A stretch of 64,000 nucleotides of DNA from Methanococcus voltae (GTDB lineage: Archaea; AGJL01; Methanococci; Methanococcales; Methanococcaceae): positions 62,001 through 126,000 of the forward strand of contig NZ_JANUCR010000002.1 of the NCBI RefSeq assembly GCF_024807655.1. The letters run 5' to 3'. Numbering within the stretch: the stretch's first letter is position 1; the number at the start of each line of letters is the position of its first letter. The position numbers were made by a program, and so were the translations under genes. This document shows positions 1-64,000 of the stretch, in pieces. Under the pieces are notes generated by a model, which had not been told where the DNA came from, ran no database searches, and saw only the letters and a program-made list of their open reading frames with translations.

Positions 1-1
1 C

Positions 2-235
2 GTAAAACAAGTAGTTGAAAATGTACCTGGTAAAGCAATAATGGGTAATGTAAGCACTTTTACTTTAGAAAATGGCACCCCTCAGTCCATAGAACGAATG
101 AGTAGTGCGTGCATAAAATTTGGCGTAGATATATTGTCTCCAGCTTGTGGTATTGGAGTTAGGACGAAATTGGAAAATATCCAAGCAATGGTAAATACTG
201 CAAAAAATTTCGATAATTCAAAAATAAATAATTAA
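2..235 (+). CDS. MtaA/MtbA-type methylcobamide:CoM methyltransferase, 3' end only
   Basis: The open frame runs in from the left edge, so only about 77 C-terminal residues are seen. They carry the end of a UroD-fold methyltransferase: a G-N-V strand, then the I-L-S-P-A-C-G-I-G loop and an R-T-x-L-E-N-I-x-A-M helix. In MtaA/MtbA that loop cysteine is the third zinc ligand that binds the thiol substrate. Family members move methyl groups between a corrinoid protein and coenzyme M. The gene lies 61 bp upstream of a corrinoid-activator gene in the same direction, which fits a methyl-transfer operon. A corrinoid protein, if present, would lie to the left. The methyl donor cannot be told from this fragment. 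Confidence 0.72.
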   Translation, partial: VKQVVENVPGKAIMGNVSTFTLENGTPQSIERMSSACIKFGVDILSPACGIGVRTKLENIQAMVNTAKNFDNSKINN

Positions 236-296
236 ATATTAACTTATGGTATATTTAATAATTTTTTTATATGATAACCTTATTTAGAGGCTTAAC

Positions 297-2366
297 ATGG
301 CAATAATTACAATAATTAATCCCAATATAAAAAATAATACTTTAAACTGTAGTTTTGGAGATTTACTTTTAAATATCTTACAAAAAAATGATTTAAAGAT
401 TGAAAGTCCTTGTGGTGGTGCAGGAACTTGTGGGAAATGCAAAGTTAAAGTTTTAAATCAAAATGAGAAAAATATTTCAAAACCAACCGTTGAAGAGTTA
501 AATTATCTTTCAAAAGACGAATTAAATGCAGGAATTCGTTTAAGCTGTTTAACTACCGTATATGGCGATTTAACTATCGATTTACTCAAAGATGCAAATA
601 TTTCAAACAATGAAGAAAGTAGTTCTCATAAAATACTGGCTGAAGGTTATATTCCAAATTTCGACTATAATCCTAATATAATAAAAATATCTTGCCCTTT
701 ATCCAAAAATACCTTAAAATTAATGGATATAGATTATTTAAAGAATAAAAATATCAAAACTTTTGAAAATGTTCTGTTAAATTTGATTAAAGAGTATTTA
801 ATTGATAATTCAAGCAACATAAAAAAACTAAACAAAACAAACAAAACAAACAAAAAAATATTAAATAATGATATTAATAATTTAAATTTTACTGTTAATT
901 TAAATGATTTGCAATTAATGGCATCAATACAAAAATTATCAGAAATATTGTCTAATAATTTATTCGATGACCAAAAAATATACGTTGATGCAATTTTTTC
1001 AGAAAATGAATTATTGGGTATAGAAATTAGGGGAAATAACTCAAATACCTCAAATACTTCAAATAATTCAAATAATCTAACTAATACCTTTGAAAACTCA
1101 AAATATTATGGTATAGCCATAGACATTGGAACAACAACCTTAGTGGCTTCATTAATTGATATAACTACTGGAAATGAATTATGTTCTGAAAGTAGGATTA
1201 ATCCTCAAAAACAATATGGTTTAGACGTTCTTTCAAGAATTGATTTTGCTAAAAAGAATGATAATGGATTAAAATTATTACATAACAGTATAATAGACTG
1301 TATAAATGAAATGATAGCTGAGTTATCTAAAAAACAAGGTATATCTAACGAATTAATTTATGAAATTGCTATATCTGCAAATACTACTATGTTACACTTT
1401 TTACTTAACATAGATGCTAAAACAATAGGTAAATCTCCTTATTTGCCAATATTTTTAAATTCTAAGTATTTAAAATCAAGTGATTTGAATATTAATATTT
1501 CAAAATTTGGTAGAGTTTATTGTTTACCTGGAGTTTCAGGATATATTGGTTCTGATATCGTAGCAGGCGTAGAAGTTTCTAATTTAGGTAATACTGATAA
1601 ATTAGTGCTTTTTATAGATATTGGCACTAATGGAGAAATAGTTTTATCTAACAAAGGTAAATTATCCGCTTGTTCGTGTGCAGCAGGTCCTGCACTTGAA
1701 GGTATGAATATAAGCTGCGGTATGCGAGCAGCGAATGGTGCAATCGAAGGTTTCAAAATAAAAGAAGATAATTCAACACCGGAAATAAACGTAATTGGAA
1801 ATTCTGAACCATTGGGGATTTGTGGTAGCGGAATATTGGATATAATTTCAGAAATCAATAAAGCTGGTTTAATAAATAAAACGGGACGTATAAAATCACC
1901 TAATATGGTAAATGAACTATATAAAGATATGATACTAGAAAAAGATGGTAAAAGGGCAATATTAATTTATAATTCAAAAAATAAAGATTCTAAAGAAATT
2001 TATATTTCTCAGAATGACATTAGACAAGTGCAACTGGCTAAAGCAGCGATAGTTTCAGGTTTTGAGGCACTATTGGCTGAATTAAGTGTTTCAATGCAAG
2101 ATTTGGATGAAGTAATAATTGCAGGTCAATTTGGAAAACACCTCAGTGAAGAGAGTCTCGCAGGTAGTGGGATTATTCCAAAGGAATTGAAAAATAAGGT
2201 TCGTTATATCGGTAATTCTTCAAAAATAGGTGCTTTAATGTGTTTATTGTCTAAAGAATCTCGCAAAAATATGGAAAATGTTGCCAATAAAATAGAATAT
2301 TGTGAATTATCTACAAAAGAAGGTTATGAAGATTTATTCATTAAAGCATTAAATTTTAACAAGTAA
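297..2366 (+). CDS. RACo-type ATP-dependent activator of corrinoid proteins (2Fe-2S + ASKHA/DUF4445)
   Basis: A 689-residue protein. Residues 1-95 form a plant-type [2Fe-2S] domain with C39-x5-C45-x2-C48 and C84. A lysine- and asparagine-rich linker region follows. From about residue 270 to the end there is an ASKHA ATPase-like domain (start I-D-I-G-T-T-T, late A-G-Q-F-G) typical of DUF4445. This architecture is that of RACo, which uses ATP to drive reduction of inactive Co(II) corrinoid protein to Co(I). It differs from Methanosarcina RamA, which lacks the N-terminal [2Fe-2S] domain and carries C-terminal [4Fe-4S] clusters; none are seen here. GAGG at 287-290 supports the start. The neighbouring methyltransferase piece suggests it serves that system. 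Confidence 0.8.
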   Translation: MAIITIINPNIKNNTLNCSFGDLLLNILQKNDLKIESPCGGAGTCGKCKVKVLNQNEKNISKPTVEELNYLSKDELNAGIRLSCLTTVYGDLTIDLLKDANISNNEESSSHKILAEGYIPNFDYNPNIIKISCPLSKNTLKLMDIDYLKNKNIKTFENVLLNLIKEYLIDNSSNIKKLNKTNKTNKKILNNDINNLNFTVNLNDLQLMASIQKLSEILSNNLFDDQKIYVDAIFSENELLGIEIRGNNSNTSNTSNNSNNLTNTFENSKYYGIAIDIGTTTLVASLIDITTGNELCSESRINPQKQYGLDVLSRIDFAKKNDNGLKLLHNSIIDCINEMIAELSKKQGISNELIYEIAISANTTMLHFLLNIDAKTIGKSPYLPIFLNSKYLKSSDLNINISKFGRVYCLPGVSGYIGSDIVAGVEVSNLGNTDKLVLFIDIGTNGEIVLSNKGKLSACSCAAGPALEGMNISCGMRAANGAIEGFKIKEDNSTPEINVIGNSEPLGICGSGILDIISEINKAGLINKTGRIKSPNMVNELYKDMILEKDGKRAILIYNSKNKDSKEIYISQNDIRQVQLAKAAIVSGFEALLAELSVSMQDLDEVIIAGQFGKHLSEESLAGSGIIPKELKNKVRYIGNSSKIGALMCLLSKESRKNMENVANKIEYCELSTKEGYEDLFIKALNFNK

Positions 2367-2392
2367 TTTTAACAAGTAATTTTAACAAATAA
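2353..2392 (+). repeat. 13-bp tandem repeat across the activator stop codon
   Basis: The unit TTTTAACAAGTAA occurs about three times in a row, the last copy diverged. The first copies encode the final residues and the stop codon; the rest is non-coding. It looks like slippage in AT-rich DNA. Confidence 0.7.
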
Positions 2393-2403
2393 TATTAAAA
2401 TAT

Positions 2404-2436
2404 CGATAATATCGCTTGCGGGTACATATATATGTA
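2404..2436. promoter_or_regulatory. Two palindromes in the cobW-like promoter region
   Basis: A perfect 11-bp dyad (CGATA-A-TATCG, 2404-2414) is followed by a 14-bp palindrome TACATATATATGTA (2423-2436). The second includes a TATA-like stretch, 37 bp before the start codon of the GTPase gene. A repressor site overlapping the promoter is possible; AT palindromes also arise by chance. Confidence 0.35.
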
Positions 2437-2472
2437 TTTATATTAATTTAATACTATAACAGAGGGATAAAA

Positions 2473-3420
2473 ATGAATAAAATAAAAATAGACGTTATTT
2501 CTGGATATTTAGGTTCTGGTAAAACTACATTCATACAAAAATTGATTAAATCTACTGAAAATGAGCGAATTGTAATTATTGAAAATGAATTTGGGGATAT
2601 AGGAATTGATGGAGATATATTAAGAGATAAAGGTTTAGATGTAGTAGAACTTGAAAAAGGATGTATTTGTTGTACTTTGAAATTAAACTTTTTAAAATCG
2701 CTTAATAATATTATCGAATACATGAAACCTACAAGAATCATCGTAGAACCTACAGGAATGGGTCTTTTAAGTCAAATAATAGGTATAGTCCTTGATGAAA
2801 ATAACGAAGATATTAAAAATAATTGCAAGTTGAATTCTGCAATTACTATAATCGACGGTGAAAATTACCTGGAACAAGTGGAATTGTTTGGAGATTTCTT
2901 CAATGACCAAATAAAAAATGCCAACAAGTTAATTATTAGTAAATCTCAATATATATCTCAAGAAGACTTAGATGATATTGTAGGGTCTTTAAGAGAGACA
3001 AATAACAATGCAGTAATCATTTCTGAAAATTGGGATTCCATTGATTTAGATAAATTTTTGAAAATCATCGACGAAAGTAATGAAAAAATTTCCCGTGAGT
3101 TGTATGTGGGGGATGTTCATAAAGCGATGCAAGGAGTTTCAAGCGTTTTGGTTAAATTTAATAATCCATTAAATATGGAATCTTTTAAAAACGCCGTAAA
3201 TGAATTAAAAACCAATAAATATGGTCTAATTATGAGGGGAAAAGGATTTATTAATTATTTAGATGAAAAAAATCCTGAAATTCAACGTTATGCCGAATTT
3301 AATTATGTGGGAAGTAACTATGAATTTGAAAATTTAAATACCAAGAAATCTTCTGAAATTTGCATAATTGGCAAAGAATTGGATGAAAAAGAAATATTGA
3401 ACTTATTTAATTTTAATTAA
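2473..3420 (+). CDS. CobW/P47K-family GTPase, putative metal chaperone
   Basis: A 315-residue COG0523-type protein. The Walker A motif G-Y-L-G-S-G-K-T-T is near the N-terminus. The family metal-binding motif C-I-C-C (within G-C-I-C-C-T-L-K) follows at about residue 57, then E-P-T-G and a CobW C-terminal domain ending in an E-N-L-N strand region. Such GTPases deliver zinc, cobalt or other metals to target proteins. Placed between a corrinoid activator and zinc-dependent UroD-fold methyltransferases, it may load zinc into the methyltransferase or cobalt into the corrinoid system; this is inference. GAGGG lies 7-11 bases upstream of the ATG. Two palindromes precede it. Confidence 0.82.
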   Translation: MNKIKIDVISGYLGSGKTTFIQKLIKSTENERIVIIENEFGDIGIDGDILRDKGLDVVELEKGCICCTLKLNFLKSLNNIIEYMKPTRIIVEPTGMGLLSQIIGIVLDENNEDIKNNCKLNSAITIIDGENYLEQVELFGDFFNDQIKNANKLIISKSQYISQEDLDDIVGSLRETNNNAVIISENWDSIDLDKFLKIIDESNEKISRELYVGDVHKAMQGVSSVLVKFNNPLNMESFKNAVNELKTNKYGLIMRGKGFINYLDEKNPEIQRYAEFNYVGSNYEFENLNTKKSSEICIIGKELDEKEILNLFNFN

Positions 3421-3466
3421 TCGTTAAATAATTGATTAAAACTAATATCATACGTATTATTCATAG

Positions 3467-3492
3467 ATTTACTATATTTTTATTTTTTTTAG
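3467..3492 (+). terminator. Probable T-tract terminator after the CobW-family gene
   Basis: A T-rich run containing five- and eight-base T stretches lies about 50 bp downstream of the stop codon. Archaeal RNA polymerase often stops at such tracts, so the MFS gene is probably a separate transcript. Confidence 0.4.
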
Positions 3493-3557
3493 TTATTATA
3501 AAATTTAATACCCATATTATATATATTAGTTAGATATATTACTTTATGGGAGAATTA

Positions 3558-3614
3558 ATGATAACAGGTATTATACTAAAAAAATTGATAAAAATGATTT
3601 TAATTCAATTTTGA
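3558..3614 (+). CDS. Possible 18-residue leader peptide before the MFS gene
   Basis: An ATG frame of 18 codons (MITGIILKKLIKMILIQF) has its own GGGAG site at 3548-3552, five bases before the ATG. Its TGA stop (3612-3614) overlaps the GAGGT ribosome binding site (3613-3617) of the transporter gene. That layout would couple translation of the two. The peptide is hydrophobic and basic and matches no family I know. The frame is short in AT-rich DNA and could be chance. Confidence 0.3.
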   Translation: MITGIILKKLIKMILIQF

Positions 3615-3623
3615 GGTATTAAT

Positions 3624-4955
3624 ATGTTATCGAAAGAAAATATATCTAAAATGATGAAATACAGATGGGTAATGTTTGCAGTTCTTGCAATAGTTTATTT
3701 CTTTGTATATTTCCACAGAACGTCTCTTGCAGTTATGGCAGGAGATTTAATGAGTACTTTCGGCGTAGGTGCTGGACAAATTGCGTTATTAGGTTCAGTT
3801 TATTTCTACGCTTATGCTTTAATGCAAATACCTTCAGGTGTTTTAGCCGATAAATACGGGCCTAAAAAAGTTGTTTCAATATTTACGTTAGTTGCAGCAT
3901 TAGGTGCTTTAATCACTGGTATAGCTACCGATTTTAATATGGTAATTTTAGGTAGGTTATTAATTGGTATTGGTGTAGCTGCGGTATATATTCCAATTAT
4001 GAAGGTACTTGCAACCTGGTTCAGAAAAAACGAATTTGCCACACAAAGTGGTTTAATGTTGGCAGTAGGTAATATCGGTGCTTTATCAGCAGCGGCACCT
4101 TTGGCAATGTTAAACACATCATTAGGTTGGCAAACTGTATTTTTAGGATTAGGTGTTTTTTCAGTACTTTTAGCAGTATTGTCATACATATTTATTAAAG
4201 ATAAGCCATCAGATAAGGGATTCCCTACAATTGCAGAAGTTGAAGCTTTGGAAAGTGGTAAAGAAGTTTCAAAAATCGCTGTAGAATCTCAAAAAGCTGA
4301 AACTCCTAAAGCTGAAGATACTATCGGTATCAAAGATGCTATGAAAATGGTTATTAAAGAAAAATCATTTTGGGCATTAGGTATTTGGTTCTTCTTTTTC
4401 TATGGGTCTTTAATGGCATATCAAGGTTTATGGGCAGGTCCTTACTTCCAAGATGTATTAGGTTGGGATAAATTAAATTATGCAGGACTTTTAATGTTTA
4501 TAGGCTTTGGTCTTATCTTAGGATGTCCTGTTGCAGGATATTTGGCAGATAAAGTTTTAAAATCAAGAAAAAAGACATTAATAATTGGTACGGTACTTTA
4601 TACAATATTATGGTTCGCAATATGGGCCTTAACAGGTGTTGATAATCCATTGATTTACCAAGTATTATACTTCTTATTTGGTTTCTTCGGTGGTTTCTTC
4701 GTTGTATCATATGGTCAGGTAAAATCATTGTTCCCTATATCCATTGCAGGTACTTCCACAGCTATATTAAACTTCTTCCCATTCGTAGGTGGTGCAGTGC
4801 TCCAACAGGTTTGTGGTGCAATAATTGCAAGCTATGGTATAACGGCAGCAGGTGGATTTACAATTGCAGGGTATCAAACAGCGTGGTTAACATTAGCAAT
4901 TGGTATGGTAATAGCTACTATATCCGTTTATTTCTCAAAAGAGAAAGGATTATAA
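3624..4955 (+). CDS. Major facilitator superfamily transporter
   Basis: A 443-residue integral membrane protein with about 12 hydrophobic segments in two halves. They are joined by a charged loop rich in Lys, Glu and Ala (about residues 195-240). The MFS signature appears as G-V-L-A-D-K-Y-G-P-K-K between helices 2 and 3, and its echo G-Y-L-A-D-K-V-L in the second half. GAGGT lies seven bases before the ATG. The substrate cannot be read from the sequence. Its place between the CobW/activator genes and a UroD-family protein makes a methylated compound or organic anion worth testing. I see no sign that it is broken. Confidence 0.85.
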   Translation: MLSKENISKMMKYRWVMFAVLAIVYFFVYFHRTSLAVMAGDLMSTFGVGAGQIALLGSVYFYAYALMQIPSGVLADKYGPKKVVSIFTLVAALGALITGIATDFNMVILGRLLIGIGVAAVYIPIMKVLATWFRKNEFATQSGLMLAVGNIGALSAAAPLAMLNTSLGWQTVFLGLGVFSVLLAVLSYIFIKDKPSDKGFPTIAEVEALESGKEVSKIAVESQKAETPKAEDTIGIKDAMKMVIKEKSFWALGIWFFFFYGSLMAYQGLWAGPYFQDVLGWDKLNYAGLLMFIGFGLILGCPVAGYLADKVLKSRKKTLIIGTVLYTILWFAIWALTGVDNPLIYQVLYFLFGFFGGFFVVSYGQVKSLFPISIAGTSTAILNFFPFVGGAVLQQVCGAIIASYGITAAGGFTIAGYQTAWLTLAIGMVIATISVYFSKEKGL

Positions 4956-4977
4956 TTATTTCGTGAATAGTTGATTA

Positions 4978-5024
4978 TTACTAATAATTATTTAATTATT
5001 ATTTAATTATTATTTAATTATTGG
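4978..5024. repeat. AATTATTT tandem repeats
   Basis: About four imperfect copies of an 11-bp ATTTAATTATT unit follow the MFS gene. They are simple AT repeats with no apparent coding function. Confidence 0.6.
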
Positions 5025-5153
5025 TATACTACAATAAGATTATAGCAACCCCAAATATATTACTAAATCAATTATTCTATAAAATTTTTATTTTATATTA
5101 TCTTATTTTTTACTACTTATTTTTTTTATTTTTAAGTTATAGAATTTATTAAT

Positions 5154-5175
5154 TTAAAGGAGTACTAACCTTTAA
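5154..5175 (+). promoter_or_regulatory. Hairpin in the leader of the UroD-family gene
   Basis: A perfect seven-base stem, TTAAAGG (5154-5160) with CCTTTAA (5169-5175), encloses an eight-base loop. It ends about 20 bases before the chosen start codon. It could act in RNA or as an operator. Confidence 0.4.
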
Positions 5176-5194
5176 TTTGTCGATTGGTGAAATT

Positions 5195-6124
5195 ATGGAT
5201 ATGGATGTTAAAAGTGATAAAAAAACTGATTTTAAATGTATTAGTGATAATTTCGAAACAATACCTGATTTAATCGCTAAAAATTTTGAATTCCCCAAAG
5301 CCCATACGAATCTTGAAGATATGATTAACTTATCGAAAGCGATGAAAGATTCTAAAAAAGATATTTTTTGTAGAGTTCCATTTTGTAATACTGTTGAAGC
5401 TGAAGCATTTGGTGCTATTATTAAATTAGGTGATAATAAGTATGGCCCCCGAGTTGAAAAGTATATAATAAATTCAAATGAAGAATTGGCTAATTTTGAG
5501 ACTTTGGTGGATTTGACTATGCGAAAAGGTAGGATAACTAACGTTTTGTCTGCAGTAAATAACTTATCTGCTTCCGGAGAGTATGTTATTTTAAATATTT
5601 GTGGTCCTTTTACGGTTATTTCAGCTTTAATGGACCCTAAAATATTTTATAAGGAAATTAGAAAAAATCCGGAAAATGCAAAAAAATTAATAGATTATAT
5701 CGAGCAAGGTATTATAAATTATATGATTGAAGGCGTTAAAAATGGTGCTAAAATTATATCGTACTCTGATTCCGTAGGTACTTTGGACATAGTAGGACCA
5801 AGAATTTTTAAAAATTATAGTGGAATATCCAATAAAAGAATAATTGAGCAATATAAATTAAAATTAGCGGAATTATCTGATTTTAACGAATATAATGTGA
5901 TATTACACGTTTGCGGTAAATTATCTTCTTCTTTCGAAAATACGGAAATTTATACTCACTATCCTATTACTATGGATAGCAATGGTAAAAATTATGGGGA
6001 AATTCTATTGGATATCTTAAATACTTGCAATAATATTGGTTCCGACGTTAATGTATTAGGTAATGCTTGTATTAAAAAAACAAGTTCTAAATCAAAAAAT
6101 AGTACAATTTATAAATTAAAATAG
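5195..6124 (+). CDS. UroD-family (MtaA/MtbA-like) methyltransferase homologue, shortened C-terminus
   Basis: A 309-residue protein with UroD/MtaA features: E-A-E-A-F-G-A early, N-I-C-G-P-F-T central, Y-S-D-S-V-G-T, and the zinc-site motif L-H-V-C-G at about residue 241. It stops shortly after V-L-G-N-A-C. The roughly 50 residues holding the third zinc ligand (P-A-C-G loop) in MtaA/MtbA, present in the fragment at the left edge of this window, are absent. The other frames downstream do not restore them, so this is a true short form rather than a recent frameshift. GGTGA at 5186-5190 sets the start at 5195. A methyltransferase, a demethylase component or a non-catalytic partner are all possible. 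Confidence 0.7.
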   Translation: MDMDVKSDKKTDFKCISDNFETIPDLIAKNFEFPKAHTNLEDMINLSKAMKDSKKDIFCRVPFCNTVEAEAFGAIIKLGDNKYGPRVEKYIINSNEELANFETLVDLTMRKGRITNVLSAVNNLSASGEYVILNICGPFTVISALMDPKIFYKEIRKNPENAKKLIDYIEQGIINYMIEGVKNGAKIISYSDSVGTLDIVGPRIFKNYSGISNKRIIEQYKLKLAELSDFNEYNVILHVCGKLSSSFENTEIYTHYPITMDSNGKNYGEILLDILNTCNNIGSDVNVLGNACIKKTSSKSKNSTIYKLK

Positions 6125-6155
6125 TATTTACTGAATAAATTGTCTATTAAATCAT

Positions 6156-6174
6156 ATTTTTCTTGTTTTTCTTA
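6156..6174 (+). terminator. Probable T-tract terminator after the UroD-family gene
   Basis: Two runs of five T bases joined by short pyrimidine stretches lie 30-50 bp after the stop codon, between two convergent transcripts. Confidence 0.4.
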
Positions 6175-6240
6175 TTAGATTAGTAGTATTTTATTATGTT
6201 ATTACTCTTATTAGTATTACTCTTATTATTATTATTATTA

Positions 6241-7077
6241 TTATTCATAACATTTTAATGATATTCGATTAGTGTTGCCATAGGGTTTTCTGACTACTAT
6301 TCCATATAATTCCAACTTTCTAATGGTTCTCGAAACCTTTACTTTCGAGAGTCCAGTTTCTAAAACTATTTTATTTTGCAATAATTCTTTATTTTCACTT
6401 TCGTATAATAAATTATATATTTTTAATTCATCTTCTTTTAAATTCTTTAATTTTTCATTACTAATTCTAAATCTTTTTTCTTCTTTTTTTTCTTTTTTCT
6501 CTTCATTAATTTCTTTCGATTTAACTTCTTCATTTTTGAGAATATCTATTTTTTGATTTTCAACATTATTATCGTAATTCATATATTTTTTATTTGAAAT
6601 GTTTTCATCAACAGAATTATTTAATATGATATGTTCGCTATTTTTTTCAATTTCGTTAATTTCTTCAACTTTAATGTCTTCTTCAAATTCGATATATGAC
6701 GGTTCTTCTTCAAAATAGTCTAAATCTACAGTTTTATTTCCCATTTCAGAAATGTAATCGTTTTGGCTGTTTATATTATGAATTTTTTCGTTAATTTCTT
6801 CATTTTTGGCATATTTGTTGTCTAAACTTTTTATTAATTCATATTTAATATCTCCAATACAGGTAAGTTTTGAAAAGCAGTTTGTAGCAATTACTGAAAG
6901 CGCTAACATCATTATTACTTCATTAAGTGGATACATTTGTGGTGTAGCAATTGCTACAGGGTCTCCATTACCTATGGCTACCGAAACAGAAGTAATCCCT
7001 TTTGAAAACAACAATATGGATATGGAGAATACCGAACCTGCAAGTATAACTACATATGCCAAATCTTTTTTGTTCAT
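6241..7077 (-). CDS. Membrane-anchored winged-helix transcription regulator
   Basis: A 278-residue protein with two N-terminal hydrophobic segments (about residues 6-25 and 51-68) and a short outward loop between them. A long, acidic, Glu/Lys/Asn-rich linker follows (about 80-200), then a C-terminal winged helix (about 203-278). The recognition-helix region reads T-G-L-S-K-V-K-V-S-R-T-I-R-K-L and is followed by a wing. This suits a one-component sensor that holds its DNA-binding domain at the membrane. The start has AGTGGT just upstream. It is the second gene of a two-gene operon, 15 bp behind an exported protein. The signal sensed is unknown. Related membrane winged-helix regulators exist in other archaea; this one I cannot name. 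Confidence 0.7.
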   Translation of the reverse strand: MNKKDLAYVVILAGSVFSISILLFSKGITSVSVAIGNGDPVAIATPQMYPLNEVIMMLALSVIATNCFSKLTCIGDIKYELIKSLDNKYAKNEEINEKIHNINSQNDYISEMGNKTVDLDYFEEEPSYIEFEEDIKVEEINEIEKNSEHIILNNSVDENISNKKYMNYDNNVENQKIDILKNEEVKSKEINEEKKEKKEEKRFRISNEKLKNLKEDELKIYNLLYESENKELLQNKIVLETGLSKVKVSRTIRKLELYGIVVRKPYGNTNRISLKCYE

Positions 7078-7092
7078 ATTACCACTTTATAC

Positions 7093-7695
7093 CTATTGTA
7101 CCTTTATAACTGTTAAATCTTCAGGGTGGTTGTTTATCATCTTTTTAAGAGTATTATTCAAACACGCTTCTTGTTGGGTTGTTAAATTGAGCTGTTTTAT
7201 TTCATCGTCCGATAATGAAATATGACCATATATTTCCAATATTTTTTCCAATTGTTGTCTTGTTAAATTTAAATTTTTTAAATCATAATATGAATACACT
7301 TTATAAATCATGGGTCTTGATGAATTTTGTGATTCTTTAATATTAGGTACTAAAACCCAATCTAATTCTTTATCATCCTTTTTAAGCATCATACTTATAT
7401 TTTCAAAAACTGATTTGTTATTAATATGAATATTACCATATGTATCATAATTCACACTGTTAGGATATTCTTCAGAAATGTTGTGTAGTGCATATTTTAA
7501 TTCTCCATCTAAAGAGTCTAATGGTATGGTTGACACATATAATTCGCCACTGGTAATTTTGTAAGGTGGAGCATTGTTTTTAAAATTTCCTTCAATGTCA
7601 TCGCCAAACACTGTCCACAATATGTTGGCGGATATCATTGCTCCACTAACAAATGCAAGGATGCATATTAAAATTACAAGAATTATTTTTTTCAT
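7093..7695 (-). CDS. Exported or membrane-anchored protein of unknown function
   Basis: A 200-residue protein with one N-terminal hydrophobic segment (residues 4-25) acting as signal or anchor. The rest is hydrophilic and probably outside the cell. It has seven N-x-S/T sequons, usable by the archaeal oligosaccharyl transferase. A repeated L-N-L-T-x-Q-Q stretch occurs at about residues 142-148 and 169-175. No family recognised. It is the first gene of the operon with the membrane winged-helix regulator, which makes it a candidate sensory partner. GGAGG lies eight bases before the ATG, with a TATA box and repeated motifs further upstream. Confidence 0.6.
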   Translation of the reverse strand: MKKIILVILICILAFVSGAMISANILWTVFGDDIEGNFKNNAPPYKITSGELYVSTIPLDSLDGELKYALHNISEEYPNSVNYDTYGNIHINNKSVFENISMMLKKDDKELDWVLVPNIKESQNSSRPMIYKVYSYYDLKNLNLTRQQLEKILEIYGHISLSDDEIKQLNLTTQQEACLNNTLKKMINNHPEDLTVIKVQ

Positions 7696-7730
7696 GCTAT
7701 TTACCTCCCAGCATATTTTAGGTGAAATAC

Positions 7731-7740
7731 ACTTTATAAA
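7731..7740 (-). promoter_or_regulatory. TATA box of the regulator operon
   Basis: On the minus strand the sequence reads TTTATAAAGT, 36-45 bases before the start codon at 7695. Transcription would begin about 25 bases downstream, close to the GGAGG site. The first repeat of the operator array ends seven bases upstream. Confidence 0.5.
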
Positions 7741-7746
7741 TTATGT

Positions 7747-7815
7747 TGAAACGAGTTTTGGGGAATTTTAAATCTTGAAACGAGTTTTTTAAATTATAAA
7801 ATAACTGAAACGAGT
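7747..7815. promoter_or_regulatory. Triple direct repeat TGAAACGAGT, phased operator array
   Basis: Three exact copies of TGAAACGAGT lie at 7747-7756, 7776-7785 and 7806-7815, start-to-start 29 and 30 bp, about three helical turns. They sit directly upstream of the TATA box of the operon encoding the membrane winged-helix regulator. That is where an archaeal activator would bind. A looser inverted match to the TGAAAC core lies at 8002-8007 in front of the divergent gene. Confidence 0.6.
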
Positions 7816-7906
7816 CATTATTTTTAATTTTTAAAAGTATTTAATAATTTATACATTATATACTTAACGATTTGAGTATATTTTATCCAATTTATGACGT
7901 TAATAT

Positions 7907-7962
7907 AAAAAAATATAAAAAAATATAAAAAAATATAAAAAATAATATAAAAAATAATTTGC
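7907..7962. repeat. AT-rich tandem repeat
   Basis: Several copies of a 10-bp A-rich unit (ATATAAAAAA) sit between the two divergent promoters. Confidence 0.7.
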
Positions 7963-7988
7963 AATAAAAAAGATACTTAAAAACAGTG

Positions 7989-7997
7989 TTTATAATA
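7989..7997 (+). promoter_or_regulatory. TATA box of the sequon-rich secreted protein gene
   Basis: TTTATAATA preceded by an A-rich stretch that could serve as BRE. Initiation would be expected near 8015-8022, giving a leader of only about 30 bases that begins at or inside the hairpin at 8017-8039. Confidence 0.45.
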
Positions 7998-8016
7998 TAG
8001 TGTTTCAACCAAGTGT

Positions 8017-8039
8017 TTTTCGGGAGTAAGTCCCGGAGG
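8017..8039 (+). promoter_or_regulatory. Leader hairpin that can hide the ribosome binding site
   Basis: CGGGA (8021-8025) pairs perfectly with TCCCG (8031-8035) around a five-base loop. T8017-T8020 can extend the stem by U-G, U-A, U-G and U-G pairs. The whole GGAGG (8035-8039) could then be paired. It is one of the most GC-rich spots in the surrounding non-coding DNA. It may control translation of the secreted protein. Confidence 0.5.
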
Positions 8040-8048
8040 CCAATACAT

Positions 8049-8597
8049 ATGAATAAATTTACAAAAACTTCAGTGTCCTTATTGGTCTTACTCATATGTA
8101 TGATGGGTGTTTTTGCAAGTGATTTAAATGAATCTACTCAAACTGCAGACTCAAATAACATATGTGTGGAAAGTTGTGAAAATATTACGAACTACTTTAA
8201 TCATTCGTATGAAGGTCATCATAGACCTATGTTAAGAAATATGAATGGCACTCACGAATTTGGAAATTTTATAGATTTCACAAATGATACTTTTGAGAAT
8301 GGTAGACCACCATTTCCGATAGAAGTTATAAACTGTTGGAATTGTTCAAATGAACCATTAATTGAACCATTAAATGAAAGTATTTTGTGTAGCTATTATA
8401 ATTATTCTCCAGAGCAGATGAATGAAAGTATTTTGAAATATATCGTAAATGGTCCATGTAATTTAACTTTTGAAAATGGTACGCCTGTCAGACCTGGCAA
8501 TGACGTTAAATTTAGGGGATTTAAATTCAATGAATCAGATGTAAATTGTACTATGTTTCGAAATAGACTACCTGCTTTGATTAATGAAAGTAGTTAA
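8049..8597 (+). CDS. Small secreted, cysteine-containing protein rich in N-glycosylation sequons
   Basis: A 182-residue protein starting at the ATG nine bases after GGAGG; an in-frame GTG upstream at 8013 lacks such a site. Residues 1-24 are a signal peptide (basic start, then a hydrophobic core ending V-F-A-S). The mature part has 14 N-x-S/T sequons, about one per 11 residues, and seven cysteines. There is no second membrane segment. Methanococci N-glycosylate surface proteins at such sequons, so a densely glycosylated, possibly disulfide-linked surface or secreted protein is likely. No family recognised. It is transcribed away from the membrane regulator operon and may be its target. Confidence 0.6.
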   Translation: MNKFTKTSVSLLVLLICMMGVFASDLNESTQTADSNNICVESCENITNYFNHSYEGHHRPMLRNMNGTHEFGNFIDFTNDTFENGRPPFPIEVINCWNCSNEPLIEPLNESILCSYYNYSPEQMNESILKYIVNGPCNLTFENGTPVRPGNDVKFRGFKFNESDVNCTMFRNRLPALINESS

Positions 8598-9238
8598 TTA
8601 AATATTGCTCATATTATCTATAAGGACATAATTTACGAATAAATATGATTTTAGTTTAATAACTTAATTTAATTTATAAAATGGTTGTATTACATAAATA
8701 TAAAAGGATTAATAATATCACATAACTGAAAATATATTATAATAAGAACCTGATAATTATTCATCATTCGGGATATATTGTATATTTAATATGCCTCAAA
8801 CTATTGCTATATCATATCAAAATATCATAAAAACTTAACAAAACATATTACAACAACATTACAACAATATCTAAATAACATAAATTTACAAACGCAAATG
8901 GGTATTTTAGTCTCAAAATAGTATTATTTTATAATATTCCTCCAAGTATTATAAAATATAATTATTAACCTCAAATTACATTATTTAATAGTTATATTGA
9001 ATAAATAATTATAATGAATAAATTATTACCTCAATAGAGATTTAAAATATCCATTAAATTTACGAAACTGAAAATAGTATTATATACTTTATTTACACTT
9101 TTAAATATAATTTACGTATTTAATTTTTTATTTTTATTTTATTATATTTTTATTAATTTTATTAATTTTATTAAAATAATATATGGAATAATATTAAAAA
9201 AAGAATTTATATCTATTTAATTTTATATTTATTTAATT
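8598..9238. other. 641-bp gene-free AT-rich region
   Basis: Lies between the secreted-protein gene (+) and the ZPR1 gene (-), so both transcripts end here. No open frame with a ribosome binding site, no tRNA-like fold and no convincing promoter. T-rich stretches near 9120-9180 and CTCAA words at loosely regular distances are all I see. Confidence 0.5.
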
Positions 9239-9853
9239 TTATTCGTGGACGCCATTTTCCATAATTGCAACGTCGTGGGTTAATTTTGCTATTTCTTCAT
9301 CTGTTAAATCTTCTTCAACTACGCCATCTCCAATTATTGCACTATGTCCTAATGGGTCCTCGATTATTAACGTAATGGTTAATTTACCTTGTTTCACTTC
9401 TTCCAATTTAACAACAAGTTCTTTAGCTTTGATTATCTCATTTTCATCTTCTGCCCAACCCATAAGTGTCTTTAGTGCATCTTCTAACCGTGTAATAACG
9501 CCTTCTACATTAGAAACATACGCTTCTGAAGCAGGTCCTGGTGAAACTTCAAAGCCAAGCTCGGGAATTAAAATATGACCCGTGGAACCTCTAATGACCC
9601 TCTTGTTTAAGTCATATTCTTCGCTTATTTTTAAAATAAACCTTTTAGGTTCTTTAACTTCCGATGGGAAAATATCGCTTTTTTTATAGTTGCAATTACT
9701 ACAATATAATGTGGTTTCGATAACCTTTCCAAAATAAGGTATTTCTAACTCCTGGGTTATTATCTTCAAACTGTTTTCAGCATGACAAATTGGGCAATCC
9801 ATAACGTTAACTTGATTAATTCTACTTTTAATGTTTTTATCATTTGATTCCAT
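9239..9853 (-). CDS. ZPR1-family zinc-finger protein
   Basis: A 204-residue protein matching the archaeal single-copy ZPR1 form. A C4 zinc finger (C-P-I-C and C-S-N-C, about residues 20-55) is followed by a ZPR1-type beta-rich domain with the motif R-V-I-R-G-S-T-G-H and E-V-S-P-G-P-A-S-E. Eukaryotic ZPR1 has two such modules and acts with translation factors; the archaeal role is not settled. GGTGA lies just before the ATG. It is alone on the minus strand, with long AT-rich spacers on both sides. Confidence 0.8.
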   Translation of the reverse strand: MESNDKNIKSRINQVNVMDCPICHAENSLKIITQELEIPYFGKVIETTLYCSNCNYKKSDIFPSEVKEPKRFILKISEEYDLNKRVIRGSTGHILIPELGFEVSPGPASEAYVSNVEGVITRLEDALKTLMGWAEDENEIIKAKELVVKLEEVKQGKLTITLIIEDPLGHSAIIGDGVVEEDLTDEEIAKLTHDVAIMENGVHE

Positions 9854-10097
9854 AATTTCACCGATTGGATTATCCTTAATATATCATATTTGTTTTTTAT
9901 CTTTATTAATTTCTTATTTCTTAAAGTATTGTATAACGCTGACTATATTTTTACTTAACGTTATATTAATTTGAATATTTTTGATTTTTTATTTTTCAAT
10001 TAACCTATTTTTAGTTAATATTCTATTCAATATTATAATTATTTCCGTACAATAATACTAATTTTCTACTAAATATTACTCAGTTTTAAGTAAAAAC

Positions 10098-10107
10098 TTA
10101 TATATAC
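10098..10107 (+). promoter_or_regulatory. TATA box, probable promoter of the XRE regulator
   Basis: CTTATATATA preceded by an A-rich BRE-like stretch. A weaker TATA-like site near 10272 could serve a shorter transcript. Confidence 0.5.
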
Positions 10108-10117
10108 AACATCCTAC

Positions 10118-10135
10118 AAGAATATTAATATTCTT
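10118..10135. promoter_or_regulatory. 18-bp palindrome over the predicted transcription start
   Basis: AAGAATATTAATATTCTT is a perfect dyad located where initiation from the TATA box at 10098 should occur. This is the classic position of an archaeal repressor site, and the adjacent gene encodes an XRE protein that could bind it itself. Confidence 0.5.
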
Positions 10136-10367
10136 AGGAAATAATATTTACATATATTTTTAGGACATAACTTGCATATTAACTATATTGTAATTGTAAT
10201 AAACGTATAAAAATTAATATTCCTAAATTAATTGAATAATATATTAATCTACTTTAAAATCTAATTTAAAACTTTATATTACATAATAACAAGTATATGA
10301 GTTTAAATTTACGAATGCGGATATATTTTACAACTTTAAATTTGTATTTTATATTTCGTGGAGTATT

Positions 10368-11015
10368 ATGGAAGATAACATGTATTCTAAGCTTAATATT
10401 ATTGAAAGAGTAATTTTACTCGACCCCAAATACATTAAAGTATTTAGAAATAAATTAAAAATAACTCAATCTAAATTGGCAGAAGAAAGCGGAGTAAGTC
10501 AGTCGCATTTAAGTATGTTGGAAAAAGGTAAAAGAGAGATAGGTGAAGCTCATGCAGCAGCTTTAACATTGGGTTTGTTAAAATCCTCTAATGCACTATC
10601 TAAAGAAGACCCTATTTCTTATTTGTTAGATGTACTATCGCTTACTAAGTTGGAATCTGCAATTGTTCAATTTATATATGATATTACTCATGAAAAAGAC
10701 CACAAGTGTCGTCAAGAAGTAGAAGGATACCCCGTTTACATAATAGATAAGAAATATTTTTCTGAAGAATTGAAAAAAAGAGTTGACGTAATTGAAATTG
10801 AAAAAATAGATTTTTTCAGGGGTAAGATGAAAATAGAAGGTAAACACTTTGATAAAAAGGAAGTGGTACTTTTAGATTGTGCAGATATTCGAAGATTGGA
10901 AAAAAAAGTTTCTAATACCTTGAAAAATAAAACTATCATTCAAATATTCCCAAAATCAGAACTTCCTCCCATATACTCTTGCAGGGGCGACTGTATAATA
11001 TTACACTGTTGGTAA
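10368..11015 (+). CDS. XRE-family helix-turn-helix regulator with cysteine-bearing C-terminus
   Basis: A 215-residue protein. Residues about 22-75 form an XRE helix-turn-helix (R-N-K-L-K-I-T-Q-S-K-L-A, then S-G-V-S-Q-S-H-L-S-M-L-E-K-G). The rest is a mixed domain of unknown type. It ends with C205, C209 and C214, which with two earlier cysteines could bind metal or sense redox state. GTGGAG precedes the ATG. It is the gene immediately upstream of ehaA in the same direction, 200 bp away, which suggests, without proof, a role in hydrogenase control. The promoter palindrome suggests autoregulation. Confidence 0.75.
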   Translation: MEDNMYSKLNIIERVILLDPKYIKVFRNKLKITQSKLAEESGVSQSHLSMLEKGKREIGEAHAAALTLGLLKSSNALSKEDPISYLLDVLSLTKLESAIVQFIYDITHEKDHKCRQEVEGYPVYIIDKKYFSEELKKRVDVIEIEKIDFFRGKMKIEGKHFDKKEVVLLDCADIRRLEKKVSNTLKNKTIIQIFPKSELPPIYSCRGDCIILHCW

Positions 11016-11217
11016 TTTAAAGTAAAAATAAATTAGAAATTATCTAATAACTAAAATTTATGTATTAAATTTAAAAATAATCTTTAATACGTCATAAAAA
11101 ATAACTTAATAAACTATAATAAATTAATAAAATATAATAAATTAATAATTTATAATAAATTAATAAGATATAATAATATTATCAAATAATTAATTTTGTT
11201 AATAAAATGGTGTAATC

Positions 11218-11454
11218 ATGATAGAATTATTTGTTATAGCAGTTTTGGTTTCAATGGTCGTTGCATATTTATTGAAGCTAAAAATTAGTTATGATATGAA
11301 TTCTTTCGAACCTACAGTATTATTTCCTACTCCATTCATTGCTGTTGGTTTGACTGCAATAATGCACAAATTTATTGAGTTAGATGTGGTTGTTGTGGTA
11401 TCTATAGGAATTATTTCCGCCATATTCTCAAAATATGTTAATAAAATCTTTTAA
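11218..11454 (+). CDS. ehaA: Eha hydrogenase membrane subunit A
   Basis: A 78-residue, two- to three-helix membrane protein and the first gene of the eha run. Assignment rests mainly on gene order: the following genes match the Eha order of methanogens in size, hydrophobicity and, for J, M, N, O and the ferredoxins, motifs. Eha is a membrane [NiFe] hydrogenase that uses the ion gradient to reduce low-potential ferredoxin with H2, replenishing the methanogenesis cycle. A GGTG site precedes the ATG. Confidence 0.7.
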   Translation: MIELFVIAVLVSMVVAYLLKLKISYDMNSFEPTVLFPTPFIAVGLTAIMHKFIELDVVVVVSIGIISAIFSKYVNKIF

Positions 11455-11475
11455 TGGCTTTAGTAGGGTGTTTAA

Positions 11476-11982
11476 ATGTCATCAATACTTTTAGAAGCAG
11501 GCTATATTATTATAGCATCGATAATATGTTGGTTTAATTTTGTAATTGTTGATACAATTTTTGGACTTCCAAAAGCTCCCGGTGTTCAAGGGGCTAATGT
11601 AATAGGTAATAAAATACAATCAATCGGCGGAAATCTAAATGGTGGCTATTTCATGGGAAATATTGTATGTTCACCAGATGCTTCGGCCGGGACACTTATG
11701 GCTTCAATATTTTACTACACAATGGGCTTAGAAGGTGGATTAATTGCCATACTTTTAATTTACATTGGAAATAGACTATGTCATGATACAGGATATGCTG
11801 GAACTATTGGAGCTACCACTATGACCTGTATAATTTACTTGTTAAGTGGTTTAACGGGTTTAGTGGAACCTAAATACTTTATTGCAGGAATGGTGATTGC
11901 AATATTTACAATACAAGGTTTAAACCATGAAGTAGCTTCTAAAGTACTATATTCTGTAGGTAAATCTTTAAAAGTACTATAA
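11476..11982 (+). CDS. ehaB: Eha hydrogenase membrane subunit B
   Basis: A 168-residue membrane protein with four or more helices and a conserved-looking polar stretch ([17 protein letters not shown]) after the first helix. It follows ehaA by 21 bp, with GGGTG before the ATG. Size and position fit EhaB. Its individual role in the proton- or sodium-conducting membrane arm is not known. Confidence 0.75.
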
Positions 11983-12017
11983 CTTTTATATGACAAATAT
12001 AATGATTTTGTGATATT

Positions 12018-12308
12018 ATGGAAAGCTTAGTAATTCTAACAATAGGATTTATCGGGATAATTTGTGTCGCAAGGATATTCTTAACAAAAAGTAGGGCTTT
12101 AAAATTGCCAATACTTTGTTGTTTAAACTTTGCTGTTGCAGCATTAATTGCATTGTACATAAATTCCCCAATGGGTGCGTTAGTGTCCATAATTTACTTT
12201 GTATTTGCTACATTATCAAGTAATGCGATAGCTCATACAATAGGTGAATTAGATAAATTTCAAGATATTGATAAATTCGAAAAAGACGATGATGAATTTT
12301 TTAAATAA
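12018..12308 (+). CDS. ehaC: Eha hydrogenase membrane subunit C
   Basis: A 96-residue protein with three hydrophobic segments and a short acidic C-terminal tail. GTGAT precedes the ATG. Position and size fit EhaC. It resembles small subunits of multisubunit cation/proton antiporters in general character only. Confidence 0.7.
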   Translation: MESLVILTIGFIGIICVARIFLTKSRALKLPILCCLNFAVAALIALYINSPMGALVSIIYFVFATLSSNAIAHTIGELDKFQDIDKFEKDDDEFFK

Positions 12309-12380
12309 AATAATAATTAATATTATTAAAAATTGTAAAATATACTCATATCACATATGATTAATGATTTCGGTGATTAT

Positions 12381-12659
12381 ATGGAACTATTGGCTATAAT
12401 TGCAATTGCCTGCTGTTTGCTTGGTGGCATTGGTACTATAGTTCACACAGACAATATTAATAAAATAATAATGTTTGCACTATTGGAAACTGGATTAATC
12501 GGCTTAATCGTTTCTTTTAGGTATTTAGACGTAGCAATTGTATCTTCTCTATTAGAACCAATTGGTACGGTCATCCTTTTATTAGGTATTGTAAAATACG
12601 AATATATTTTGAAAAATAAGAAAAAATATTCAAAAGAAATTCCTGTATTGACTAAATAA
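12381..12659 (+). CDS. ehaD: Eha hydrogenase membrane subunit D
   Basis: A 92-residue, three-helix membrane protein. An in-frame ATG exists at 12357, but GGTGAT immediately before 12381 marks the likely start. The C-terminus is basic (K-N-K-K-K). Size and place in the cluster fit EhaD. Confidence 0.7.
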   Translation: MELLAIIAIACCLLGGIGTIVHTDNINKIIMFALLETGLIGLIVSFRYLDVAIVSSLLEPIGTVILLLGIVKYEYILKNKKKYSKEIPVLTK

Positions 12660-12768
12660 TACATTAATACTGAATAAAATAATATTCCTAAAATAATAAT
12701 GCAAAAATATGCAAAAAATTAATCAAAATAATTAATCAAAATAATTAAATTGCTAAAACTGTGATATT

Positions 12769-13044
12769 ATGGAGCTTGTGCAATATACGATGTATACTGG
12801 TTATATTTTATTAATAATCGGCACAATAGGAGCGGTACTTGGACCAATGTCAAAAGACCCCATAAAAAAACTTCTAAATGTAGAAGTTCCTTCTGTAGGT
12901 TTGAGTCTCATATTACTTGCATATAATCATACCTTAGCATTAATGACATTCTTAGCAGTTAATGCGGCAATTGGTCTTGTTTTAATCAGGGCAGTAATAA
13001 AAACAGTAGAAAATGCGGAGGACTATCATGAAAAAAATAAATGA
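12769..13044 (+). CDS. ehaE: Eha hydrogenase membrane subunit E
   Basis: A 91-residue, three-helix membrane protein with a conserved-looking loop [12 protein letters not shown] between helices 1 and 2, reminiscent of small antiporter (MnhC/NuoK-like) subunits. GTGAT precedes the ATG. Its 3' end overlaps the next gene by 17 bases, indicating coupled translation. Confidence 0.72.
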
Positions 13045-13531
13045 TGCTTGGAATTATATTTCAAAGCCAAGCACTGTTTCAAGATTATTTTCAGGGTTTC
13101 TTTGTTTATCTTTATTCATAATGGTTTTTATGCCACTTGATTTTAACAGTGACCAATTATACCCTAAAGCAGATGTTCAAAGTCAAATTTTAAAAACGCC
13201 TTTAGCACCTTATGATAGGGGCGGTATACCTCTCGAAGAGCCTGCAGACGTTAAATCTCAATATCCGGAAAATGAACCTATACTGGGACAAATAACTGCT
13301 TATTTAACTCCATTGGCGACGTGGATTTCTCAAAATACTTATTATTTTGGAACAACCATTGTTTCAACGCCTGGGGGAATATTGGACGAGATATTGTATT
13401 ATACAAGAGGTATGGATACAGTTCTTGAATCTTCAACCCTTTTGATATCATTTATGGTATTTGGATGGTTATATGTGAATAGAAATAGAGATGAAGACGA
13501 AAATGTGGACGAAATTGACAATAATCTCTAA
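13028..13531 (+). CDS. ehaF: Eha hydrogenase membrane subunit F
   Basis: A 167-residue protein with a hydrophobic segment near the N-terminus, a polar, Pro-rich middle (outward loop) and a second hydrophobic segment before an acidic tail. The start at 13028 is chosen because GGAGG lies just upstream, inside ehaE. Position and size fit EhaF. An alternative in-frame start at 13013 is less likely. Confidence 0.72.
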
Positions 13532-13708
13532 AAAATAAATTTAGAAATAATTACATTATAGTTATTTAAATTTTAACTTTTAACTTTTAACTTTTAAAAC
13601 TGTTAAAACTAATATAATACTGTTAAAATTAAATTAATTGAGTTATTGTTAAGTCAATTGATTAAATAATTAATAAATTAACAATTAGATTTACGATTAG
13701 GTGTAAAA

Positions 13709-14419
13709 ATGCCACTCGACATTGTAAGTATGTTTTATAGTAATTCGATAATAGTAGGCATAATAGTAGGTGTTATCTCACTATACGCCATTTCTCGGGA
13801 AAAATGGGACGTAAATATGATAATACTCAGTGACGTCGTTGAATTGGCTATGTTAATTATTGTGGCGTCCGTAGGTTCTGACCTTGCTGAAGCTCTAATT
13901 CTTCCAGGTTTAGTTGTAGGTATGGCAGAATTATTGGCCGTTTCTGAAATATATATTTCCCGGAAAAATATTGCCGATGAAAAAATAACGTGTAAGTCAA
14001 AATCTCGAAAATCTAAGCTGTTAGAAGAGTTTACCATAAAAGGAAGCCCTAATTTGAACGTGGAATTTACTAAAATGCAAATCTTAAAGACAAGCCCTAA
14101 ATTTATAGCAGTAGTTTTAATAATCTACGGGGCAATTTTAAGTGGTTTCACCGGTGGGGCAGTAATGGCATCAGGTTTGATATATTACTTATTATCTAAG
14201 CGAGTAATTGGTGAAAAGATATCTAAAGCGGACTTTTTAAATATCTGGGATGGTTTTATATCTTTTTCAGGTATTGCTTGGGCTTTATGGGTTTTGGGTT
14301 TTTTAGGATTTTTCATAATGCCTTCAAAATGGTCAGTATTCCTTTTAATAGCAGCTTTAGGATTGGTATTAAAGGTAGGCTCCAAATTAGGATTAATTGG
14401 TCAAGTATGGGAACCTTAG
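13709..14419 (+). CDS. ehaG: Eha hydrogenase membrane subunit G
   Basis: A 236-residue membrane protein with about six helices. A charged cytoplasmic loop (about residues 90-125, many Lys/Arg) divides it. GGTG precedes the ATG. Position and size fit EhaG. There are no cofactor motifs; it is presumably part of the membrane arm. Confidence 0.73.
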   Translation: MPLDIVSMFYSNSIIVGIIVGVISLYAISREKWDVNMIILSDVVELAMLIIVASVGSDLAEALILPGLVVGMAELLAVSEIYISRKNIADEKITCKSKSRKSKLLEEFTIKGSPNLNVEFTKMQILKTSPKFIAVVLIIYGAILSGFTGGAVMASGLIYYLLSKRVIGEKISKADFLNIWDGFISFSGIAWALWVLGFLGFFIMPSKWSVFLLIAALGLVLKVGSKLGLIGQVWEP

Positions 14420-14577
14420 CTAATTTTAGCTTTGTATTTCTTAATATATTCCATAATTAATTACTTAATTACTTAATTACTTAATTATTTAAGTATCCAT
14501 ATTTTAAATTTTAATAAAACAAATAATAAAAGATATTGTTAATATTGAACACTTATTAGGTGTTTATTGGTGATTTG

Positions 14578-15240
14578 ATGGTGTTTAGTACAATTTCTGG
14601 GTTTCTCTACGGAATTATACCGCTTGGCGATATCCGGTTTTATGTAACTGATTTCTCAATAATAGGTTTTATAGTTTCTATTATTTTTACAATATTAGTT
14701 TACTTCTCAAAACCAGAAAAACAAGTCGTAGCGCAGTTTGGTAATTTTGGAGATAAGTATAATTACGTAACCCCTAATGAATTAAAGATTAGAAGATTAA
14801 TGTCTGTAATTTGTGGTATTGCAACAGCTTTTGCAATGTTAACGGGGGATATATTTAATTTTGCCCTGTTTTTGGCAGTTATTGGATTATCTAACATAGG
14901 TATTGTAGCAGCAGTAAAAAAAGAATGGGTTTTGAACGCAGCTTTCCATTATGGAATTATAGCGATGATTTCATCATTGCCATTGTTTGGTGCGGCAGCT
15001 TTGATATTGGCAAAATCTGGTACTTTATCAATCTTGGAACTGGCAAAACAACATAATAATTTGTTATTTCAAAAGGCAATCTACGCAATAGGTATGGTTG
15101 GAGAAACTGGTGTTGCACCATTTTATGCAGCTAAAGCAGAGATGTTTAGAGCTCCAGGAGCTCCCTATATCCTTATGATACACTTGTCATCGTTATTGGT
15201 GATTATTAGAACTGTTGAAATTTTATTGACAATATCTTAA
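14578..15240 (+). CDS. ehaH: Eha hydrogenase membrane subunit H, antiporter-like
   Basis: A 220-residue membrane protein resembling half of a NuoL/M/N-type channel subunit. It has an A-F-H-Y-G-I helix, an intramembrane lysine in L-I-L-A-K-S-G, and the motif G-V-A-P-F-Y-A-A-K-A-E-M. Such lysines carry protons or couple ion movement in complex I relatives. GGTGAT directly before 14578 picks that ATG over the in-frame GTG at 14560. Position fits EhaH. Confidence 0.77.
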   Translation: MVFSTISGFLYGIIPLGDIRFYVTDFSIIGFIVSIIFTILVYFSKPEKQVVAQFGNFGDKYNYVTPNELKIRRLMSVICGIATAFAMLTGDIFNFALFLAVIGLSNIGIVAAVKKEWVLNAAFHYGIIAMISSLPLFGAAALILAKSGTLSILELAKQHNNLLFQKAIYAIGMVGETGVAPFYAAKAEMFRAPGAPYILMIHLSSLLVIIRTVEILLTIS

Positions 15241-15508
15241 AATAATTATCTCCAAAAGATTACCAAATTATAGTTTACTATATTTTATTAAAATATTATT
15301 TATATTTCATTATTTATTCACAATATATTATATACAAATATTCTATAAAAATATTCTATACAATATTTACTTATAAAATATCTTTAAAATTATAAAATAT
15401 TACTTATTTATCGTTCTTATTAAATTTATAGTATTATAAAAATGTATGGTGAATTATAGACTACAAATCTATAATAAATTTACAAATACTCATCATTTTG
15501 GTGAAAAT

Positions 15509-15721
15509 GTGAAGTTGACTCCAGAATTCAAAAGTGGTATAATTGCTCTTATAATCGGAATTGCAGGCTATTCATATATTTATATGGCTAATTTGGGTGA
15601 TTTATTTACCTATTTGGGAATGGCGGTATCTACACCATTTTTAATATATGGAATCGGAATATTGTTAAACCCAAGTACTAAACGGGAAGGAATGGGCAAA
15701 ATTCCATTTAGAGGTTGGTAA
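15509..15721 (+). CDS. ehaI: Eha hydrogenase membrane subunit I (GTG start)
   Basis: With the GTG at 15509, preceded four bases earlier by GGTGA, the product is 70 residues with two helices and a basic end (K-R-E-G-M-G-K-I-P-F-R-G-W). A longer frame from ATG 15446 adds 21 polar residues but lacks a comparable ribosome site. The end is one base from ehaJ. Position fits EhaI. Confidence 0.65.
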   Translation: MKLTPEFKSGIIALIIGIAGYSYIYMANLGDLFTYLGMAVSTPFLIYGIGILLNPSTKREGMGKIPFRGW

Positions 15722-15722
15722 T

Positions 15723-16598
15723 ATGGAAACAGTTAGTTATATGGTAAATTCTTTAGTTTATGCGCTATATGCTTTTTTAGTGGGTGGCACATTACTCGGA
15801 TTTCATCGTAAAGTAATAGCTCGTATACAAGGAAGACCTGGACCTCCAATAATCCAATATTTAATACACACCGCTAAATTTTACTTTAAGGAAATAACTT
15901 TTCCTTCAACAGCAGGTAATCCTCTTTACGTCTTTGTAGCCCTTATGGATATGATGGTATGGATGAGTGCATTATCTATCGCCATAATATTCCAATCTTC
16001 CTTATTAATTATGATAGGACTATACGTACTCCAAAAAATCGTTGAACACGGCTGTGGACTAAGTAGTGGTTCTCCTTATGGAAAAATGGGTGGTGTGAGA
16101 AGTGTTTTCTCAGCAGCGGCAGAAGTACCGCTTTTTGCAGCTGTTGGTATAATATACATCGTTACAAACACATTAATGATTGGAGATATTATTAACTACC
16201 AAGTCATAAATGGTCCTTTAATCTACCAATTGCCACTATGTGCATTTGCATTGTTTGTTTTGGTGGTTTCAAAAGCTCCTTACAGTCCTTTTGGTATTGT
16301 AAAAGGTAAGGACATTGTAAGTGGGTATATGACCGAACATTATGGTTTATTGGGCGGTATAATTATGATAGGTGATGCTTTAGCGTGGTTTGTGCTTTTA
16401 TGGCTATTTATGGCATTATTCCTTGGTCCTTTGGTATTAAATCCTGCTACGGCTTTGTTTGGTATGGCAGTTCTAACATTCATAGTTTCCTTTATCTGTG
16501 CATTAACACCGATGTTAACACCACACCATTCTGTAATGATTCAAATCTCTATAGCTTCACTTACATTAATTGATTTAGCGTATAGATTAGTTCATTAA
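15723..16598 (+). CDS. ehaJ: Eha hydrogenase membrane subunit J, NuoH-like
   Basis: A 291-residue membrane protein of the NuoH/EchB/HyfC type. The signature R-I-Q-G-R-P-G-P-P follows helix 1, and a polar loop C-G-L-S-S-G-S-P-Y-G follows in the middle, then S-K-A-P-Y-S-P-F-G. In complex I relatives this subunit joins the hydrogenase or quinone-site module to the membrane arm. It starts one base after ehaI. This is among the most secure assignments in the membrane part of the cluster. Confidence 0.88.
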   Translation: METVSYMVNSLVYALYAFLVGGTLLGFHRKVIARIQGRPGPPIIQYLIHTAKFYFKEITFPSTAGNPLYVFVALMDMMVWMSALSIAIIFQSSLLIMIGLYVLQKIVEHGCGLSSGSPYGKMGGVRSVFSAAAEVPLFAAVGIIYIVTNTLMIGDIINYQVINGPLIYQLPLCAFALFVLVVSKAPYSPFGIVKGKDIVSGYMTEHYGLLGGIIMIGDALAWFVLLWLFMALFLGPLVLNPATALFGMAVLTFIVSFICALTPMLTPHHSVMIQISIASLTLIDLAYRLVH

Positions 16599-16783
16599 GT
16601 TAATAAATTGCCAATTTAATTTATATTTAAAAATTAATAGATTATTTTAAAATATTCCCTATAAATTTTTAATTATTAATTATTAATTATTAATTATTAA
16701 GTATTAAATATCAAGTATTAAGTATTAAGTTTTAATTATTTATTATTAATATTTATTGTATAAAAGATAACCAAGGTGTTATT
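16599..16783. repeat. TTAATTA-type repeats between ehaJ and ehaK
   Basis: Tandem TTAATTA units (about 16673-16700) grade into TATTAAG units up to about 16735. No gene. The cluster may be read through it or restarted here; no strong promoter is visible. Confidence 0.5.
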
Positions 16784-17023
16784 ATGAAAAAATACGGCCA
16801 TATGATAGGATTAGCATCCATAGTAGTATTTTTGATGGTATTATCTGTAAATACTATGCAAATTGACGTTATTTGGGCACTGGCTATATTTACGGCTTTA
16901 ACACTAATTGCATTAGTAATTCCTAAATTGAAAATAGCCCACAGTTTAGAGAATTTGGAACATTTATTAATGTTTTTAGTATTTTTGGCTTTTATATACA
17001 CAGGTTTTACGTTATTAGGGTGA
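16784..17023 (+). CDS. ehaK: Eha hydrogenase membrane subunit K
   Basis: A 79-residue protein with three hydrophobic segments and almost no loops. AGGTG precedes the ATG. It ends four bases before ehaL. Position and size fit EhaK; no specific motif. Confidence 0.68.
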   Translation: MKKYGHMIGLASIVVFLMVLSVNTMQIDVIWALAIFTALTLIALVIPKLKIAHSLENLEHLLMFLVFLAFIYTGFTLLG

Positions 17024-17027
17024 TTAA

Positions 17028-17321
17028 ATGACTATAGTACCTTATTATTTACTTTACTGTGTAATAGCATTTATAATTGGTTCTTCCTTTGGATTATCTT
17101 ACAGTTATAAAAAATACAGTACGCCATACTCTGAAAAGAAAACTGATAAATTGGCTTTAATAATAGCTTTAATTGGTTCTGCGCTGTTTATAGTATATAT
17201 GCCATTGTCAATAGCTTTTCTTTCATTTCCTTTGGGTATGCGGGCAGGTTATGGCTCAAAAGAGTTTTACATGGGCATATTAATTGCATTATTGATATAT
17301 TTCATAACATTGGTTATCTAA
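17028..17321 (+). CDS. ehaL: Eha hydrogenase membrane subunit L
   Basis: A 97-residue, three-helix membrane protein with a Tyr/Lys-rich loop (Y-S-Y-K-K-Y-S-T-P-Y) after the first helix. GGGTGAT, overlapping the end of ehaK, serves as ribosome site. Position fits EhaL. Confidence 0.7.
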   Translation: MTIVPYYLLYCVIAFIIGSSFGLSYSYKKYSTPYSEKKTDKLALIIALIGSALFIVYMPLSIAFLSFPLGMRAGYGSKEFYMGILIALLIYFITLVI

Positions 17322-17407
17322 GTAGTATATTTTATTAATTCTATATTCTAATAGATTATACTTGATTTAACGGTAATCTTGGAAGTTTTTACATTTATGG
17401 TGAAATC

Positions 17408-17821
17408 ATGGCTGAAGAAGACAATTATGTTGATAAAACGTATGATAAAGACAGTTTGGCGCAGAAATACAATATTATAAAAGATAATCGTTATGTGATG
17501 GAAGATGCTATTATGCCTATTTCAAGAGCTTTAAAATTGCCAATTGATGAGGTCGTGGGCATATTTGCAAGTCATTATGACGGTACTTCGTTGTATGAGA
17601 TTCACGCATATGTTGAGCAAGCTAAAATGGGTTGTTTGGGTAGAAAAGTCGATATTGATTTAGGACTTTGTTGGCTTTCTGATTTTTTAGGTATAATCTC
17701 TAAAAACGATGCAGATTTAATTAGAAAAAAAGTTGTGGAAGATACATTAATCAACAAGGTTGATTATGAAAAAGCACTCGATAAAGGGCGTAAATTGACC
17801 ATAGCGCTGATGAAAGATTGA
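17408..17821 (+). CDS. ehaM: Eha hydrogenase soluble subunit M
   Basis: A 137-residue hydrophilic, mostly helical protein matching the small soluble EhaM (DUF1959-type) in size, position and character. It has no cysteine pattern for clusters (only two Cys). GGTGA precedes the ATG. It probably sits with the hydrogenase module on the cytoplasmic side; its exact role is unknown. Confidence 0.75.
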   Translation: MAEEDNYVDKTYDKDSLAQKYNIIKDNRYVMEDAIMPISRALKLPIDEVVGIFASHYDGTSLYEIHAYVEQAKMGCLGRKVDIDLGLCWLSDFLGIISKNDADLIRKKVVEDTLINKVDYEKALDKGRKLTIALMKD

Positions 17822-17981
17822 TTAAGCTTAATTATCCTTATATTATATTATATTATATTATTATATATTCTAAATCTAACTTAAACGATAAATAATTAAA
17901 AATAATTAAAAATAAGGATAAATAATTAATTTTAATTTAAAATAAATTAAAATATTATATATTATTATTGCAAGTGGTATT

Positions 17982-18443
17982 ATGATTAAAGATTTTGCAA
18001 GAAAACGTTCTATAAATGTTTGTATCGTAAATACGGGTGGTTGCAATGGTTGCGACATCGAAGTAGTATCTGCTTTAGCTCCTCGATATGATATTGAACA
18101 ATATGGAATCTATGTACACAATAACCCACGTGAAGCCGACGTTTTAGTAGTGACTGGACCTGTGGTTTTACCTTGGAAAAAGAGATTAAAAGAAATATTT
18201 GATAAAACGCCCGAACCAAAGGTGGTGGTTGCAGTAGGGGCGTGTGCATTAAGTTGCGGTATCTTTAAAGAAGGTCACGTTTATGGGCCTGTAGATAAGA
18301 TAATCCCCGTAAATGCAAAATTACCCGGCTGTCCTCCAAGACCTTCGGAAATAATCGAAGCAGTAGTTTCAATTGCTCCTGAAGCTTTAGCAATGAAAGA
18401 AAAAATGTTAAAAGAAATGGAATCAAAAAATAAGGATAAATAA
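17982..18443 (+). CDS. ehaN: Eha [NiFe] hydrogenase small subunit
   Basis: A 153-residue small subunit of the NuoB/EchC type. C21 and C24 (C-N-G-C-D-I-E), C88 (G-A-C-A) and C117 (P-G-C-P-P-R-P) form the ligand set of the proximal [4Fe-4S] cluster next to the active site. Length suits energy-converting hydrogenases, which lack the extra C-terminal clusters of larger small subunits. GTGG precedes the ATG. It pairs with the large subunit encoded next. Confidence 0.92.
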
Positions 18444-18615
18444 TTTAATTATATCTAAATACTAACGTAATTAATTTTTAAATTTAAAATAATCCTCAAA
18501 AACATATTTAATTAAAAAATACGTGTCAATAAGATTATATTTATTCATTCATATATTCAGTTATTAATTAATTATAATTATACCATAATCAAATTTAAAT
18601 TAAAATGGAGATACT

Positions 18616-19746
18616 ATGAACGTAATACCAATTGGACCAATACATCCGATTTTAAAAGAGCCACTAAGAATAAAGCTTTTAGTAGAGGGGGAAAATGTAA
18701 AAGGTGCCGAAATAGATATGGGGTATGTGCATCGTGGAATTGAGCGTATAATGGAAGGAAAAAGTTATATGAAAGGCATCCACCTTTCTGAAAGGGTTTG
18801 CGGGATATGCTCATACATTCATACTCAAACATTTGCAGAGTGTATTGAACATATGTGTAATATTGATACACCCGAAAAAGCAGGTCATTTAAGGGTTATT
18901 ACCACTGAATTAGAACGTATCCATAGTCATTTAATTGCTGCAGCAGTTTATAATTTGACTATTGAGCACGAAACCATTGCAATGTGGATGCTAAATGCAA
19001 GGGAAATTGTAATGAACCTTTTAGAACTAATAACGGGTAATAGGGTCAATATGGGTTATAACGTTGTTGGTGGAGTTCGTTTAGACTTAAAAAAAGACAT
19101 AATCGACCAAGTATACAAAGAGCTTGATTTATTTGAAGATGATATGAACAATATCATTGAAGTGTTCAGGTCTGGACCTATGATTAGATTAAGAAGTAAG
19201 GATATTGGAAGACTCGGTTATAAAGAATTAATGAAAACAAGAGCCGCAGGACCTGTAGCAAGAGCTTCTGGAATTCCTGAAAGTGATTGGAGACTTAGGT
19301 CAGATTTATACGGCCAATATAATTTTAAACCCTGTTGGAGAAGTGAAGGGGATAATTTTGCCAGAATGATGGTAAGACACGAAGAAATAATGGTTAGCAT
19401 TGATTTAATAAGACAAGCTTTGGATATGTATCAAAAATGTTCTGGCCCTATCCGTACTAAGGCTATAATCCACGCAACAGAAGGGGAATATAGGAATGAA
19501 GCTCACAGGGGCGAGGTTTATTATAAAATGGCAATTACGGAAGGCGGTTTAATTAAAAGAATAATTATAAGAACTCCAACTGTTATGAACCTTGAAGCAT
19601 ACAAATATATGTTAAAGACTTGTCCAACAGTTCCCGATGCTGTGGCTACGTATACGTCTATAGACCCTTGTATCTCCTGTACTGAACGAACAATAATATT
19701 AAAAGACGTTATAACGGGTAAATCCACCAATTATAAAGATTTTTAA
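18616..19746 (+). CDS. ehaO: Eha [NiFe] hydrogenase large subunit
   Basis: A 376-residue large subunit. The nickel ligands are the two CxxC pairs: C62/C65 in R-V-C-G-I-C and C352/C355 in D-P-C-I-S-C-T-E-R. The protein ends 21 residues after the second pair without a typical H-x-H/R cleavage end, as in other energy-converting enzymes. All four ligand codons are ordinary cysteine codons, so there is no selenocysteine here. GGAGA precedes the ATG. The active site splits or forms H2 and passes electrons through EhaN to the ferredoxin subunits. Confidence 0.93.
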
Positions 19747-19884
19747 TAAAATAATAACTAAAAATAAATTAATTTAATAATTAGTATCCGTATTATACAT
19801 ATTATATATTATACATATTTATTATAATTATCATAATTATCATAATTATTCGTATATTTTATAAAAAAATTAGGGAATCGTACT

Positions 19885-21144
19885 ATGTCATCTTCAATTT
19901 GGTATCTTTACGAATTTGTAAGGAAAAAATGGTTAAAAAGATTTGCAAATGCAAAAACAGAGAAAGAAGCCTACGTACCGCCAGAAAGATACCGTAGAAT
20001 TCCGGTAAGTATCGACCAACCCGATAATTGTATTAGTTGCAATGGTTGTTATCAATCGTGTCCTTCTGAAGCAATAGAAATGCAATATTCAGAAGAATAT
20101 GGTAAAAATTTACCGGTTTTTTTTCCAGGTTCTTGCATAGCTTGCGGTAATTGTGTAGAAACCTGCCCAACTGGTGTTTTGGAGCAAGGTACTTTACGAA
20201 AAGAGGCTAAGCAATATATATGGACTGTCCCAAAAATAAATAATTACATAATCGATGATGAATTATGTGTAAAATGCGATAGTTGTAGACGAATTTGCCC
20301 TGTAAATGCAATAACTTATGAAAATAACGTTTATAGAATAAAATCAAATGATTGCGTGGGTTGTAATCGTTGTGCAACAGCATGCCCAGTGGAAAATGCA
20401 ATTAAATCATACAATGAATATGAACTATCTGAAAAGATAAATAGGGCTCAAAATCTGAAATTCTTGAAGAAAAGTAAGAAAATAAAATATGAAACATTTA
20501 ATAACAATTCAAATACTGAAAATATTGAGGGTATATCTAATAAAGATAATACTAATGATGATACTAACGATAATAATATCAAGAATATACTTATCGTTGA
20601 AGAATATGCGCCTGATTCAATAGATGAAATTCCAAGGATTGTGTCAAGTCTTTGTATAAAGTGCAATAATTGTGTTGATGTATGTCCTGGAAAAATAGAC
20701 TTAAACGAGTTAAATGTTTTAGAATGTGTAAAATGTGGTTTGTGCATAGAAGTATGCCCTACTACTGCAATAAGAACTGGAAAAGTGGTTAAAAAGACAT
20801 TGAACACTGAAAATTGTTATATCATAAATGAAGATAAGTGTATCGGATGTAGGATATGTAGCAAGGCTTGTAATGTGGAAAATGCCATATCTATTTCTTC
20901 AGAAACTAATATGCCCTATATAAACCCAGATTATTGTGTAAGATGTGGTTTATGCCATAGGGAATGCCCTGTTGATGCAATAGATTTCCCAGAAACTTCA
21001 GAATCTGAAAAATTAAATAAATATCGTTCTGTTAGGGGTAATTTCCAATTATTAATCGAAAAAGATTTGGAAAACTATGCTAAAAATTACGTTATTGCAA
21101 AAGATGAGATTCTTGAAAAGGGGAAAAATGAATTAAATTTATAA
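19885..21144 (+). CDS. ehaP: Eha polyferredoxin with eight [4Fe-4S] motifs
   Basis: A 419-residue polyferredoxin. I count eight C-x2-C-x2-C-x3-C motifs, most followed by P, arranged in pairs. Between the fourth and fifth lies a charged linker rich in Asn, Asp and Lys (about residues 185-235). The seventh motif has Asn instead of Pro after the last cysteine. It directly follows ehaO, so it likely wires the hydrogenase to soluble ferredoxin or to the other polyferredoxins. Order suggests EhaP; the letter is less certain than the function. Confidence 0.8.
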   Translation: MSSSIWYLYEFVRKKWLKRFANAKTEKEAYVPPERYRRIPVSIDQPDNCISCNGCYQSCPSEAIEMQYSEEYGKNLPVFFPGSCIACGNCVETCPTGVLEQGTLRKEAKQYIWTVPKINNYIIDDELCVKCDSCRRICPVNAITYENNVYRIKSNDCVGCNRCATACPVENAIKSYNEYELSEKINRAQNLKFLKKSKKIKYETFNNNSNTENIEGISNKDNTNDDTNDNNIKNILIVEEYAPDSIDEIPRIVSSLCIKCNNCVDVCPGKIDLNELNVLECVKCGLCIEVCPTTAIRTGKVVKKTLNTENCYIINEDKCIGCRICSKACNVENAISISSETNMPYINPDYCVRCGLCHRECPVDAIDFPETSESEKLNKYRSVRGNFQLLIEKDLENYAKNYVIAKDEILEKGKNELNL

Positions 21145-21204
21145 ATTAGGTTTAAAATAAACTTAATTATAAATTAATTATAACTTATGACAATTGGTGT
21201 TAAT

Positions 21205-21687
21205 ATGTCATCTGAAATTCTAAAAAAATATTTTGGCGATTTAAATGTGGATTTAAATTTAAATAACCAATATATTAAAAGTTATATTGATATAGATAAT
21301 GAAAAATGCGTATTTTGTAATAAGTGCATAGAAGTATGCCCTGTTGATGCTATAGATTTAAATTTTCCAGAAAATACGGTAATAACCGAAAAATGTGTAC
21401 ATTGCGGGACCTGTATAGATGTATGCCCTGTCAAAGCCATATCGCTTACACAAATAAAGCTTAAAATTAAAAATAACGAGTTAAAAATTAAAAAAAGCCA
21501 CGAAAAACATAAATTATTGAATTATGATGCAAAAAAATGTATAATGTGCAATATATGTTTAAAAAATTGTCCTTTTGATGCGATATCCATTGAAAAAAAT
21601 CAGAATAAAATGATATTCACTGAAAAATGCGTCCTATGTGGACATTGTGGTCAAATATGTCCTGCAAATGCGATTACATACGAATAA
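21205..21687 (+). CDS. ehaQ: Eha ferredoxin subunit with four [4Fe-4S] motifs
   Basis: A 160-residue protein from the ATG at 21205, chosen because GGTGT lies just upstream; an in-frame ATG at 21187 has no such site. Four C-x2-C-x2-C-x3-C-P motifs form two tandem pairs, separated by a basic stretch (K-I-K-K-S-H-E-K-H-K). It acts in electron transfer within the Eha complex. Position fits EhaQ. Confidence 0.75.
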   Translation: MSSEILKKYFGDLNVDLNLNNQYIKSYIDIDNEKCVFCNKCIEVCPVDAIDLNFPENTVITEKCVHCGTCIDVCPVKAISLTQIKLKIKNNELKIKKSHEKHKLLNYDAKKCIMCNICLKNCPFDAISIEKNQNKMIFTEKCVLCGHCGQICPANAITYE

Positions 21688-21773
21688 CCAATATACTCAA
21701 TATATTAAGAATAAATGATATATAATAATTTATAAATTGTAATTTTAGTTTATTAATATTCTTAGGTGGATAT

Positions 21774-22535
21774 ATGATAAAAATTAAAAAACCTGTTGAT
21801 GAGTTAATTGACGTAATTTCCCAAGACTTAAGTTATGATAAAAAGGAAATTAAAGACCAATTAGCAGATGGTTTGAAAATTCCTTTACAAAAAAACCTAT
21901 ATATACAACCTAAAAAGTGTGTACACTGCGAATTATGCTTGGAAGCTTGCCCTGTCGATGCAATTGAAAAGCCAAATTTAAAAAATTCTGCAAAGATAAT
22001 TCCAGAAAAATGTATAAAATGTGAAATATGTGCAAAAACCTGCCCTGTGGGCGCCATAGAAGTTTTAAATGGTGAGGCATTTTTAGATGAAACTAAGGAG
22101 AATGTAATATATAAAATAGAAGAGATGCCCGTAGAACATCGTAAAATAAAATTAATAAAACATAATTTGGATATGGACAAGTGTATAAAATGTGCCATTT
22201 GTGAGCGTTTTTGCGCCCCTAAGGCCATTAAAGTTGAGAAAAAAGTTTCCATTGATATAAATGAAGACTTATGTATGGGTTGTACAGCTTGTGAGAAAGT
22301 ATGTCCAGTAAATGCAATAAAAGTGGATTATGAACTTAGCGATATCAAATTTGAAGATGAATTTGTTGTGGAAACCGATAAATGTATCGATTGTATGGTT
22401 TGCCATGACTTATGCCCAGTTTCTGCAATTACCTATGATGGAAAAATTATAATCGATAATGAAAAATGCGTACACTGTGGAATTTGTGAAAAAAATTGTC
22501 CAGTCTCCGCCATATCTAAAATAATTAAAAATTAA
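21774..22535 (+). CDS. ehaR: Eha polyferredoxin with six [4Fe-4S] motifs
   Basis: A 253-residue polyferredoxin. There are six C-x2-C-x2-C-x3-C motifs: two pairs in the N-terminal half around a linker, and a terminal pair. The third motif ends C-A-P instead of C-P. AGGTGG precedes the ATG. With its two neighbours this gives 18 cubane motifs encoded in 2.7 kb, a long electron wire. Order fits EhaR. Confidence 0.75.
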   Translation: MIKIKKPVDELIDVISQDLSYDKKEIKDQLADGLKIPLQKNLYIQPKKCVHCELCLEACPVDAIEKPNLKNSAKIIPEKCIKCEICAKTCPVGAIEVLNGEAFLDETKENVIYKIEEMPVEHRKIKLIKHNLDMDKCIKCAICERFCAPKAIKVEKKVSIDINEDLCMGCTACEKVCPVNAIKVDYELSDIKFEDEFVVETDKCIDCMVCHDLCPVSAITYDGKIIIDNEKCVHCGICEKNCPVSAISKIIKN

Positions 22536-22596
22536 AGTTATAATTATATAGATATCTAATTAATAATTAAATATGATATTATATTTATATTATAAA

Positions 22597-22604
22597 TTTT
22601 TTTT
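22597..22604 (+). terminator. T8 tract, possible end of the eha transcript
   Basis: Eight consecutive T bases about 60 bp after ehaR, the usual kind of archaeal stop signal. Confidence 0.4.
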
Positions 22605-22809
22605 ATTATATACTACACCTATTTAGAATATTAAATCAAATAATGTATAAAATATAATTTACAGAGTATATTATATTACCTTAACTTTATATTATTATAT
22701 TTCTTTATTAATTTGTATTTAATCGATATATGTTAATAAATTGGCTATTTAATCGTTAAATGTATTAAATGTATTAAAGGTATTAATTTATTAAATTTAT
22801 TACATTGTA

Positions 22810-22876
22810 TTGAGGTACCAACCTTAATCGTAAATATATTCTTTATGGCGATTTATGAGTTATGAATGGGCTCATC
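22810..22876 (+). promoter_or_regulatory. Two leader hairpins upstream of the CBS-domain gene
   Basis: The first stem has seven pairs and a four-base loop; the second has five pairs and an 11-base loop. Both end before the GGAGG at 22903-22907. They may be part of a structured 5' leader. Confidence 0.35.
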
Positions 22877-22913
22877 TTAGGAATTAGTGTTATTTTTATA
22901 TTGGAGGCGTAAA

Positions 22914-23555
22914 ATGAAAGTAAAAGCATTAATGGACACGAAGTTTATAAAAGTATATCCTGAAGATACTGTGGAAGTAGTTTCAAAAATTATGCACAAT
23001 CGTAAAAAGTTTAGTACTCCAATAATTGATAGGTCTGATAAATTAGTAGGTTGGGTAAATTCGATTGATTTATTGATAGTGGATGATAAAAAAACTCTCA
23101 TAAAAGATGTAATGCATAATTTAGATACTATAATCGTTTTAAATAAAGAAGAACCTGCAAAAAATGCGGTTTTGAAGATTGTAAAGCATAAAGTTGTTAG
23201 CATTCCTGTTTTAACCGACGATGGCACTTTAGTTGGTTTGGTTAGGAATTGTGATATTACTAAAACTTTGGCAAAAATGTATGATATACCAGTTTATAAA
23301 ATCTTTAAATCTTTAAATTCCGAATTAAAGGGCATTTCTTGGGACGAATTAATGGATTCAGCAGCAATTGTTACAAAACAGATAACTGGCGAAAATATAA
23401 CGGGTAAGGAGTATGAATCAAGAATCAAAAAATCTACATTTGGTCAAGCAATTTGGTCATGTGGGGGTTTGGAGAGATTTTTCACTGGTTTGATAAAAAT
23501 AGGTGAAATTGCAGTCGCTCGTAAAGTAAGCCATAAATCCATAGTTAGAAAATAA
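22914..23555 (+). CDS. CBS-domain pair protein following the eha genes
   Basis: A 213-residue protein. Residues about 1-120 hold two CBS motifs (V-K-A-L-M-D-T-K-F-I-K-V start; second repeat with K-D-V-M-H-N), which bind adenine nucleotides in many families. The C-terminal 90 residues, including Q-A-I-W-S-C-G-G-L-E-R-F-F, match nothing I know. GGAGG fixes the start at 22914, not the GTG 27 bases earlier. It stands where the published eha operons carry small hydrophilic genes (ehaS/ehaT). That correspondence is inferred from order only, so no symbol is given. Confidence 0.7.
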   Translation: MKVKALMDTKFIKVYPEDTVEVVSKIMHNRKKFSTPIIDRSDKLVGWVNSIDLLIVDDKKTLIKDVMHNLDTIIVLNKEEPAKNAVLKIVKHKVVSIPVLTDDGTLVGLVRNCDITKTLAKMYDIPVYKIFKSLNSELKGISWDELMDSAAIVTKQITGENITGKEYESRIKKSTFGQAIWSCGGLERFFTGLIKIGEIAVARKVSHKSIVRK

Positions 23556-23579
23556 TATTAAAAATTTCCATTATTGTAG

Positions 23580-23610
23580 TATCCTATTATTATTATTATT
23601 ATTATTATTA
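23580..23610. repeat. TAT trinucleotide repeat
   Basis: About nine consecutive TAT/ATT units after the CBS gene; a simple repeat. Confidence 0.8.
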
Positions 23611-23817
23611 TTATCTTATTTATTTTTGATAATTTATAATACTCCGAATACTCAAAATTCTTCTTTTAATTACTAATTAAAGATAATTTAAATCTTATTT
23701 AATAATTTTTGACAATAGTTATAAATAATTAATAATACTTAATTTACTTATTAATTATATTTTATTATGCGTTTAATTTAAGATTAATAACGTTTTGTAA
23801 AATTTTGGTGTTGTTTA

Positions 23818-24207
23818 ATGTTAAATAAATTAGATATTCATAAAAAGAGAGAGCTTGAATTTTGGACTTTTCTTGAAAAAGCTTTTGAAATTAACTTAAA
23901 ATTAGATTTGGGTCATTTTAAAATCCTCTGTGTTTTTTTAGATATTAATGACTTTTATGAAGATATGTCAAGAAAAGGGATGTCCAATACTGAGATTATT
24001 GAAATATTGCGAAATAAGGGTATCTTGTCAAAGAACTCCGAATATATTTCGGGAGAATACTTAAAAAATTACATTGAAAGGGATAGCCGAGTTGCAGTCC
24101 ACAATCGTATAAATGATTTGAAAAAACTGGGATTTGGTATTACTACAAAACCTGGACCTTTGGGAGGTTATAAATTATATGAATTTCCAAGCTGGTTTTT
24201 TCAATAA
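23818..24207 (+). CDS. Small winged-helix-like protein
   Basis: A 129-residue basic protein. The C-terminal third looks like the end of a winged helix: a recognition-type helix (V-A-V-H-N-R-I-N-D-L-K-K-L-G-F) followed by a glycine-rich wing and strand (K-P-G-P-L-G-G-Y-K-L-Y-E). The N-terminal part is helical. GGTGTT precedes the ATG. It lies last in the plus-strand run behind the eha genes and may correspond to a terminal eha gene or an eha regulator; neither is proven. Confidence 0.55.
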   Translation: MLNKLDIHKKRELEFWTFLEKAFEINLKLDLGHFKILCVFLDINDFYEDMSRKGMSNTEIIEILRNKGILSKNSEYISGEYLKNYIERDSRVAVHNRINDLKKLGFGITTKPGPLGGYKLYEFPSWFFQ

Positions 24208-24238
24208 AAAAGAATTTTATTTATTTTTTAAAGATTAA

Positions 24239-24541
24239 TTAATCAAATATATTTTTAATATATTTTTCAAAAGGTATTATTTCGTCTCTTTTTCTCGGAC
24301 TTATTGAAGCTACTTTCAGAGTTTTTGAGTCGTGGTCTAAATCTATGGTTAAAGTACCCGGAGTTATTGTAATACTGCAGGCCAGCAAAACTTGACCATA
24401 TAAACTGTTTATTTCAGTGTTTATATCCATTATTTCAGGGTTTATTTGATTATTCGTACATCTTCTGAATACATCAACCCAAGCCTCTGCAATTGCTTTT
24501 ATCATAACCACAATATATTCAAAAATACTCAATAACTTCAT
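24239..24541 (-). CDS. ehbA: EhbA, MnhE-like subunit of energy-converting hydrogenase B
   Basis: A 100-residue membrane-associated protein with the MnhE-family core S-I-T-I-T-P-G-T-L-T-I-D, an amphipathic N-terminal helix, and a final F-E-K-Y-I-K-N-I-F motif. MnhE subunits belong to multisubunit Na+/H+ antiporters and to Ehb, where A is of this type. Ehb supplies reduced ferredoxin for carbon assimilation, and its genes are scattered in methanococci. It is convergent with the eha run. GGTG sits five bases before ATG 24541; ATG 24544 is possible too. Confidence 0.8.
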   Translation of the reverse strand: MKLLSIFEYIVVMIKAIAEAWVDVFRRCTNNQINPEIMDINTEINSLYGQVLLACSITITPGTLTIDLDHDSKTLKVASISPRKRDEIIPFEKYIKNIFD

Positions 24542-24544
24542 CAT

Positions 24545-24897
24545 TACACCTTTAAAAGAATCATAAACTAATTAATGGATATGCCGTATATTATATATTG
24601 TATGTATTAAATCATAGTTAAATTTAAAATTTATTAATCTGAAATTCATTATCATAAATATAAAGTTATACAAATATATGAATTGATAATTTATAAACTA
24701 TTCGATTATTAATTCAAATTAAATGCAAAGATAAATAAATGTATACTGTATTATTTTATAGATATAAAACTAAAAAAATTTATACGAATATATTAATTCA
24801 TATTTATAACTTATAACTTATAACTTATAAGTCTATAAATTATAAACCTATAAATCTATAAATTTTTAACAAAAGTTAGTAAAAAGGATGTGAGAGT
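24545..24897. other. 353-bp divergent promoter region, ehbA and prefoldin
   Basis: A minus-strand TATA-like stretch (about 24586-24600) lies 45-60 bases before ehbA. A plus-strand TTTATACG box with A-rich BRE (about 24772-24786) lies about 110 bases before the prefoldin gene. TTATAAC/TATAAAT repeats fill 24803-24860. Confidence 0.45.
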
Positions 24898-25347
24898 ATG
24901 CAAAATCAAGAAACTCAAAATCAATTTATGGCATTAGAAGTTTACGGTGAGCAAGTAAAAAAATTACAAGAAGAATCTTCCAGCATCGATGTAATGTTAT
25001 CAGAACTTGAAAAAGGTATCGATTCAATGTATGGTACAAACACCGAGGGTGAAGTTATTATACCATTAGGTGGCGGTGCTTTTGTAAAAGCTGAGATTAA
25101 AACACCAGGTAAAGTAATTGTTGCTGTTTCTTCAGACATATTTATTGAAAAAGACGTGGAAAGTGCTGCAGAAGATTTCAAACATAGTATTGAAGAATTA
25201 CAAAAAACAAAAGATGTAATTAACGAACACATTAAAAAATTAAACCAGGAAATAACAAATATTAGGGCAGATTTAGAAAAAAGAGCTCAGCAAATCGAAA
25301 AAAGACAAAAATTAATACAAAGAGGTAGAAATGCTCCAAATCAATAA
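24898..25347 (+). CDS. pfdA: Prefoldin alpha subunit
   Basis: A 149-residue protein with long coiled-coil helices at both ends (about 5-50 and 95-145) around a beta-hairpin core with I-P-L-G-G-G-A-F-V-K-A. This is the alpha-type prefoldin pattern with two hairpins. Two alpha and four beta subunits form the jellyfish-shaped chaperone that hands unfolded proteins to the thermosome. GTGAG precedes the ATG. The beta subunit is not in the window. Confidence 0.88.
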   Translation: MQNQETQNQFMALEVYGEQVKKLQEESSSIDVMLSELEKGIDSMYGTNTEGEVIIPLGGGAFVKAEIKTPGKVIVAVSSDIFIEKDVESAAEDFKHSIEELQKTKDVINEHIKKLNQEITNIRADLEKRAQQIEKRQKLIQRGRNAPNQ

Positions 25348-25517
25348 TGGAGCAATTATACATTAATCTATTAATCTATTATTCTTAAAATATTCAAATA
25401 TGATATTCAAATATACTATTATTAAATTAACAGTATAAATTTTATTTTTTAAAAGATAGTTCTTTTGTAAAATTTTTAGATTCACTAATTCACTAATTCA
25501 ATAACGAGTATGATAAT

Positions 25518-26813
25518 ATGATAGCAATTAAAAATATACTATTATTAAATAATTTTGAAGAACCACAAAAATGTAAGAAATCAGACATTTTAATTGAAAA
25601 TAATTTGATAACTAAAATATGCAATGCGGGAGACCTTAAAATTCCTGAAGGAGCTACTATAATTGACGGCACTAAAAAAGCAATAATGCCAGGTTTAATA
25701 AATACGCATACGCACATACCTATGACAATATTTAGGGGAGTAGCAGATGATTTACCTTTAATGGACTGGTTAGGTAATCACATATGGCCTTTAGAGGCTA
25801 AATTGGATGAAGAAATAATTCACGCAGGCACTATGCTTGGATGTATGGAAATGATTAAAACAGGAACTGTCGCTTTTAATGATATGTATTTCTTCACTGA
25901 TTCTATTATAAAAGCTGTAGAATCTGTTAATATGAGATGTACGTTATCATACGGGCTTATTGATTTATGTGATGAAGAAAAAAGAGAAAGTGAGATGAAC
26001 TCGCAAAAAGATGTACTTAATTCTTTAGAAAAAGCACATAATAAAAATGAATTAATAAACGCAGCAGTAGGTCCTCACGCTCCATATACTTGTTCAGCAG
26101 AATTATTGCAACACGCTCACGATTTAGCAAAAGAACATAACGTACCTATGAATATACATATGAATGAAACAGAAGACGAAATAAAACAAATAAAAGAGAA
26201 AACAGGGTTAAGACCTTTCGAATTTTTAAATTCATTAGGGGTATTTGATGACATAAATGTAGTTGCAGCACACTGTGTCCACGTATCTGAAAATGAAATG
26301 AAGATTTTAAAGGATAAAAATATTTATGTTTCCCATAATCCTCTTAGTAATTTAAAATTAGGCTCTGGTATAGCCCCTATTCCAACATATTTAAAGAATA
26401 ATATAAATGTTACATTGGGAACAGATGGATGTGCAAGTAATAATAATTTAAACTTATTTGAAAGCATTAAAGCTTGTGCAACAATCCATAAGGGTGTTCA
26501 ACAAGATTCAACAGTCGTTAAAGTTTCTGAAGTTTTAAATATGGCAACTAAAAACGCAAGTAAAGCTTTAAACTATAATTCTGGTGAAATAAAAGAAGGA
26601 ATGTGGGCAGATTTAGTAATTTTGGACTTAAAAAACCCTACCTTAATACCTAATAAGAATATTGTTTCACACTTGGCATATTCATTTAACGGCGTAGTTG
26701 AAACCGTAATTATAAACGGAAAAATAGTTTTAGAAGACGGAAAAATGACTACAATGGATGAAGATAAAGTTTATGAAAAAGCAGAAGAAGCTTATTTAAA
26801 TTTGGTGAATTAA
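25518..26813 (+). CDS. dadD: 5'-deoxyadenosine / MTA / SAH deaminase
   Basis: A 431-residue amidohydrolase of the MtaD/DadD group. Metal ligands are H64 and H66 (N-T-H-T-H-I-P-M), the histidine of H-M-N-E-T-E, that of A-A-H-C-V-H and the aspartate of G-T-D-G-C. The substrate-loop motif W-L-G-N-H-I-W-P is also present. In methanogens this enzyme deaminates 5'-deoxyadenosine, 5'-methylthioadenosine and S-adenosylhomocysteine to the inosine forms, recycling products of radical-SAM and methyl-transfer reactions. It converges on and overlaps the next gene by four bases. Confidence 0.85.
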   Translation: MIAIKNILLLNNFEEPQKCKKSDILIENNLITKICNAGDLKIPEGATIIDGTKKAIMPGLINTHTHIPMTIFRGVADDLPLMDWLGNHIWPLEAKLDEEIIHAGTMLGCMEMIKTGTVAFNDMYFFTDSIIKAVESVNMRCTLSYGLIDLCDEEKRESEMNSQKDVLNSLEKAHNKNELINAAVGPHAPYTCSAELLQHAHDLAKEHNVPMNIHMNETEDEIKQIKEKTGLRPFEFLNSLGVFDDINVVAAHCVHVSENEMKILKDKNIYVSHNPLSNLKLGSGIAPIPTYLKNNINVTLGTDGCASNNNLNLFESIKACATIHKGVQQDSTVVKVSEVLNMATKNASKALNYNSGEIKEGMWADLVILDLKNPTLIPNKNIVSHLAYSFNGVVETVIINGKIVLEDGKMTTMDEDKVYEKAEEAYLNLVN

Positions 26814-27652
26814 ATAATTTTTTTTAATTCTTTTTTAAATTCTTCTAAATATTTTAAAGCATAATCGTCTAAATCTGAGTTATATTCTTTAATTTCAATA
26901 TCTACAATTTTTTTAATGTTTTTAATATAATTTTTACGATAATTTGATAATTCCTTAATTGTATTTTTGGATAAATTTTTATTATTTTTAATAAATTCAC
27001 CCATAACGTGCCTAGTTTCTACATCCACTCTATTTTTAAACTCTTTCAAGAGTTCATCGATATCATCAATATTTTTATTGTTATTACTGGAGTAATTATC
27101 TTTTTTAACATCTTTTTCAAGTTCTTTATTTTTTGTTTTAATATTATTCAATTCAATGATTTTATTGGCAACTTCTTCAAAGTTTATGTCATCTCGATGT
27201 GTATTTATTTCTAAATCTGGTTTATCCCATTTGTATTTTGTCCCCATTTCATCAAATTTAGAATACATATCTTCGATAACTGAATTGGGGATTTTAGCAC
27301 CTCTCGCAATGTTTCGAGTAAGTAAAACGTCCAAAGGAGCTTTTAAATAAATAGATATGCAATTTTTATTTTTTGAATTTGCCATATGCATTAAATCTCT
27401 TCTTTTGGAGTTATAATAATTAGTGTCATCTATTATAACTGTAAATCCTTCGTTTAAAGCTTCACTTATCAAATAATTGTTCATTTTTTTGATGTAATCC
27501 TCATATTTTTCTTTCCAAACAGGAAAACTCTCTCTAATTAAATCTGTTCCTAATATTATATTGTCAAAATTCTTTTCACTTAATTTTTTTGATAAATTTT
27601 TAGAAAATGTAGATTTGCCCACAGAAGGCAACCCTACAAGCATAATCAACAT
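26810..27652 (-). CDS. pstK: O-phosphoseryl-tRNA(Sec) kinase
   Basis: A 280-residue kinase. The P-loop G-L-P-S-V-G-K-S-T lies at residues 7-15, D-D-T-N-Y-Y lies in the second part, and an R-N-I-A-R-G motif follows. The C-terminal domain is helical and lysine-rich. PSTK phosphorylates Ser-tRNA(Sec), which SepSecS then turns into Sec-tRNA. Its presence implies selenoproteins in this organism, as in several methanococci. GGTG precedes the ATG. The charged Asn/Lys insert around residues 170-195 is longer than I would expect. Confidence 0.85.
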   Translation of the reverse strand: MLIMLVGLPSVGKSTFSKNLSKKLSEKNFDNIILGTDLIRESFPVWKEKYEDYIKKMNNYLISEALNEGFTVIIDDTNYYNSKRRDLMHMANSKNKNCISIYLKAPLDVLLTRNIARGAKIPNSVIEDMYSKFDEMGTKYKWDKPDLEINTHRDDINFEEVANKIIELNNIKTKNKELEKDVKKDNYSSNNNKNIDDIDELLKEFKNRVDVETRHVMGEFIKNNKNLSKNTIKELSNYRKNYIKNIKKIVDIEIKEYNSDLDDYALKYLEEFKKELKKII

Positions 27653-27859
27653 AATTACACCTTTAAATTAAGATATTGAAATGTTTAATACTCCTTAAAA
27701 TTAATTAAATAATATTATATGATTAGAATTACATATTATATTAAATATTAAATAAGATTTAATTAATTTATTCACATTCATATGTATTAATAATTTATTA
27801 TTATGAGTATTCTATAATTGGAATTATATTAATTAATATGTAGTAATCAGGGTGTAAAA

Positions 27860-29746
27860 ATGACCGCAGATATGCTTAAAATGGCAATAAAGGTGACAGA
27901 GAATTTAGAAAGAAGTATTCGCCCATTAATAGGTTGGGAGAAATCTAACGAAATCGTTAAAATAGGTGCTGATGGTACGCCAACTAAACGAATAGATTTG
28001 ATAGCGGAAAATATTGCCATAAGTTCTCTTGAAAAGTCCTGCTCTACTATATTAATTAGCGAAGAAATAGGTTTTAAGATAATTGGTAGGGAAACGCCCA
28101 AGTATATTGTAATTTTAGACCCTATTGATGGTACATATAACGCTTTAAACGATATTCCCATATACTCAGTTTCATTGGCAATGGGTAAAATAAGCAACGA
28201 TAAATTAGAGAAACTTAAGGAATTAATTTTAAACAATAATAATACCAATACTAATAATAATACTAATAATAATACTAATAATAATACTAATAATAATATT
28301 AATAATAATAAAAAATCAAAAGCCAATGAAAAGAATTTTTTAGATACTTTAAAAGATTTTGTAAAGAAAAATTTTACAATAAATGATTTAGACGTTGGCG
28401 TTGTAAAAAATATATCCACGGGGGATACATATTACGCAGAAAAAAATAAAGGGGCTTATGTTTTAAAAAATGGTAAGGAATGCGAAAAACGAAAAATCAA
28501 TGTTTCAAATATTAAAAATTTAAAAGATGCTTCTATGGGCGTATTTGCATATGGTTTGTCTTCTGAAACATTAAATTTTATAAAAGACCGTAAAATAAGT
28601 AGGATAAGAATATTTGGGTCTATAGCCTTGGAAATGTGTTATGTGGCAAGGGGTTCACTTGACGCATACATAAATGTTAACGAAACAACTCGTTTATGTG
28701 ATATGGCGGCAGGATATATCATATTGGAAGAAGCAGGTGGTGATATAACCACTAAAAACGGTATGCAAATGAATTTACCATTAGATATTGCAGAAAAAAG
28801 CTCTTTTATATGTTCGAATAAGGATTTACATAAAAAACTTGTGGGAACTTTTGGAAATAAATGGAGATTGAAACCCACTAAAATCGGAATAATTTCCAGA
28901 TTTGACAACGAAGAATCTTTAAATGTTGCATACAACACTGTAAAATATTTGGAATCTAAAGGTATAGCCTATAAATTAGATAAAGGAATACACAATGCAC
29001 TTAATAATAGATTGAATGCTAATTTAATGGATGATATACAGGATATTTCTCATATCATATCTATTGGTGGTGATGGAACAGTTTTAAGGGCTTCTAAACT
29101 AATAGAAGGTAATGAAATACCCATAATATGCGTAGATATGGGTACAGTTGGATTTTTAACAGAATTTGGCAAAGAAGATGTATATAGTGCAATTGATAGC
29201 GTTTTAAATGGTAATTACACTATCGAAAAACGTACTAAATTATCTGGACTTATAAATTATGATTTTAATGATAAAAATGCTGGAAAAAAAGAACTAAAAG
29301 AAATGCAAAAATTCATATCCGACGCTTTAAACGAGGTTGTGATTACGACAAACAATCCTGCAAAAATAATGGATTTTGAGGTTTATATAAACGGTATTTT
29401 GGCTGAAAATGTCCGTGCAGATGGTATTATAATTTCAACCCCTAATGGGTCAACTGCTTACTCATTAAGTGCAGGGGGGCCGATAATTGAGCCTACTGTC
29501 GATGCTTTCATAATTGTGCCAATATGTCCATTTAAATTATCCTCTCGACCGCTTGTGGTAGATGGAAATTCTGAAATAAAGCTTAAAATAATGAAAAAAT
29601 CTGCAATGGTTGTAATAGATGGTAATAAAGAAGCATTGGTTTCTAAAGGTGATGAAATTACGTTTAGGAAGTCTAATTCTTATACGTATTTTGTGAAAGG
29701 TAGTAATTTCTATAATAAGGTCAAAAAATTAAGCTTAATGGAATAA
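27860..29746 (+). CDS. nadK: Fused inositol-phosphatase-like (NADP phosphatase) / NAD kinase
   Basis: A 628-residue two-domain protein. Residues about 1-315 are an IMPase-type phosphatase with S-E-E-I-G (67-71), D-P-I-D-G-T (87-92) and C-D-M-A-A-G. Residues about 330-628 are an NAD kinase with G-G-D-G-T (about 404) and S-T-P-N-G-S-T-A-Y-S. The M. jannaschii homologue is a bifunctional NADP phosphatase/NAD kinase, so this protein can probably make and remove the 2'-phosphate of NADP. An insert at residues 111-175 contains a pure Asn/Thr tract (125-150). GGGTG precedes the ATG. Confidence 0.88.
   Translation: MTADMLKMAIKVTENLERSIRPLIGWEKSNEIVKIGADGTPTKRIDLIAENIAISSLEKSCSTILISEEIGFKIIGRETPKYIVILDPIDGTYNALNDIPIYSVSLAMGKISNDKLEKLKELILNNNNTNTNNNTNNNTNNNTNNNINNNKKSKANEKNFLDTLKDFVKKNFTINDLDVGVVKNISTGDTYYAEKNKGAYVLKNGKECEKRKINVSNIKNLKDASMGVFAYGLSSETLNFIKDRKISRIRIFGSIALEMCYVARGSLDAYINVNETTRLCDMAAGYIILEEAGGDITTKNGMQMNLPLDIAEKSSFICSNKDLHKKLVGTFGNKWRLKPTKIGIISRFDNEESLNVAYNTVKYLESKGIAYKLDKGIHNALNNRLNANLMDDIQDISHIISIGGDGTVLRASKLIEGNEIPIICVDMGTVGFLTEFGKEDVYSAIDSVLNGNYTIEKRTKLSGLINYDFNDKNAGKKELKEMQKFISDALNEVVITTNNPAKIMDFEVYINGILAENVRADGIIISTPNGSTAYSLSAGGPIIEPTVDAFIIVPICPFKLSSRPLVVDGNSEIKLKIMKKSAMVVIDGNKEALVSKGDEITFRKSNSYTYFVKGSNFYNKVKKLSLME
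28225..28312 (+). repeat. In-frame 12-bp repeat coding for T-N-N-N
   Basis: About five copies of ACTAATAATAAT, with AAT-rich flanks, lie within the phosphatase domain gene. The unit length is a multiple of three, so copy changes would keep the frame. Confidence 0.8.
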
Positions 29747-29750
29747 TTAT

Positions 29751-29777
29751 CTTTTTATTTTTTATTTTTTATTTTTC
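29751..29777 (+). terminator. T-rich terminator after the NAD kinase gene
   Basis: Four runs of five or six T bases start within ten bases of the stop codon. Confidence 0.5.
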
Positions 29778-30008
29778 AGTTATTTATTTTTTATGTTAGT
29801 ACTTTATAATCTTTTCCTACTTTTTTTAAATATAATATGTTAATCAAAAGTTGTTATATTTATATATTAGATTAACCTAATATACTTACTGTAATTATAT
29901 TATATTAATTTATTAATTCAAAAGTAATTATAATATATTACGATTTTGATTAAAATGCTAAATATATTATTTAAGAAGTTAATTATATTTATTAAAATGG
30001 TGTATTTT

Positions 30009-31118
30009 ATGGAATTGAGTAATAATATAAGAAAAAATTTAAAAACAATCCTATTAACAATGTTTTTATCTGTTATCTTGGCAATGTCGGGATGTACTAC
30101 AGTTCAAAGCGACAGTAATGCTAACAATACAGTAGTTAATAATACGGGGGTCGATTCTTCAACTATTTTATTATCTGATGATTTAAACAATAGTTTAACG
30201 ATAAATTACCCTTGTAAAAGTGTGGTTTCTACATATGGAATGGTACCACCGATAATATATTCTTTAGACGCTCAGGATACGATTAAAGCCGGTAAAGGTA
30301 TTCAGGGAAGCGATGAATTCTTAAAAATATTAAATCCTAATTTCGACAATATGGCACAAGTAAATACTGAAAATGTAGAAGAAATTAAGAAAACCAATCC
30401 AGATGTTGTTTTTGCACCATACTGGAATGAAAAAAGTGGCATATACACACAATTAACCAGCTTAGATGTGCCAGTATTTTTCGTAGATATTGAAACAGTG
30501 CCTAATTACTATAAATTATTATCAAATATGGGTAAAATGTTCAATAAATCTGAAAAAGCAGATTATTTAATTACATATTATAAAGAAAAAGTTCAATTCG
30601 TGAAAGACACTGTCGAAGGCACTGATAAACCTAAAGTTTTAGTATTGGCACACAGTGCTAAGAAAAACTCATTCTGGACACCAGGGGGAGATTTCTGGGG
30701 CAATGAAATGGTAGAAATTGCTGGTGGAGAAAGTGTTTCAAAAGAACTTGAAACTGGTAAAATGCCCGTAAATGTGGAGCAAATAGCAAATTGGAATCCT
30801 GATAAAATAATCGTAATCACATATTCCAGAGATTTCACCTCAATAGATGCTAAAAATCAATTGATGAATGACGAAGGTTGGAAAGAAATAAATGCTGTTA
30901 AAAACGGTGAAGTTTATGGAATGCCTAATGATGGAGATTCTTGGGATGTTTTAAGCCCTAAATTTACATTGGGTTTAATTTGGACTGCAAAAGTTTTGCA
31001 TCCTGAAGCTATGAATATATCAATAAAAGAAGAAGCAATCCAACAATACATTGACGTGTATAATATGACTCCAGAGCAGATTTCTAAAGTGAATATCGTC
31101 GGAGACGAAGTTGATTAA
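30009..31118 (+). CDS. ABC transporter substrate-binding lipoprotein (iron/corrinoid type)
   Basis: A 369-residue protein from ATG 30009, which has GGTG six bases upstream; the frame opens earlier at 29946 without one. The signal peptide ends in a lipobox with lipid-attachment C29 (A-M-S-G-C). The mature domain is of the BtuF/FecB type: early N-Y-P-C-K-S-V, middle P-D-V-V-F-A-P, late G-D-S-W-D-V-L-S-P-K-F. Such proteins bind ferric chelates, cobalamin or other metal complexes. Substrate not determinable. It begins an operon with a permease gene eight bases downstream. Confidence 0.82.
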   Translation: MELSNNIRKNLKTILLTMFLSVILAMSGCTTVQSDSNANNTVVNNTGVDSSTILLSDDLNNSLTINYPCKSVVSTYGMVPPIIYSLDAQDTIKAGKGIQGSDEFLKILNPNFDNMAQVNTENVEEIKKTNPDVVFAPYWNEKSGIYTQLTSLDVPVFFVDIETVPNYYKLLSNMGKMFNKSEKADYLITYYKEKVQFVKDTVEGTDKPKVLVLAHSAKKNSFWTPGGDFWGNEMVEIAGGESVSKELETGKMPVNVEQIANWNPDKIIVITYSRDFTSIDAKNQLMNDEGWKEINAVKNGEVYGMPNDGDSWDVLSPKFTLGLIWTAKVLHPEAMNISIKEEAIQQYIDVYNMTPEQISKVNIVGDEVD

Positions 31119-31126
31119 GTGATAAA

Positions 31127-32296
31127 ATGATAAAACTGATAAAGATGAAGAAATTAACTTTTAAAAATTCAAAGGACTTTAAATTTATTAAACATATGTT
31201 AATTGCACTTAATTTAAGTAATAAGTTTGATAAATCTAATGAAATTGATAAAAATACTAAAATTAACGATAATAATATCAATAATAATAGTAATAATAAA
31301 CCTAATGGTAAAAAAACCAATTATTCATTAGTTTTATTTCCTTTAATTTTTATAATTTCCTTCATTTTATCTTTATTCATTGGAAGATTGTGGTTTGCCC
31401 CAAATGAAATATTTACTAATTCTTTAGCAAATAATATATTATTAAACGTTAGACTGCCGAGATTAATAGCAGTTTCACTTTCAGGTGCTTGTTTAGCTCT
31501 TTCAGGGGTGGCATTACAAAATTTATTTAAAAATTACTTGGCAGGACCTAATATACTAGGGGTGACAAGTGGTTCAGCGTTTGGTGCTGTTTTGGCAATT
31601 CTATTACTCTCATATAACCCATATGCAATACAAATGTCAGCTTTTACATTTGGTATTATGGCAATGGTACTCACATACACAATTGGGAAAAAATTAAATG
31701 GTAGTTTAAGAAATGAATCCGAATCCAGCATTATAAACTTAGTATTATCAGGTATTGCAGTTTCTGCATTATTTTCCGCAGGTGTAGGGATTATAAAATA
31801 TGTTGCAGACCCTGCAGATAAATTGCAAGCAATTACATACTGGTTATTGGGTAGTTTTACCGGAATCCGGTGGGATGATGTGTATATTACAATAATACCT
31901 TTAGTTGTGTGTATAATTGGATTAAATCTATTAAAATGGCAGTTTAATATATTATCAATGGGTGAAGAAAATGCTAAATCTTTAGGTTTAAACGTTAAAA
32001 AGTATTCTGCACTTATAATATTACTTGCTACACTTGGAACGTCTTCCGCTACTGCAATGGCAGGTATGGTACAATGGATAGGATTGGTTAGTCCACATAT
32101 GGCTCGTTTGGTGGTGGGGGTGGATAATAGACGTTTGATACCAGCGTCAATGTTTACAGGGGCGTCTTTATTGTTAATTTGCGATACGATAGCACGTTCT
32201 TTAACCCCTTCAGAATTACCGTTGAGTGTAATGACTTCAATAATTGGAGTTCCAATACTTTTAAAAATATTAATTAAAAATCAGAATAAATTTTAA
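31127..32296 (+). CDS. FecCD/BtuC-family ABC permease
   Basis: A 389-residue protein. After an unusual N-terminal extension of about 65 residues, rich in Lys and Asn (N-N-N-S-N-N-K), come about nine or ten membrane helices of the BtuC family. They include L-P-R-L-I-A-V-S-L-S-G-A, G-V-T-S-G-S-A-F-G-A and G-L-V-S-P-H-M-A-R. It works with the lipoprotein upstream and the ATPase downstream. A later start within the extension cannot be excluded. Confidence 0.85.
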   Translation: MIKLIKMKKLTFKNSKDFKFIKHMLIALNLSNKFDKSNEIDKNTKINDNNINNNSNNKPNGKKTNYSLVLFPLIFIISFILSLFIGRLWFAPNEIFTNSLANNILLNVRLPRLIAVSLSGACLALSGVALQNLFKNYLAGPNILGVTSGSAFGAVLAILLLSYNPYAIQMSAFTFGIMAMVLTYTIGKKLNGSLRNESESSIINLVLSGIAVSALFSAGVGIIKYVADPADKLQAITYWLLGSFTGIRWDDVYITIIPLVVCIIGLNLLKWQFNILSMGEENAKSLGLNVKKYSALIILLATLGTSSATAMAGMVQWIGLVSPHMARLVVGVDNRRLIPASMFTGASLLLICDTIARSLTPSELPLSVMTSIIGVPILLKILIKNQNKF

Positions 32297-32383
32297 CAAT
32301 CTTAATACTTTTAATACTTTTAAAATCTTAAAAATCTTAAAAATATCAAGAATTTTAAACTTAATATCGGTGGGATGAGTATT

Positions 32384-33160
32384 ATGGCAAAAAAACTAAT
32401 GTTAAATGTTTCAAATGTAAATTTTAATTATAAATTTGATAATCAAAAAATATTGAATGAATGCAATTTAAAATTAAAAAAAGGAGAAGTTGGATGCATA
32501 TTGGGGCAAAATGGGGTCGGAAAATCCACATTATTAAAGTGTATTTCAGGACTATTAAATTATGATGGAAATGTAATAATTTCAAATAATGAAATATCAA
32601 ATATAAAACCAAAAGAACGTTCTAAGCTTATAACTTACTCTGCACAGGAATTTAGTATTAATTTTAATTATTCTGTCTTTGAAATATTGTTAATGGGTAG
32701 AAACCCGTATGTTAATTTTTTCAATGGCCCAACAAATGAGGATGAAGAATTAGTTTATAAAACACTAAATAAATTGCAAATTGAGCATTTGGCAAATAAA
32801 AGTTTCCTTTCTTTAAGTGGGGGTCAAAAAAGACTGGTAATGATTGCAAGAGCTCTAATTCAAGATAGTAAAGTAATGATATTTGATGAGCCCACAAGTT
32901 TCTTAGATTTTAAAAATCAAGTTTTAATATTGGACGTAATTAAAAAAATATCTAAAGAATATGGTAAAACAATTTTATTCTCTTTACACGACCCTAATTT
33001 AACATATTTCGCTGATACGATATTCACTATGAAAAATGGGACTATTGTGAATAGTGGCGGTCAGGATTTACTTAATAAAGACACATTTATGGATATTTAT
33101 GGATTATCAACGGATATACTTCAATATAATAATAAAAAAATAGTAATTCCGAATTTATAA
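32384..33160 (+). CDS. ABC transporter ATPase (FecE/BtuD type)
   Basis: A 258-residue ATPase. Walker A G-Q-N-G-V-G-K-S-T, signature L-S-G-G-Q, Walker B V-M-I-F-D-E-P-T-S and switch H-D-P-N-L. GGTGGG sits right before ATG 32375 and nine bases before ATG 32384, so the second is the better start. It powers the metal-chelate importer formed with the two upstream products. Confidence 0.87.
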   Translation: MAKKLMLNVSNVNFNYKFDNQKILNECNLKLKKGEVGCILGQNGVGKSTLLKCISGLLNYDGNVIISNNEISNIKPKERSKLITYSAQEFSINFNYSVFEILLMGRNPYVNFFNGPTNEDEELVYKTLNKLQIEHLANKSFLSLSGGQKRLVMIARALIQDSKVMIFDEPTSFLDFKNQVLILDVIKKISKEYGKTILFSLHDPNLTYFADTIFTMKNGTIVNSGGQDLLNKDTFMDIYGLSTDILQYNNKKIVIPNL

Positions 33161-33446
33161 TTAATATATTGGTGTATAATAACAATAATAACAATAATAT
33201 GTAAGTATATCCCTGTATCGATATATTTATCAAATATTTTAAAATAATCCTCTTAAATTTAAATTCATTTCGTAAGTATTATATGTAATTGGAATAATTG
33301 TATAATTAATATATAATAATTGCATAATTACAAAATAATAACTTAATTCCATTAACTTTGATATATAACAAGATATAACAAGGTATAACAAGATATAAAA
33401 AATACAACAAAATATAAAAATTAAAGAAATATCCCCTGGTGGCATT

Positions 33447-34247
33447 ATGATAGTAGAACAGATGAAGGATAAAGCAATAGAATTAATAAAAACTGATTTA
33501 GAAAGCGGTAATTTAAAAGAAGTAATTTTAAAAGATTTTTCACTCGGAGTTCCTTACGCATACACGGTTTTAGAGTTCGTGAATAAAGATGGAACTTCAA
33601 AGGAAGTTTTAGGTGCAGCAATGGTATTAAATGAAGGTGGTTCTTGCAACAAAATAGAAAACACAACACCGGATATTTACTCATTACTCAATAAAATTTC
33701 AAGTTTTTCATATACTGACAGAGCTTTAGCAGTTTCAACCATAAACGCAATTTCTCAATACTACATAATCACGCAAGATTTAGAGAAGCAAGATGCTGTT
33801 GAAGTAATATTAAATTTAGATGGTGTAAAAAACATCGGATTTGTCGGAAATATTGCACCTATTGCAAAGGAATTGCAGAAAAAAGGCGATTACAACATTT
33901 ATGTGTTTGATAGGGGTAGTTCTTGCTGTTCAACTGGTTCATTAATGGATACTTTTGAATACAGATTATTGCCCGAAATGGACGCTTTATTTATCACAGG
34001 TTCGACAATGGTAAATGATACAATTGATATGGTATTAGATAGGGCAATAAATTCAAAAATAAATGTTTTAACAGGACCTACTGCACAAATGCACCCAAAA
34101 TTATTGGATGGAACAAAAATAACTCATTTGGGTTCTGTAATGGTAAATGACGTAAATGACACAGTTATGAACTTAAAATTAGGTTCTTCGTGTGGATTAT
34201 TCCAAAAAGGGACTAAATATACAATAAATGTAGAAAATTACAAATAA
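33447..34247 (+). CDS. DUF364/DUF4213 Rossmann-like protein
   Basis: A 266-residue soluble protein. The N-terminal half is a DUF4213-like domain (F-S-L-G-V-P-Y-A-Y-T-V-L-E). The C-terminal half is a Rossmann-like DUF364 domain: N-I-G-F-V-G-N-I-A-P, F-I-T-G-S-T-M-V-N-D-T, L-T-G-P-T-A-Q. It contains a C-C pair (S-S-C-C-S-T-G) and a late G-S-S-C-G. Family members tend to sit beside metal-chelate ABC transporters, as here. A part in releasing or processing the imported metal complex is inferred. GGTGG precedes the ATG. Confidence 0.75.
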   Translation: MIVEQMKDKAIELIKTDLESGNLKEVILKDFSLGVPYAYTVLEFVNKDGTSKEVLGAAMVLNEGGSCNKIENTTPDIYSLLNKISSFSYTDRALAVSTINAISQYYIITQDLEKQDAVEVILNLDGVKNIGFVGNIAPIAKELQKKGDYNIYVFDRGSSCCSTGSLMDTFEYRLLPEMDALFITGSTMVNDTIDMVLDRAINSKINVLTGPTAQMHPKLLDGTKITHLGSVMVNDVNDTVMNLKLGSSCGLFQKGTKYTINVENYK

Positions 34248-34283
34248 ATAACCCTTTTTAATATTCGATATTTAATATATATT

Positions 34284-34318
34284 ATTTTTTAATACATAAT
34301 TTTTTTATATTTTTTTTA
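34284..34318 (+). terminator. T-tract terminator after the DUF364 gene
   Basis: Three T runs of six to nine bases lie 35-70 bp after the stop codon, between convergent genes. Confidence 0.45.
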
Positions 34319-34403
34319 TAATTTATTATACGCCTACAATTTCAGTAAAATTAAAAAAGATTGATATAATTAAATATTTATATATAATTAAATATTTACA
34401 TAT

Positions 34404-35783
34404 TTAGCATAATGTGGTTTTGGTTCTTATGCAACCTCCCCCATCACCTACCGGTACACTTTGACCTCCTTTACCACAATATCCTTTGCTAAGGTAGAAA
34501 TCATCACTAACTGCATCTACATCGTGTAATATCGACATAATTTCCCCACTTAATCCTGCATCTTTAAGTGAAACAGTTAATTCTCCGTTTTCAATCATAA
34601 AAGCTTCAACTGAATTGAATTGGAATAATCCTTTACCCGTATCGACTTGTCCACCTCGAGAGCCAATTAAGTAAATACCGTCTTTTGTATCTTGTATTAA
34701 TTCGTCGAATTTCCAGTCTTTTGACTTTATGTATGTATTACTCATTCGTACGATAGGCTTATTAAGTGCTTGAGCTCTTGAGTTTCCAGTTGCTTCCATA
34801 TTAAGCCTTCCTGCAGTTTCTCGAGAATGTAAATATCCTTTTAAAACGCCGTTCTCAATAAGTACTGATTTAGTTCCTTTCACACCTTCATTATCATATT
34901 TATAGAATCCAAAAGAACCTTCGATTGTGGAGTCATCTATTACACTTACTTCTTCACTACCTACTACTTCGCCTATTTTATCTTTAAATACGCTATCGTT
35001 AGATAATACCAAATCTGCTTCAGTAGCGTGTCCAACTGCTTCGTGTATGAATACACCAGCTAATTCGGGGTCTAAAACCACATTAAATTCTCCTTTTGGG
35101 CAAGGTTTTGCATTAAGTAATCTTAAAGCTCTTTCTTTAACTTTTCTACTTTTTTCTTCTAAATTATCGTTAGCTATGGCTTCAAAACCATCTCCGCCAG
35201 ATTTATCAAATGCAAACTGTAAAGATTCCCCTTTTGAAACAGCCATCATTCTCATAAGTGTTTTTATCCCTTCACTCTCAATATGGGTTCCTTCACTTGT
35301 AAATAATAATGAAGCACCTTCTGCATCAGAATAATTGACAGATTTGCTTACAATTTGGTTATTTTCGTCTTTAAGGTTGTTATTTACAATATTCATATAT
35401 TCTTTTTTTTCTTCAATTGAAATATCCAATGGGTTTATTTTAACTTTTGATACTACTTTATCATTTATTATGGGCACTTCTTTCATTATAACTTCTTTGT
35501 TGGTGTGCATATTTGATAATTTAGCACTTTTGTAGGCGCTATCGAATAATTCTTCGATATTGGTCATATTTATATTATTGGACGTTGCTAAGCCCCAACC
35601 GTTATTTTCAAGCACCCTAACAATAACGCCCCCATAATTTCCACCGGATATTTCGTCTACTTCGCCGTCTTTCATTACTATGTTGTTGGAACAGCTTTTT
35701 AATACCCTAATATCTGCATAAGTTCCTATTTCAAGTAATTTCTCGATTTTTTCAATATTTAAGCAATTTAAATTTAAGTCCAT
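34404..35783 (-). CDS. tldD: TldD-family metalloprotease
   Basis: A 459-residue TldD/PmbA-family protein. The zinc motif H-E-A-V-G-H marks it as the catalytic TldD type, followed by E-A-D and further on S-R-E-T-A-G-R-L-N. The glycine-rich C-terminus holds G-K-G-G-Q-S-V-P-V-G. TldD with TldE degrades unfolded peptides or trims modified peptides. The partner is not in the window. The start at 35783 follows GGTGA; the frame opens 60 bases earlier without such a site. Confidence 0.85.
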   Translation of the reverse strand: MDLNLNCLNIEKIEKLLEIGTYADIRVLKSCSNNIVMKDGEVDEISGGNYGGVIVRVLENNGWGLATSNNINMTNIEELFDSAYKSAKLSNMHTNKEVIMKEVPIINDKVVSKVKINPLDISIEEKKEYMNIVNNNLKDENNQIVSKSVNYSDAEGASLLFTSEGTHIESEGIKTLMRMMAVSKGESLQFAFDKSGGDGFEAIANDNLEEKSRKVKERALRLLNAKPCPKGEFNVVLDPELAGVFIHEAVGHATEADLVLSNDSVFKDKIGEVVGSEEVSVIDDSTIEGSFGFYKYDNEGVKGTKSVLIENGVLKGYLHSRETAGRLNMEATGNSRAQALNKPIVRMSNTYIKSKDWKFDELIQDTKDGIYLIGSRGGQVDTGKGLFQFNSVEAFMIENGELTVSLKDAGLSGEIMSILHDVDAVSDDFYLSKGYCGKGGQSVPVGDGGGCIRTKTTLC

Positions 35784-35897
35784 AACTTCACCAATAATTT
35801 TTATAAATATTATAATTTTTTTATAAATGATATAGATTATCATAATATTTTAAAATAAATATGTTTTATTTGAATGTAATATTATTTAAATTTAAAT

Positions 35898-37304
35898 CTA
35901 AAAATTAAAATCATTATGTATTACAATAGTTTTAGTCTCTGTCATCTCTTCAACGGTGTATTTTATCCCTTCTCTACCCAATCCACTATTTTTAACGCCC
36001 CCAAATGGCATATTATCTTGTCTAAAAGTTGGGCTATTGTTAATCATAACTCCCCCATACTCAAGATTTTCTGCAAGATACATAGCTTTATTAATATCTT
36101 TGGTAAAAACGCCCGCTTGTAATCCGTAATTACCTTTATTTGCTAATTCAAGCCCGTGCTCCATATTTATAATTTTTGTAATGGGTAAAACTGGTCCAAA
36201 AGTTTCAACATTTAAAAGGCTATTATTTTCTCTAACTGATATTATTGTAGGGCTTATTAATGAATCTCGTCTCATGCCCCCAGTTATTAATTCCCCGCCT
36301 TCTGAAATGGCTTTTTTTATTAAATTTTCTACTTTATCCGCACTTTCTGAGGTAATAAGCGGTCCCATATCTGTACTATCCTCAAGTGGATTTCCTACGT
36401 TGAAATTTCGGGTTTTATCCATTAATTTATCTATAAACTCATCGTAAATATTTTCATGCACTAAAACTTTACCTACCGAAATGCAAACCTGTCCGGAATT
36501 AAGATATTTACTTTTTACTGCACTTTCTACGGCTTTATCAATATCACAATCGTCTAAAACTATTAATGGATTATTACCCCCTAATTCAAGAGCAATTTTT
36601 TTCATACCTGCATTTTTGGCAATATTTTTACCTACTTCCACACTACCGGTGAATGAAACCATATTAACATTGTCATTAGTGGCTATTTCATTACCCACTA
36701 TTTCCCCGTGCCCTGTGATTAAATTAAATACCCCTAATGGTATTTTCATCTTTTTTAATGTATTTTCTATTAACTTTGTAAGTAATATTGCGGATAATGG
36801 AGCTTTAGAAGATGGATGTAATACTATTGTATTACCCGTAGCTATCGCAGGTGCTATTTTATGCACAACTAAGTTCAAAGGGTAATTAAATGGAGTAATA
36901 GCTCCAACAACACCCACAGGTTCTTTTTTAGTGTAAATAAGCCTATTTTCTGAATTAATCGTTTCCCCACGTAATTCTTTGGCATAAAAGGCAGATAATC
37001 TAAGTGCTGTAATGCTCCTATCTACTTCTATTCGCCCCTGTTTAACGGGTTTTCCTGCATCAACGGCCAATAATTTTATAAACCTATCTTTATTATTTGA
37101 AACAGCTTCTGCTAATCTCATTAATATTTTATAACGATTATTTGCCGATAATTTACGCATATGTTCTTTATTTTCCACAGCAACTTTTATTGCATTTTTA
37201 GTTTCATCTCTGGTATTTGCAGTAATTTTTTCAATCACTTTGTAGTCGTATGGGTTTATAACGTCGATTTCATCTCTTAATATCCATTTACCATCAATAA
37301 ACAT
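35898..37304 (-). CDS. cofA: Lactaldehyde dehydrogenase (F420 synthesis) or related ALDH
   Basis: A 468-residue aldehyde dehydrogenase with E-L-G-G-N-N-P (general base) and the catalytic cysteine in S-G-Q-V-C-I-S. The C-terminal motif N-M-P-F-G-G-V-K-N-S-G-L-G-R is also present. Size and overall pattern fit the methanococcal L-lactaldehyde dehydrogenase CofA, which makes lactate for coenzyme F420. Non-phosphorylating glyceraldehyde-3-phosphate dehydrogenases belong to the same family, so the substrate is inferred. GGTGAT precedes the ATG. Confidence 0.72.
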   Translation of the reverse strand: MFIDGKWILRDEIDVINPYDYKVIEKITANTRDETKNAIKVAVENKEHMRKLSANNRYKILMRLAEAVSNNKDRFIKLLAVDAGKPVKQGRIEVDRSITALRLSAFYAKELRGETINSENRLIYTKKEPVGVVGAITPFNYPLNLVVHKIAPAIATGNTIVLHPSSKAPLSAILLTKLIENTLKKMKIPLGVFNLITGHGEIVGNEIATNDNVNMVSFTGSVEVGKNIAKNAGMKKIALELGGNNPLIVLDDCDIDKAVESAVKSKYLNSGQVCISVGKVLVHENIYDEFIDKLMDKTRNFNVGNPLEDSTDMGPLITSESADKVENLIKKAISEGGELITGGMRRDSLISPTIISVRENNSLLNVETFGPVLPITKIINMEHGLELANKGNYGLQAGVFTKDINKAMYLAENLEYGGVMINNSPTFRQDNMPFGGVKNSGLGREGIKYTVEEMTETKTIVIHNDFNF

Positions 37305-37517
37305 AAAATCACCTTTATAATCATCAACATAATTAAAATAATTTAATAATTTAATAATTTAATAATTTTTTCAATATGATATAACATTCCTTTTAATCAA
37401 TTCTTTAAAATATTATCTATTTTAAAATATTAATAATCTTCGTAAAATAAGATGAATATTATTTAAAAATTTAACATATTATTAATTTAAAAAAAGAAAT
37501 TAAAATAAAATAAGAAA

Positions 37518-38003
37518 TTATTCAATATGACCTAAAATATGACCGCTTTCTTTTTTAATTATTTTTAAACCAGTTTTACAAGCATTAACTGAACCAGGCA
37601 ATGAGTAAATAAGTTTTTTATTATATATTCCTGCAGAAGCTCTTGAGAGTATTGTCGAAAATTGAACTTCATCATAGCTTAATTTGTGGAATACTATACT
37701 AAAACCTTCGAGTTTTTTATCATATAATTCATTGACTACTTCTGAAGTATTATCTCTGTTAGATAGCCCCGTACCGCCAGTTAATACGATACACTCGACA
37801 TCAGAATACTCTACAATATGTTTTATAAGACCTTTTATCATTTCAGGACTATCGGGAATTAATTCGTATATTTCAGCGTTTAATTCATCCCTCAATAACA
37901 TACCTGAACCATCTTCAACAGTTAAACCCCTTAATTTTTCCATATACCTGCTATCGCTAATGGAAACTACTGCATATCTTATGTTTTGTACTTTAGTATG
38001 CAT
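37518..38003 (-). CDS. moaB: MoaB/MogA-type molybdopterin adenylyltransferase
   Basis: A 161-residue protein of the MoaB/MogA fold: A-V-V-S-I-S-D-S-R near the start, D-G-S-G-M-L-L, then T-G-G-T-G-L-S-N-R-D-N-T and S-R-A-S-A-G, ending L-P-G-S-V-N-A. It activates molybdopterin for molybdenum or tungsten insertion, needed for formylmethanofuran and formate dehydrogenases. The ATG at 38003 has GAGGG just upstream; that site lies inside a longer frame that opens at 38015. Confidence 0.85.
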   Translation of the reverse strand: MHTKVQNIRYAVVSISDSRYMEKLRGLTVEDGSGMLLRDELNAEIYELIPDSPEMIKGLIKHIVEYSDVECIVLTGGTGLSNRDNTSEVVNELYDKKLEGFSIVFHKLSYDEVQFSTILSRASAGIYNKKLIYSLPGSVNACKTGLKIIKKESGHILGHIE

Positions 38004-38115
38004 AAAATCCCTCATTTTTAATTTTATAATTATATTGTAATTTAATATATATTCATATGAATATATTAAATTTGATGCACTAATTTATTATTATAAATAA
38101 CCTATATTTTATAAA

Positions 38116-38970
38116 TTATTCTTTGATTTTCATTTTATTAGTTTTCATATAATCCAATAAATTTGTTCGAGCTTCGCCAATTGTATAGCCCATATCAATG
38201 TTTAATTTATCCTCACGCTTCAATATTTCTATTAAATGCGAAATACGAGGTAATCTTAATTTTGAATTTCTGATGGCTTCAGTATCGCTAAATATTTCTT
38301 TAGGAGTTCCATTTTTTATAATTTTTCCATTACTTATTAAGTAAACCTTATTAGCATAAACAGGAACTAAATCAACGTCGTGAGTTGAAATTATAATCGT
38401 AATACCTTGTTTATTCAAATCATACAATAATCGCATAATTTGAGATGCTCCAAGTGGGTCAAGACCTGCAGTAGGTTCATCAAGGACTATTATTTCGGGT
38501 TTCATAGCCAAAATACCTGCAATTGCAACTCTTTTTTTCTGACCCCCACTTAAATGGTGCGGTGGTTTTTCATCATAACCTTCCATATCGACCGCTTTTA
38601 AAGATTCTTTTACTCTTTTGGCCACTTCGTCGTGATTTAATCCTAAATTCATTGGTCCAAATGCAATATCTTGTGCAACAGTAGGGGCAAAAAGTTGGTC
38701 ATCGGGATTTTGAAATACGATACCGACTGTTTTCCGTACTTCGAGTAAATCTTTATTTTTGTAGGATATGGGATTTTCTTTGACTTTAACAACTCCTTCT
38801 TTTGGTTTTAGAATGCCGTTAAAATGTAAAAATAATGTTGATTTTCCAGCCCCATTAGGTCCTAAAATCGCAATCATATCCCCTTTGTTAGCTTTAAAAT
38901 TAATACCGTTTAACGCAGAAGTACCATCAGGATATTTATAAACTAAGTCATTTACTTCGAGAATTGGCAA
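38116..38970 (-). CDS. cbiO: Cobalt ECF transporter ATPase CbiO (TTG start)
   Basis: A 284-residue ATPase. Walker A G-P-N-G-A-G-K-S-T, Q-loop F-Q-N-P-D-D-Q, signature L-S-G-G-Q, Walker B I-V-L-D-E-P-T-A-G. It starts at TTG with GGTGA close upstream. It is the last of the cbiM-N-Q-O genes of a group I energy-coupling-factor importer. The presence of CbiN favours cobalt over nickel. The C-terminal tail is basic. Confidence 0.88.
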   Translation of the reverse strand: MPILEVNDLVYKYPDGTSALNGINFKANKGDMIAILGPNGAGKSTLFLHFNGILKPKEGVVKVKENPISYKNKDLLEVRKTVGIVFQNPDDQLFAPTVAQDIAFGPMNLGLNHDEVAKRVKESLKAVDMEGYDEKPPHHLSGGQKKRVAIAGILAMKPEIIVLDEPTAGLDPLGASQIMRLLYDLNKQGITIIISTHDVDLVPVYANKVYLISNGKIIKNGTPKEIFSDTEAIRNSKLRLPRISHLIEILKREDKLNIDMGYTIGEARTNLLDYMKTNKMKIKE

Positions 38971-39168
38971 TATATCACCGCAATTATTATAAATTCTAAT
39001 TAAATTTAATAAAAAATTATGGTATTATAAAAATATAAAACCATAAAAATATAAAACTGAAAATATAACTTATCTAAAATTATTATCTTGTAGATTATAA
39101 AATTTTGACATAAACATAATATACACATAATAATTTATTATATTATAAAAAATGTGATACATTATTTT

Positions 39169-39948
39169 TTAATATATTAAAGTGGGGATTAGCCCTAATA
39201 AAATAATAATTCCTTCAAATAAAAATATTCCAAATATTTGGCTTTTCGCAATTGATTGTTTTTCTCCAAAATGGTGGATATTCCCATCATAGCCTCGAGC
39301 GCACATCGTAGTGTATAAATTATCGCCTTTATCTAACGAGCGTAATAACATCACACCTGCAAGTATTCCCATTGATTTATACGAATTTTTAAATCCTGAA
39401 TATCCAAATCTCGTTTTTTGAGCGTTTTCTATCATCAAAGCTTCATCAATCAATATGAAAATATATCTGTATATCAACATAGTAATTTCAATAACGCTTT
39501 GAGGTATCTTTAAATCTTTTAAAACGGTAAATAATTGCGTAATTGGGGTAGTAAGTGCTAAAAATAAAGTACAACTTACACCTGCAAACATTCTAAATAG
39601 GGCGTGATATCCTAAATTAAAACCCTCATAATATAAAGGAATTGAGAAATTTCCTACGTTTATACTAAACCAAACGTCTGTACCAAATAGTAATGTCATA
39701 AATACCAATGAAAATATTCCAAATAATACTGGAATTGATAATAATTTAAAATATATTCCTTTGGGAACTTTTGCTTTGAAAATTGTTAAAATAATCATTG
39801 AAATAGCCATTAAAATACAAATAGTTGGGGAATTAAATAATAATACTACAAATAAAGATATCATTGAAAATATTACTTTTAATTGGGGATTTATGTGATA
39901 TAATCCATTAGAGTGAGCAATATCATCAATCAATAATTTTTGAACCAT
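39169..39948 (-). CDS. cbiQ: Cobalt ECF transporter membrane component CbiQ
   Basis: A 259-residue membrane protein of the EcfT/CbiQ type, with about five helices and the cytoplasmic coupling motifs A-Q-K-T-R-F-G and M-C-A-R-G-Y-D-G that contact the ATPase. GGCGAT precedes the ATG. It couples CbiO to the CbiM substrate component. It is 198 bp upstream of cbiO and 350 bp downstream of cbiN. Confidence 0.87.
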   Translation of the reverse strand: MVQKLLIDDIAHSNGLYHINPQLKVIFSMISLFVVLLFNSPTICILMAISMIILTIFKAKVPKGIYFKLLSIPVLFGIFSLVFMTLLFGTDVWFSINVGNFSIPLYYEGFNLGYHALFRMFAGVSCTLFLALTTPITQLFTVLKDLKIPQSVIEITMLIYRYIFILIDEALMIENAQKTRFGYSGFKNSYKSMGILAGVMLLRSLDKGDNLYTTMCARGYDGNIHHFGEKQSIAKSQIFGIFLFEGIIILLGLIPTLIY

Positions 39949-40108
39949 TTTATCGCCATAACCTAAATTAATCTGTATTTTAACGTTTTAATAGATTTAT
40001 ATCGTATTAAATTTTATTTTTAGTTGGTGTACATTATGCCATTAATGTTATTAAAACTTAATTGATAATTATTAAATAATCTTTAATTGAGTGTATTATT
40101 TTTAATTG

Positions 40109-40140
<32 letters not shown>

Positions 40141-40174
40141 AAATAGTTAATCAACTAATCAACTACTCAACTAA

Positions 40175-40218
40175 TTTAAAAAAATAAAAAATAAAAAATA
40201 AACAATAAAAAAAATTAA
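40175..40218 (-). terminator. T-tract cluster downstream of cbiN
   Basis: On the minus strand, runs of six to eight T bases interrupted by single A or G bases lie 80-125 bases after the cbiN stop. This suits a stop signal for a cbiMN transcript. Confidence 0.4.
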
Positions 40219-40298
40219 GAGATATGTCTAAATATGTAAAATAGGAGAGTTAAAGTATTTTATTATGTTATATTTTTATTTTGTCCCCATAACTAAGT

Positions 40299-40607
40299 TT
40301 ATTCATTATTTTCAGGTTTATTATTCTTTTTAAGTCCTTTAAAGTATCCAATATAGTATCCAATTATTATGGCACCTATGGCAGCCTGTAAAGCAAATAA
40401 TAAACTTTCTATTTCCCCACTTGGAGGTTCCCAGAATGAATTAAACCAAGGTTCATATTCTGGTTGTATTATGATAATTTGTTCTTCGGCAGCTCCATCA
40501 GCACCGCCGAAATATCCGTCGTCTTCACCAAGCCCACTGTATATAATCAAAGGTGCTACAATAATGGCAATAAGTGCTAAAATCATAAAGAGATGTTTAT
40601 TACTCAT
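40299..40607 (-). CDS. cbiN: Cobalt ECF transporter small component CbiN
   Basis: A 102-residue protein with an N-terminal and a C-terminal hydrophobic segment around an outward loop with G-E-D-D-G-Y-F-G-G-A-D-G, typical of CbiN. CbiN helps CbiM load Co2+. ATG 40607 has AAGGTGG upstream; a GTG nine bases earlier is in frame. The start overlaps the end of cbiM by eight bases. Confidence 0.85.
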   Translation of the reverse strand: MSNKHLFMILALIAIIVAPLIIYSGLGEDDGYFGGADGAAEEQIIIIQPEYEPWFNSFWEPPSGEIESLLFALQAAIGAIIIGYYIGYFKGLKKNNKPENNE

Positions 40608-41268
40608 TATTACCACCTTTTTTTATGTTTGTTATTTTTTCAAATAATTCAGGTCTTAATTCAGACAAGTAATCCCATAACAATGCAGTAATAAGACCTT
40701 CTGCTATTGCAAGAGGTATCTGTGTTATTGCAAATATTGTTCCAAATTCCGTGAATGACGACATAAAGTCTGGAACAGGGAATGCTAAAGCTAACTGTAT
40801 TGACGTAGTCAAATATGTTGCCCAATCTGCAAATATTGCAGTAAGCATTACAACCCAAGTAATATTTAATTTTCCTCTCAAAGCTTTAAATACCAAGTAT
40901 CCTACAAATGGTCCCATAATACCCATTGAGAATATATTGGCACCTAATGTGGATATACCACCGTGTGCAAGTACTAATGCTTGGAATAACAATACAATGG
41001 TTGCCAAAACTGATGTAATCGCAGGACCAAATAATATAGCACCTAAACCATTACCTGTTGGGTGTGAACAGCTTCCTGATACCGATGGTAGTTTTAAAGA
41101 ACTTAAAACGAACATAAAAGCACCGGAAATAGCCAATAAAGGTTTAGCTTCAGGATTATTTTTAAGAACTTTATTTAAGTTTAATATCCCATATCCTACA
41201 ACAATAGCGGATATAATATACCAAACTATTGCCCATTCCATGGGTAAATAACCTTCCATAATGTGCAA
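40600..41268 (-). CDS. cbiM: Cobalt ECF transporter substrate-binding component CbiM (TTG start)
   Basis: A 222-residue membrane protein starting M-H-I-M-E-G-Y-L-P. The second-residue histidine is a metal ligand conserved in CbiM/NikM, which fixes the start at the TTG (41268), itself preceded by GAGGTGAT. Further motifs: H-P-T-G-N-G-L-G and L-V-L-A-H-G-G-I-S-T-L-G-A-N. It captures Co2+ for corrinoid synthesis, a high demand in methanogens. Confidence 0.9.
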   Translation of the reverse strand: MHIMEGYLPMEWAIVWYIISAIVVGYGILNLNKVLKNNPEAKPLLAISGAFMFVLSSLKLPSVSGSCSHPTGNGLGAILFGPAITSVLATIVLLFQALVLAHGGISTLGANIFSMGIMGPFVGYLVFKALRGKLNITWVVMLTAIFADWATYLTTSIQLALAFPVPDFMSSFTEFGTIFAITQIPLAIAEGLITALLWDYLSELRPELFEKITNIKKGGNNE

Positions 41269-41677
41269 GATATCACCTCATTATTTTTTACGTTTTTAAC
41301 ATTTTTAACATCGTTGATTTTTAAAATTAACTTAAAAATATTCTATTTTTATTAATTATGTAGTATGGTATTTTTAATTTATTTTGAGTATATAGTATGC
41401 TAATTAAATATGCTAATTATGTTGTTATTTTACATAGTTAACTAGTAATTCTATTTAATTTTATATTATGCAATTTAAATTTACTACGTTTATAGTATAT
41501 AAATATTGTTAATTAAATTTAAGTAGAACATTATTAAAGTTAATTTTAATAAATAAATATTTATTTTTAATTACATATAATTTTAAAATACCTTAAAATA
41601 TACTTTAAAAAGTAGTAAAAGATAAAAAAATAGAAAAAAAGCAATTTAATTAGAAATAACGAGTATTTTTTTAATAT
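41269..41677. other. 409-bp region upstream of cbiM
   Basis: Lies between hacA (stop at 41678) and cbiM, both on the minus strand. It holds a consensus TATA box (41496-41503), which would give cbiM a leader of about 200 bases, and a 10-bp palindrome TAGTTAACTA (41435-41444) inside that leader. No gene seen. Confidence 0.5.
41496..41503 (-). promoter_or_regulatory. Consensus TATA box upstream of cbiM
   Basis: TTTATATA on the minus strand, the usual methanogen box A. Predicted start of transcription near 41470. Confidence 0.5.
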
Positions 41678-42952
41678 TTAATGTTCATTTGTGATATAAC
41701 CTTTAATGGCACTCATTGCAGCTATGGCAGGTGATGAAAGATAGACATCTGAATTTAGATTGCCCATTCTACCCTTAAAGTTTCTATTAGTTGTAGATAA
41801 CGCAACTTCACCATCTCCTAAAACACCTTGATGAGCCCCTAAGCAAGGACCACAACCTGGCGTACATATCATAGCACCTGCATCTATGAAAGTTTGTATA
41901 AGTCCTTCATTAAGTGCTTGATTGAATATTGTTTTAGAAGCGGGTATTATTATTAACCTAACATTTCTATGTACTTTACTGTTTTTTAAGTACTTTGCAG
42001 CGATTCTAAGGTCGTTTATTTTACCATTGGTGCAAGAACCGATGAATACCTGGTCTATTTCAAGCCCTTTAATATTTGAAACGTCTGTCACGTTATCAGG
42101 ATGATGCGGACAAGCAACTTGCTCTTCCATATCGGTAATATCAAATTCTACAACGTCATAATAAGAATCATTTTCAAGATTAGAATTGTAATAATCAGAA
42201 GTTAATCTTTCTTTTTTAAGTTCTGCTATTTTTGACTCATTAACTCCCGCACGTGCTAAATAGTTATAGGTAGTATCGTCAGCTTCAATTAAACCAGTTT
42301 TACCGCCCATTTCTATGGCCATATTACTCATAGTCATTCTGTCATCCATATCTAAATTTTTGACTGCATTTCCACCGTATTCAAGAGCCATATACGTTGC
42401 TCCACTTCTACCAATTTCTTTGCAGGTTTTTAAGATAATATCTTTACCGAATATACGTTCATTAACGCCAGATACTTCTATACGAATTGTTTCAGGCACT
42501 TTTAACCAAGTTTTACCCATAGCATATATATAACCCATATCTGTAGCTCCAAAACCTGTAGCAAATGCCCCAAATGCCCCGTGTGTACAGGTATGGCTAT
42601 CGCCACCTGTTATAATGGTATTTGGTAATACATGACCATTTTCGGGTAATAATTGATGACAAATGCCTTCTCCACCTTTGTAATAGTTTTTGATACCTTG
42701 TTCATTTACAAAATTTCGAGTAATTACTTGCATATTTGCCGCTTTTGCAGTATTTGCAGGTACGTTATGGTCAAATACTATAACGATTTTATCTGGGTTC
42801 CATACTTTATTTGCAATTTTTTCAAAAGTTTTAACAGTTAAAGGAGTAGTTCCGTCATGCGTCATTGCAATATCGACATCAACTTCAACGGTTTCGCCTG
42901 CAACAACTTCCCTACCCATTTTTTTAGACATTATTTTTTCCGCAAGTGTCAT
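41678..42952 (-). CDS. hacA: Methanogen homoaconitase large subunit
   Basis: A 424-residue aconitase-family large subunit. Cluster cysteines lie in G-S-C-T-N-G and C-T-P-G-C-G-P-C; D-S-H-T-C-T-H-G-A-F and a long match to the M. jannaschii HacA pattern (M-T-H-D-G-T-T-P-L, G-G-E-G-I-C-H-Q) follow. HacA/HacB hydrate and rearrange homocitrate and its longer homologues toward 2-oxosuberate for coenzyme B. The paralogous isopropylmalate isomerase (LeuC) is very similar; I prefer HacA. The small subunit is not adjacent. GGTGA precedes the ATG. Confidence 0.78.
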   Translation of the reverse strand: MTLAEKIMSKKMGREVVAGETVEVDVDIAMTHDGTTPLTVKTFEKIANKVWNPDKIVIVFDHNVPANTAKAANMQVITRNFVNEQGIKNYYKGGEGICHQLLPENGHVLPNTIITGGDSHTCTHGAFGAFATGFGATDMGYIYAMGKTWLKVPETIRIEVSGVNERIFGKDIILKTCKEIGRSGATYMALEYGGNAVKNLDMDDRMTMSNMAIEMGGKTGLIEADDTTYNYLARAGVNESKIAELKKERLTSDYYNSNLENDSYYDVVEFDITDMEEQVACPHHPDNVTDVSNIKGLEIDQVFIGSCTNGKINDLRIAAKYLKNSKVHRNVRLIIIPASKTIFNQALNEGLIQTFIDAGAMICTPGCGPCLGAHQGVLGDGEVALSTTNRNFKGRMGNLNSDVYLSSPAIAAMSAIKGYITNEH

Positions 42953-43136
42953 AATTTCACCAAAATGTATACGTTTTTCAAAGAATTATGTTAAATTTTC
43001 ATACTTTAAACTTTTTAAATTAAATTATTTATTTACAATCTTATTATTTTGTATTTATTATATATTTATCGATTATATCTGATATATTTTTAGTATTAAG
43101 GACATCATATTTTAAAATAAATGTCAAATAATAAAC

Positions 43137-43200
43137 TAAACTAAAAATAAAATAAAATAAAAATAAAATAAAAATAAACTAAAATAATAAAATAAAAATT
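43137..43200. repeat. AATAAAA tandem repeats
   Basis: A-rich units of AAAATAAAAT type between hacA and dacZ. The T-rich complement may end the dacZ transcript. Confidence 0.5.
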
Positions 43201-43242
43201 GCATAAAATATTTTTATGTAGTATTGTATATACTCAATTAAT

Positions 43243-44121
43243 TTATGAATTAGGCTTGAATTCAGCCAATATTTCCCCATTTTTGAATACTCTTACTATG
43301 CCTCCACTCGCAGATAATGTAATTGCAACACAATCTAAATATTTAGTAATTGTTGCAGCAGAGTAGTGTCGGGCACCTAAACCGTGAGGTAAATTGATAT
43401 TGGCACCTCCACAATTTATATATCTACCGCCTCCGAAGACATTACCAATATAATCAACTAAAAACGCCCCATCAATAGTGGATAACTCTTTTAGCGTTCC
43501 TTTAACTTTTTTATCAAATATTATGGCATCGTGGCATTCAAAAGGATTTAGTATCAAAGGGGTGGTCATTTTTAATAATTCCGATTTTTCACCGATTAAA
43601 AATGTAGTACCTATAGATTTACCTTCTCTACCCTCAACAGAAAGTTCTATACAGATAGTTAAAGATTCTAAGACTACTTTTTTCTTAATATCCTCTAATG
43701 AGCTAATATACTTATAAAATTTTACAAAGTCCGGATAATCATCCACTTCTAAGACTGAAATATTATTACTTCGAGTTATTTGCGAAGTACCGAAGATTGA
43801 TACTATCAATTCGCCCATATTCAATAATCCATTTTCCAATAATACAATCATAGCTTGATTAACTGTTGAAACTTTGCTATTTTTACCATAATTCATTAAT
43901 ATGGGTATTATGGGTTCATTTTTAAGTTTAAAGTATGTATCTTTATTTGGAGTGGCCGTTATTACTTTTAAACCATTTTTTAATAATTTAGGATTTTCTT
44001 GCACAAATTCTTTATAAATTTCGTATGATAGGCCTGATTCGGTGAATATTATAACCGTGTCTGCGTTTAAATCGTTAGACAACTCTAAACCATGCTTTAT
44101 AACATATTTAATTTTATCCAT
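43243..44121 (-). CDS. dacZ: Diadenylate cyclase DacZ (c-di-AMP synthase)
   Basis: A 292-residue protein. The N-terminal part resembles a pyruvate-kinase C-terminal-like fold (D-T-V-I-I-F-T-E-S-G). The C-terminal DisA_N/DAC domain shows D-G-A-F-L-V, the G-A-R-H loop and T-L-S-A-S-G-G-I-V-R. It makes c-di-AMP from two ATP; archaeal DacZ enzymes are linked to osmotic balance. GGTG eight bases before ATG 44121 sets the start; the frame opens 18 bases earlier. It lies directly upstream of hacA, as the homologues do in M. jannaschii. Confidence 0.85.
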   Translation of the reverse strand: MDKIKYVIKHGLELSNDLNADTVIIFTESGLSYEIYKEFVQENPKLLKNGLKVITATPNKDTYFKLKNEPIIPILMNYGKNSKVSTVNQAMIVLLENGLLNMGELIVSIFGTSQITRSNNISVLEVDDYPDFVKFYKYISSLEDIKKKVVLESLTICIELSVEGREGKSIGTTFLIGEKSELLKMTTPLILNPFECHDAIIFDKKVKGTLKELSTIDGAFLVDYIGNVFGGGRYINCGGANINLPHGLGARHYSAATITKYLDCVAITLSASGGIVRVFKNGEILAEFKPNS

Positions 44122-44404
44122 TAAAAACACCAATAACAATTAAAATTTAGAAGTTCGAATTTATAATTTACATATTTCGCAACTCTGAAAATACACAAAT
44201 GTTTATATTTATAAATTTACGTATATTAGATAGCTTAATATAATTTTAAATTATGAAATGTTGTTATATTTTAAACTGTGAGTTAATATGCCGAATTTAT
44301 ATTAATTTAATCTAATATAATCTTTGTATTTGCAGATATATGTATTTTTTGATATAATTTTTTTAACACTTTAATTTTAATATGATTTTCTTAAAAAAGT
44401 AAAT

Positions 44405-45784
44405 TTATTGAATGTAATTAACAAGAGAACTTGCAAAATACGGATTTCCGATACAATGCTGGTGAGTATATCCTCCTAATACTGTTTTGTCTTCGTTTAA
44501 TAGGCCATCATAATTATTTGATATTCCTACGCCCCTATTAATTTTATATGCAAATTTAGCATTTTCCTTGATATTTATTAATTTTGAGTAATGGAATTCG
44601 TGCGCTCTAAATTTAAAACCTGATTTACCAATATGGCAATCTTCTGAAAATTCTCCTTTGACATAACTCAATCCTTGTACATTTTTGGTAGTAATAGAAT
44701 CACAATTTAGTAATCCAAGGGTTTTATGCCCATCAACAGATTTAGCAGCATACATTAAGCCACCACATTCTGCATAAATTTTAGATTCTTTATTTTCAAC
44801 TTTTTGACAAATTGAATTTAACATATCTTTATTTTCACTCAATTCTTTTGCGAATATTTCGGGGTAGCCACCCCCAATATATATAATATCTGAATCAGGA
44901 ACTTCAGAATCGTGTAAAGGACTGAAGAATTCTATTTTAGCACCATTATCTTTTAAAGCATCAACATTGTCCCAATAATAGAAGTTAAACGCTTCATCGT
45001 GCGCAATAGCTATTTTACACTTATTTTTATTTATATCCCATAATATATTTTCCTCGGAATCCGGTATTAAATTGTCAAATTCGAAATCTGCTTCAAAATC
45101 TACATCACTTATTTCTTTTAAAAGTTCCATATCCAAATTATTTTCAATAGTTTCCGCCCAAAGCCCTATTTGAGAAGCCATTTCATTTTTCTTTTCAGGA
45201 GTTGGTACTAAACCCAAATGTCTTTGCGAAACTGTCAATTCTTCACTTCGAGGTATCGCACCAATTATTTTTATTTCTTTATCATAGTATTCTACAGCAT
45301 CTTTTAATTTTTCATAGTGTTTTTCCCCCCTTATTTTATTAAATATGACTCCTTGAATATTAATATCTTCATCAAAACTTTTAAAACCTTTAATTATTGC
45401 AGCAGCACTCCTTGTAAGACTTCGTGCATCAATTAACAAAATTACCGGACTTTTTAAACTTTTTGCAACTGATGCAGTACTTCCTACGTCGTTATATGGG
45501 GATAATCCTTCATAAAGTCCCCTTACTCCTTCAATTATACTTATATCGGCTCTTTTTGAGTTTTTAGCAAATAATTTTTTTATCTGAACATCATTCATAA
45601 AAAAACTATCTAAGTTCCTTGAATGGTTATTGGTGGCAGTAGTATGGTATGTAGGGTCTATATAGTCTGGACCTATTTTATATGGTTGTACATTTAATTT
45701 TTTACTGAGTGTTGCCATAATACCTGTCGATACAGTAGTTTTTCCCACCATTGAAGAAGTACCTGCAATAACTAATCGTTTCAT
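44405..45784 (-). CDS. cfbB: Ni-sirohydrochlorin / cobyrinate a,c-diamide synthase
   Basis: A 459-residue protein. An N-terminal P-loop ([10 protein letters not shown]) and [12 protein letters not shown] belong to the CobB/CbiA synthetase domain. The C-terminal glutaminase domain carries the nucleophile in Y-A-E-C-G-G-L-M-Y. In methanogens this protein amidates Ni-sirohydrochlorin for F430, and can serve cobyrinate in B12 synthesis. ATG 45784 follows GTGA; an in-frame TTG lies 12 bases earlier. Confidence 0.87.
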
Positions 45785-45796
45785 AATTTCACGCAA

Positions 45797-46147
<351 letters not shown>

Positions 46148-47005
46148 TTGTTAAAAAACACTTATAATTATGTGATAGGGAGATATACTAAGTTTTTAAG
46201 CTTATCCTTTTCAAAAAAGTTTTTAATAACTTATTTTTTATGTATTATAGGCTATCTTTCAATAACTTTATTAAGTATATCCATAAATTCATTATATTCT
46301 CTAAAACATGCCGATTTTATCGCCACTAAAAAATTTGAAATCGTATCCAGCGCCGTAGTTTCACAAACGGGTTCAGAAGTATCTTATTTGTCATTAGCTT
46401 TGACATATATCGTTAACAACTTTTTAGCCTGTTTTACAATATCTTCTGCGATAGTTGCAGTAGCTTTATTGTATAAACACGATTTAAAAAAAGAAAATGA
46501 AGTTGTAATCTCATATATAAATGTTTTATTTATATTTTATTTAATAACCATATTAAATCCATTTACTGGACTTTCAGGTGCTAAATTAAGATATTTGGAT
46601 TTGCTTGCCGTTATACCGCATGGAATTTTTGAATTTGCAGCAGTAGCTTTGTCTATTTGTTTGGGTATACACTATGCTTTAAAAATATTGCCTGTATCAA
46701 TTACTTTAAATTTAGACTCAAATTCAGATTCGGATTCAAATTCTGAAAAAAATATAATTGATTATAATACTGTTAAATCAATTCCTAAATTAAAATTAAG
46801 AGATTATTTAAATTATTTGGGTCTTTTAATCTTAATTTTACTACTTGTAAGTATAGCTGGTATATTAGAACCTATAGATTGGGCTTTACGTAATTATTCA
46901 ATTGCTAATAATTTAAATATGGTAGATTTATTTATAGAATCGTATAAAAATATAATATATTATATTATTCCGAATATACTAAATGATTTATTGTCTAAAT
47001 TTTAA
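46148..47005 (+). CDS. SpoIIM/DUF95-family membrane protein (TTG start)
   Basis: A 285-residue membrane protein with about five helices and the family motif I-P-H-G-I-F-E. A polar Ser/Asp/Asn stretch (S-N-S-D-S-D-S-N-S-E, about residue 195) lies in a loop. The frame has no good ATG; TTG at 46148 follows GGGG by six bases. In bacteria SpoIIM joins a peptidoglycan-remodelling complex, but methanogens lack that wall, so the archaeal role is unknown. Confidence 0.72.
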   Translation: MLKNTYNYVIGRYTKFLSLSFSKKFLITYFLCIIGYLSITLLSISINSLYSLKHADFIATKKFEIVSSAVVSQTGSEVSYLSLALTYIVNNFLACFTISSAIVAVALLYKHDLKKENEVVISYINVLFIFYLITILNPFTGLSGAKLRYLDLLAVIPHGIFEFAAVALSICLGIHYALKILPVSITLNLDSNSDSDSNSEKNIIDYNTVKSIPKLKLRDYLNYLGLLILILLLVSIAGILEPIDWALRNYSIANNLNMVDLFIESYKNIIYYIIPNILNDLLSKF

Positions 47006-47078
47006 TAATAACTTATTATTTATAAATAATATATACTTGACATAAACATAACATATACATTTTTATTTAGGTGATAAT

Positions 47079-47948
47079 ATGTTGATTGATAGCCATATTC
47101 ATTCAGATACTCGTTCATTTGAAGATTTACAAGCTTTATCTACGTTTTTAGATTGTGTAATTACGCATGCTCACGACCCAATGCCAGTTTATTCATTCGA
47201 AGTTTGTAGGGCTCATTTTGATAAATTGTTAAAATTTGAACCAAAAAGGTTTGAAAAAGCAGGTTTAAATTTTTATATCTGTATTGGAATCCATCCGAGG
47301 GCAATACCTGAAAAAATAGACGATATTGATTACCAAATATTAAAAGAATACCTAAAAGATAAAAAAGTCGTAGGTTTAGGTGAGGTGGGGCTTGAATTAG
47401 CCACCGACACAGAAATAGTAATTTTAAAGAAACAAATGGCTTTAGCCGAATGTTTAAAAAAGCCGATAGTATTGCATACTCCAAGGACTAATAAATATGA
47501 AATTACTAAAAAACTGTTAGAAGTAATTGAAGACAGCGATTTAACTACAAATATTGCCATAGAGCACGTAGATTTTGAAAATATTGATTTAATTTTAGAT
47601 TATATTTTAAAGAATAATAATTTAAAAATTTCTGAAAATCCTGATTATAAAAATAATATACATTTAGGTATCACAGTACAGCCTCAAAAGTTAACCCCTG
47701 AATCTGCAATGGACTTAATAAAATATATTTACCAAAGAGATGATTTAAAACCATTGAGGGAGTCAAATAATTTAAAAATAATGATAAACAGCGATATTTC
47801 AAGTGCCCCATCAGATATATTTAGTCTTTTAAAAATGAAGGTAATTTTAGAAAAAAATTCAGGAGTTTTGAAATCTGTAAATTATAGTGCAAATGACATA
47901 ATAAATAATATATTGGGAGATAATGCAAAAGAAATATTTAATTTATAA
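47079..47948 (+). CDS. TatD-like metal-dependent hydrolase
   Basis: A 289-residue TIM-barrel hydrolase. Metal-site motifs are D-S-H-I-H-S-D at the start, I-C-I-G-I-H-P-R-A, G-L-G-E-V-G-L-E, H-T-P-R and a late S-D-I-S. This archaeal branch of the TatD family is distinct from the DNase TatD proper. The natural substrate is unknown; a nuclease or phosphodiesterase is possible. GGTGATA precedes the ATG. It ends 54 bp before a convergent gene. Confidence 0.75.
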   Translation: MLIDSHIHSDTRSFEDLQALSTFLDCVITHAHDPMPVYSFEVCRAHFDKLLKFEPKRFEKAGLNFYICIGIHPRAIPEKIDDIDYQILKEYLKDKKVVGLGEVGLELATDTEIVILKKQMALAECLKKPIVLHTPRTNKYEITKKLLEVIEDSDLTTNIAIEHVDFENIDLILDYILKNNNLKISENPDYKNNIHLGITVQPQKLTPESAMDLIKYIYQRDDLKPLRESNNLKIMINSDISSAPSDIFSLLKMKVILEKNSGVLKSVNYSANDIINNILGDNAKEIFNL

Positions 47949-48001
47949 TTTTAGTTTTTATTAATATTTTTAATTTTTTTTTGCTGAATTTTAATTATGG
48001 G

Positions 48002-48793
48002 TTAATCGTTTTTGTTTTTGTTATTTTCAACTTTTTCATATTCCATTCCGTAAATTAAAACATTATTTTCTTTCAATTTGACTCGATATTTTATAATATT
48101 ATCCAACTGATTCATACAATGTTTAGCATATTCTAAATCGGAAACTGTTGTTAAAAAACTCCTTAAATTTTCTGGAGACTTTATTTGATACATATTTTTA
48201 GCACCCGTGGACAATACAACGGGAGTATTGTATTTTTTAGCAAGTTTGATATTTCTTTTATATGAATTCAACAATCTGGCAATTTCATATCCTTTTTTAA
48301 CCAAAAGGTCTGAAAAGTTTAAATTAAAGCCCACTCTGTGGATACTTCCTAATCTTGCAGTAATATGGTCTATTCCAGAGTCTAAACGTCTGAATGCAGG
48401 AGATGTTAGTATATCAACGTCGTCTTTTTCAAGAGCGTATCTATTGATATCTAAATCTCCACCTTTTACCATTAATACCTCACATTTGCCCCTATATTTT
48501 TTAATCCCTTTTTCTAAATCTCTTGTATTTGATGCATATAATAATATTCCTGAATAAACTGATAAATCAAAAGATTTAGCCAGTTCTTTGCATTCTAAAT
48601 ATTTATCTTTACTATAATCTGCTGGTTCTTCTTCTGTTTTCCCTTTTTTAGATAAATATACATTTTGGGTAAAAACAAATCCTTTCCACCCAATTTTTTT
48701 TAAATATTCGATACCTTCAAACGTATTTATATAATTTATATCAATATATTCTTTTTCGTCCTTTTTAAATTCATTTTTGAGATTATTGGTCAT
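48002..48793 (-). CDS. rnp3: RNase P protein subunit Rpp30/Rnp3
   Basis: A 263-residue TIM-barrel-like protein with the Rpp30 pattern. K-G-F-V-F-T-Q-N near the start, then V-L-M-V-K-G-G-D, D-I-L-T-S-P, and the N-L-N-F-S-D segment. It is one of the archaeal protein subunits that support RNase P RNA in 5' tRNA maturation. The start at 48793 follows AGGA; the frame opens 27 bases upstream. The C-terminus is charged (K-V-E-N-N-K-N-K-N-D). Confidence 0.82.
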   Translation of the reverse strand: MTNNLKNEFKKDEKEYIDINYINTFEGIEYLKKIGWKGFVFTQNVYLSKKGKTEEEPADYSKDKYLECKELAKSFDLSVYSGILLYASNTRDLEKGIKKYRGKCEVLMVKGGDLDINRYALEKDDVDILTSPAFRRLDSGIDHITARLGSIHRVGFNLNFSDLLVKKGYEIARLLNSYKRNIKLAKKYNTPVVLSTGAKNMYQIKSPENLRSFLTTVSDLEYAKHCMNQLDNIIKYRVKLKENNVLIYGMEYEKVENNKNKND

Positions 48794-48945
48794 ATTTGTC
48801 CTTTTTGAATTTTTATACATAATAAAATTTTAAGTTTAAAACTTTATAAAACACTGTTAACGCTAAAATTAGTATTTATACTAATATTTTATACTAACAT
48901 TATTAGCTTAAATTTCAAAAATAATAAAAATTATGTTTAATTAAA

Positions 48946-49236
48946 TTATCTGTCTTGAGGAGTTTTAACTTCATCTACAATTTTAGTACCTGCAGCTACT
49001 TCATCGATACTATGAATAACTCCGTTCATAGTTTCAATTACGTCTTTAATAACGTCGTAGTCTAAATCGTAGCCTTCAACAGTGATTTTGACACTTTCAG
49101 TAGATTTGTCGATTTCATGTACCGTGATGTTTACACCATCAATACCTTCCAAAGCACAAATCTCAAGTGCTAAATCCGTTAATTTGGGTTCGTGTGTTTT
49201 TAACACGTCAAGAACTACTCTTCTAAGTTTGGTCAC
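48946..49236 (-). CDS. DUF211-family protein (GTG start)
   Basis: A 96-residue ferredoxin-like-fold protein of the DUF211 type. Its sequence starts T-K-L-R-R-V-V-L-D-V-L-K and continues to G-V-N-I-T-V-H-E-I-D and V-T-V-E-G-Y-D-L-D. Family members are small archaeal proteins of unknown function. GGAGG nine bases before the GTG (49236) supports that start; a longer frame opens at 49257. Confidence 0.8.
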   Translation of the reverse strand: MTKLRRVVLDVLKTHEPKLTDLALEICALEGIDGVNITVHEIDKSTESVKITVEGYDLDYDVIKDVIETMNGVIHSIDEVAAGTKIVDEVKTPQDR

Positions 49237-49608
49237 GCTTTTCTTCCTCCGAAGCACGTTTTAACATTTTATAAGTTGTTTAGTATTTTAAGCCACGCTT
49301 TTAATGTGCAATGTCTATTTTAAATCTAAAATTTACTATTAAAATATATTATAATTTACCATATAACTGATAATTGACTTTATAAATTTTAATATATCTT
49401 ATAATATATAAAATATATTATATTTTGTACTATATTTTTAGACCTCTGTCTCATAACTTAATTTTTAATAATACTAAAATATGATAAAATATTAATAGTG
49501 TATAAACAATATTCTTATAAATATAAAATTCTTACAATTTAAAAAACTAATACTAATCTTACTTTTTATCATAAAATTATCAATTATAAACAATATACGA
49601 GTGATAGC
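49237..49608. other. 372-bp divergent spacer upstream of cfbD
   Basis: Holds several TATA-like stretches (for example around 49400-49430 and 49515) but no feature that I can single out. No gene frame. Confidence 0.4.
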
Positions 49609-50823
49609 ATGATATTACACCCTCGACCTTCACCAATCGCAGCAACAATGTATCAATTAAGAGATATGGGTGTAGATGCAATAATAATGCACGGACCAAG
49701 CGGTTGCTGTTTTAGAACTGCGAGACTCTTAGAAATAGATGGTATAAGAGTTTTTACAACGGCTATGAATGAAAATGACTTCATATTTGGCGCAACCGAG
49801 AAATTAAAAAGTGTAATTGACGATGTAATAGCTTATTTGCGAGAAAACGATGTAAAAGAATCGAAAGAATCGAAAGAATCGAAAGATACCTCTAAAGAAA
49901 GAAAATTAAAAATAGGGATAGTGGGTACTTGTGCGAGTATGATTATAGGCGAAGATATAACTGGTTTAAACGACGAATATAGTGATAATGAGATAATTAT
50001 CCCTGTTGATATTCATAGTGGACTTGCAGATAATACCATAGGGGCTATTAGGGCAATGGAAAGTGCTATGGATGTAAATTTAATTTCAGAAGAAGAATTC
50101 AATAGACAAGTGCATTTATTAAATAAAGCTACAGAAGTGGAAAAAACTAAAGGTATGGCAAAGCAAAAATATTTACAGCCCACTTATGATGATGACATTG
50201 ACGAAGTAATGCGTGAATTTAAAGAAAAATTAATCAATTCAAACAAGGCTAATAATAAAGAGCTAAAATCAAAACCTGTAATTGTATGTATATTAAACGC
50301 AAAAAAAGAGACTTCTTATTTATTTTCCCATCCAATTTTAGAAATAAATAAAGCTTTTAAAAATAATGCAAAAATTATAAATATTGCAAATTTAGACGAT
50401 AGTTTAGGGTTTGAAAAAGTAAGAAAAGATGCAAAAAATGTTTTATCAGAATTTAAAGAAAATAATGTAAAGATTGATTATATAACTGGTGGTTTAGATG
50501 AATATGCAATCACGGGTTTAAAAGCTACTGAAATCTTGGAAAAATTATCTAATTCAAATAATATCGATGAAATTCCTGATATAGTATTTGTTTCAGGCGT
50601 TCCACACGCTTTAGATGATAAAAAGCTCAAGGATATCAAAGAAAAGAATCCAAACGTTATTACGATAGGTATCAGTGATGGTCCGAGATTATACCACCCT
50701 ATAAAAGATATGTACGATTACGGAATTATAGAATTGGATGCACACGCAAAAGTTTTGGGCAAAAAAAATATTGTAAAATCTCGTTTTGGCGAATTAATAA
50801 ATTATACCTTTCAAAATGAATAA
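49609..50823 (+). CDS. cfbD: Ni-sirohydrochlorin a,c-diamide reductive cyclase subunit CfbD
   Basis: A 404-residue NifD-like protein starting I-L-H-P-R-P-S-P-I-A-A. Cysteines in G-P-S-G-C-C-F-R (33/34) and G-T-C-A-S-M-I-I-G-E-D match the cluster ligands of the family. CfbD with the reductase CfbC reduces and cyclises the tetrapyrrole in F430 synthesis. A 9-bp tandem repeat encodes E-S-K three times near residue 85 in a surface loop. GTGAT precedes the ATG. CfbC is not in the window. Confidence 0.88.
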   Translation: MILHPRPSPIAATMYQLRDMGVDAIIMHGPSGCCFRTARLLEIDGIRVFTTAMNENDFIFGATEKLKSVIDDVIAYLRENDVKESKESKESKDTSKERKLKIGIVGTCASMIIGEDITGLNDEYSDNEIIIPVDIHSGLADNTIGAIRAMESAMDVNLISEEEFNRQVHLLNKATEVEKTKGMAKQKYLQPTYDDDIDEVMREFKEKLINSNKANNKELKSKPVIVCILNAKKETSYLFSHPILEINKAFKNNAKIINIANLDDSLGFEKVRKDAKNVLSEFKENNVKIDYITGGLDEYAITGLKATEILEKLSNSNNIDEIPDIVFVSGVPHALDDKKLKDIKEKNPNVITIGISDGPRLYHPIKDMYDYGIIELDAHAKVLGKKNIVKSRFGELINYTFQNE

Positions 50824-50874
50824 TAAGAATAATACGAATAATAAGAATAATAAGAATAATAAGAATAATAATAT
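50822..50874. repeat. AATAAGAAT tandem repeats after cfbD
   Basis: Five to six imperfect 9-bp units begin at the stop codon. Confidence 0.75.
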
Positions 50875-51008
50875 TTAAAAAATAATAAATTAATAACCTT
50901 TAATTTAATTATAAATATATAAATAAATCTTAAAATATATAGATATTATAGATTATGATATATGATATTTTTAATTTTATCGAGTTTATCAAGTATTTGA
51001 GGGAAATT

Positions 51009-51953
51009 ATGCAAAAGCCATGGGTTGAGAAATACAGGCCAACTACACTAAGCGAAATCGTTGGTCAAAAAGAAATAATTGAAAGACTTAAAAATTATGT
51101 TGAAAAGCAATCAATGCCACATTTATTATTTAGTGGTTCTCCAGGTATTGGAAAAACAACTGCAGCATTATGCTTGGCGAAAGACCTTTATGGGGATGAT
51201 TGGAGAGAGAATTTTTTAGAATTGAACAGTTCTGATGAAAGAGGTATCGATGTAATTAGGACGAAAGTAAAGGATTTTGCGAGGACTAAGCCAATAGGGG
51301 ACGCACCATTTAAGGTTATATTCCTTGATGAGAGTGATGCTTTAACTTCTGATGCTCAAAACGCTTTAAGGCGTACTATGGAAAAATATTCTGATATTTG
51401 TAGGTTTATATTAAGTTGTAATTATCCAAGTAAAATTATTCCCCCAATACAGTCCAGATGTGCAATATTTAGATTTTCTCCGTTAAAAACAGAGGATGTT
51501 TTAGATTATATGAATTATATCTCAGAAAATGAAAATATAACAATTGAAAAAAGTGGTAGCGATGCAATAATCTACGTTTCTGAAGGGGATATGAGAAAAT
51601 CCGTAAATGTATTACAAACTGCTGCGGCAGTTTCAAACGTAATTGATGAAGATATTGTTTATAAAGTATCTTCGAGAGCAAGACCTGATGAAATCAAGAA
51701 AATGATTGATTTGGCAATCAATGCACGATTTATGGAAGCAAGAGAGCAATTATACAAATTAATGATTGATTGGGGTATGGGTGGACAAGATATACTTACG
51801 CAAGTATTTAGGGAAGTTCCATATCTTGATATTGAAGAAAATGAGAAAGTATCTTTAATTGAAGCTATAGCGGAATGTGATTTTAGAATTGTAGAAGGTG
51901 GAAACGATAGAATTCAATTATCAGCGTTATTGGCAAAATTAGGTACTTTATAA
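51009..51953 (+). CDS. rfcS: Replication factor C small subunit
   Basis: A 314-residue AAA+ clamp-loader subunit. Start M-Q-K-P-W-V-E-K-Y-R-P, Walker A G-S-P-G-I-G-K-T-T, Walker B I-F-L-D-E-S-D, and the arginine-finger S-R-C box (I-Q-S-R-C-A-I-F-R-F). It loads PCNA with the large subunit. Uninterrupted: no intein, unlike some hyperthermophilic relatives. GAGGG upstream sets the ATG at 51009; the frame opens 54 bases earlier. Confidence 0.92.
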   Translation: MQKPWVEKYRPTTLSEIVGQKEIIERLKNYVEKQSMPHLLFSGSPGIGKTTAALCLAKDLYGDDWRENFLELNSSDERGIDVIRTKVKDFARTKPIGDAPFKVIFLDESDALTSDAQNALRRTMEKYSDICRFILSCNYPSKIIPPIQSRCAIFRFSPLKTEDVLDYMNYISENENITIEKSGSDAIIYVSEGDMRKSVNVLQTAAAVSNVIDEDIVYKVSSRARPDEIKKMIDLAINARFMEAREQLYKLMIDWGMGGQDILTQVFREVPYLDIEENEKVSLIEAIAECDFRIVEGGNDRIQLSALLAKLGTL

Positions 51954-51956
51954 TAC

Positions 51957-52008
51957 CATTTTATATTATTTTATATTATTTTACATTATTTTATATTATT
52001 TTACATTA
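51957..52008. repeat. TTATATTATT-type tandem repeats after rfcS
   Basis: About four 10-bp units of TTATATTATT/TTACATTATT. T-rich on the coding strand and possibly a termination zone. Confidence 0.65.
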
Positions 52009-52156
52009 CATTTAATATTCATTTATTATTTTATAATCTTAAAATATTTTATAATTTTAATATCAATATTTTTTCAATAACTATATATTGCAGTAATCCA
52101 TATTTTTGATAACTTTTAGAAAACTTTTAGAAAATGTAGTATGATGATGTGAAAAA

Positions 52157-52606
52157 ATGGATGGAATTAATAATTCAAATGAGCAAAATAATGAGCTTAA
52201 TAATCCGGAATTTGAAGTAATAGAAGTAAAAATACCTGCAGGTTTACCTCAATCTGTAATCGGTAGAATGTTATCTAATTACGACGTTCAACACGAAATC
52301 AAGAAAGATGAAATAACACAACAAGAATACCCCGTGTTATTTGGTTTTAAAAAGAATGTGGAAGAAGCAATGGAACACGTTGTTTTATACACCGAAATGA
52401 GATTGGCTTTAAGAGATATTGCGAGATTATCAAAGCTTCACAAAATACCTGTTAAATTGTATTCAAAAGATGAAACTGTTAACCATATTTTAACCGTGGC
52501 AATACAGGACTGTTTAAAAGCAGATATCGAAATAGTTAACGAAGAATTAGAGCAAGAATTTGAAGTTATACAAGTTTTAGACAATGATATACAAGTATAT
52601 ATTTAA
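52157..52606 (+). CDS. Conserved-looking protein of unknown function
   Basis: A 149-residue acidic protein that I do not recognise. An Asn/Glu-rich N-terminus of about 18 residues precedes a compact domain: strand E-V-I-E-V-K-I-P-A-G-L-P, a helix, strand E-Y-P-V-L-F-G-F, a long helix (E-E-A-M-E-H-V-V-L-Y-T-E-M-R-L-A-L-R-D-I-A-R-L-S), then strand/helix/strand elements. It has one cysteine and no membrane segment. GTGA before the ATG and normal codon use mark it as a real gene. It lies between rfcS and cbiC, same direction, with 180-bp gaps. Confidence 0.65.
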   Translation: MDGINNSNEQNNELNNPEFEVIEVKIPAGLPQSVIGRMLSNYDVQHEIKKDEITQQEYPVLFGFKKNVEEAMEHVVLYTEMRLALRDIARLSKLHKIPVKLYSKDETVNHILTVAIQDCLKADIEIVNEELEQEFEVIQVLDNDIQVYI

Positions 52607-52782
52607 ATTAACCTTTTAATTACTCTTTTTACCTTTTTAATTTTTATGATAGAACAATTTCAATATCTTTTTATAATATTGTATTTTATAATAATATAGT
52701 AAATTAAACAATAATATAATTAAAAATAACTTTACTAAATTGAATAATATTATCATATATTTTGGTGAATTTTGGTGAAAAT

Positions 52783-53421
52783 ATGTTTATGGGAGCAATT
52801 ACAAAAGACGGGTTAGATATCGCTGAGAAATCGAGAGAAATCGTTAAATCAAAAATAAAAGAAGTTTTAAACGAAAAATATGACGAATATACCAAGGAAC
52901 AAATGGGTATAATTGAGAGGGTTGTGCATGCTACAGCAGACCCAGAATACGCAAAACTAATAGCTTTTACAGATGATGCAATAAAAAACGGCGTAGAAGC
53001 TATAAAAAATGGAAAACCGATAATTGTAGATATTTCAATGGTTCAGGCAGGAATTCGATATGATAATATTTACAACTATATTAAAAATGAAGAAGCAATC
53101 AAATTGGCAAAGAAAGAACAAATTACCAGAGCAGAAGCTGCAATGAGGCTATTAAAGGATAAAATCGATGGCGGAATTGTTGTAATCGGTAATGCACCAA
53201 CTGCATTGATAGAAGTTGTTAGATTAACAAAAGAAGAAAATATAAAACCTGCATTAATTGTGGGGGCACCTGTAGGCTTTGTAAAAGCTGCAGAATCAAA
53301 AGAATTATTGCGAAACTCGGAAAATAGTTCTATATCAGCAATCGGGTCAAAAGGTGGCACACCGGTAGCTGTTTCAATTGCAAATGGAATAATTGCATTA
53401 AGTAGAAATGAAAAAGCATAA
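52783..53421 (+). CDS. cbiC: Cobalt-precorrin-8 methylmutase
   Basis: A 212-residue CbiC/CobH protein. The key histidine lies in R-V-V-H-A-T-A-D-P-E, with D-I-S-M-V-Q-A-G-I in the middle. It moves a methyl group from C11 to C12 to give cobyrinate in corrinoid synthesis. GGTGA four bases before ATG 52783 decides the start; the frame opens at a GTG 21 bases earlier. It belongs to the anaerobic (cobalt-early) pathway fed by the CbiMNQO importer. Confidence 0.87.
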   Translation: MFMGAITKDGLDIAEKSREIVKSKIKEVLNEKYDEYTKEQMGIIERVVHATADPEYAKLIAFTDDAIKNGVEAIKNGKPIIVDISMVQAGIRYDNIYNYIKNEEAIKLAKKEQITRAEAAMRLLKDKIDGGIVVIGNAPTALIEVVRLTKEENIKPALIVGAPVGFVKAAESKELLRNSENSSISAIGSKGGTPVAVSIANGIIALSRNEKA

Positions 53422-53425
53422 TTGA

Positions 53426-53457
53426 TTTTTAATTTTTATTTATTTTTAATTTTTATT
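53426..53457 (+). terminator. T-rich terminator after cbiC
   Basis: Four runs of five T bases immediately follow the stop codon. Confidence 0.45.
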
Positions 53458-53470
53458 ATTAATTATTCAT

Positions 53471-53494
53471 ATTTTTTAAAAAAGAAAAAAAGAG
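53471..53494 (-). terminator. T-tract terminator after thrS
   Basis: On the minus strand, runs of seven and six T bases lie 65-90 bases after the thrS stop. Confidence 0.45.
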
Positions 53495-53559
53495 TATTTT
53501 TTTATTTAATTTTTAATTTTTAATTTTTATATTTAATCCACTATTTTTTAATCTTTTAA

Positions 53560-55449
53560 TTATCTAAATATTGGTTGTACGGAGCATTTAATTGGTAAAG
53601 GCAATGGTCTAACCGGGCAACCTTCTGTTTCGGATTTTATAGTACTTATTAATTCTTCCAACTTCATTACTTCTTTCACTGGCTTTTTGGTTGATGATTT
53701 AGCTCTAACAGTAACATTTAAATTACCTTTTTCCATTTCTTCATCACCGATAACTACAACGTACATAGACCAGTCTTTACCTGCATTTCTAATTTTTTTA
53801 CCGATACTTTCTTCTCTATCGTCGTAATCTGCCCTTATTCCATTAGCCCTCAATTTTTCAGCAACTGAAAGTGCATATTCTTGATGTTTATCTGAAACAG
53901 GTATTACTCTAACTTGAATAGGCGCTAACCAAGTAGGCAACATTGGAGGCACTTCTTCAAGAGTATTCAAGTAAGCTCCTTCTAATAAACCACATAAAAC
54001 TCTCTCAACGCTACCAGTAGGTGAACAGTGTAGGATTATCGGGTTTATTTTCTTATCGCCGTCGTTTACAGTGATATCAAATCTTTTTGCACTTTCCACA
54101 TCGATTTGAACAGTTGGGTTTTCAATAGGTCTTCCGAAGCTATCTACAACAGCCATATCAACTTTACCTATCCAGTAGTGTTTTCTTGCAGGTAAAATTT
54201 CTAAAACCACGTCTTTTTCATATTTAGCCCTATATTCTGTGATTATATTGTATAACCAATCTTTATGTTCATCGTAGAAATCTTGAGTAAATCTGAATAT
54301 AATTGAATAAGGTGTCTTTAAATCATCACCAGTTTGTAATCCCATCCAGAATTGCTCTTCAAACGCCTGTTTTGCCTGTTCCATATCCATACAAACAGTG
54401 TGCATATCTGGCATAGTGAAAGCTCTTAATCTTTTTAAGCCTACTAATTCCCCTCTTTGTTCATATCTGAAACTATAGGTTGACAATTCGTATAATTTCA
54501 AAGGTAGGTGCTTAGGTAATAAGTACATATCTTTTTTCATCATAAATTGACCAAAACAAGCAGCAAATCTTAACATTAAGTCTTTATTGCTTTGTCTAAA
54601 TCTGTATTGTCTTTCTCCGAATTTATCAGCGTGTTCTTTGATTGCTTTGTTTCCTAAATCGTACATTACAGGGGTCTCAACTGGCATAGCCCCATATTTA
54701 ACAACTAAGTCGTAAACATAGTCCGATAATAAATCTCTGATTAATTTACCTTTTGGATACCATCTAAAATGACCAGCATCTGAACTTGGTTCATAATCAC
54801 AAATTTCTTTCTCTTTAATGTATTTGACGTGTGGAGGTTCGCTTTCGCTTTTCTTTTTACTTTTTTTGTCTTCTTTATGTTCTTTAATTCCCAATTCGTG
54901 TTTTAAGAGTGCTTTTAGACCATCATCTTCAACAGTTTTAACGCTTTCTTCGTTCATTTCAATTAAATTAAAGTCTTTATCTACTAAATAGAAAGTAGTT
55001 TTTGATTTTTCCTTGTCTTCAGCTTCTTCGTTTCTTTCTGCACTGATTTGTCTTGAAAGTTCACTTAATGGGTGTCCTTTACAGCTAATTTTAAATGCTT
55101 TGTACCATCCAAATGGAGACCTTAAAACATTGTAATTTGGTGCTAAAAGTTCCTCAACATCTTTTAAAATCTTTTTAGCAACATCTGGAGAACCTAAATT
55201 GCTTGAAAGGTGGGCATAAGGGTATAAAACAACATTTTCAACTTTTAAATTTTCAGCAGTCTTTTTTATTTCGTCGACTACGTTTTTAACAACTGCTTTA
55301 GGGTCAGATTCGTCATCTCTTTCAACAGCCATAAAAACAGTTAAACATTCATCCATTTTTCCGCTTAATTTTTCAGTTTCTTCAGCCATTTTGGTTTTTT
55401 GTTTAGCTTCATATTCTAAATAATCAGAGTGTATCATTAAAGTTTTCAT
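53560..55449 (-). CDS. thrS: Threonyl-tRNA synthetase, archaeal type
   Basis: A 629-residue class II synthetase. Residues 1 to about 145 are the archaeal editing domain, related to D-aminoacyl-tRNA deacylase (M-K-T-L-M-I-H-S-D-Y). The catalytic core follows a charged linker with many Lys/Glu/Ser residues (about 190-212), with motif 2 R-Y-E-Q-R-G-E, the zinc cysteine in R-F-A-A-C-F-G and S-P-T-G-S-V-E-R. The C-terminal part is the anticodon-binding domain. GAGGG just before ATG 55449 sets the start; the frame opens 12 bases earlier. Confidence 0.92.
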   Translation of the reverse strand: MKTLMIHSDYLEYEAKQKTKMAEETEKLSGKMDECLTVFMAVERDDESDPKAVVKNVVDEIKKTAENLKVENVVLYPYAHLSSNLGSPDVAKKILKDVEELLAPNYNVLRSPFGWYKAFKISCKGHPLSELSRQISAERNEEAEDKEKSKTTFYLVDKDFNLIEMNEESVKTVEDDGLKALLKHELGIKEHKEDKKSKKKSESEPPHVKYIKEKEICDYEPSSDAGHFRWYPKGKLIRDLLSDYVYDLVVKYGAMPVETPVMYDLGNKAIKEHADKFGERQYRFRQSNKDLMLRFAACFGQFMMKKDMYLLPKHLPLKLYELSTYSFRYEQRGELVGLKRLRAFTMPDMHTVCMDMEQAKQAFEEQFWMGLQTGDDLKTPYSIIFRFTQDFYDEHKDWLYNIITEYRAKYEKDVVLEILPARKHYWIGKVDMAVVDSFGRPIENPTVQIDVESAKRFDITVNDGDKKINPIILHCSPTGSVERVLCGLLEGAYLNTLEEVPPMLPTWLAPIQVRVIPVSDKHQEYALSVAEKLRANGIRADYDDREESIGKKIRNAGKDWSMYVVVIGDEEMEKGNLNVTVRAKSSTKKPVKEVMKLEELISTIKSETEGCPVRPLPLPIKCSVQPIFR

Positions 55450-55794
55450 TTTTTCCCTCATTATCAGGTAAAATTAAATTTATAAGATTTTATTATTTTA
55501 TTATTTTATTATATTTTTATATTTATTTTGAGTTATGAAATTATAATTTAACATTTGACATAATTCACATATTTATTTACTTACATATTATAAATATTTA
55601 ATTTAAATAGTTAATCAACATATCAATAACGTAATACTATAATATTATAACATTGTATGACAAAATAATTAATAAAATAATAAAATAATAAAATAATACA
55701 ATAATAAGATAATAATATAATAAGATAATAAAAATAACAATAAAATAATAAATAGTAATGGTAATTTTATAATTGATACTAAATTTGGGATATT
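55450..55794. other. 345-bp divergent spacer between thrS and kae1-bud32
   Basis: From about 55665 to 55755 it is made of AATAAAATAATAAAAT-type repeats. The thrS-proximal half has TATA-like words. No gene. Confidence 0.5.
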
Positions 55795-57522
55795 ATGGAA
55801 GAAAATAAAAATAATCGGTTAATTTGTTTGGGTTTAGAAGGAACTGCTGAAAAAACAGGTATTGGAATAATTACGGACGACGGAGAAGTTTTATTTAACA
55901 AAACTATAATATATAAACCTCCTTTACAAGGTATAAATCCCAGGGAAGCTGCCGACCACCACGCAGAAACATTTATAAAGCTTTTAAAAGAGGCATTTAA
56001 TGTTATTGACCCAAAAGACATTGATTTAGTGTCTTTTTCACAAGGTCCGGGTTTAGGTCCAAGTTTAAGAGTTAGTGCCACAGCAGCGAGAGCTTTGGCT
56101 CTTTCATTAAATAAGCCAATAATCGGAGTTAACCACTGTGTGGGGCACGTTGAGATTGGAAAATTAACAACACCCGCAAAAGACCCCTTAACATTATATG
56201 TAAGTGGTGGAAATACTCAAATTTTAGCTTACGTAGGTGATAAATACCGTGTAATCGGTGAAACTCACGATATTGCCATAGGAAATTGTTTAGACCAATT
56301 CGCAAGAAGTTGCGGTTTGCCTCACCCTGGTGGTGTATACATTGAACAAATGGCGAAAAAATCCGAAGCAAAAGATGAAAATTACTTGAAATTACCTTAT
56401 ACTATAAAAGGTATGGATTTATCCCTTTCTGGACTTTTAACTGCGGCAATTAAGAAATCAAAAGAACTCAATAAAACTGATAAATCTAATGAAACTTACA
56501 CTTTAGAAGACGTATGTTATTCTTTGCAAGAAACAGCTTTTGCAATGTTAACAGAAATAACAGAGCGTGCTTTGGCACATGCCAATAAATCTGAAGTAAT
56601 GCTTGTTGGAGGTGTGGCTGCAAATGACCGTTTAAAAGAAATGCTTCAAAAAATGTGTGAAGAGCAAAACGTTGAGTTTTATGTTCCCGAAAAACAGTTT
56701 TGTGGCGATAATGGTGCAATGATAGGCTGGTTAGGTATTTTACAATATAAAAATGGAAAAATTACGAAGATGGGCGATACTAAAATTATGCCAAATTATC
56801 GTGCTGATATGGTAAATGTAAATTGGATTAAACACGATGATTTATCTAAAAATCGAAGAATAATACCTAAAAATTTAATCGGTAAGGGTGCAGAAGCAGA
56901 TATCGAAATTTTGGATTATTTAGGTAATAAATCTATTAAAAAAACAAGGATAGCAAAAACTTACCGAGTAAATAAATTGGATAACCTTATACGACAAAGA
57001 AGAACTGTAAAAGAAGCAAGATTCTTAAACACCGTTAAAAACTTAGAAATTAACACCCCTGTAATTTATGATGTAAATAAAGATGAAAACAGTATTATTA
57101 TGGAATTTATAGAAGGTATGTCTTTAAAAGATTATATTTTAAAACATTATGCTAAAAATTGCTCTAATAATAACAATAATAATACTAAAAACAATTTAAA
57201 AGATTTATTAAATAAAGTTGGAGAATCTATTGCCAAAATGCACAACGAAAATATAATTCATAACGATTTAACAACCTCTAATTTTATGGTTGATACATAT
57301 AACAAGTTATACCTGTTAGATTTTGGATTGGCAAAATATACCGATGTTTTTGAGGATAAAGCGATTGATTTAATCGTGTTGAAGAAAGCATTAGTAAGTA
57401 CCCATTATAAAGAATTTGATGAAATTTGGAATTATATCCTTGAAGGCTACAAAATTTCAAAAGAATATGGCAAAACTTTAAAAATGATTGATAAAGTTGA
57501 AAAGAAGGGTAGATATTTATAA
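55795..57522 (+). CDS. Kae1-Bud32 fusion (KEOPS, t6A tRNA modification)
   Basis: A 575-residue fusion. Residues about 1-325 are Kae1/TsaD with metal histidines H114 and H118 (N-H-C-V-G-H) and the ASKHA motifs Y-V-S-G-G-N-T-Q and A-N-D-R. Residues about 345-575 are the Bud32 kinase/ATPase: G-K-G-A-E-A-D glycine loop, I-H-N-D-L-T-T-S-N (about 489) and L-D-F-G-L (about 508). Together they put threonylcarbamoyl on A37 of ANN-decoding tRNAs. The fusion is typical of methanococci. An Asn-only run interrupts the kinase domain (about residues 459-464). Confidence 0.93.
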
Positions 57523-57658
57523 TTTTTTAGCATAATCTAAATTATTAATACTAACTTGATAATAAAATAATAAAATAATAAAAAATTAATAAAAAATTAA
57601 TAATGAACAAAGTTATGGCAATACTCATTGATTAGTAAAAATTCAAATGGTGAAACTA

Positions 57659-58387
57659 ATGGATATTATACCTGCTGTTGATATGAAAGAAGGCAAATGC
57701 GTGCAGTTAATACAGGGAGACCCTACAAAGAGACATGTGGAATATGATAACCCTGACGAAATAGCTAAAATGTGGGTAGAAAATGGTGCAGAGATGTTGC
57801 ACCTCGTAGATTTAGATGGTGCAATTGACGGAGAACGTGTTAACTTGCCAATGGTTAAAAAAATAATCCAAGAATCAAAAGTACCAGTTCAAATGGGTGG
57901 TGGCATACGAACAATTGAAGATGTGGAAGAATTAGTTAATTTAGGTATCAATAGAGTTATTATTGGTACTGTAGCAGTTCAAAATCCTGATTTTGTGGAG
58001 AAACTTGCAAAAAAAGTAGGTAGTGAGAAAATAATGGTTGCTTTAGATGCAAAGGATGGTAAAGTAGTTATAAAGGGCTGGAAAGAAAAAACAGAATATA
58101 CTCCAGTTCAAATGGGTAAAATACTTGAGGAAAAAGGTGCAGGTAGTATATTGTTTACCAATGTCGATTCCGAAGGTCTTTTAAATGGTATAAACATTAC
58201 TCCTACAAAAGAACTTGTGGATAACCTGAATATTCCAATTATCGCATCAGGTGGGGTTACTACAATTGATGATTTGATTGAATTCAAAAAAATAGGTGTA
58301 TCTGGTGTCGTAGTCGGTTCAGCACTCTATAAAAATAATTTTAAGTTAAATGATGCTATAATTACAGTAAATAACTTTAAACTTTAA
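57659..58387 (+). CDS. hisA: HisA, ProFAR isomerase
   Basis: A 242-residue TIM barrel. The catalytic aspartates lie in I-P-A-V-D-M-K-E-G and A-L-D-A-K-D-G. Phosphate motifs G-G-G-I-R-T and A-S-G-G-V-T also appear. It performs the fourth step of histidine synthesis. GGTGA inside the longer frame opening at 57647 points to ATG 57659. No other his gene is adjacent. Confidence 0.9.
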
Positions 58388-58512
58388 TTTAAAATAACTA
58401 TATAAGATAATTAATAGAATAATTACTAAAATATTATATTATCTATTATTATATTATCTATTATATTATTCATTACACTGAATCTAATTAATTTTTTACT
58501 TTTTTATTAATA

Positions 58513-59475
58513 TTATAAGTCAATTCTAACAGTAATCGTACCAAAAGTTCTTTTACTATCTTCAAACAATGCAAAGTCTGTAATAACTCTTTGTATAGCT
58601 GATTTTTCATTAACCATAGTTACGTGGTCAGTAATAACAATTTCTTCAAATTTTTCTTTTTCAATTGCTTTCATCATTTCTTTAATAACTTTAATACTCA
58701 TAATATCTAATAATTTAGTGTCTATAGATATATGGGATAATTCTCCCGTATTACTTTTAACTAATTTTGCAAAAGCGTCCCAATCTCTTGATTTAACTTC
58801 CACATAATCCTCTTTTTCAGAAATTATGTATCCTCTGGCACTCATAAGTATAATTATATTGTCTTTAAGTCTTTCAAGCTTTTTGCCATCGGTATCGTAG
58901 AAATAAAGATTTGTAATATGTTTACAATCTTTTATTTTTGTAGTTTTTTTACTATATATTTCATTAGTCTTTAAAATGTCCGTTTTACTTACAATACCCA
59001 ATATGTTATTTTCATCATCTAATACGATTAATCTACCAACTTTATGTTTTATCATTAACTTTTGAGCAGCCAATGCAGATTCATCGCATTTTATGATTAT
59101 TAAATCTTTTGCTTTAGTCATTATGTCTTTTATTTTATTTTTTCCAAGTATTCCTTTGTTTTCCAAGTCATTAAATGTGACAATTCCGACAAGTTCTTTG
59201 TTAGAATTAACAACGGGATAACCTAAATGTTTATGTTTCCGTATTACGCTGTTTAAAAAGTCTACAGAATCGTTTTCATTAACTGTAACGACTCTTGAGG
59301 ACATTATTTGACTTACACTAAGCTTAGTTAGTATTTTCAAGTCATATAGTTTTATTAAATCACTTTCACTTTCTTGTATAAACTTGTTAATGTAGTTGAA
59401 CAAATATTCTATTGAATCGTGTTCTAAACCTATGTTATATACCCGTTCTATTGTAGATAACTTATTAAAATACAT
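58513..59475 (-). CDS. CBS-domain pair protein with C-terminal domain of unknown type
   Basis: A 320-residue soluble protein. A helical N-terminus (1-48) is followed by two CBS motifs (about 50-175; S-Q-I-M-S-S-R-V-V-T-V and K-D-I-M-T-K), then an unrecognised 145-residue domain ending F-G-T-I-T-V-R-I-D. CBS pairs bind adenosine compounds. It is 351 bp downstream of the sodium symporter gene and on the same strand. GGTGAT precedes the ATG. Confidence 0.72.
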   Translation of the reverse strand: MYFNKLSTIERVYNIGLEHDSIEYLFNYINKFIQESESDLIKLYDLKILTKLSVSQIMSSRVVTVNENDSVDFLNSVIRKHKHLGYPVVNSNKELVGIVTFNDLENKGILGKNKIKDIMTKAKDLIIIKCDESALAAQKLMIKHKVGRLIVLDDENNILGIVSKTDILKTNEIYSKKTTKIKDCKHITNLYFYDTDGKKLERLKDNIIILMSARGYIISEKEDYVEVKSRDWDAFAKLVKSNTGELSHISIDTKLLDIMSIKVIKEMMKAIEKEKFEEIVITDHVTMVNEKSAIQRVITDFALFEDSKRTFGTITVRIDL

Positions 59476-59826
59476 CTAAAATCACCAAAATTTATTAATA
59501 TTCTAAATACCCGTTAATACTATTACGTCTATCTCTAATATCGCCATATTTATTAGAGCTATTGAAAATAAATTTATATATTATACTATATTTATTTATC
59601 TAATTGAATTTAGATAGAATGATAACTATATTCTATATGGTAGAGAAATTTTAAGGTTTAATAAAATCAACATATCAAACTTTTAAATTATAAATTATAA
59701 ATTATAATGTCAAAAAAATAGATAATGATTGCTAAGTAATACTCATTAAGTAATACTCAATAAATAATAAGTAATAACTTAGAAAAAATTATTTTTAAAT
59801 TATTTATATTTTAGATTATTTATATT
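59476..59826. other. 351-bp spacer between the symporter and CBS genes
   Basis: Minus-strand TATA-like box within about 59571-59590, roughly 100 bases before the CBS gene. It also has a few short repeats (TATAAATTATAAATTATAA, AAGTAATACTC-like words near 59735-59760). No gene. Confidence 0.45.
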
Positions 59827-61371
59827 TTAAATTTTTTCTTCTTTTTTTAATACTTCTTTTGCAACGTCTTTAAATCTCTTGTAGTTAAAGCTGTCCCAAT
59901 CTTCGATTTTTTCTTTCCAAGATACTGATGTAAGTATGATTGAACCCAATACCATAGCTGGAATAACGGCAGCACCTAATGCTACGAAAATACTTTCGTA
60001 TCCCCCATATCCAGTTGTGATTAAACTGTACATTTGGAACCCTAAGAACGCTAATAAAGCTAAAGGTGTTATCAATCCTGCAAATACTTTCCATAAAGCT
60101 CCTAATTTAATAGGTGACAATCTGTCCATATATTCAACAAGTTTTTCACCTTTGAATAACCAAATTGCTGCAATAGCTTCTAATACTCCCACTAATGGCA
60201 AGGTTACATTTGAAATGAAGTTATCTACTAAATCTAACCAGTATAATCCTGCCTGAGTTACGAATATTAAACTTCCTAAGATACCTAAAACAGTAACCAT
60301 AAATGAAGTCTTTTTCCTGTTAATTTGGAATTTATCAATAATTGCAGAGGTAACTGATTCCATCAATGATAATGCTGACGAAATACCTGCAATCACGAAG
60401 CAAAGGAAGAATAATATACCAAATTCTCTTCCAAATGGCATCAATGAGATTGCCGTAGGGAATGTGACGAATGCTAATGTAATTGACGCTTGTACAACTT
60501 CAGTAATTGGCACACCTTGTTCGAAAGCCATATAACCTAAAGTTCCAAACACCGCAAAACCCACGATTAATGAATAGAATGAGTTTGATAGAGCCACAAT
60601 AAGTGAACTTTTTGTTAAATCTGTTTTTTCTGGTAAATAACTTGAGTAAGCTATCATAATACCAAACCCTAAACTCAAAGATAAGAAGATTTGACAGAAT
60701 GCGTCAACCCATATTTTTAAGTTAGTTATTTTTGAGAAATCTGGGGTTATGTATAATAATATACCATCTATACCGCCAGGTAATGTAAATCCTCTTATAA
60801 CTAACATAAGAGTCATAATGAATAATAAAGGCATAAATATCTTGTTTGCTCTTTCCAAACCTTTTTTAACACCTGAATTAATGATAACATATGTTACAAC
60901 CCACGCAAGAACAACTGCAACTAATGATAATATCGGGAACGTACCTAAATCAGCAGGTCCACTTGATATTTGTAATATATTGTTAAAGAAGAATCCTCCA
61001 ATATCTGCAGGAATTCCAATAAATAACAGCTGGTAAAGGTATGCAACACCCCATCCGAGAATTGCCATATAATATGTTGTAATTACAAATGCTGTAAATA
61101 CTGAAAGCCATCCTAACCATTCAAATTTGCCACTTATTCTTTTCCAAGCAAGAGGTGCGGAACCTTTTGTGGAATGACCAATAACAAATTCTAACGCTAA
61201 AACTGTAACACCAACAACAAATAAACCGATTATATATGGCAAAAGGAAAGCTCCCCCACCATTTTCATAAGCCATATATGGGAATCTCCATATATTCCCT
61301 AAACCTACCGCAGAACCTATTGCTGCGATTATGAAACCCAAATTAGAGCCCCATTGTTCTCTTGAACTCAC
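59827..61371 (-). CDS. LeuT-type sodium-dependent symporter (GTG start)
   Basis: A 514-residue membrane protein with about 12 helices. The first is the broken helix of neurotransmitter:sodium symporters, with G-L-G-N-I-W-R-F-P-Y-M-A-Y-E-N-G-G-G-A-F. It imports an amino acid or similar solute with Na+. The GTG start follows GAGGAGAT closely. It is flanked on the same strand by two CBS-domain genes. The 585-bp upstream region holds repeated motifs suggesting regulation. Confidence 0.9.
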   Translation of the reverse strand: MSSREQWGSNLGFIIAAIGSAVGLGNIWRFPYMAYENGGGAFLLPYIIGLFVVGVTVLALEFVIGHSTKGSAPLAWKRISGKFEWLGWLSVFTAFVITTYYMAILGWGVAYLYQLLFIGIPADIGGFFFNNILQISSGPADLGTFPILSLVAVVLAWVVTYVIINSGVKKGLERANKIFMPLLFIMTLMLVIRGFTLPGGIDGILLYITPDFSKITNLKIWVDAFCQIFLSLSLGFGIMIAYSSYLPEKTDLTKSSLIVALSNSFYSLIVGFAVFGTLGYMAFEQGVPITEVVQASITLAFVTFPTAISLMPFGREFGILFFLCFVIAGISSALSLMESVTSAIIDKFQINRKKTSFMVTVLGILGSLIFVTQAGLYWLDLVDNFISNVTLPLVGVLEAIAAIWLFKGEKLVEYMDRLSPIKLGALWKVFAGLITPLALLAFLGFQMYSLITTGYGGYESIFVALGAAVIPAMVLGSIILTSVSWKEKIEDWDSFNYKRFKDVAKEVLKKEEKI

Positions 61372-61503
61372 AATATCTCCTCACAATAATATAGTATTTA
61401 AGTTAGTAATAATTATACACAAATATTACAAAGTAGTTAATTAAACATTAAGCAACATTATATGTCAGTATATTTTTTAATTTAATTGTATGTAGTATAT
61501 GCC

Positions 61504-61526
61504 ATATGATATGAGCTATATCATAT
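61504..61526. promoter_or_regulatory. Inverted repeat ATATGATAT / ATATCATAT with 5-bp spacer
   Basis: Perfect 9-bp arms around GAGCT, about 135 bp upstream of the symporter start. This is the size of a dimeric regulator site. TATATGCCA, which overlaps its left edge, recurs near 61598. Confidence 0.5.
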
Positions 61527-61737
61527 TTTTAATTACAAATGTAATTTTTTTCATTATTGATATATTTATATTTCGGTATGTTATTTGTAATCTATGATAT
61601 ATGCCACATATTATATTTCCAATATTTCCCAGATTTGACCAACTGAGACATAACTAAATTGTATATGCGTATATATAAGATATAAGTATTTGAATTAGAG
61701 ATTTTTTGTAAAATATTATACCATAATATGCCCTAAA

Positions 61738-61778
61738 ATGAGTCATAACAATATATAATACTTTATTATGAGTCATAA
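61738..61778. promoter_or_regulatory. Direct repeat ATGAGTCATAA, 30 bp apart
   Basis: Exact copies at 61738-61748 and 61768-61778. The core TGAGTCA is itself near-palindromic. They lie upstream of the minus-strand TATA-like stretch at 61668-61679, where an activator could bind. Confidence 0.5.
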
Positions 61779-61956
61779 TGCTCTAAAACGTAAAATAATC
61801 TAAAAAAATATAAATAATACAAGAATTAATTAATATAAAGAAATTTAAATAATATAAAAGTAGTAAATTGGTAAATTAATATGAAAAAGTTATTAAAATT
61901 TTTAATATTTCTAATTCATCTAATTAACAAATATACTATTGATATTATATTTTAAT

Positions 61957-62367
61957 TTAAATTAATTTGGAAATATATCTAATTATATCTCCATCAGAAA
62001 TGATACCAATTAATTTTCCATCATCGTCAACTACTGGAAGCTGGTTTATGATTTCTGAGGCAGTTCCATTTATATCCATTTTTTGTAATGCTTGTTTTAT
62101 GGTTTCTGAAGGCTTAACAGATATTACATCTTTGGTCATTACTTCTTCAAGGGTAGTTTCTAATGTATATACATCTTTTATTAAGTTATATCCTACATCG
62201 GTTGTTGTAATAATGCCCATCAAAACGTTATCGATATTTACGATAGGTAAACAGCTTACTCTGTTTTTAAGCATATTTTCAAAAGCATCGACTACAGACT
62301 CATTAGTTTTTGCAGATATTACATTTTTAATCATTATTTCTTCAATAGTGCTATTCAATTGCTCCAT
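61957..62367 (-). CDS. Two-CBS-domain protein
   Basis: A 136-residue protein made of two CBS motifs only ([12 protein letters not shown] and [12 protein letters not shown]). It ends [12 protein letters not shown]. Stand-alone CBS pairs sense AMP, ATP, SAM or, in some cases, c-di-AMP. AGGGAT precedes the ATG and a TATA-like box (62396-62407) lies 30 bases upstream. The function is unknown. Confidence 0.8.
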
Positions 62368-62947
62368 ATTATCCCTATTTTCCGTATTATGGCAAATTTA
62401 TAATATTTACCACATATAACTTGACTTTATTCAGATTTATTTAATTTCAATTTCATTTAAAAGTATTTAAACATATTCAAATGTATTTTTGGTAGTTTAA
62501 TTAATTAATAATTAAATACGACTTCATATTAAAATAACATTCATCATTATATCAAAATTCAAATTTATATATGAGACTATTGTTATTAAATAGAAAACTA
62601 TATATACTATAATTTTGTTTTTCGTGATAAAAATACTTGAATATCAAAGAAAACGGTTTAAATTAGGTATTTTTTAATTATACATTTGCAAATCTATTTT
62701 GACCATATATGAAAAAGTATTTAATTAAAAACTTCAAATATATGATAAAATATATGATAAAATAATAATTTAATAGTATATTTTAAAATAATAATAATAA
62801 TACTAAAAATAATATTTCAATAATTGACTAATTAACTAATATTTAATATATAATATTTATATTAGTATCTATATTTAGTATCTAATAATTAATAACTATT
62901 TAAATGATTAAATAAGCTGTATCTTTGATGCGATAAGAAGGATAAGT
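62368..62947. other. 580-bp divergent spacer
   Basis: Between the CBS gene (-) and the DUF1611 gene (+). Apart from the CBS promoter it shows only AT-rich words, including a tandem ATATATGATAAA (62738-62761). No gene frame with a ribosome site. Confidence 0.45.
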
Positions 62948-63994
62948 ATGATAAATGAGCAAGTAAAATTATCACACAATAACAAAGTGGCAGACGGAAT
63001 AAAATTGTTTGGATTTGTAAATATAGTAGACATAGAATTTGATGATTGTAAGGATTTTAGCAATTATAATTCTATTAACTATAAACATAATGATAATGTT
63101 AAAAACAATGATTACACTTGTTTTATTTGGAATAAGGAGATATTGGACGATAATGAATTAAATATTTGGAAAGAAACTATCTCAAACGAAATTAAGAAAG
63201 GAAAAAAAATTGTAAACATGGCAAGATTGCAAAGGATTGAGACTAATTCGGAATTAGTTGCACTTGCAAAAGAGTGTGATGTATCTATAAGAGATACTTC
63301 TGACCCGGAAATTTATAAAAAAGTTGAAGAATATGCTTACGAAGGTTTGAATGGTATAAAACCTAAAGTTTTAACAATAGTGGGTACTGGAAGGCAATCT
63401 GGAAAATTTACAGCTTGCATGACATTAAAAAAAGAATTAAAAAACAAAGGGATTAATTTGGGAGTTTTGGGTACAGAACCGCAATCAATAATTTGTGGTG
63501 CTGATGAGATGGTTATACCTCAACCTATACCGATATGCAATGTAGCACCTACGATATTAGGCGTTATGAAAAAAATAGAAATTGAAAATAATCTCACTGA
63601 AAACGATTTAATGATAGTTTCAGGTCAAACGGGGATTTTTGCAAATCCTTTGGAAGTAGGGACTGGTAGGGGCGGAAGTGTAATAAGTATTGCGCTCCTT
63701 GTAGGCTCAAATCCTGATTATATTTTATTGGCTTCGGATTTATTGGATTTGGATGATATTAAAAAACATATTTCTGCTACAGAACTATTAACGGATAAAA
63801 AAGTGATTGGTATTACCTTAAACTCTAAAAAATTGTTTTATTCACAATCTGATGAAGAAATATCATTAATTCTAAAAAATATATCCACCGAATTAAATTT
63901 ACCGGTATCGGATGTAATTGGAAGAATTAATTTAGATGAACTGGTTAAAAAAATCATAGAATTAACAAATAATAACGATAACACCAATAATTAA
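62948..63994 (+). CDS. DUF1611-family P-loop NTPase
   Basis: A 348-residue protein. The N-terminal domain (about 1-140) includes an Asn-rich stretch. The C-terminal domain has a P-loop-like G-T-G-R-Q-S-G-K-F-T, then G-T-E-P-Q-S and S-G-Q-T-G-I-F-A-N, typical of DUF1611. Relatives in bacteria take part in D-glutamate N-acetylation; no such role is shown for archaea. AGGAT precedes the ATG. It ends just before the window edge. Confidence 0.72.
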   Translation: MINEQVKLSHNNKVADGIKLFGFVNIVDIEFDDCKDFSNYNSINYKHNDNVKNNDYTCFIWNKEILDDNELNIWKETISNEIKKGKKIVNMARLQRIETNSELVALAKECDVSIRDTSDPEIYKKVEEYAYEGLNGIKPKVLTIVGTGRQSGKFTACMTLKKELKNKGINLGVLGTEPQSIICGADEMVIPQPIPICNVAPTILGVMKKIEIENNLTENDLMIVSGQTGIFANPLEVGTGRGGSVISIALLVGSNPDYILLASDLLDLDDIKKHISATELLTDKKVIGITLNSKKLFYSQSDEEISLILKNISTELNLPVSDVIGRINLDELVKKIIELTNNNDNTNN

Positions 63995-64000
63995 AAAATA

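Follow-up and report, generated by a model that had tools for sequence, protein, structure and literature searches.

The open reading frame at positions 5195 to 6124 of the forward strand encodes a UroD-family protein of 309 amino acids that ends before the segment carrying the usual third zinc ligand and is most likely the Mlp1 of a type I mlp cluster. It was found in a window of 64,000 nucleotides, the whole stretch of DNA analyzed here, which corresponds to bases 62001-126000 of contig 2 in the 1.86 Mb Methanococcus voltae genome. We propose a working UroD-fold protein, short throughout its family, that belongs to a corrinoid methyl-transfer (methyl-selenide) cluster and in which a metal ligand would have been relocated, and we give this explanation about an even chance of being correct. 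The loss of the ligand segment is a trait of the protein family and not a quirk of the M. voltae copy.

The short protein begins with ATG and ends with TAG, and the GGTG and ATG at its start recur in two other loci (L008 and L009). It belongs to the UroD superfamily (PF01208), scoring 91.4 bits against a gathering cut-off of 23.9, but the match covers only positions 39-254 of the 346-position profile. As the earlier note had described, the zinc motif is present (H238-V-C240-G, 5906..5917, forward strand) and the P-A-C-G loop is missing. The C-terminus reads G289-N-A-C292-IKKTSSKSKNSTIYKLK, with 17 residues after Cys292. The neighboring fragment (2..235, forward strand) is the C-terminal part of a full-length Mlp3-type protein of 356 amino acids that starts upstream of the window, and it does contain the loop, as SPACG. 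Downstream of the short gene, no continuation of the protein was found in the other two frames, and a tblastn search of the window from 5001 to 9000 with the neighbor's 87-residue tail gave no match at an E value of 10. The claim that other frames do not restore the lost end was therefore borne out, and a frameshift or sequencing error was ruled out because no other frame continues the protein. The early end was also upheld, but its size, given as about 50 residues, was somewhat high. There are 69 residues after C240 compared to 95-105 in 27 Mlp3 proteins, a deficit of about 26-36; measured from the G-N point of strand 7, the protein is about 42 residues shorter than its Mlp3-type neighbor. 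The methylcobamide:CoM methyltransferases MtaA (4ay7) and MtbA share the fold and the H-x-C motif with the short protein, but they have a third zinc ligand on strand 8, a cysteine in a P-A-C-G type loop, which the short protein lacks. It also fell below the NCBIfam cut-offs of this group (NF004889, 160.9 against 244; MtaA, 97.4 against 400; MtbA, 82.1 against 600).

Full-length orthologues in sister species, which the earlier note took as the sign of a decayed copy, did not appear. Five of the six other Methanococcus genomes carry an orthologue (73, 72, 49, 49, and 46% identity), and all five have the same short end, while the sixth has no URO-D match at all. Of the 15 genus pairs, 11 had dS below 2.3, and their dN/dS ratios were 0.05-0.31; among the remaining four, one had a dS of 3.5 and three an infinite dS. 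These ratios, together with the recurrence of the same end in 65 proteins, indicate that the short end is beyond chance. Judged from the sequences, the gene is evidently under purifying selection and functional rather than decayed.

The short form recurs in many Clostridia. A close homologue (49-52% identity) lies between CobW and two double-cubane reductases in Clostridiaceae bacterium 14S0207. An intact short gene was found in at least 37 of the 225 genomes of this bacterium's order and a broken one in two more, and further short genes came from scans of the class, phylum, and order; all carrier counts from these searches are lower bounds. Archaea beyond the genus gave no short-type match in the 29 other genomes of the order that were searched. 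No relative of alignment A1 was found among viral contigs, and the plasmid collection yielded a single record, from Acetoanaerobium noterae, which is labeled a plasmid but is 2.6 Mb in size. Copies broken by internal stops were seen in a few clostridial genomes (L076 in G149, G126:C3:85830-86496, and L163 in G691), which is consistent with an accessory role. In another genome (G940, L152), two short UroD genes stand in tandem, each with a GHGC end.

Conservation within the short family was examined in 65 distinct proteins (57 plus eight added, from 10 rows minus two duplicates). The set of 57 was made from 63 rows by removing three fragments or broken copies and three duplicates. Median pairwise identity in the 65 was 33%, and the lowest was 14%. 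C240, Cys292 of the G-N-A-C motif (6068..6070, forward strand), and P62 were present in 65/65, though membership of the short class required a better score with an HMM built from 36 short proteins (later 57, with a tolerance of 0.9) than with Mlp2 and Mlp3 HMMs, and relatives without Cys292 could be under-sampled by this definition. Y267 was conserved in 64/65, and Cys15, on strand 1 close to where the barrel begins (5237..5239, forward strand), in 63/65 with gaps in the other two. Position 238 was more variable: histidine in 52, leucine in six, valine in three, glutamine in three, and isoleucine in one. The smaller sets agreed, since C15, C240, C292, and Y267 were invariant in the 36 and C240 and C292 in 57/57. 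None of the 65 has a P/S-x-C-G/S motif after C292, where the tail is 16-25 residues long. The strand-1 cysteine is invariant in Mlp3 too (C26, 27/27). Nothing equivalent to D275, N295, and the P-A-C-G loop, which are invariant in Mlp3, was seen in the columns of the 36 short proteins conserved at 90% or more.

The simplest placement of Cys292 is the end of strand 7, with the H-x-C strand two strands away; this relies on spacing geometry and on our own strand assignment. The distance from C240 to C292 was 41-53 residues (median 46) in the 65 short proteins. The 27 Mlp3 proteins have a strand-7 glycine 39-40 residues after the first zinc cysteine, which puts the residue three further on at 42-43, while the strand-8 cysteine follows the H-x-C cysteine by 73-74. 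The spacing thus matches the strand-7 point of Mlp3 better than its strand-8 cysteine. Homology of Cys292 to the strand-8 PAC cysteine was considered and judged unlikely: strand 7 fits the spacing better, and relatives with GHNC, GHWC, or GQMC do not keep the V-x-x-L-x-x-A-C look-alike. With hhalign, C292 was paired with a helix-7 cysteine of Mlp3 that is not a zinc ligand, and the C-terminal 50 residues aligned ambiguously to Mlp3. AF2 models, from two runs of three sequences each, were made for the window protein and for a homologue (L028). The nearest structure to both was MtaA 4ay7, with a Z score of 19.5 (3.2 Å, 242 residues aligned) for the window protein, tied with human UROD at 19.2, and of 20.9 (2.8 Å, 235 residues aligned) for the homologue. 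Both models have good cores but uninformative C-termini, with a pLDDT near 30 across the final 30 residues, and they align differently to 4ay7 there. Eight strands in the short protein are conceivable, as a beta-like V-W-K-I-x-L segment often closes the tail behind C292.

The gene content of the cluster matches the type I mlp or sdm cluster: a corrinoid protein, two Mlp2, Mlp3, RACo, CobW, and an MFS transporter. Upstream of the window are the corrinoid protein (227 aa) and URO-D proteins of 362 and 361 aa. The Mlp3-type gene is followed, all on the forward strand, by a RACo-type corrinoid reductive activase (297..2366), a CobW-family GTPase (2473..3420), and the MFS transporter (3624..4955), whose orthologue position, judged by gene order, fits MMJJ_01610 (SauU). 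The genome has four URO-D matches, and all of them (361, 362, and 356 aa and the short 309-aa protein) are in this cluster. The order is kept in two other genus genomes (G005 and G006) and rearranged in three (G001-G003), where a double-cubane type reductase is added. Identities in G005 were 71% for the short protein, 72% for RACo, 83% for CobW, 88% for Mlp3, 91% for the corrinoid protein, 92-94% for Mlp2, and 96% for MFS. In three other genomes of the family (G022, G033, and G035; loci L185-L187), neighboring URO-D genes include N-terminally shortened frames of 273-320 aa, in which the profile match begins only at 44-45 or 117-122.

According to the available text of the Kountz and Balskus preprint (version 4, PMC10418091), the type I mlp or sdm cluster is linked to methyl-selenide use, and M. 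voltae carries, besides a closely related pair of Mlp2 (the sdm genes), a previously unnoticed Mlp1 and Mlp3. SdmABC, a corrinoid protein and two Mlp2-type genes, is present upstream of the short gene, and its description (Niess and Klein 2004) did not include Mlp1, according to the same text. The short protein resembles the Mlp1 described there in cluster composition and in forming its own clade. It is encoded with a corrinoid protein, Ram/RACE (RACo), Mlp2, and Mlp3, and all 36 short proteins in our tree fell into one clade apart from Mlp2 and Mlp3 (support 0.92, midpoint root). Its probable orthology to ClMlp1 (CLJU_RS09360) was deduced from gene order, and the C. ljungdahlii order given in that text, Mlp1-Mlp2-corrinoid-Mlp3-Ram, also occurs in L048, L104, and L105. 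In L048 (Acetoanaerobium noterae NZ_CP154629.1), the cluster has additional genes that, judged by eye from their sequences, resemble an ABC transporter of the NitT/TauT type and a DUF169-like protein. Term searches of the main text of PMC10418091 found no mention of truncation, a shorter form, barrel, CobW, GTPase, or fusion, with "fused" occurring in the reference list only. Among the matches listed in a literature search, only this paper and PMC11097638 were directly relevant, and none was closer; RdhV is another UroD-type protein (PMC9888536, in the portion available). The Mlp1 family was therefore already named, and the truncation, the invariant Cys292, the RACo and CobW fusions, and the occurrence in Pyl/monomethylamine operons were seen here.

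The company kept by the short gene was compared in 43 regions, 40 of which contain it. These 40 also have RACo (39), a corrinoid protein (37), Mlp3 (34), Mlp2 (32), and CobW (19), counts that are slightly low since the window's own region (L006) has no genes upstream of the window. The immediate same-strand upstream gene was RACo in 16/40 and CobW in 9/40, as raw counts that ignore kinship. The remaining 15 consisted of 12 unlabeled genes, two unlabeled genes on the other strand, and one Mlp2, and three of these 15 regions have fusions. One CobW~short fusion (G518) changes from CobW, which runs to residue 304, to the short protein from about residue 307. CobW-family proteins are metal-inserting GTPases, and this fusion therefore hints at metal loading. 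RACo~short fusions occur in three genomes: G628 (907 aa), G576 (924 aa), and G1091 (an open frame of 915).

The short protein or domain also follows mtmC-mtmB in four Pyl operons (G628, G576, G1091, and G1079). PylS, PylB, PylC, and PylD scored over the NCBIfam cut-off in G628, MtmB was recognized by Pfam in G628 and G576 once the in-frame TAG was read through, and tblastn found the same mtm/Pyl gene set in G1091 and G1079. A free-standing short gene adjoins RACo in G1079, where the RACo matches are in pieces of different frame. MtmB and Pyl matches were present in only four of the 48 region loci compared, and since it was the short gene that led to these Pyl clusters, they do not give the share of Pyl clusters that lack it. 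Beside a pyl-mtm operon, a 450-aa protein (L178:12861-14213) has an MtaA/CmuA-like domain and a weak, below-cut-off thioredoxin-like match. Because the short protein occurs with two methyl donors (methyl-selenides and also monomethylamine, the latter in four genomes) and keeps company with RACo and the corrinoid protein, we place it at the corrinoid step. The fusions and the Pyl operons suggest that this step is shared, more than they suggest a single substrate.

A link to selenium was seen in the clostridial order, where selD scored over the cut-off in 147/225 genomes. It was present in 34/37 genomes with an intact short gene compared to 113/188 of the rest (Fisher p 1e-4, kinship ignored). 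The three short-gene genomes without it (G179, G180, and G188) all have a C-x-x-C variant end; in these loci (L080, L077, and L081, respectively), the end is GHKC-[MI]-[NQ]-C, where another cysteine stands three positions beyond the invariant one. According to the available portion of PMC11097638, M. maripaludis JJ without selenium upregulates MMJJ_01650-70 by 5.6-7.8 log2 and MMJJ_01610, a putative transporter, by 6.3 log2. The gene order in L049 is MFS-short-CobW-RACo-Mlp3-Mlp2-corrinoid, with the short gene 56 bases behind the MFS gene. If G001 resembles strain JJ, the short gene would be MMJJ_01620 by this order.

In the explanation we favor, strand 8 would be gone from the short protein, taking the customary third zinc ligand with it, and Cys292, placed where strand 7 ends, would join C240 and H238 to complete the metal site. 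C15 may contribute, most of all in proteins without the histidine, and CobW may load the metal of this site. Less firmly, the barrel would dock on the cluster's corrinoid protein and shuttle a methyl group between cobalt and a thiol or selenol bound to the metal; the methyl-selenide and methylamine systems would have this step in common. Counting against this explanation are the 13/65 short proteins without His238, the low model confidence around C292, the ambiguous C-terminal alignment with its hhalign pairing, and the lack of equivalents of the Mlp3 invariants. The earlier note had offered two readings, that the G-N-A-C cysteine substitutes for the lost ligand or that the protein is a non-catalytic partner, which are not mutually exclusive and each found partial support: the 65/65 conservation of Cys292 would favor the former and the RACo and CobW fusions the latter, while metal binding and activity are what we infer. 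A wider proposal, which we consider possible though doubtful, is that the barrel without its last strand is a general corrinoid-handling module with a CobW-loaded, strand-7 metal site that works with RACo in both systems.

Another explanation is that the short protein is a non-catalytic or re-purposed partner of RACo, whose barrel binds the corrinoid protein and presents cobalt for reductive reactivation while its cysteines bind a structural or ligand-exchanging metal. The frequent RACo and CobW genes upstream, the three RACo fusions, the occurrence with a different substrate system (mtmCB-pyl), and the accessory status suggested by the frequent absence of Mlp1 from clusters (PMC10418091, available text) all agree with such a partner. 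However, the cysteines of the methyltransferase site are kept in 65/65, the three fusions are in one operon type and may represent one event, and the adjacency counts are raw and lack a chance control, with 15/40 upstream genes being neither RACo nor CobW. We regard this explanation as unlikely. Hand-over of a methyl group to a thiol or selenol is preferred over assistance of reactivation, as far as the sequences indicate. The available text of PMC10418091 proposes instead that Mlp1 is a substrate-specific Se/S-methyltransferase with a His-Cys-Cys zinc site, demethylating, for example, methyl-selenocysteine or selenomethionine. It reports a selenide assay for ClMlp2 and states that Mlps are His-Cys-Cys except several Mlps1, and the cluster context and the selD association fit. 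We find this distinctly improbable, as 13/65 lack the histidine, the short gene is found in mtmCB-pyl operons, and M. maripaludis uses seleno-amino acids only when their concentration is unphysiologically high (PMC11097638, available portion). A decaying gene fragment would explain why the short gene is among the faster-evolving genes of the cluster (71% in G005) and why broken copies occur in some clostridial genomes. This has a negligible chance of being right, given a dN/dS well below 1 and the same end in 65 proteins, and the conserved short orthologues refute it.

Methyl-group transport in methanogens, acetogens, and gut bacteria is the work of corrinoid methyltransferases together with their activases. 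If our explanation is true, a zinc site can move between the strands of a TIM barrel, with a catalytic segment lost and a candidate substitute cysteine strictly conserved. The fusion to an activase suggests that the short protein may be an additional component of corrinoid activation or methyl hand-over.

Follow-up and report, generated by a model that had tools for sequence, protein, structure and literature searches.

Three exact copies of a 10-bp repeat at the promoter of a predicted membrane-tethered regulator operon in Methanococcus voltae

The operon, its promoter and the divergent gene

The window analysed here (the whole 64-kb stretch of Methanococcus voltae DNA) carries on its minus strand a two-gene operon (7695-6241) encoding two predicted membrane proteins. 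The first gene (7093-7695, minus strand) encodes a 200-aa protein with one N-terminal transmembrane (TM) helix, and the rest of the chain is probably outside the membrane; no family match was found for it. The second gene (6241-7077, minus strand) starts 15 bp after the first on the same strand and encodes a 278-aa protein with two TM helices, placed by hydropathy at residues 6-24 and 54-72; a variable linker leads from these to a C-terminal winged helix. The winged helix (residues 215-274) matches DUF7343 (Pfam PF24034) at 32.4 bits against a cut-off of 27.6, and its recognition region shows almost no variation among the three genomes compared (this genome and those of two relatives, G006 and G002). 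A TM region and a DNA-binding domain thus occur in one chain, which is how transmembrane transcription regulators are recognised, and the 278-aa protein is a candidate membrane-tethered regulator. Its operon partner, with a TM anchor and a predicted extracytoplasmic domain, has the make-up of a co-component protein and is a candidate sensor partner; the same pairing is found in both relatives. Predicted structures of both proteins fell short of the quality required for a fold search (the AlphaFold model of the 200-aa protein has a mean pLDDT of 47.8).

In the operon direction, the minus strand reads ACTCGTTTCA (a repeat copy described below), 6 bp, TTTATAAA (7740-7733), GGGAGGT, and the ATG of the 200-aa gene. 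GGGAGGT is a properly placed ribosome-binding site for this gene. Based on sequence and alignment, TTTATAAA (7733-7740, minus strand) is the putative proximal TATA box, with a conserved TATAAAG core, and the 6 bp at 7741-7746 (minus strand) provide the BRE space between it and the nearest repeat copy. Directly after the TATA box is the element AGTGTATTTCACC (7721-7733, minus strand), which resembles an element at the divergent promoter under a pattern defined post hoc. The proximal promoter and the repeats lie in an indel-free conserved block (7698-7886). The block also holds a second conserved TATA-like stretch (about 7853-7862). It lies some 120 bp further upstream than the proximal TATA box and is a possible alternative promoter in either direction.

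The product of the divergent gene (8049-8597, plus strand) is a short protein that carries a signal peptide and has a fast-evolving mature part, and the gene is a possible second target of the regulator. Its promoter (7989-8010, plus strand) consists of the TATA box TTTATAATATA followed by AGTGTTTCAACC, which contains GTTTCAA, the complement of TTGAAAC, right after the TATA box. The pattern AGTGTN(0-3)TTCAN(0-2)CC, defined after both sequences had been seen, has two matches in the window, each directly after the TATA box of one of the divergent promoters and in the same orientation relative to its own gene. Across the three genomes, no other match inspected for the related pattern stood at a recognisable promoter; the seven inspected were in coding sequence or resembled it, except for one just past a gene end. 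Given the post hoc definition of the pattern, the putative shared post-TATA element is a lead only. The leader of the divergent gene contains a short hairpin, CGGGAGTAAGTCCCGGAGG (8021-8039), which adjoins the ribosome-binding site and is conserved in both relatives; it was found nowhere else in seven genomes of the genus with up to two mismatches. The relatives keep the promoter, leader, and signal peptide of the divergent gene, and the mature protein is not recognisably related (121-123 aa, rich in His, Asn, and Cys). This suggests that the product is a fast-evolving or swapped secreted protein.

Adjoining the operon, the genes at 41-6124 encode the end of an MtaA-like protein, an iron-sulfur ASKHA-like activator, a CobW-like GTPase, an MFS transporter, and a uroporphyrinogen decarboxylase-family protein, names that come partly from reading the sequence. 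This cluster is suggestive of a corrinoid methyltransferase system. The downstream genes we take to be an Eha-type hydrogenase operon.

The repeat array and its conservation

Three exact copies of the 10-mer TGAAACGAGT are present on the plus strand at 7747-7756 (copy 1), 7776-7785 (copy 2), and 7806-7815 (copy 3). Start-to-start steps are 29 and 30 bp, and copy 3 is 59 bp from copy 1. These positions and steps reproduce those given in the earlier note, which also placed the array just upstream of the TATA box of an operon with a winged-helix protein; that placement is confirmed, with the BRE space lying between. The earlier note counted two C/G positions in the motif, and TGAAACGAGT has four. 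Its statement that all copies face the same side of the helix fails at 10.5 bp/turn, where steps of 29 and 30 bp correspond to 2.76 and 2.86 turns and the 59 bp between copies 1 and 3 are 5.62 turns. Copies 1 and 3 would roughly share a face only at 10.0 bp/turn.

The earlier note also considered a chance origin unlikely, and this judgement holds. No other 10-mer with at least two G/C positions occurs three times within 100 bp without overlap in the 64-kb window. The corresponding 80 kb of G006 contains no such triple 10-mer, because the middle copy differs there. Among 20,000 spacers simulated with the dinucleotide make-up of the real 353-bp spacer (first-order Markov), none had a thrice-repeated 10-mer with at least four G/C positions. 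A scan of the whole genome (1.86 Mb, 18 contigs) for the motif and its complement, as proposed in the earlier note, found no exact TGAAACGAGT beyond the three copies on either strand, so the motif is not scattered at random across the genome. The triple repeat is real and more than chance.

The 200-aa gene and its operon are present in three of 22 family genomes (this one, G006, and G002, all in the same genus) and absent from the other 19, and the paired motif formed by the outer copies at their spacing is limited to the same three. In both relatives the outer copies are exact and 59 bp apart in an alignment without indels, and the middle copy is TGAAACCACT, with CACT replacing GAGT. Conservation in relatives, which the earlier note had looked to, is thus borne out for the outer copies and their spacing and not for the middle copy.

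The block at 7698-7886 is identical to each relative at 167 of 189 positions (88%) without a gap. Identity is only 34-37 of 98 positions in the adjoining 7887-7984 and 55-57 of 64 in 7985-8048, which holds the promoter and leader of the divergent gene, and four-fold degenerate sites in three neighbouring genes are 52-56% identical. Compared with G006, the 200 bp upstream of the operon have identities of 0.88, 0.88, 0.90, and 0.84 per 50 nt. Among about 50 upstream regions in the window, the operon's is the most conserved except for that of the gene at 13013, which is mostly coding sequence of the preceding gene. Because block identity exceeds that of other upstream regions and of four-fold sites, the alignments give good support to the view that the operon spacer is under strong selection. 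The 200-aa protein is 67% identical to its G006 counterpart, the lowest value in that gene-by-gene comparison. Its first 28 codons (7612-7695) have 75-76 of 84 identical nucleotides, above the rest of the gene, and this part of the coding sequence may itself be under regulatory constraint.

Within the block, copies 1 and 3 are identical at all 20 positions, compared with 139 of 159 non-repeat positions, and the 20 bp around copy 2 are less conserved than any other such stretch near the array. The conservation pattern does not single out the repeats from the rest of the block.

Candidate binder and rival explanations

We interpret the repeats as regulator-binding sites at the promoter of the minus-strand operon, most likely bound by the operon's own winged-helix protein, and we give this reading a probability of roughly 0.55. 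We favour the operon's own protein because the motif is restricted to this promoter and the winged helix hardly varies among the three genomes. In the proposed mechanism, the TGAAACGAGT copies are predicted binding sites of a transcription regulator; copy 1 would occupy the typical position of an archaeal activator upstream of the TATA box, with the array continued further upstream by copies 2 and 3. The membrane-tethered winged-helix protein would bind these sites under the control of its membrane-anchored 200-aa partner, and it would adjust its own operon and perhaps also the divergent secreted-protein gene. Of this mechanism, the binding itself, which protein binds, a positive rather than negative effect on transcription, and the signal are what we infer here. 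Several observations count against a binding array: conservation does not set the repeats apart from the rest of the block, the 189-bp conserved block is longer than three sites need, the spacing is unphased at 10.5 bp/turn, and the middle copy is altered in relatives. A wider form of the motif, TTGAAACnAST, occurs 28 times in the genome, and a wider regulon was rejected because every match away from the locus belongs to a CRISPR array or to coding sequence. Other genomes of the genus also have triple TGAAAC matches, which were set aside on the strength of the most similar one (G005), found inside a coding gene.

Evidence from position and conservation would be identical if the array served a different, trans-acting cytoplasmic regulator of the sensor operon and the operon's own winged helix acted elsewhere, and cognate binding cannot be read from sequence. 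This is possible, but clearly less probable than binding by the operon's own protein. With no other intergenic copy in the genome, a global factor would serve one promoter, and motifs of the EarA, NrpR, MsvR, and Ptr2 types are absent from the block. Known operators are GGAA-N6-TTCC for NrpR, TTCG-type repeats for MsvR, and a GGAC...GTCC palindrome for Ptr2; none of these was found in 7698-7890, and neither strand of that interval has an EarA site (TACATA). Ptr2 belongs to a regulator family other than that of the DUF7343 protein. Action at the RNA level is unlikely. The TATA-like stretch at about 7853-7862 would then be the promoter of a longer transcript, with three ACUCGUUUCA elements in its leader that bind protein or RNA, and the conserved block does reach 7886 and include that stretch. 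However, a TATA box and a ribosome-binding site (GGGAGGT) lie between the repeats and the gene, and a structured RNA was rejected since Rfam gave no match and the leader folds no better than its shuffles (z = -0.04).

The 29-30 bp step is close to the unit of archaeal histone packaging (about 30 bp per dimer), and histones are present in Methanococcales. Packaging or simple coincidence, with no specific binder, is nevertheless slightly less likely again than RNA-level action, since histones have no need of an identical G/C-bearing 10-mer and the window has no other such array. Highly improbable is an origin as remnants or mimics (a CreA-like regulatory RNA) of a CRISPR repeat, whose 3' end in this genome is TTTGAAAC. 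The genome's array repeat GCTAGAAATAAGACTATAGTAGATTTGAAAC also contains TTGAAAC, but its best alignment to copy 1 scores 20, a value matched or exceeded by 409 of 5116 window stretches, and copies 2 and 3 score 16. The array step is about 67 bp, compared with 29-30 bp here. A CRISPR-derived repeat was rejected on this chance-level alignment and unfitting step. Two kinds of CRISPR arrays are present in the genome, with repeats GCTAGAAATAAGACTATAGTAGATTTGAAAC and GTTTCAATCCTTGTTTTAATGGATTATGCATTGTGAC (L045 on G000 contig C13 and L038 on contig C6).

Comparison with known regulators

Multiple sites upstream of the promoter elements are a feature of archaeal activators. At the fla (archaellum) promoter of Methanococcus maripaludis, EarA has several short sites immediately upstream of the BRE (PMC5512572; for Pyrococcus, PMC10665913), and at the rubredoxin 2 gene of Methanocaldococcus jannaschii the BRE is preceded by multiple sites for Ptr2, which activates by recruiting TBP (PMC5512572). 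Both EarA and Ptr2 are activators thought to help recruit TFB or TBP (PMC5512572, PMC10665913). The three copies here, the nearest 6 bp upstream of TTTATAAA, show the same layout. They share with the fla promoter tandem short sites directly upstream of an operon's BRE/TATA, and with the Ptr2 target multiple sites upstream of the BRE. However, EarA sites are 6-bp TACATA elements at archaellum genes, whereas the sites here are 10 bp long at 29-30 bp steps, lack TACATA, and precede a membrane-tethered regulator operon. The Ptr2 palindrome is absent here, and activation of this operon is a prediction.

ToxR/ToxS and VtrA/VtrC are bacterial co-component systems (PMC9214523). They resemble the present locus in consisting of a two-gene operon that pairs a membrane-anchored extracytoplasmic protein with a membrane-tethered transcription factor, and in the fast evolution of the partner. 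In the bacterial regulators the DNA-binding domain is N-terminal, there is one TM helix, and the partner gene lies downstream, whereas the archaeal protein has its DUF7343 winged helix at the C-terminus, two TM helices, and a partner gene upstream. A partner with a lipocalin-like fold that pairs with the regulator as a heterodimer is a further mark of such systems; the low-confidence AlphaFold model of the 200-aa protein gave no usable fold for comparison. No homology of the operon proteins to ToxR/ToxS or VtrA/VtrC was detected. By analogy, the two proteins are a candidate ToxR/ToxS-like pair in an archaeon, with a putative operator array of their own. A survey by domain content found archaeal transmembrane transcription regulators to be widespread, at about four per archaeal genome (PMC10269533); the 278-aa protein resembles them in carrying a TM region and a DNA-binding domain in one protein. 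Our literature search found no DNA site or operator and no sensor partner for the DUF7343 family, and no paper naming DUF7343.

Similar arrangements exist in other genomes. In G004 (L112, 2777-5207), a 242-aa anchored protein and a 219-aa winged-helix protein with two TM helices form a similar pair, divergent from a 155-aa secreted-protein gene that precedes ABC-transporter genes; TGAAACGAGT is absent from this cousin locus. In another genus of the family, the membrane-tethered DUF7343 proteins are longer, and a signal-peptide protein is encoded next to them.

A fuller interpretation, which we hold as doubtful, is an archaeal co-component signalling system with a membrane-anchored sensor and a winged-helix regulator with two TM helices. 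While held at the membrane, this regulator would bind both a three-site array dedicated to it and the similar GTTTCA elements that follow the two TATA boxes. The operon and the divergent gene for the secreted protein would then together form a single-locus regulon under its control. The locus is a compact candidate, with a defined putative operator and one likely target region, which would make it possible to test, in a Methanococcus-type organism, how a protein held at the membrane gets to its promoter.
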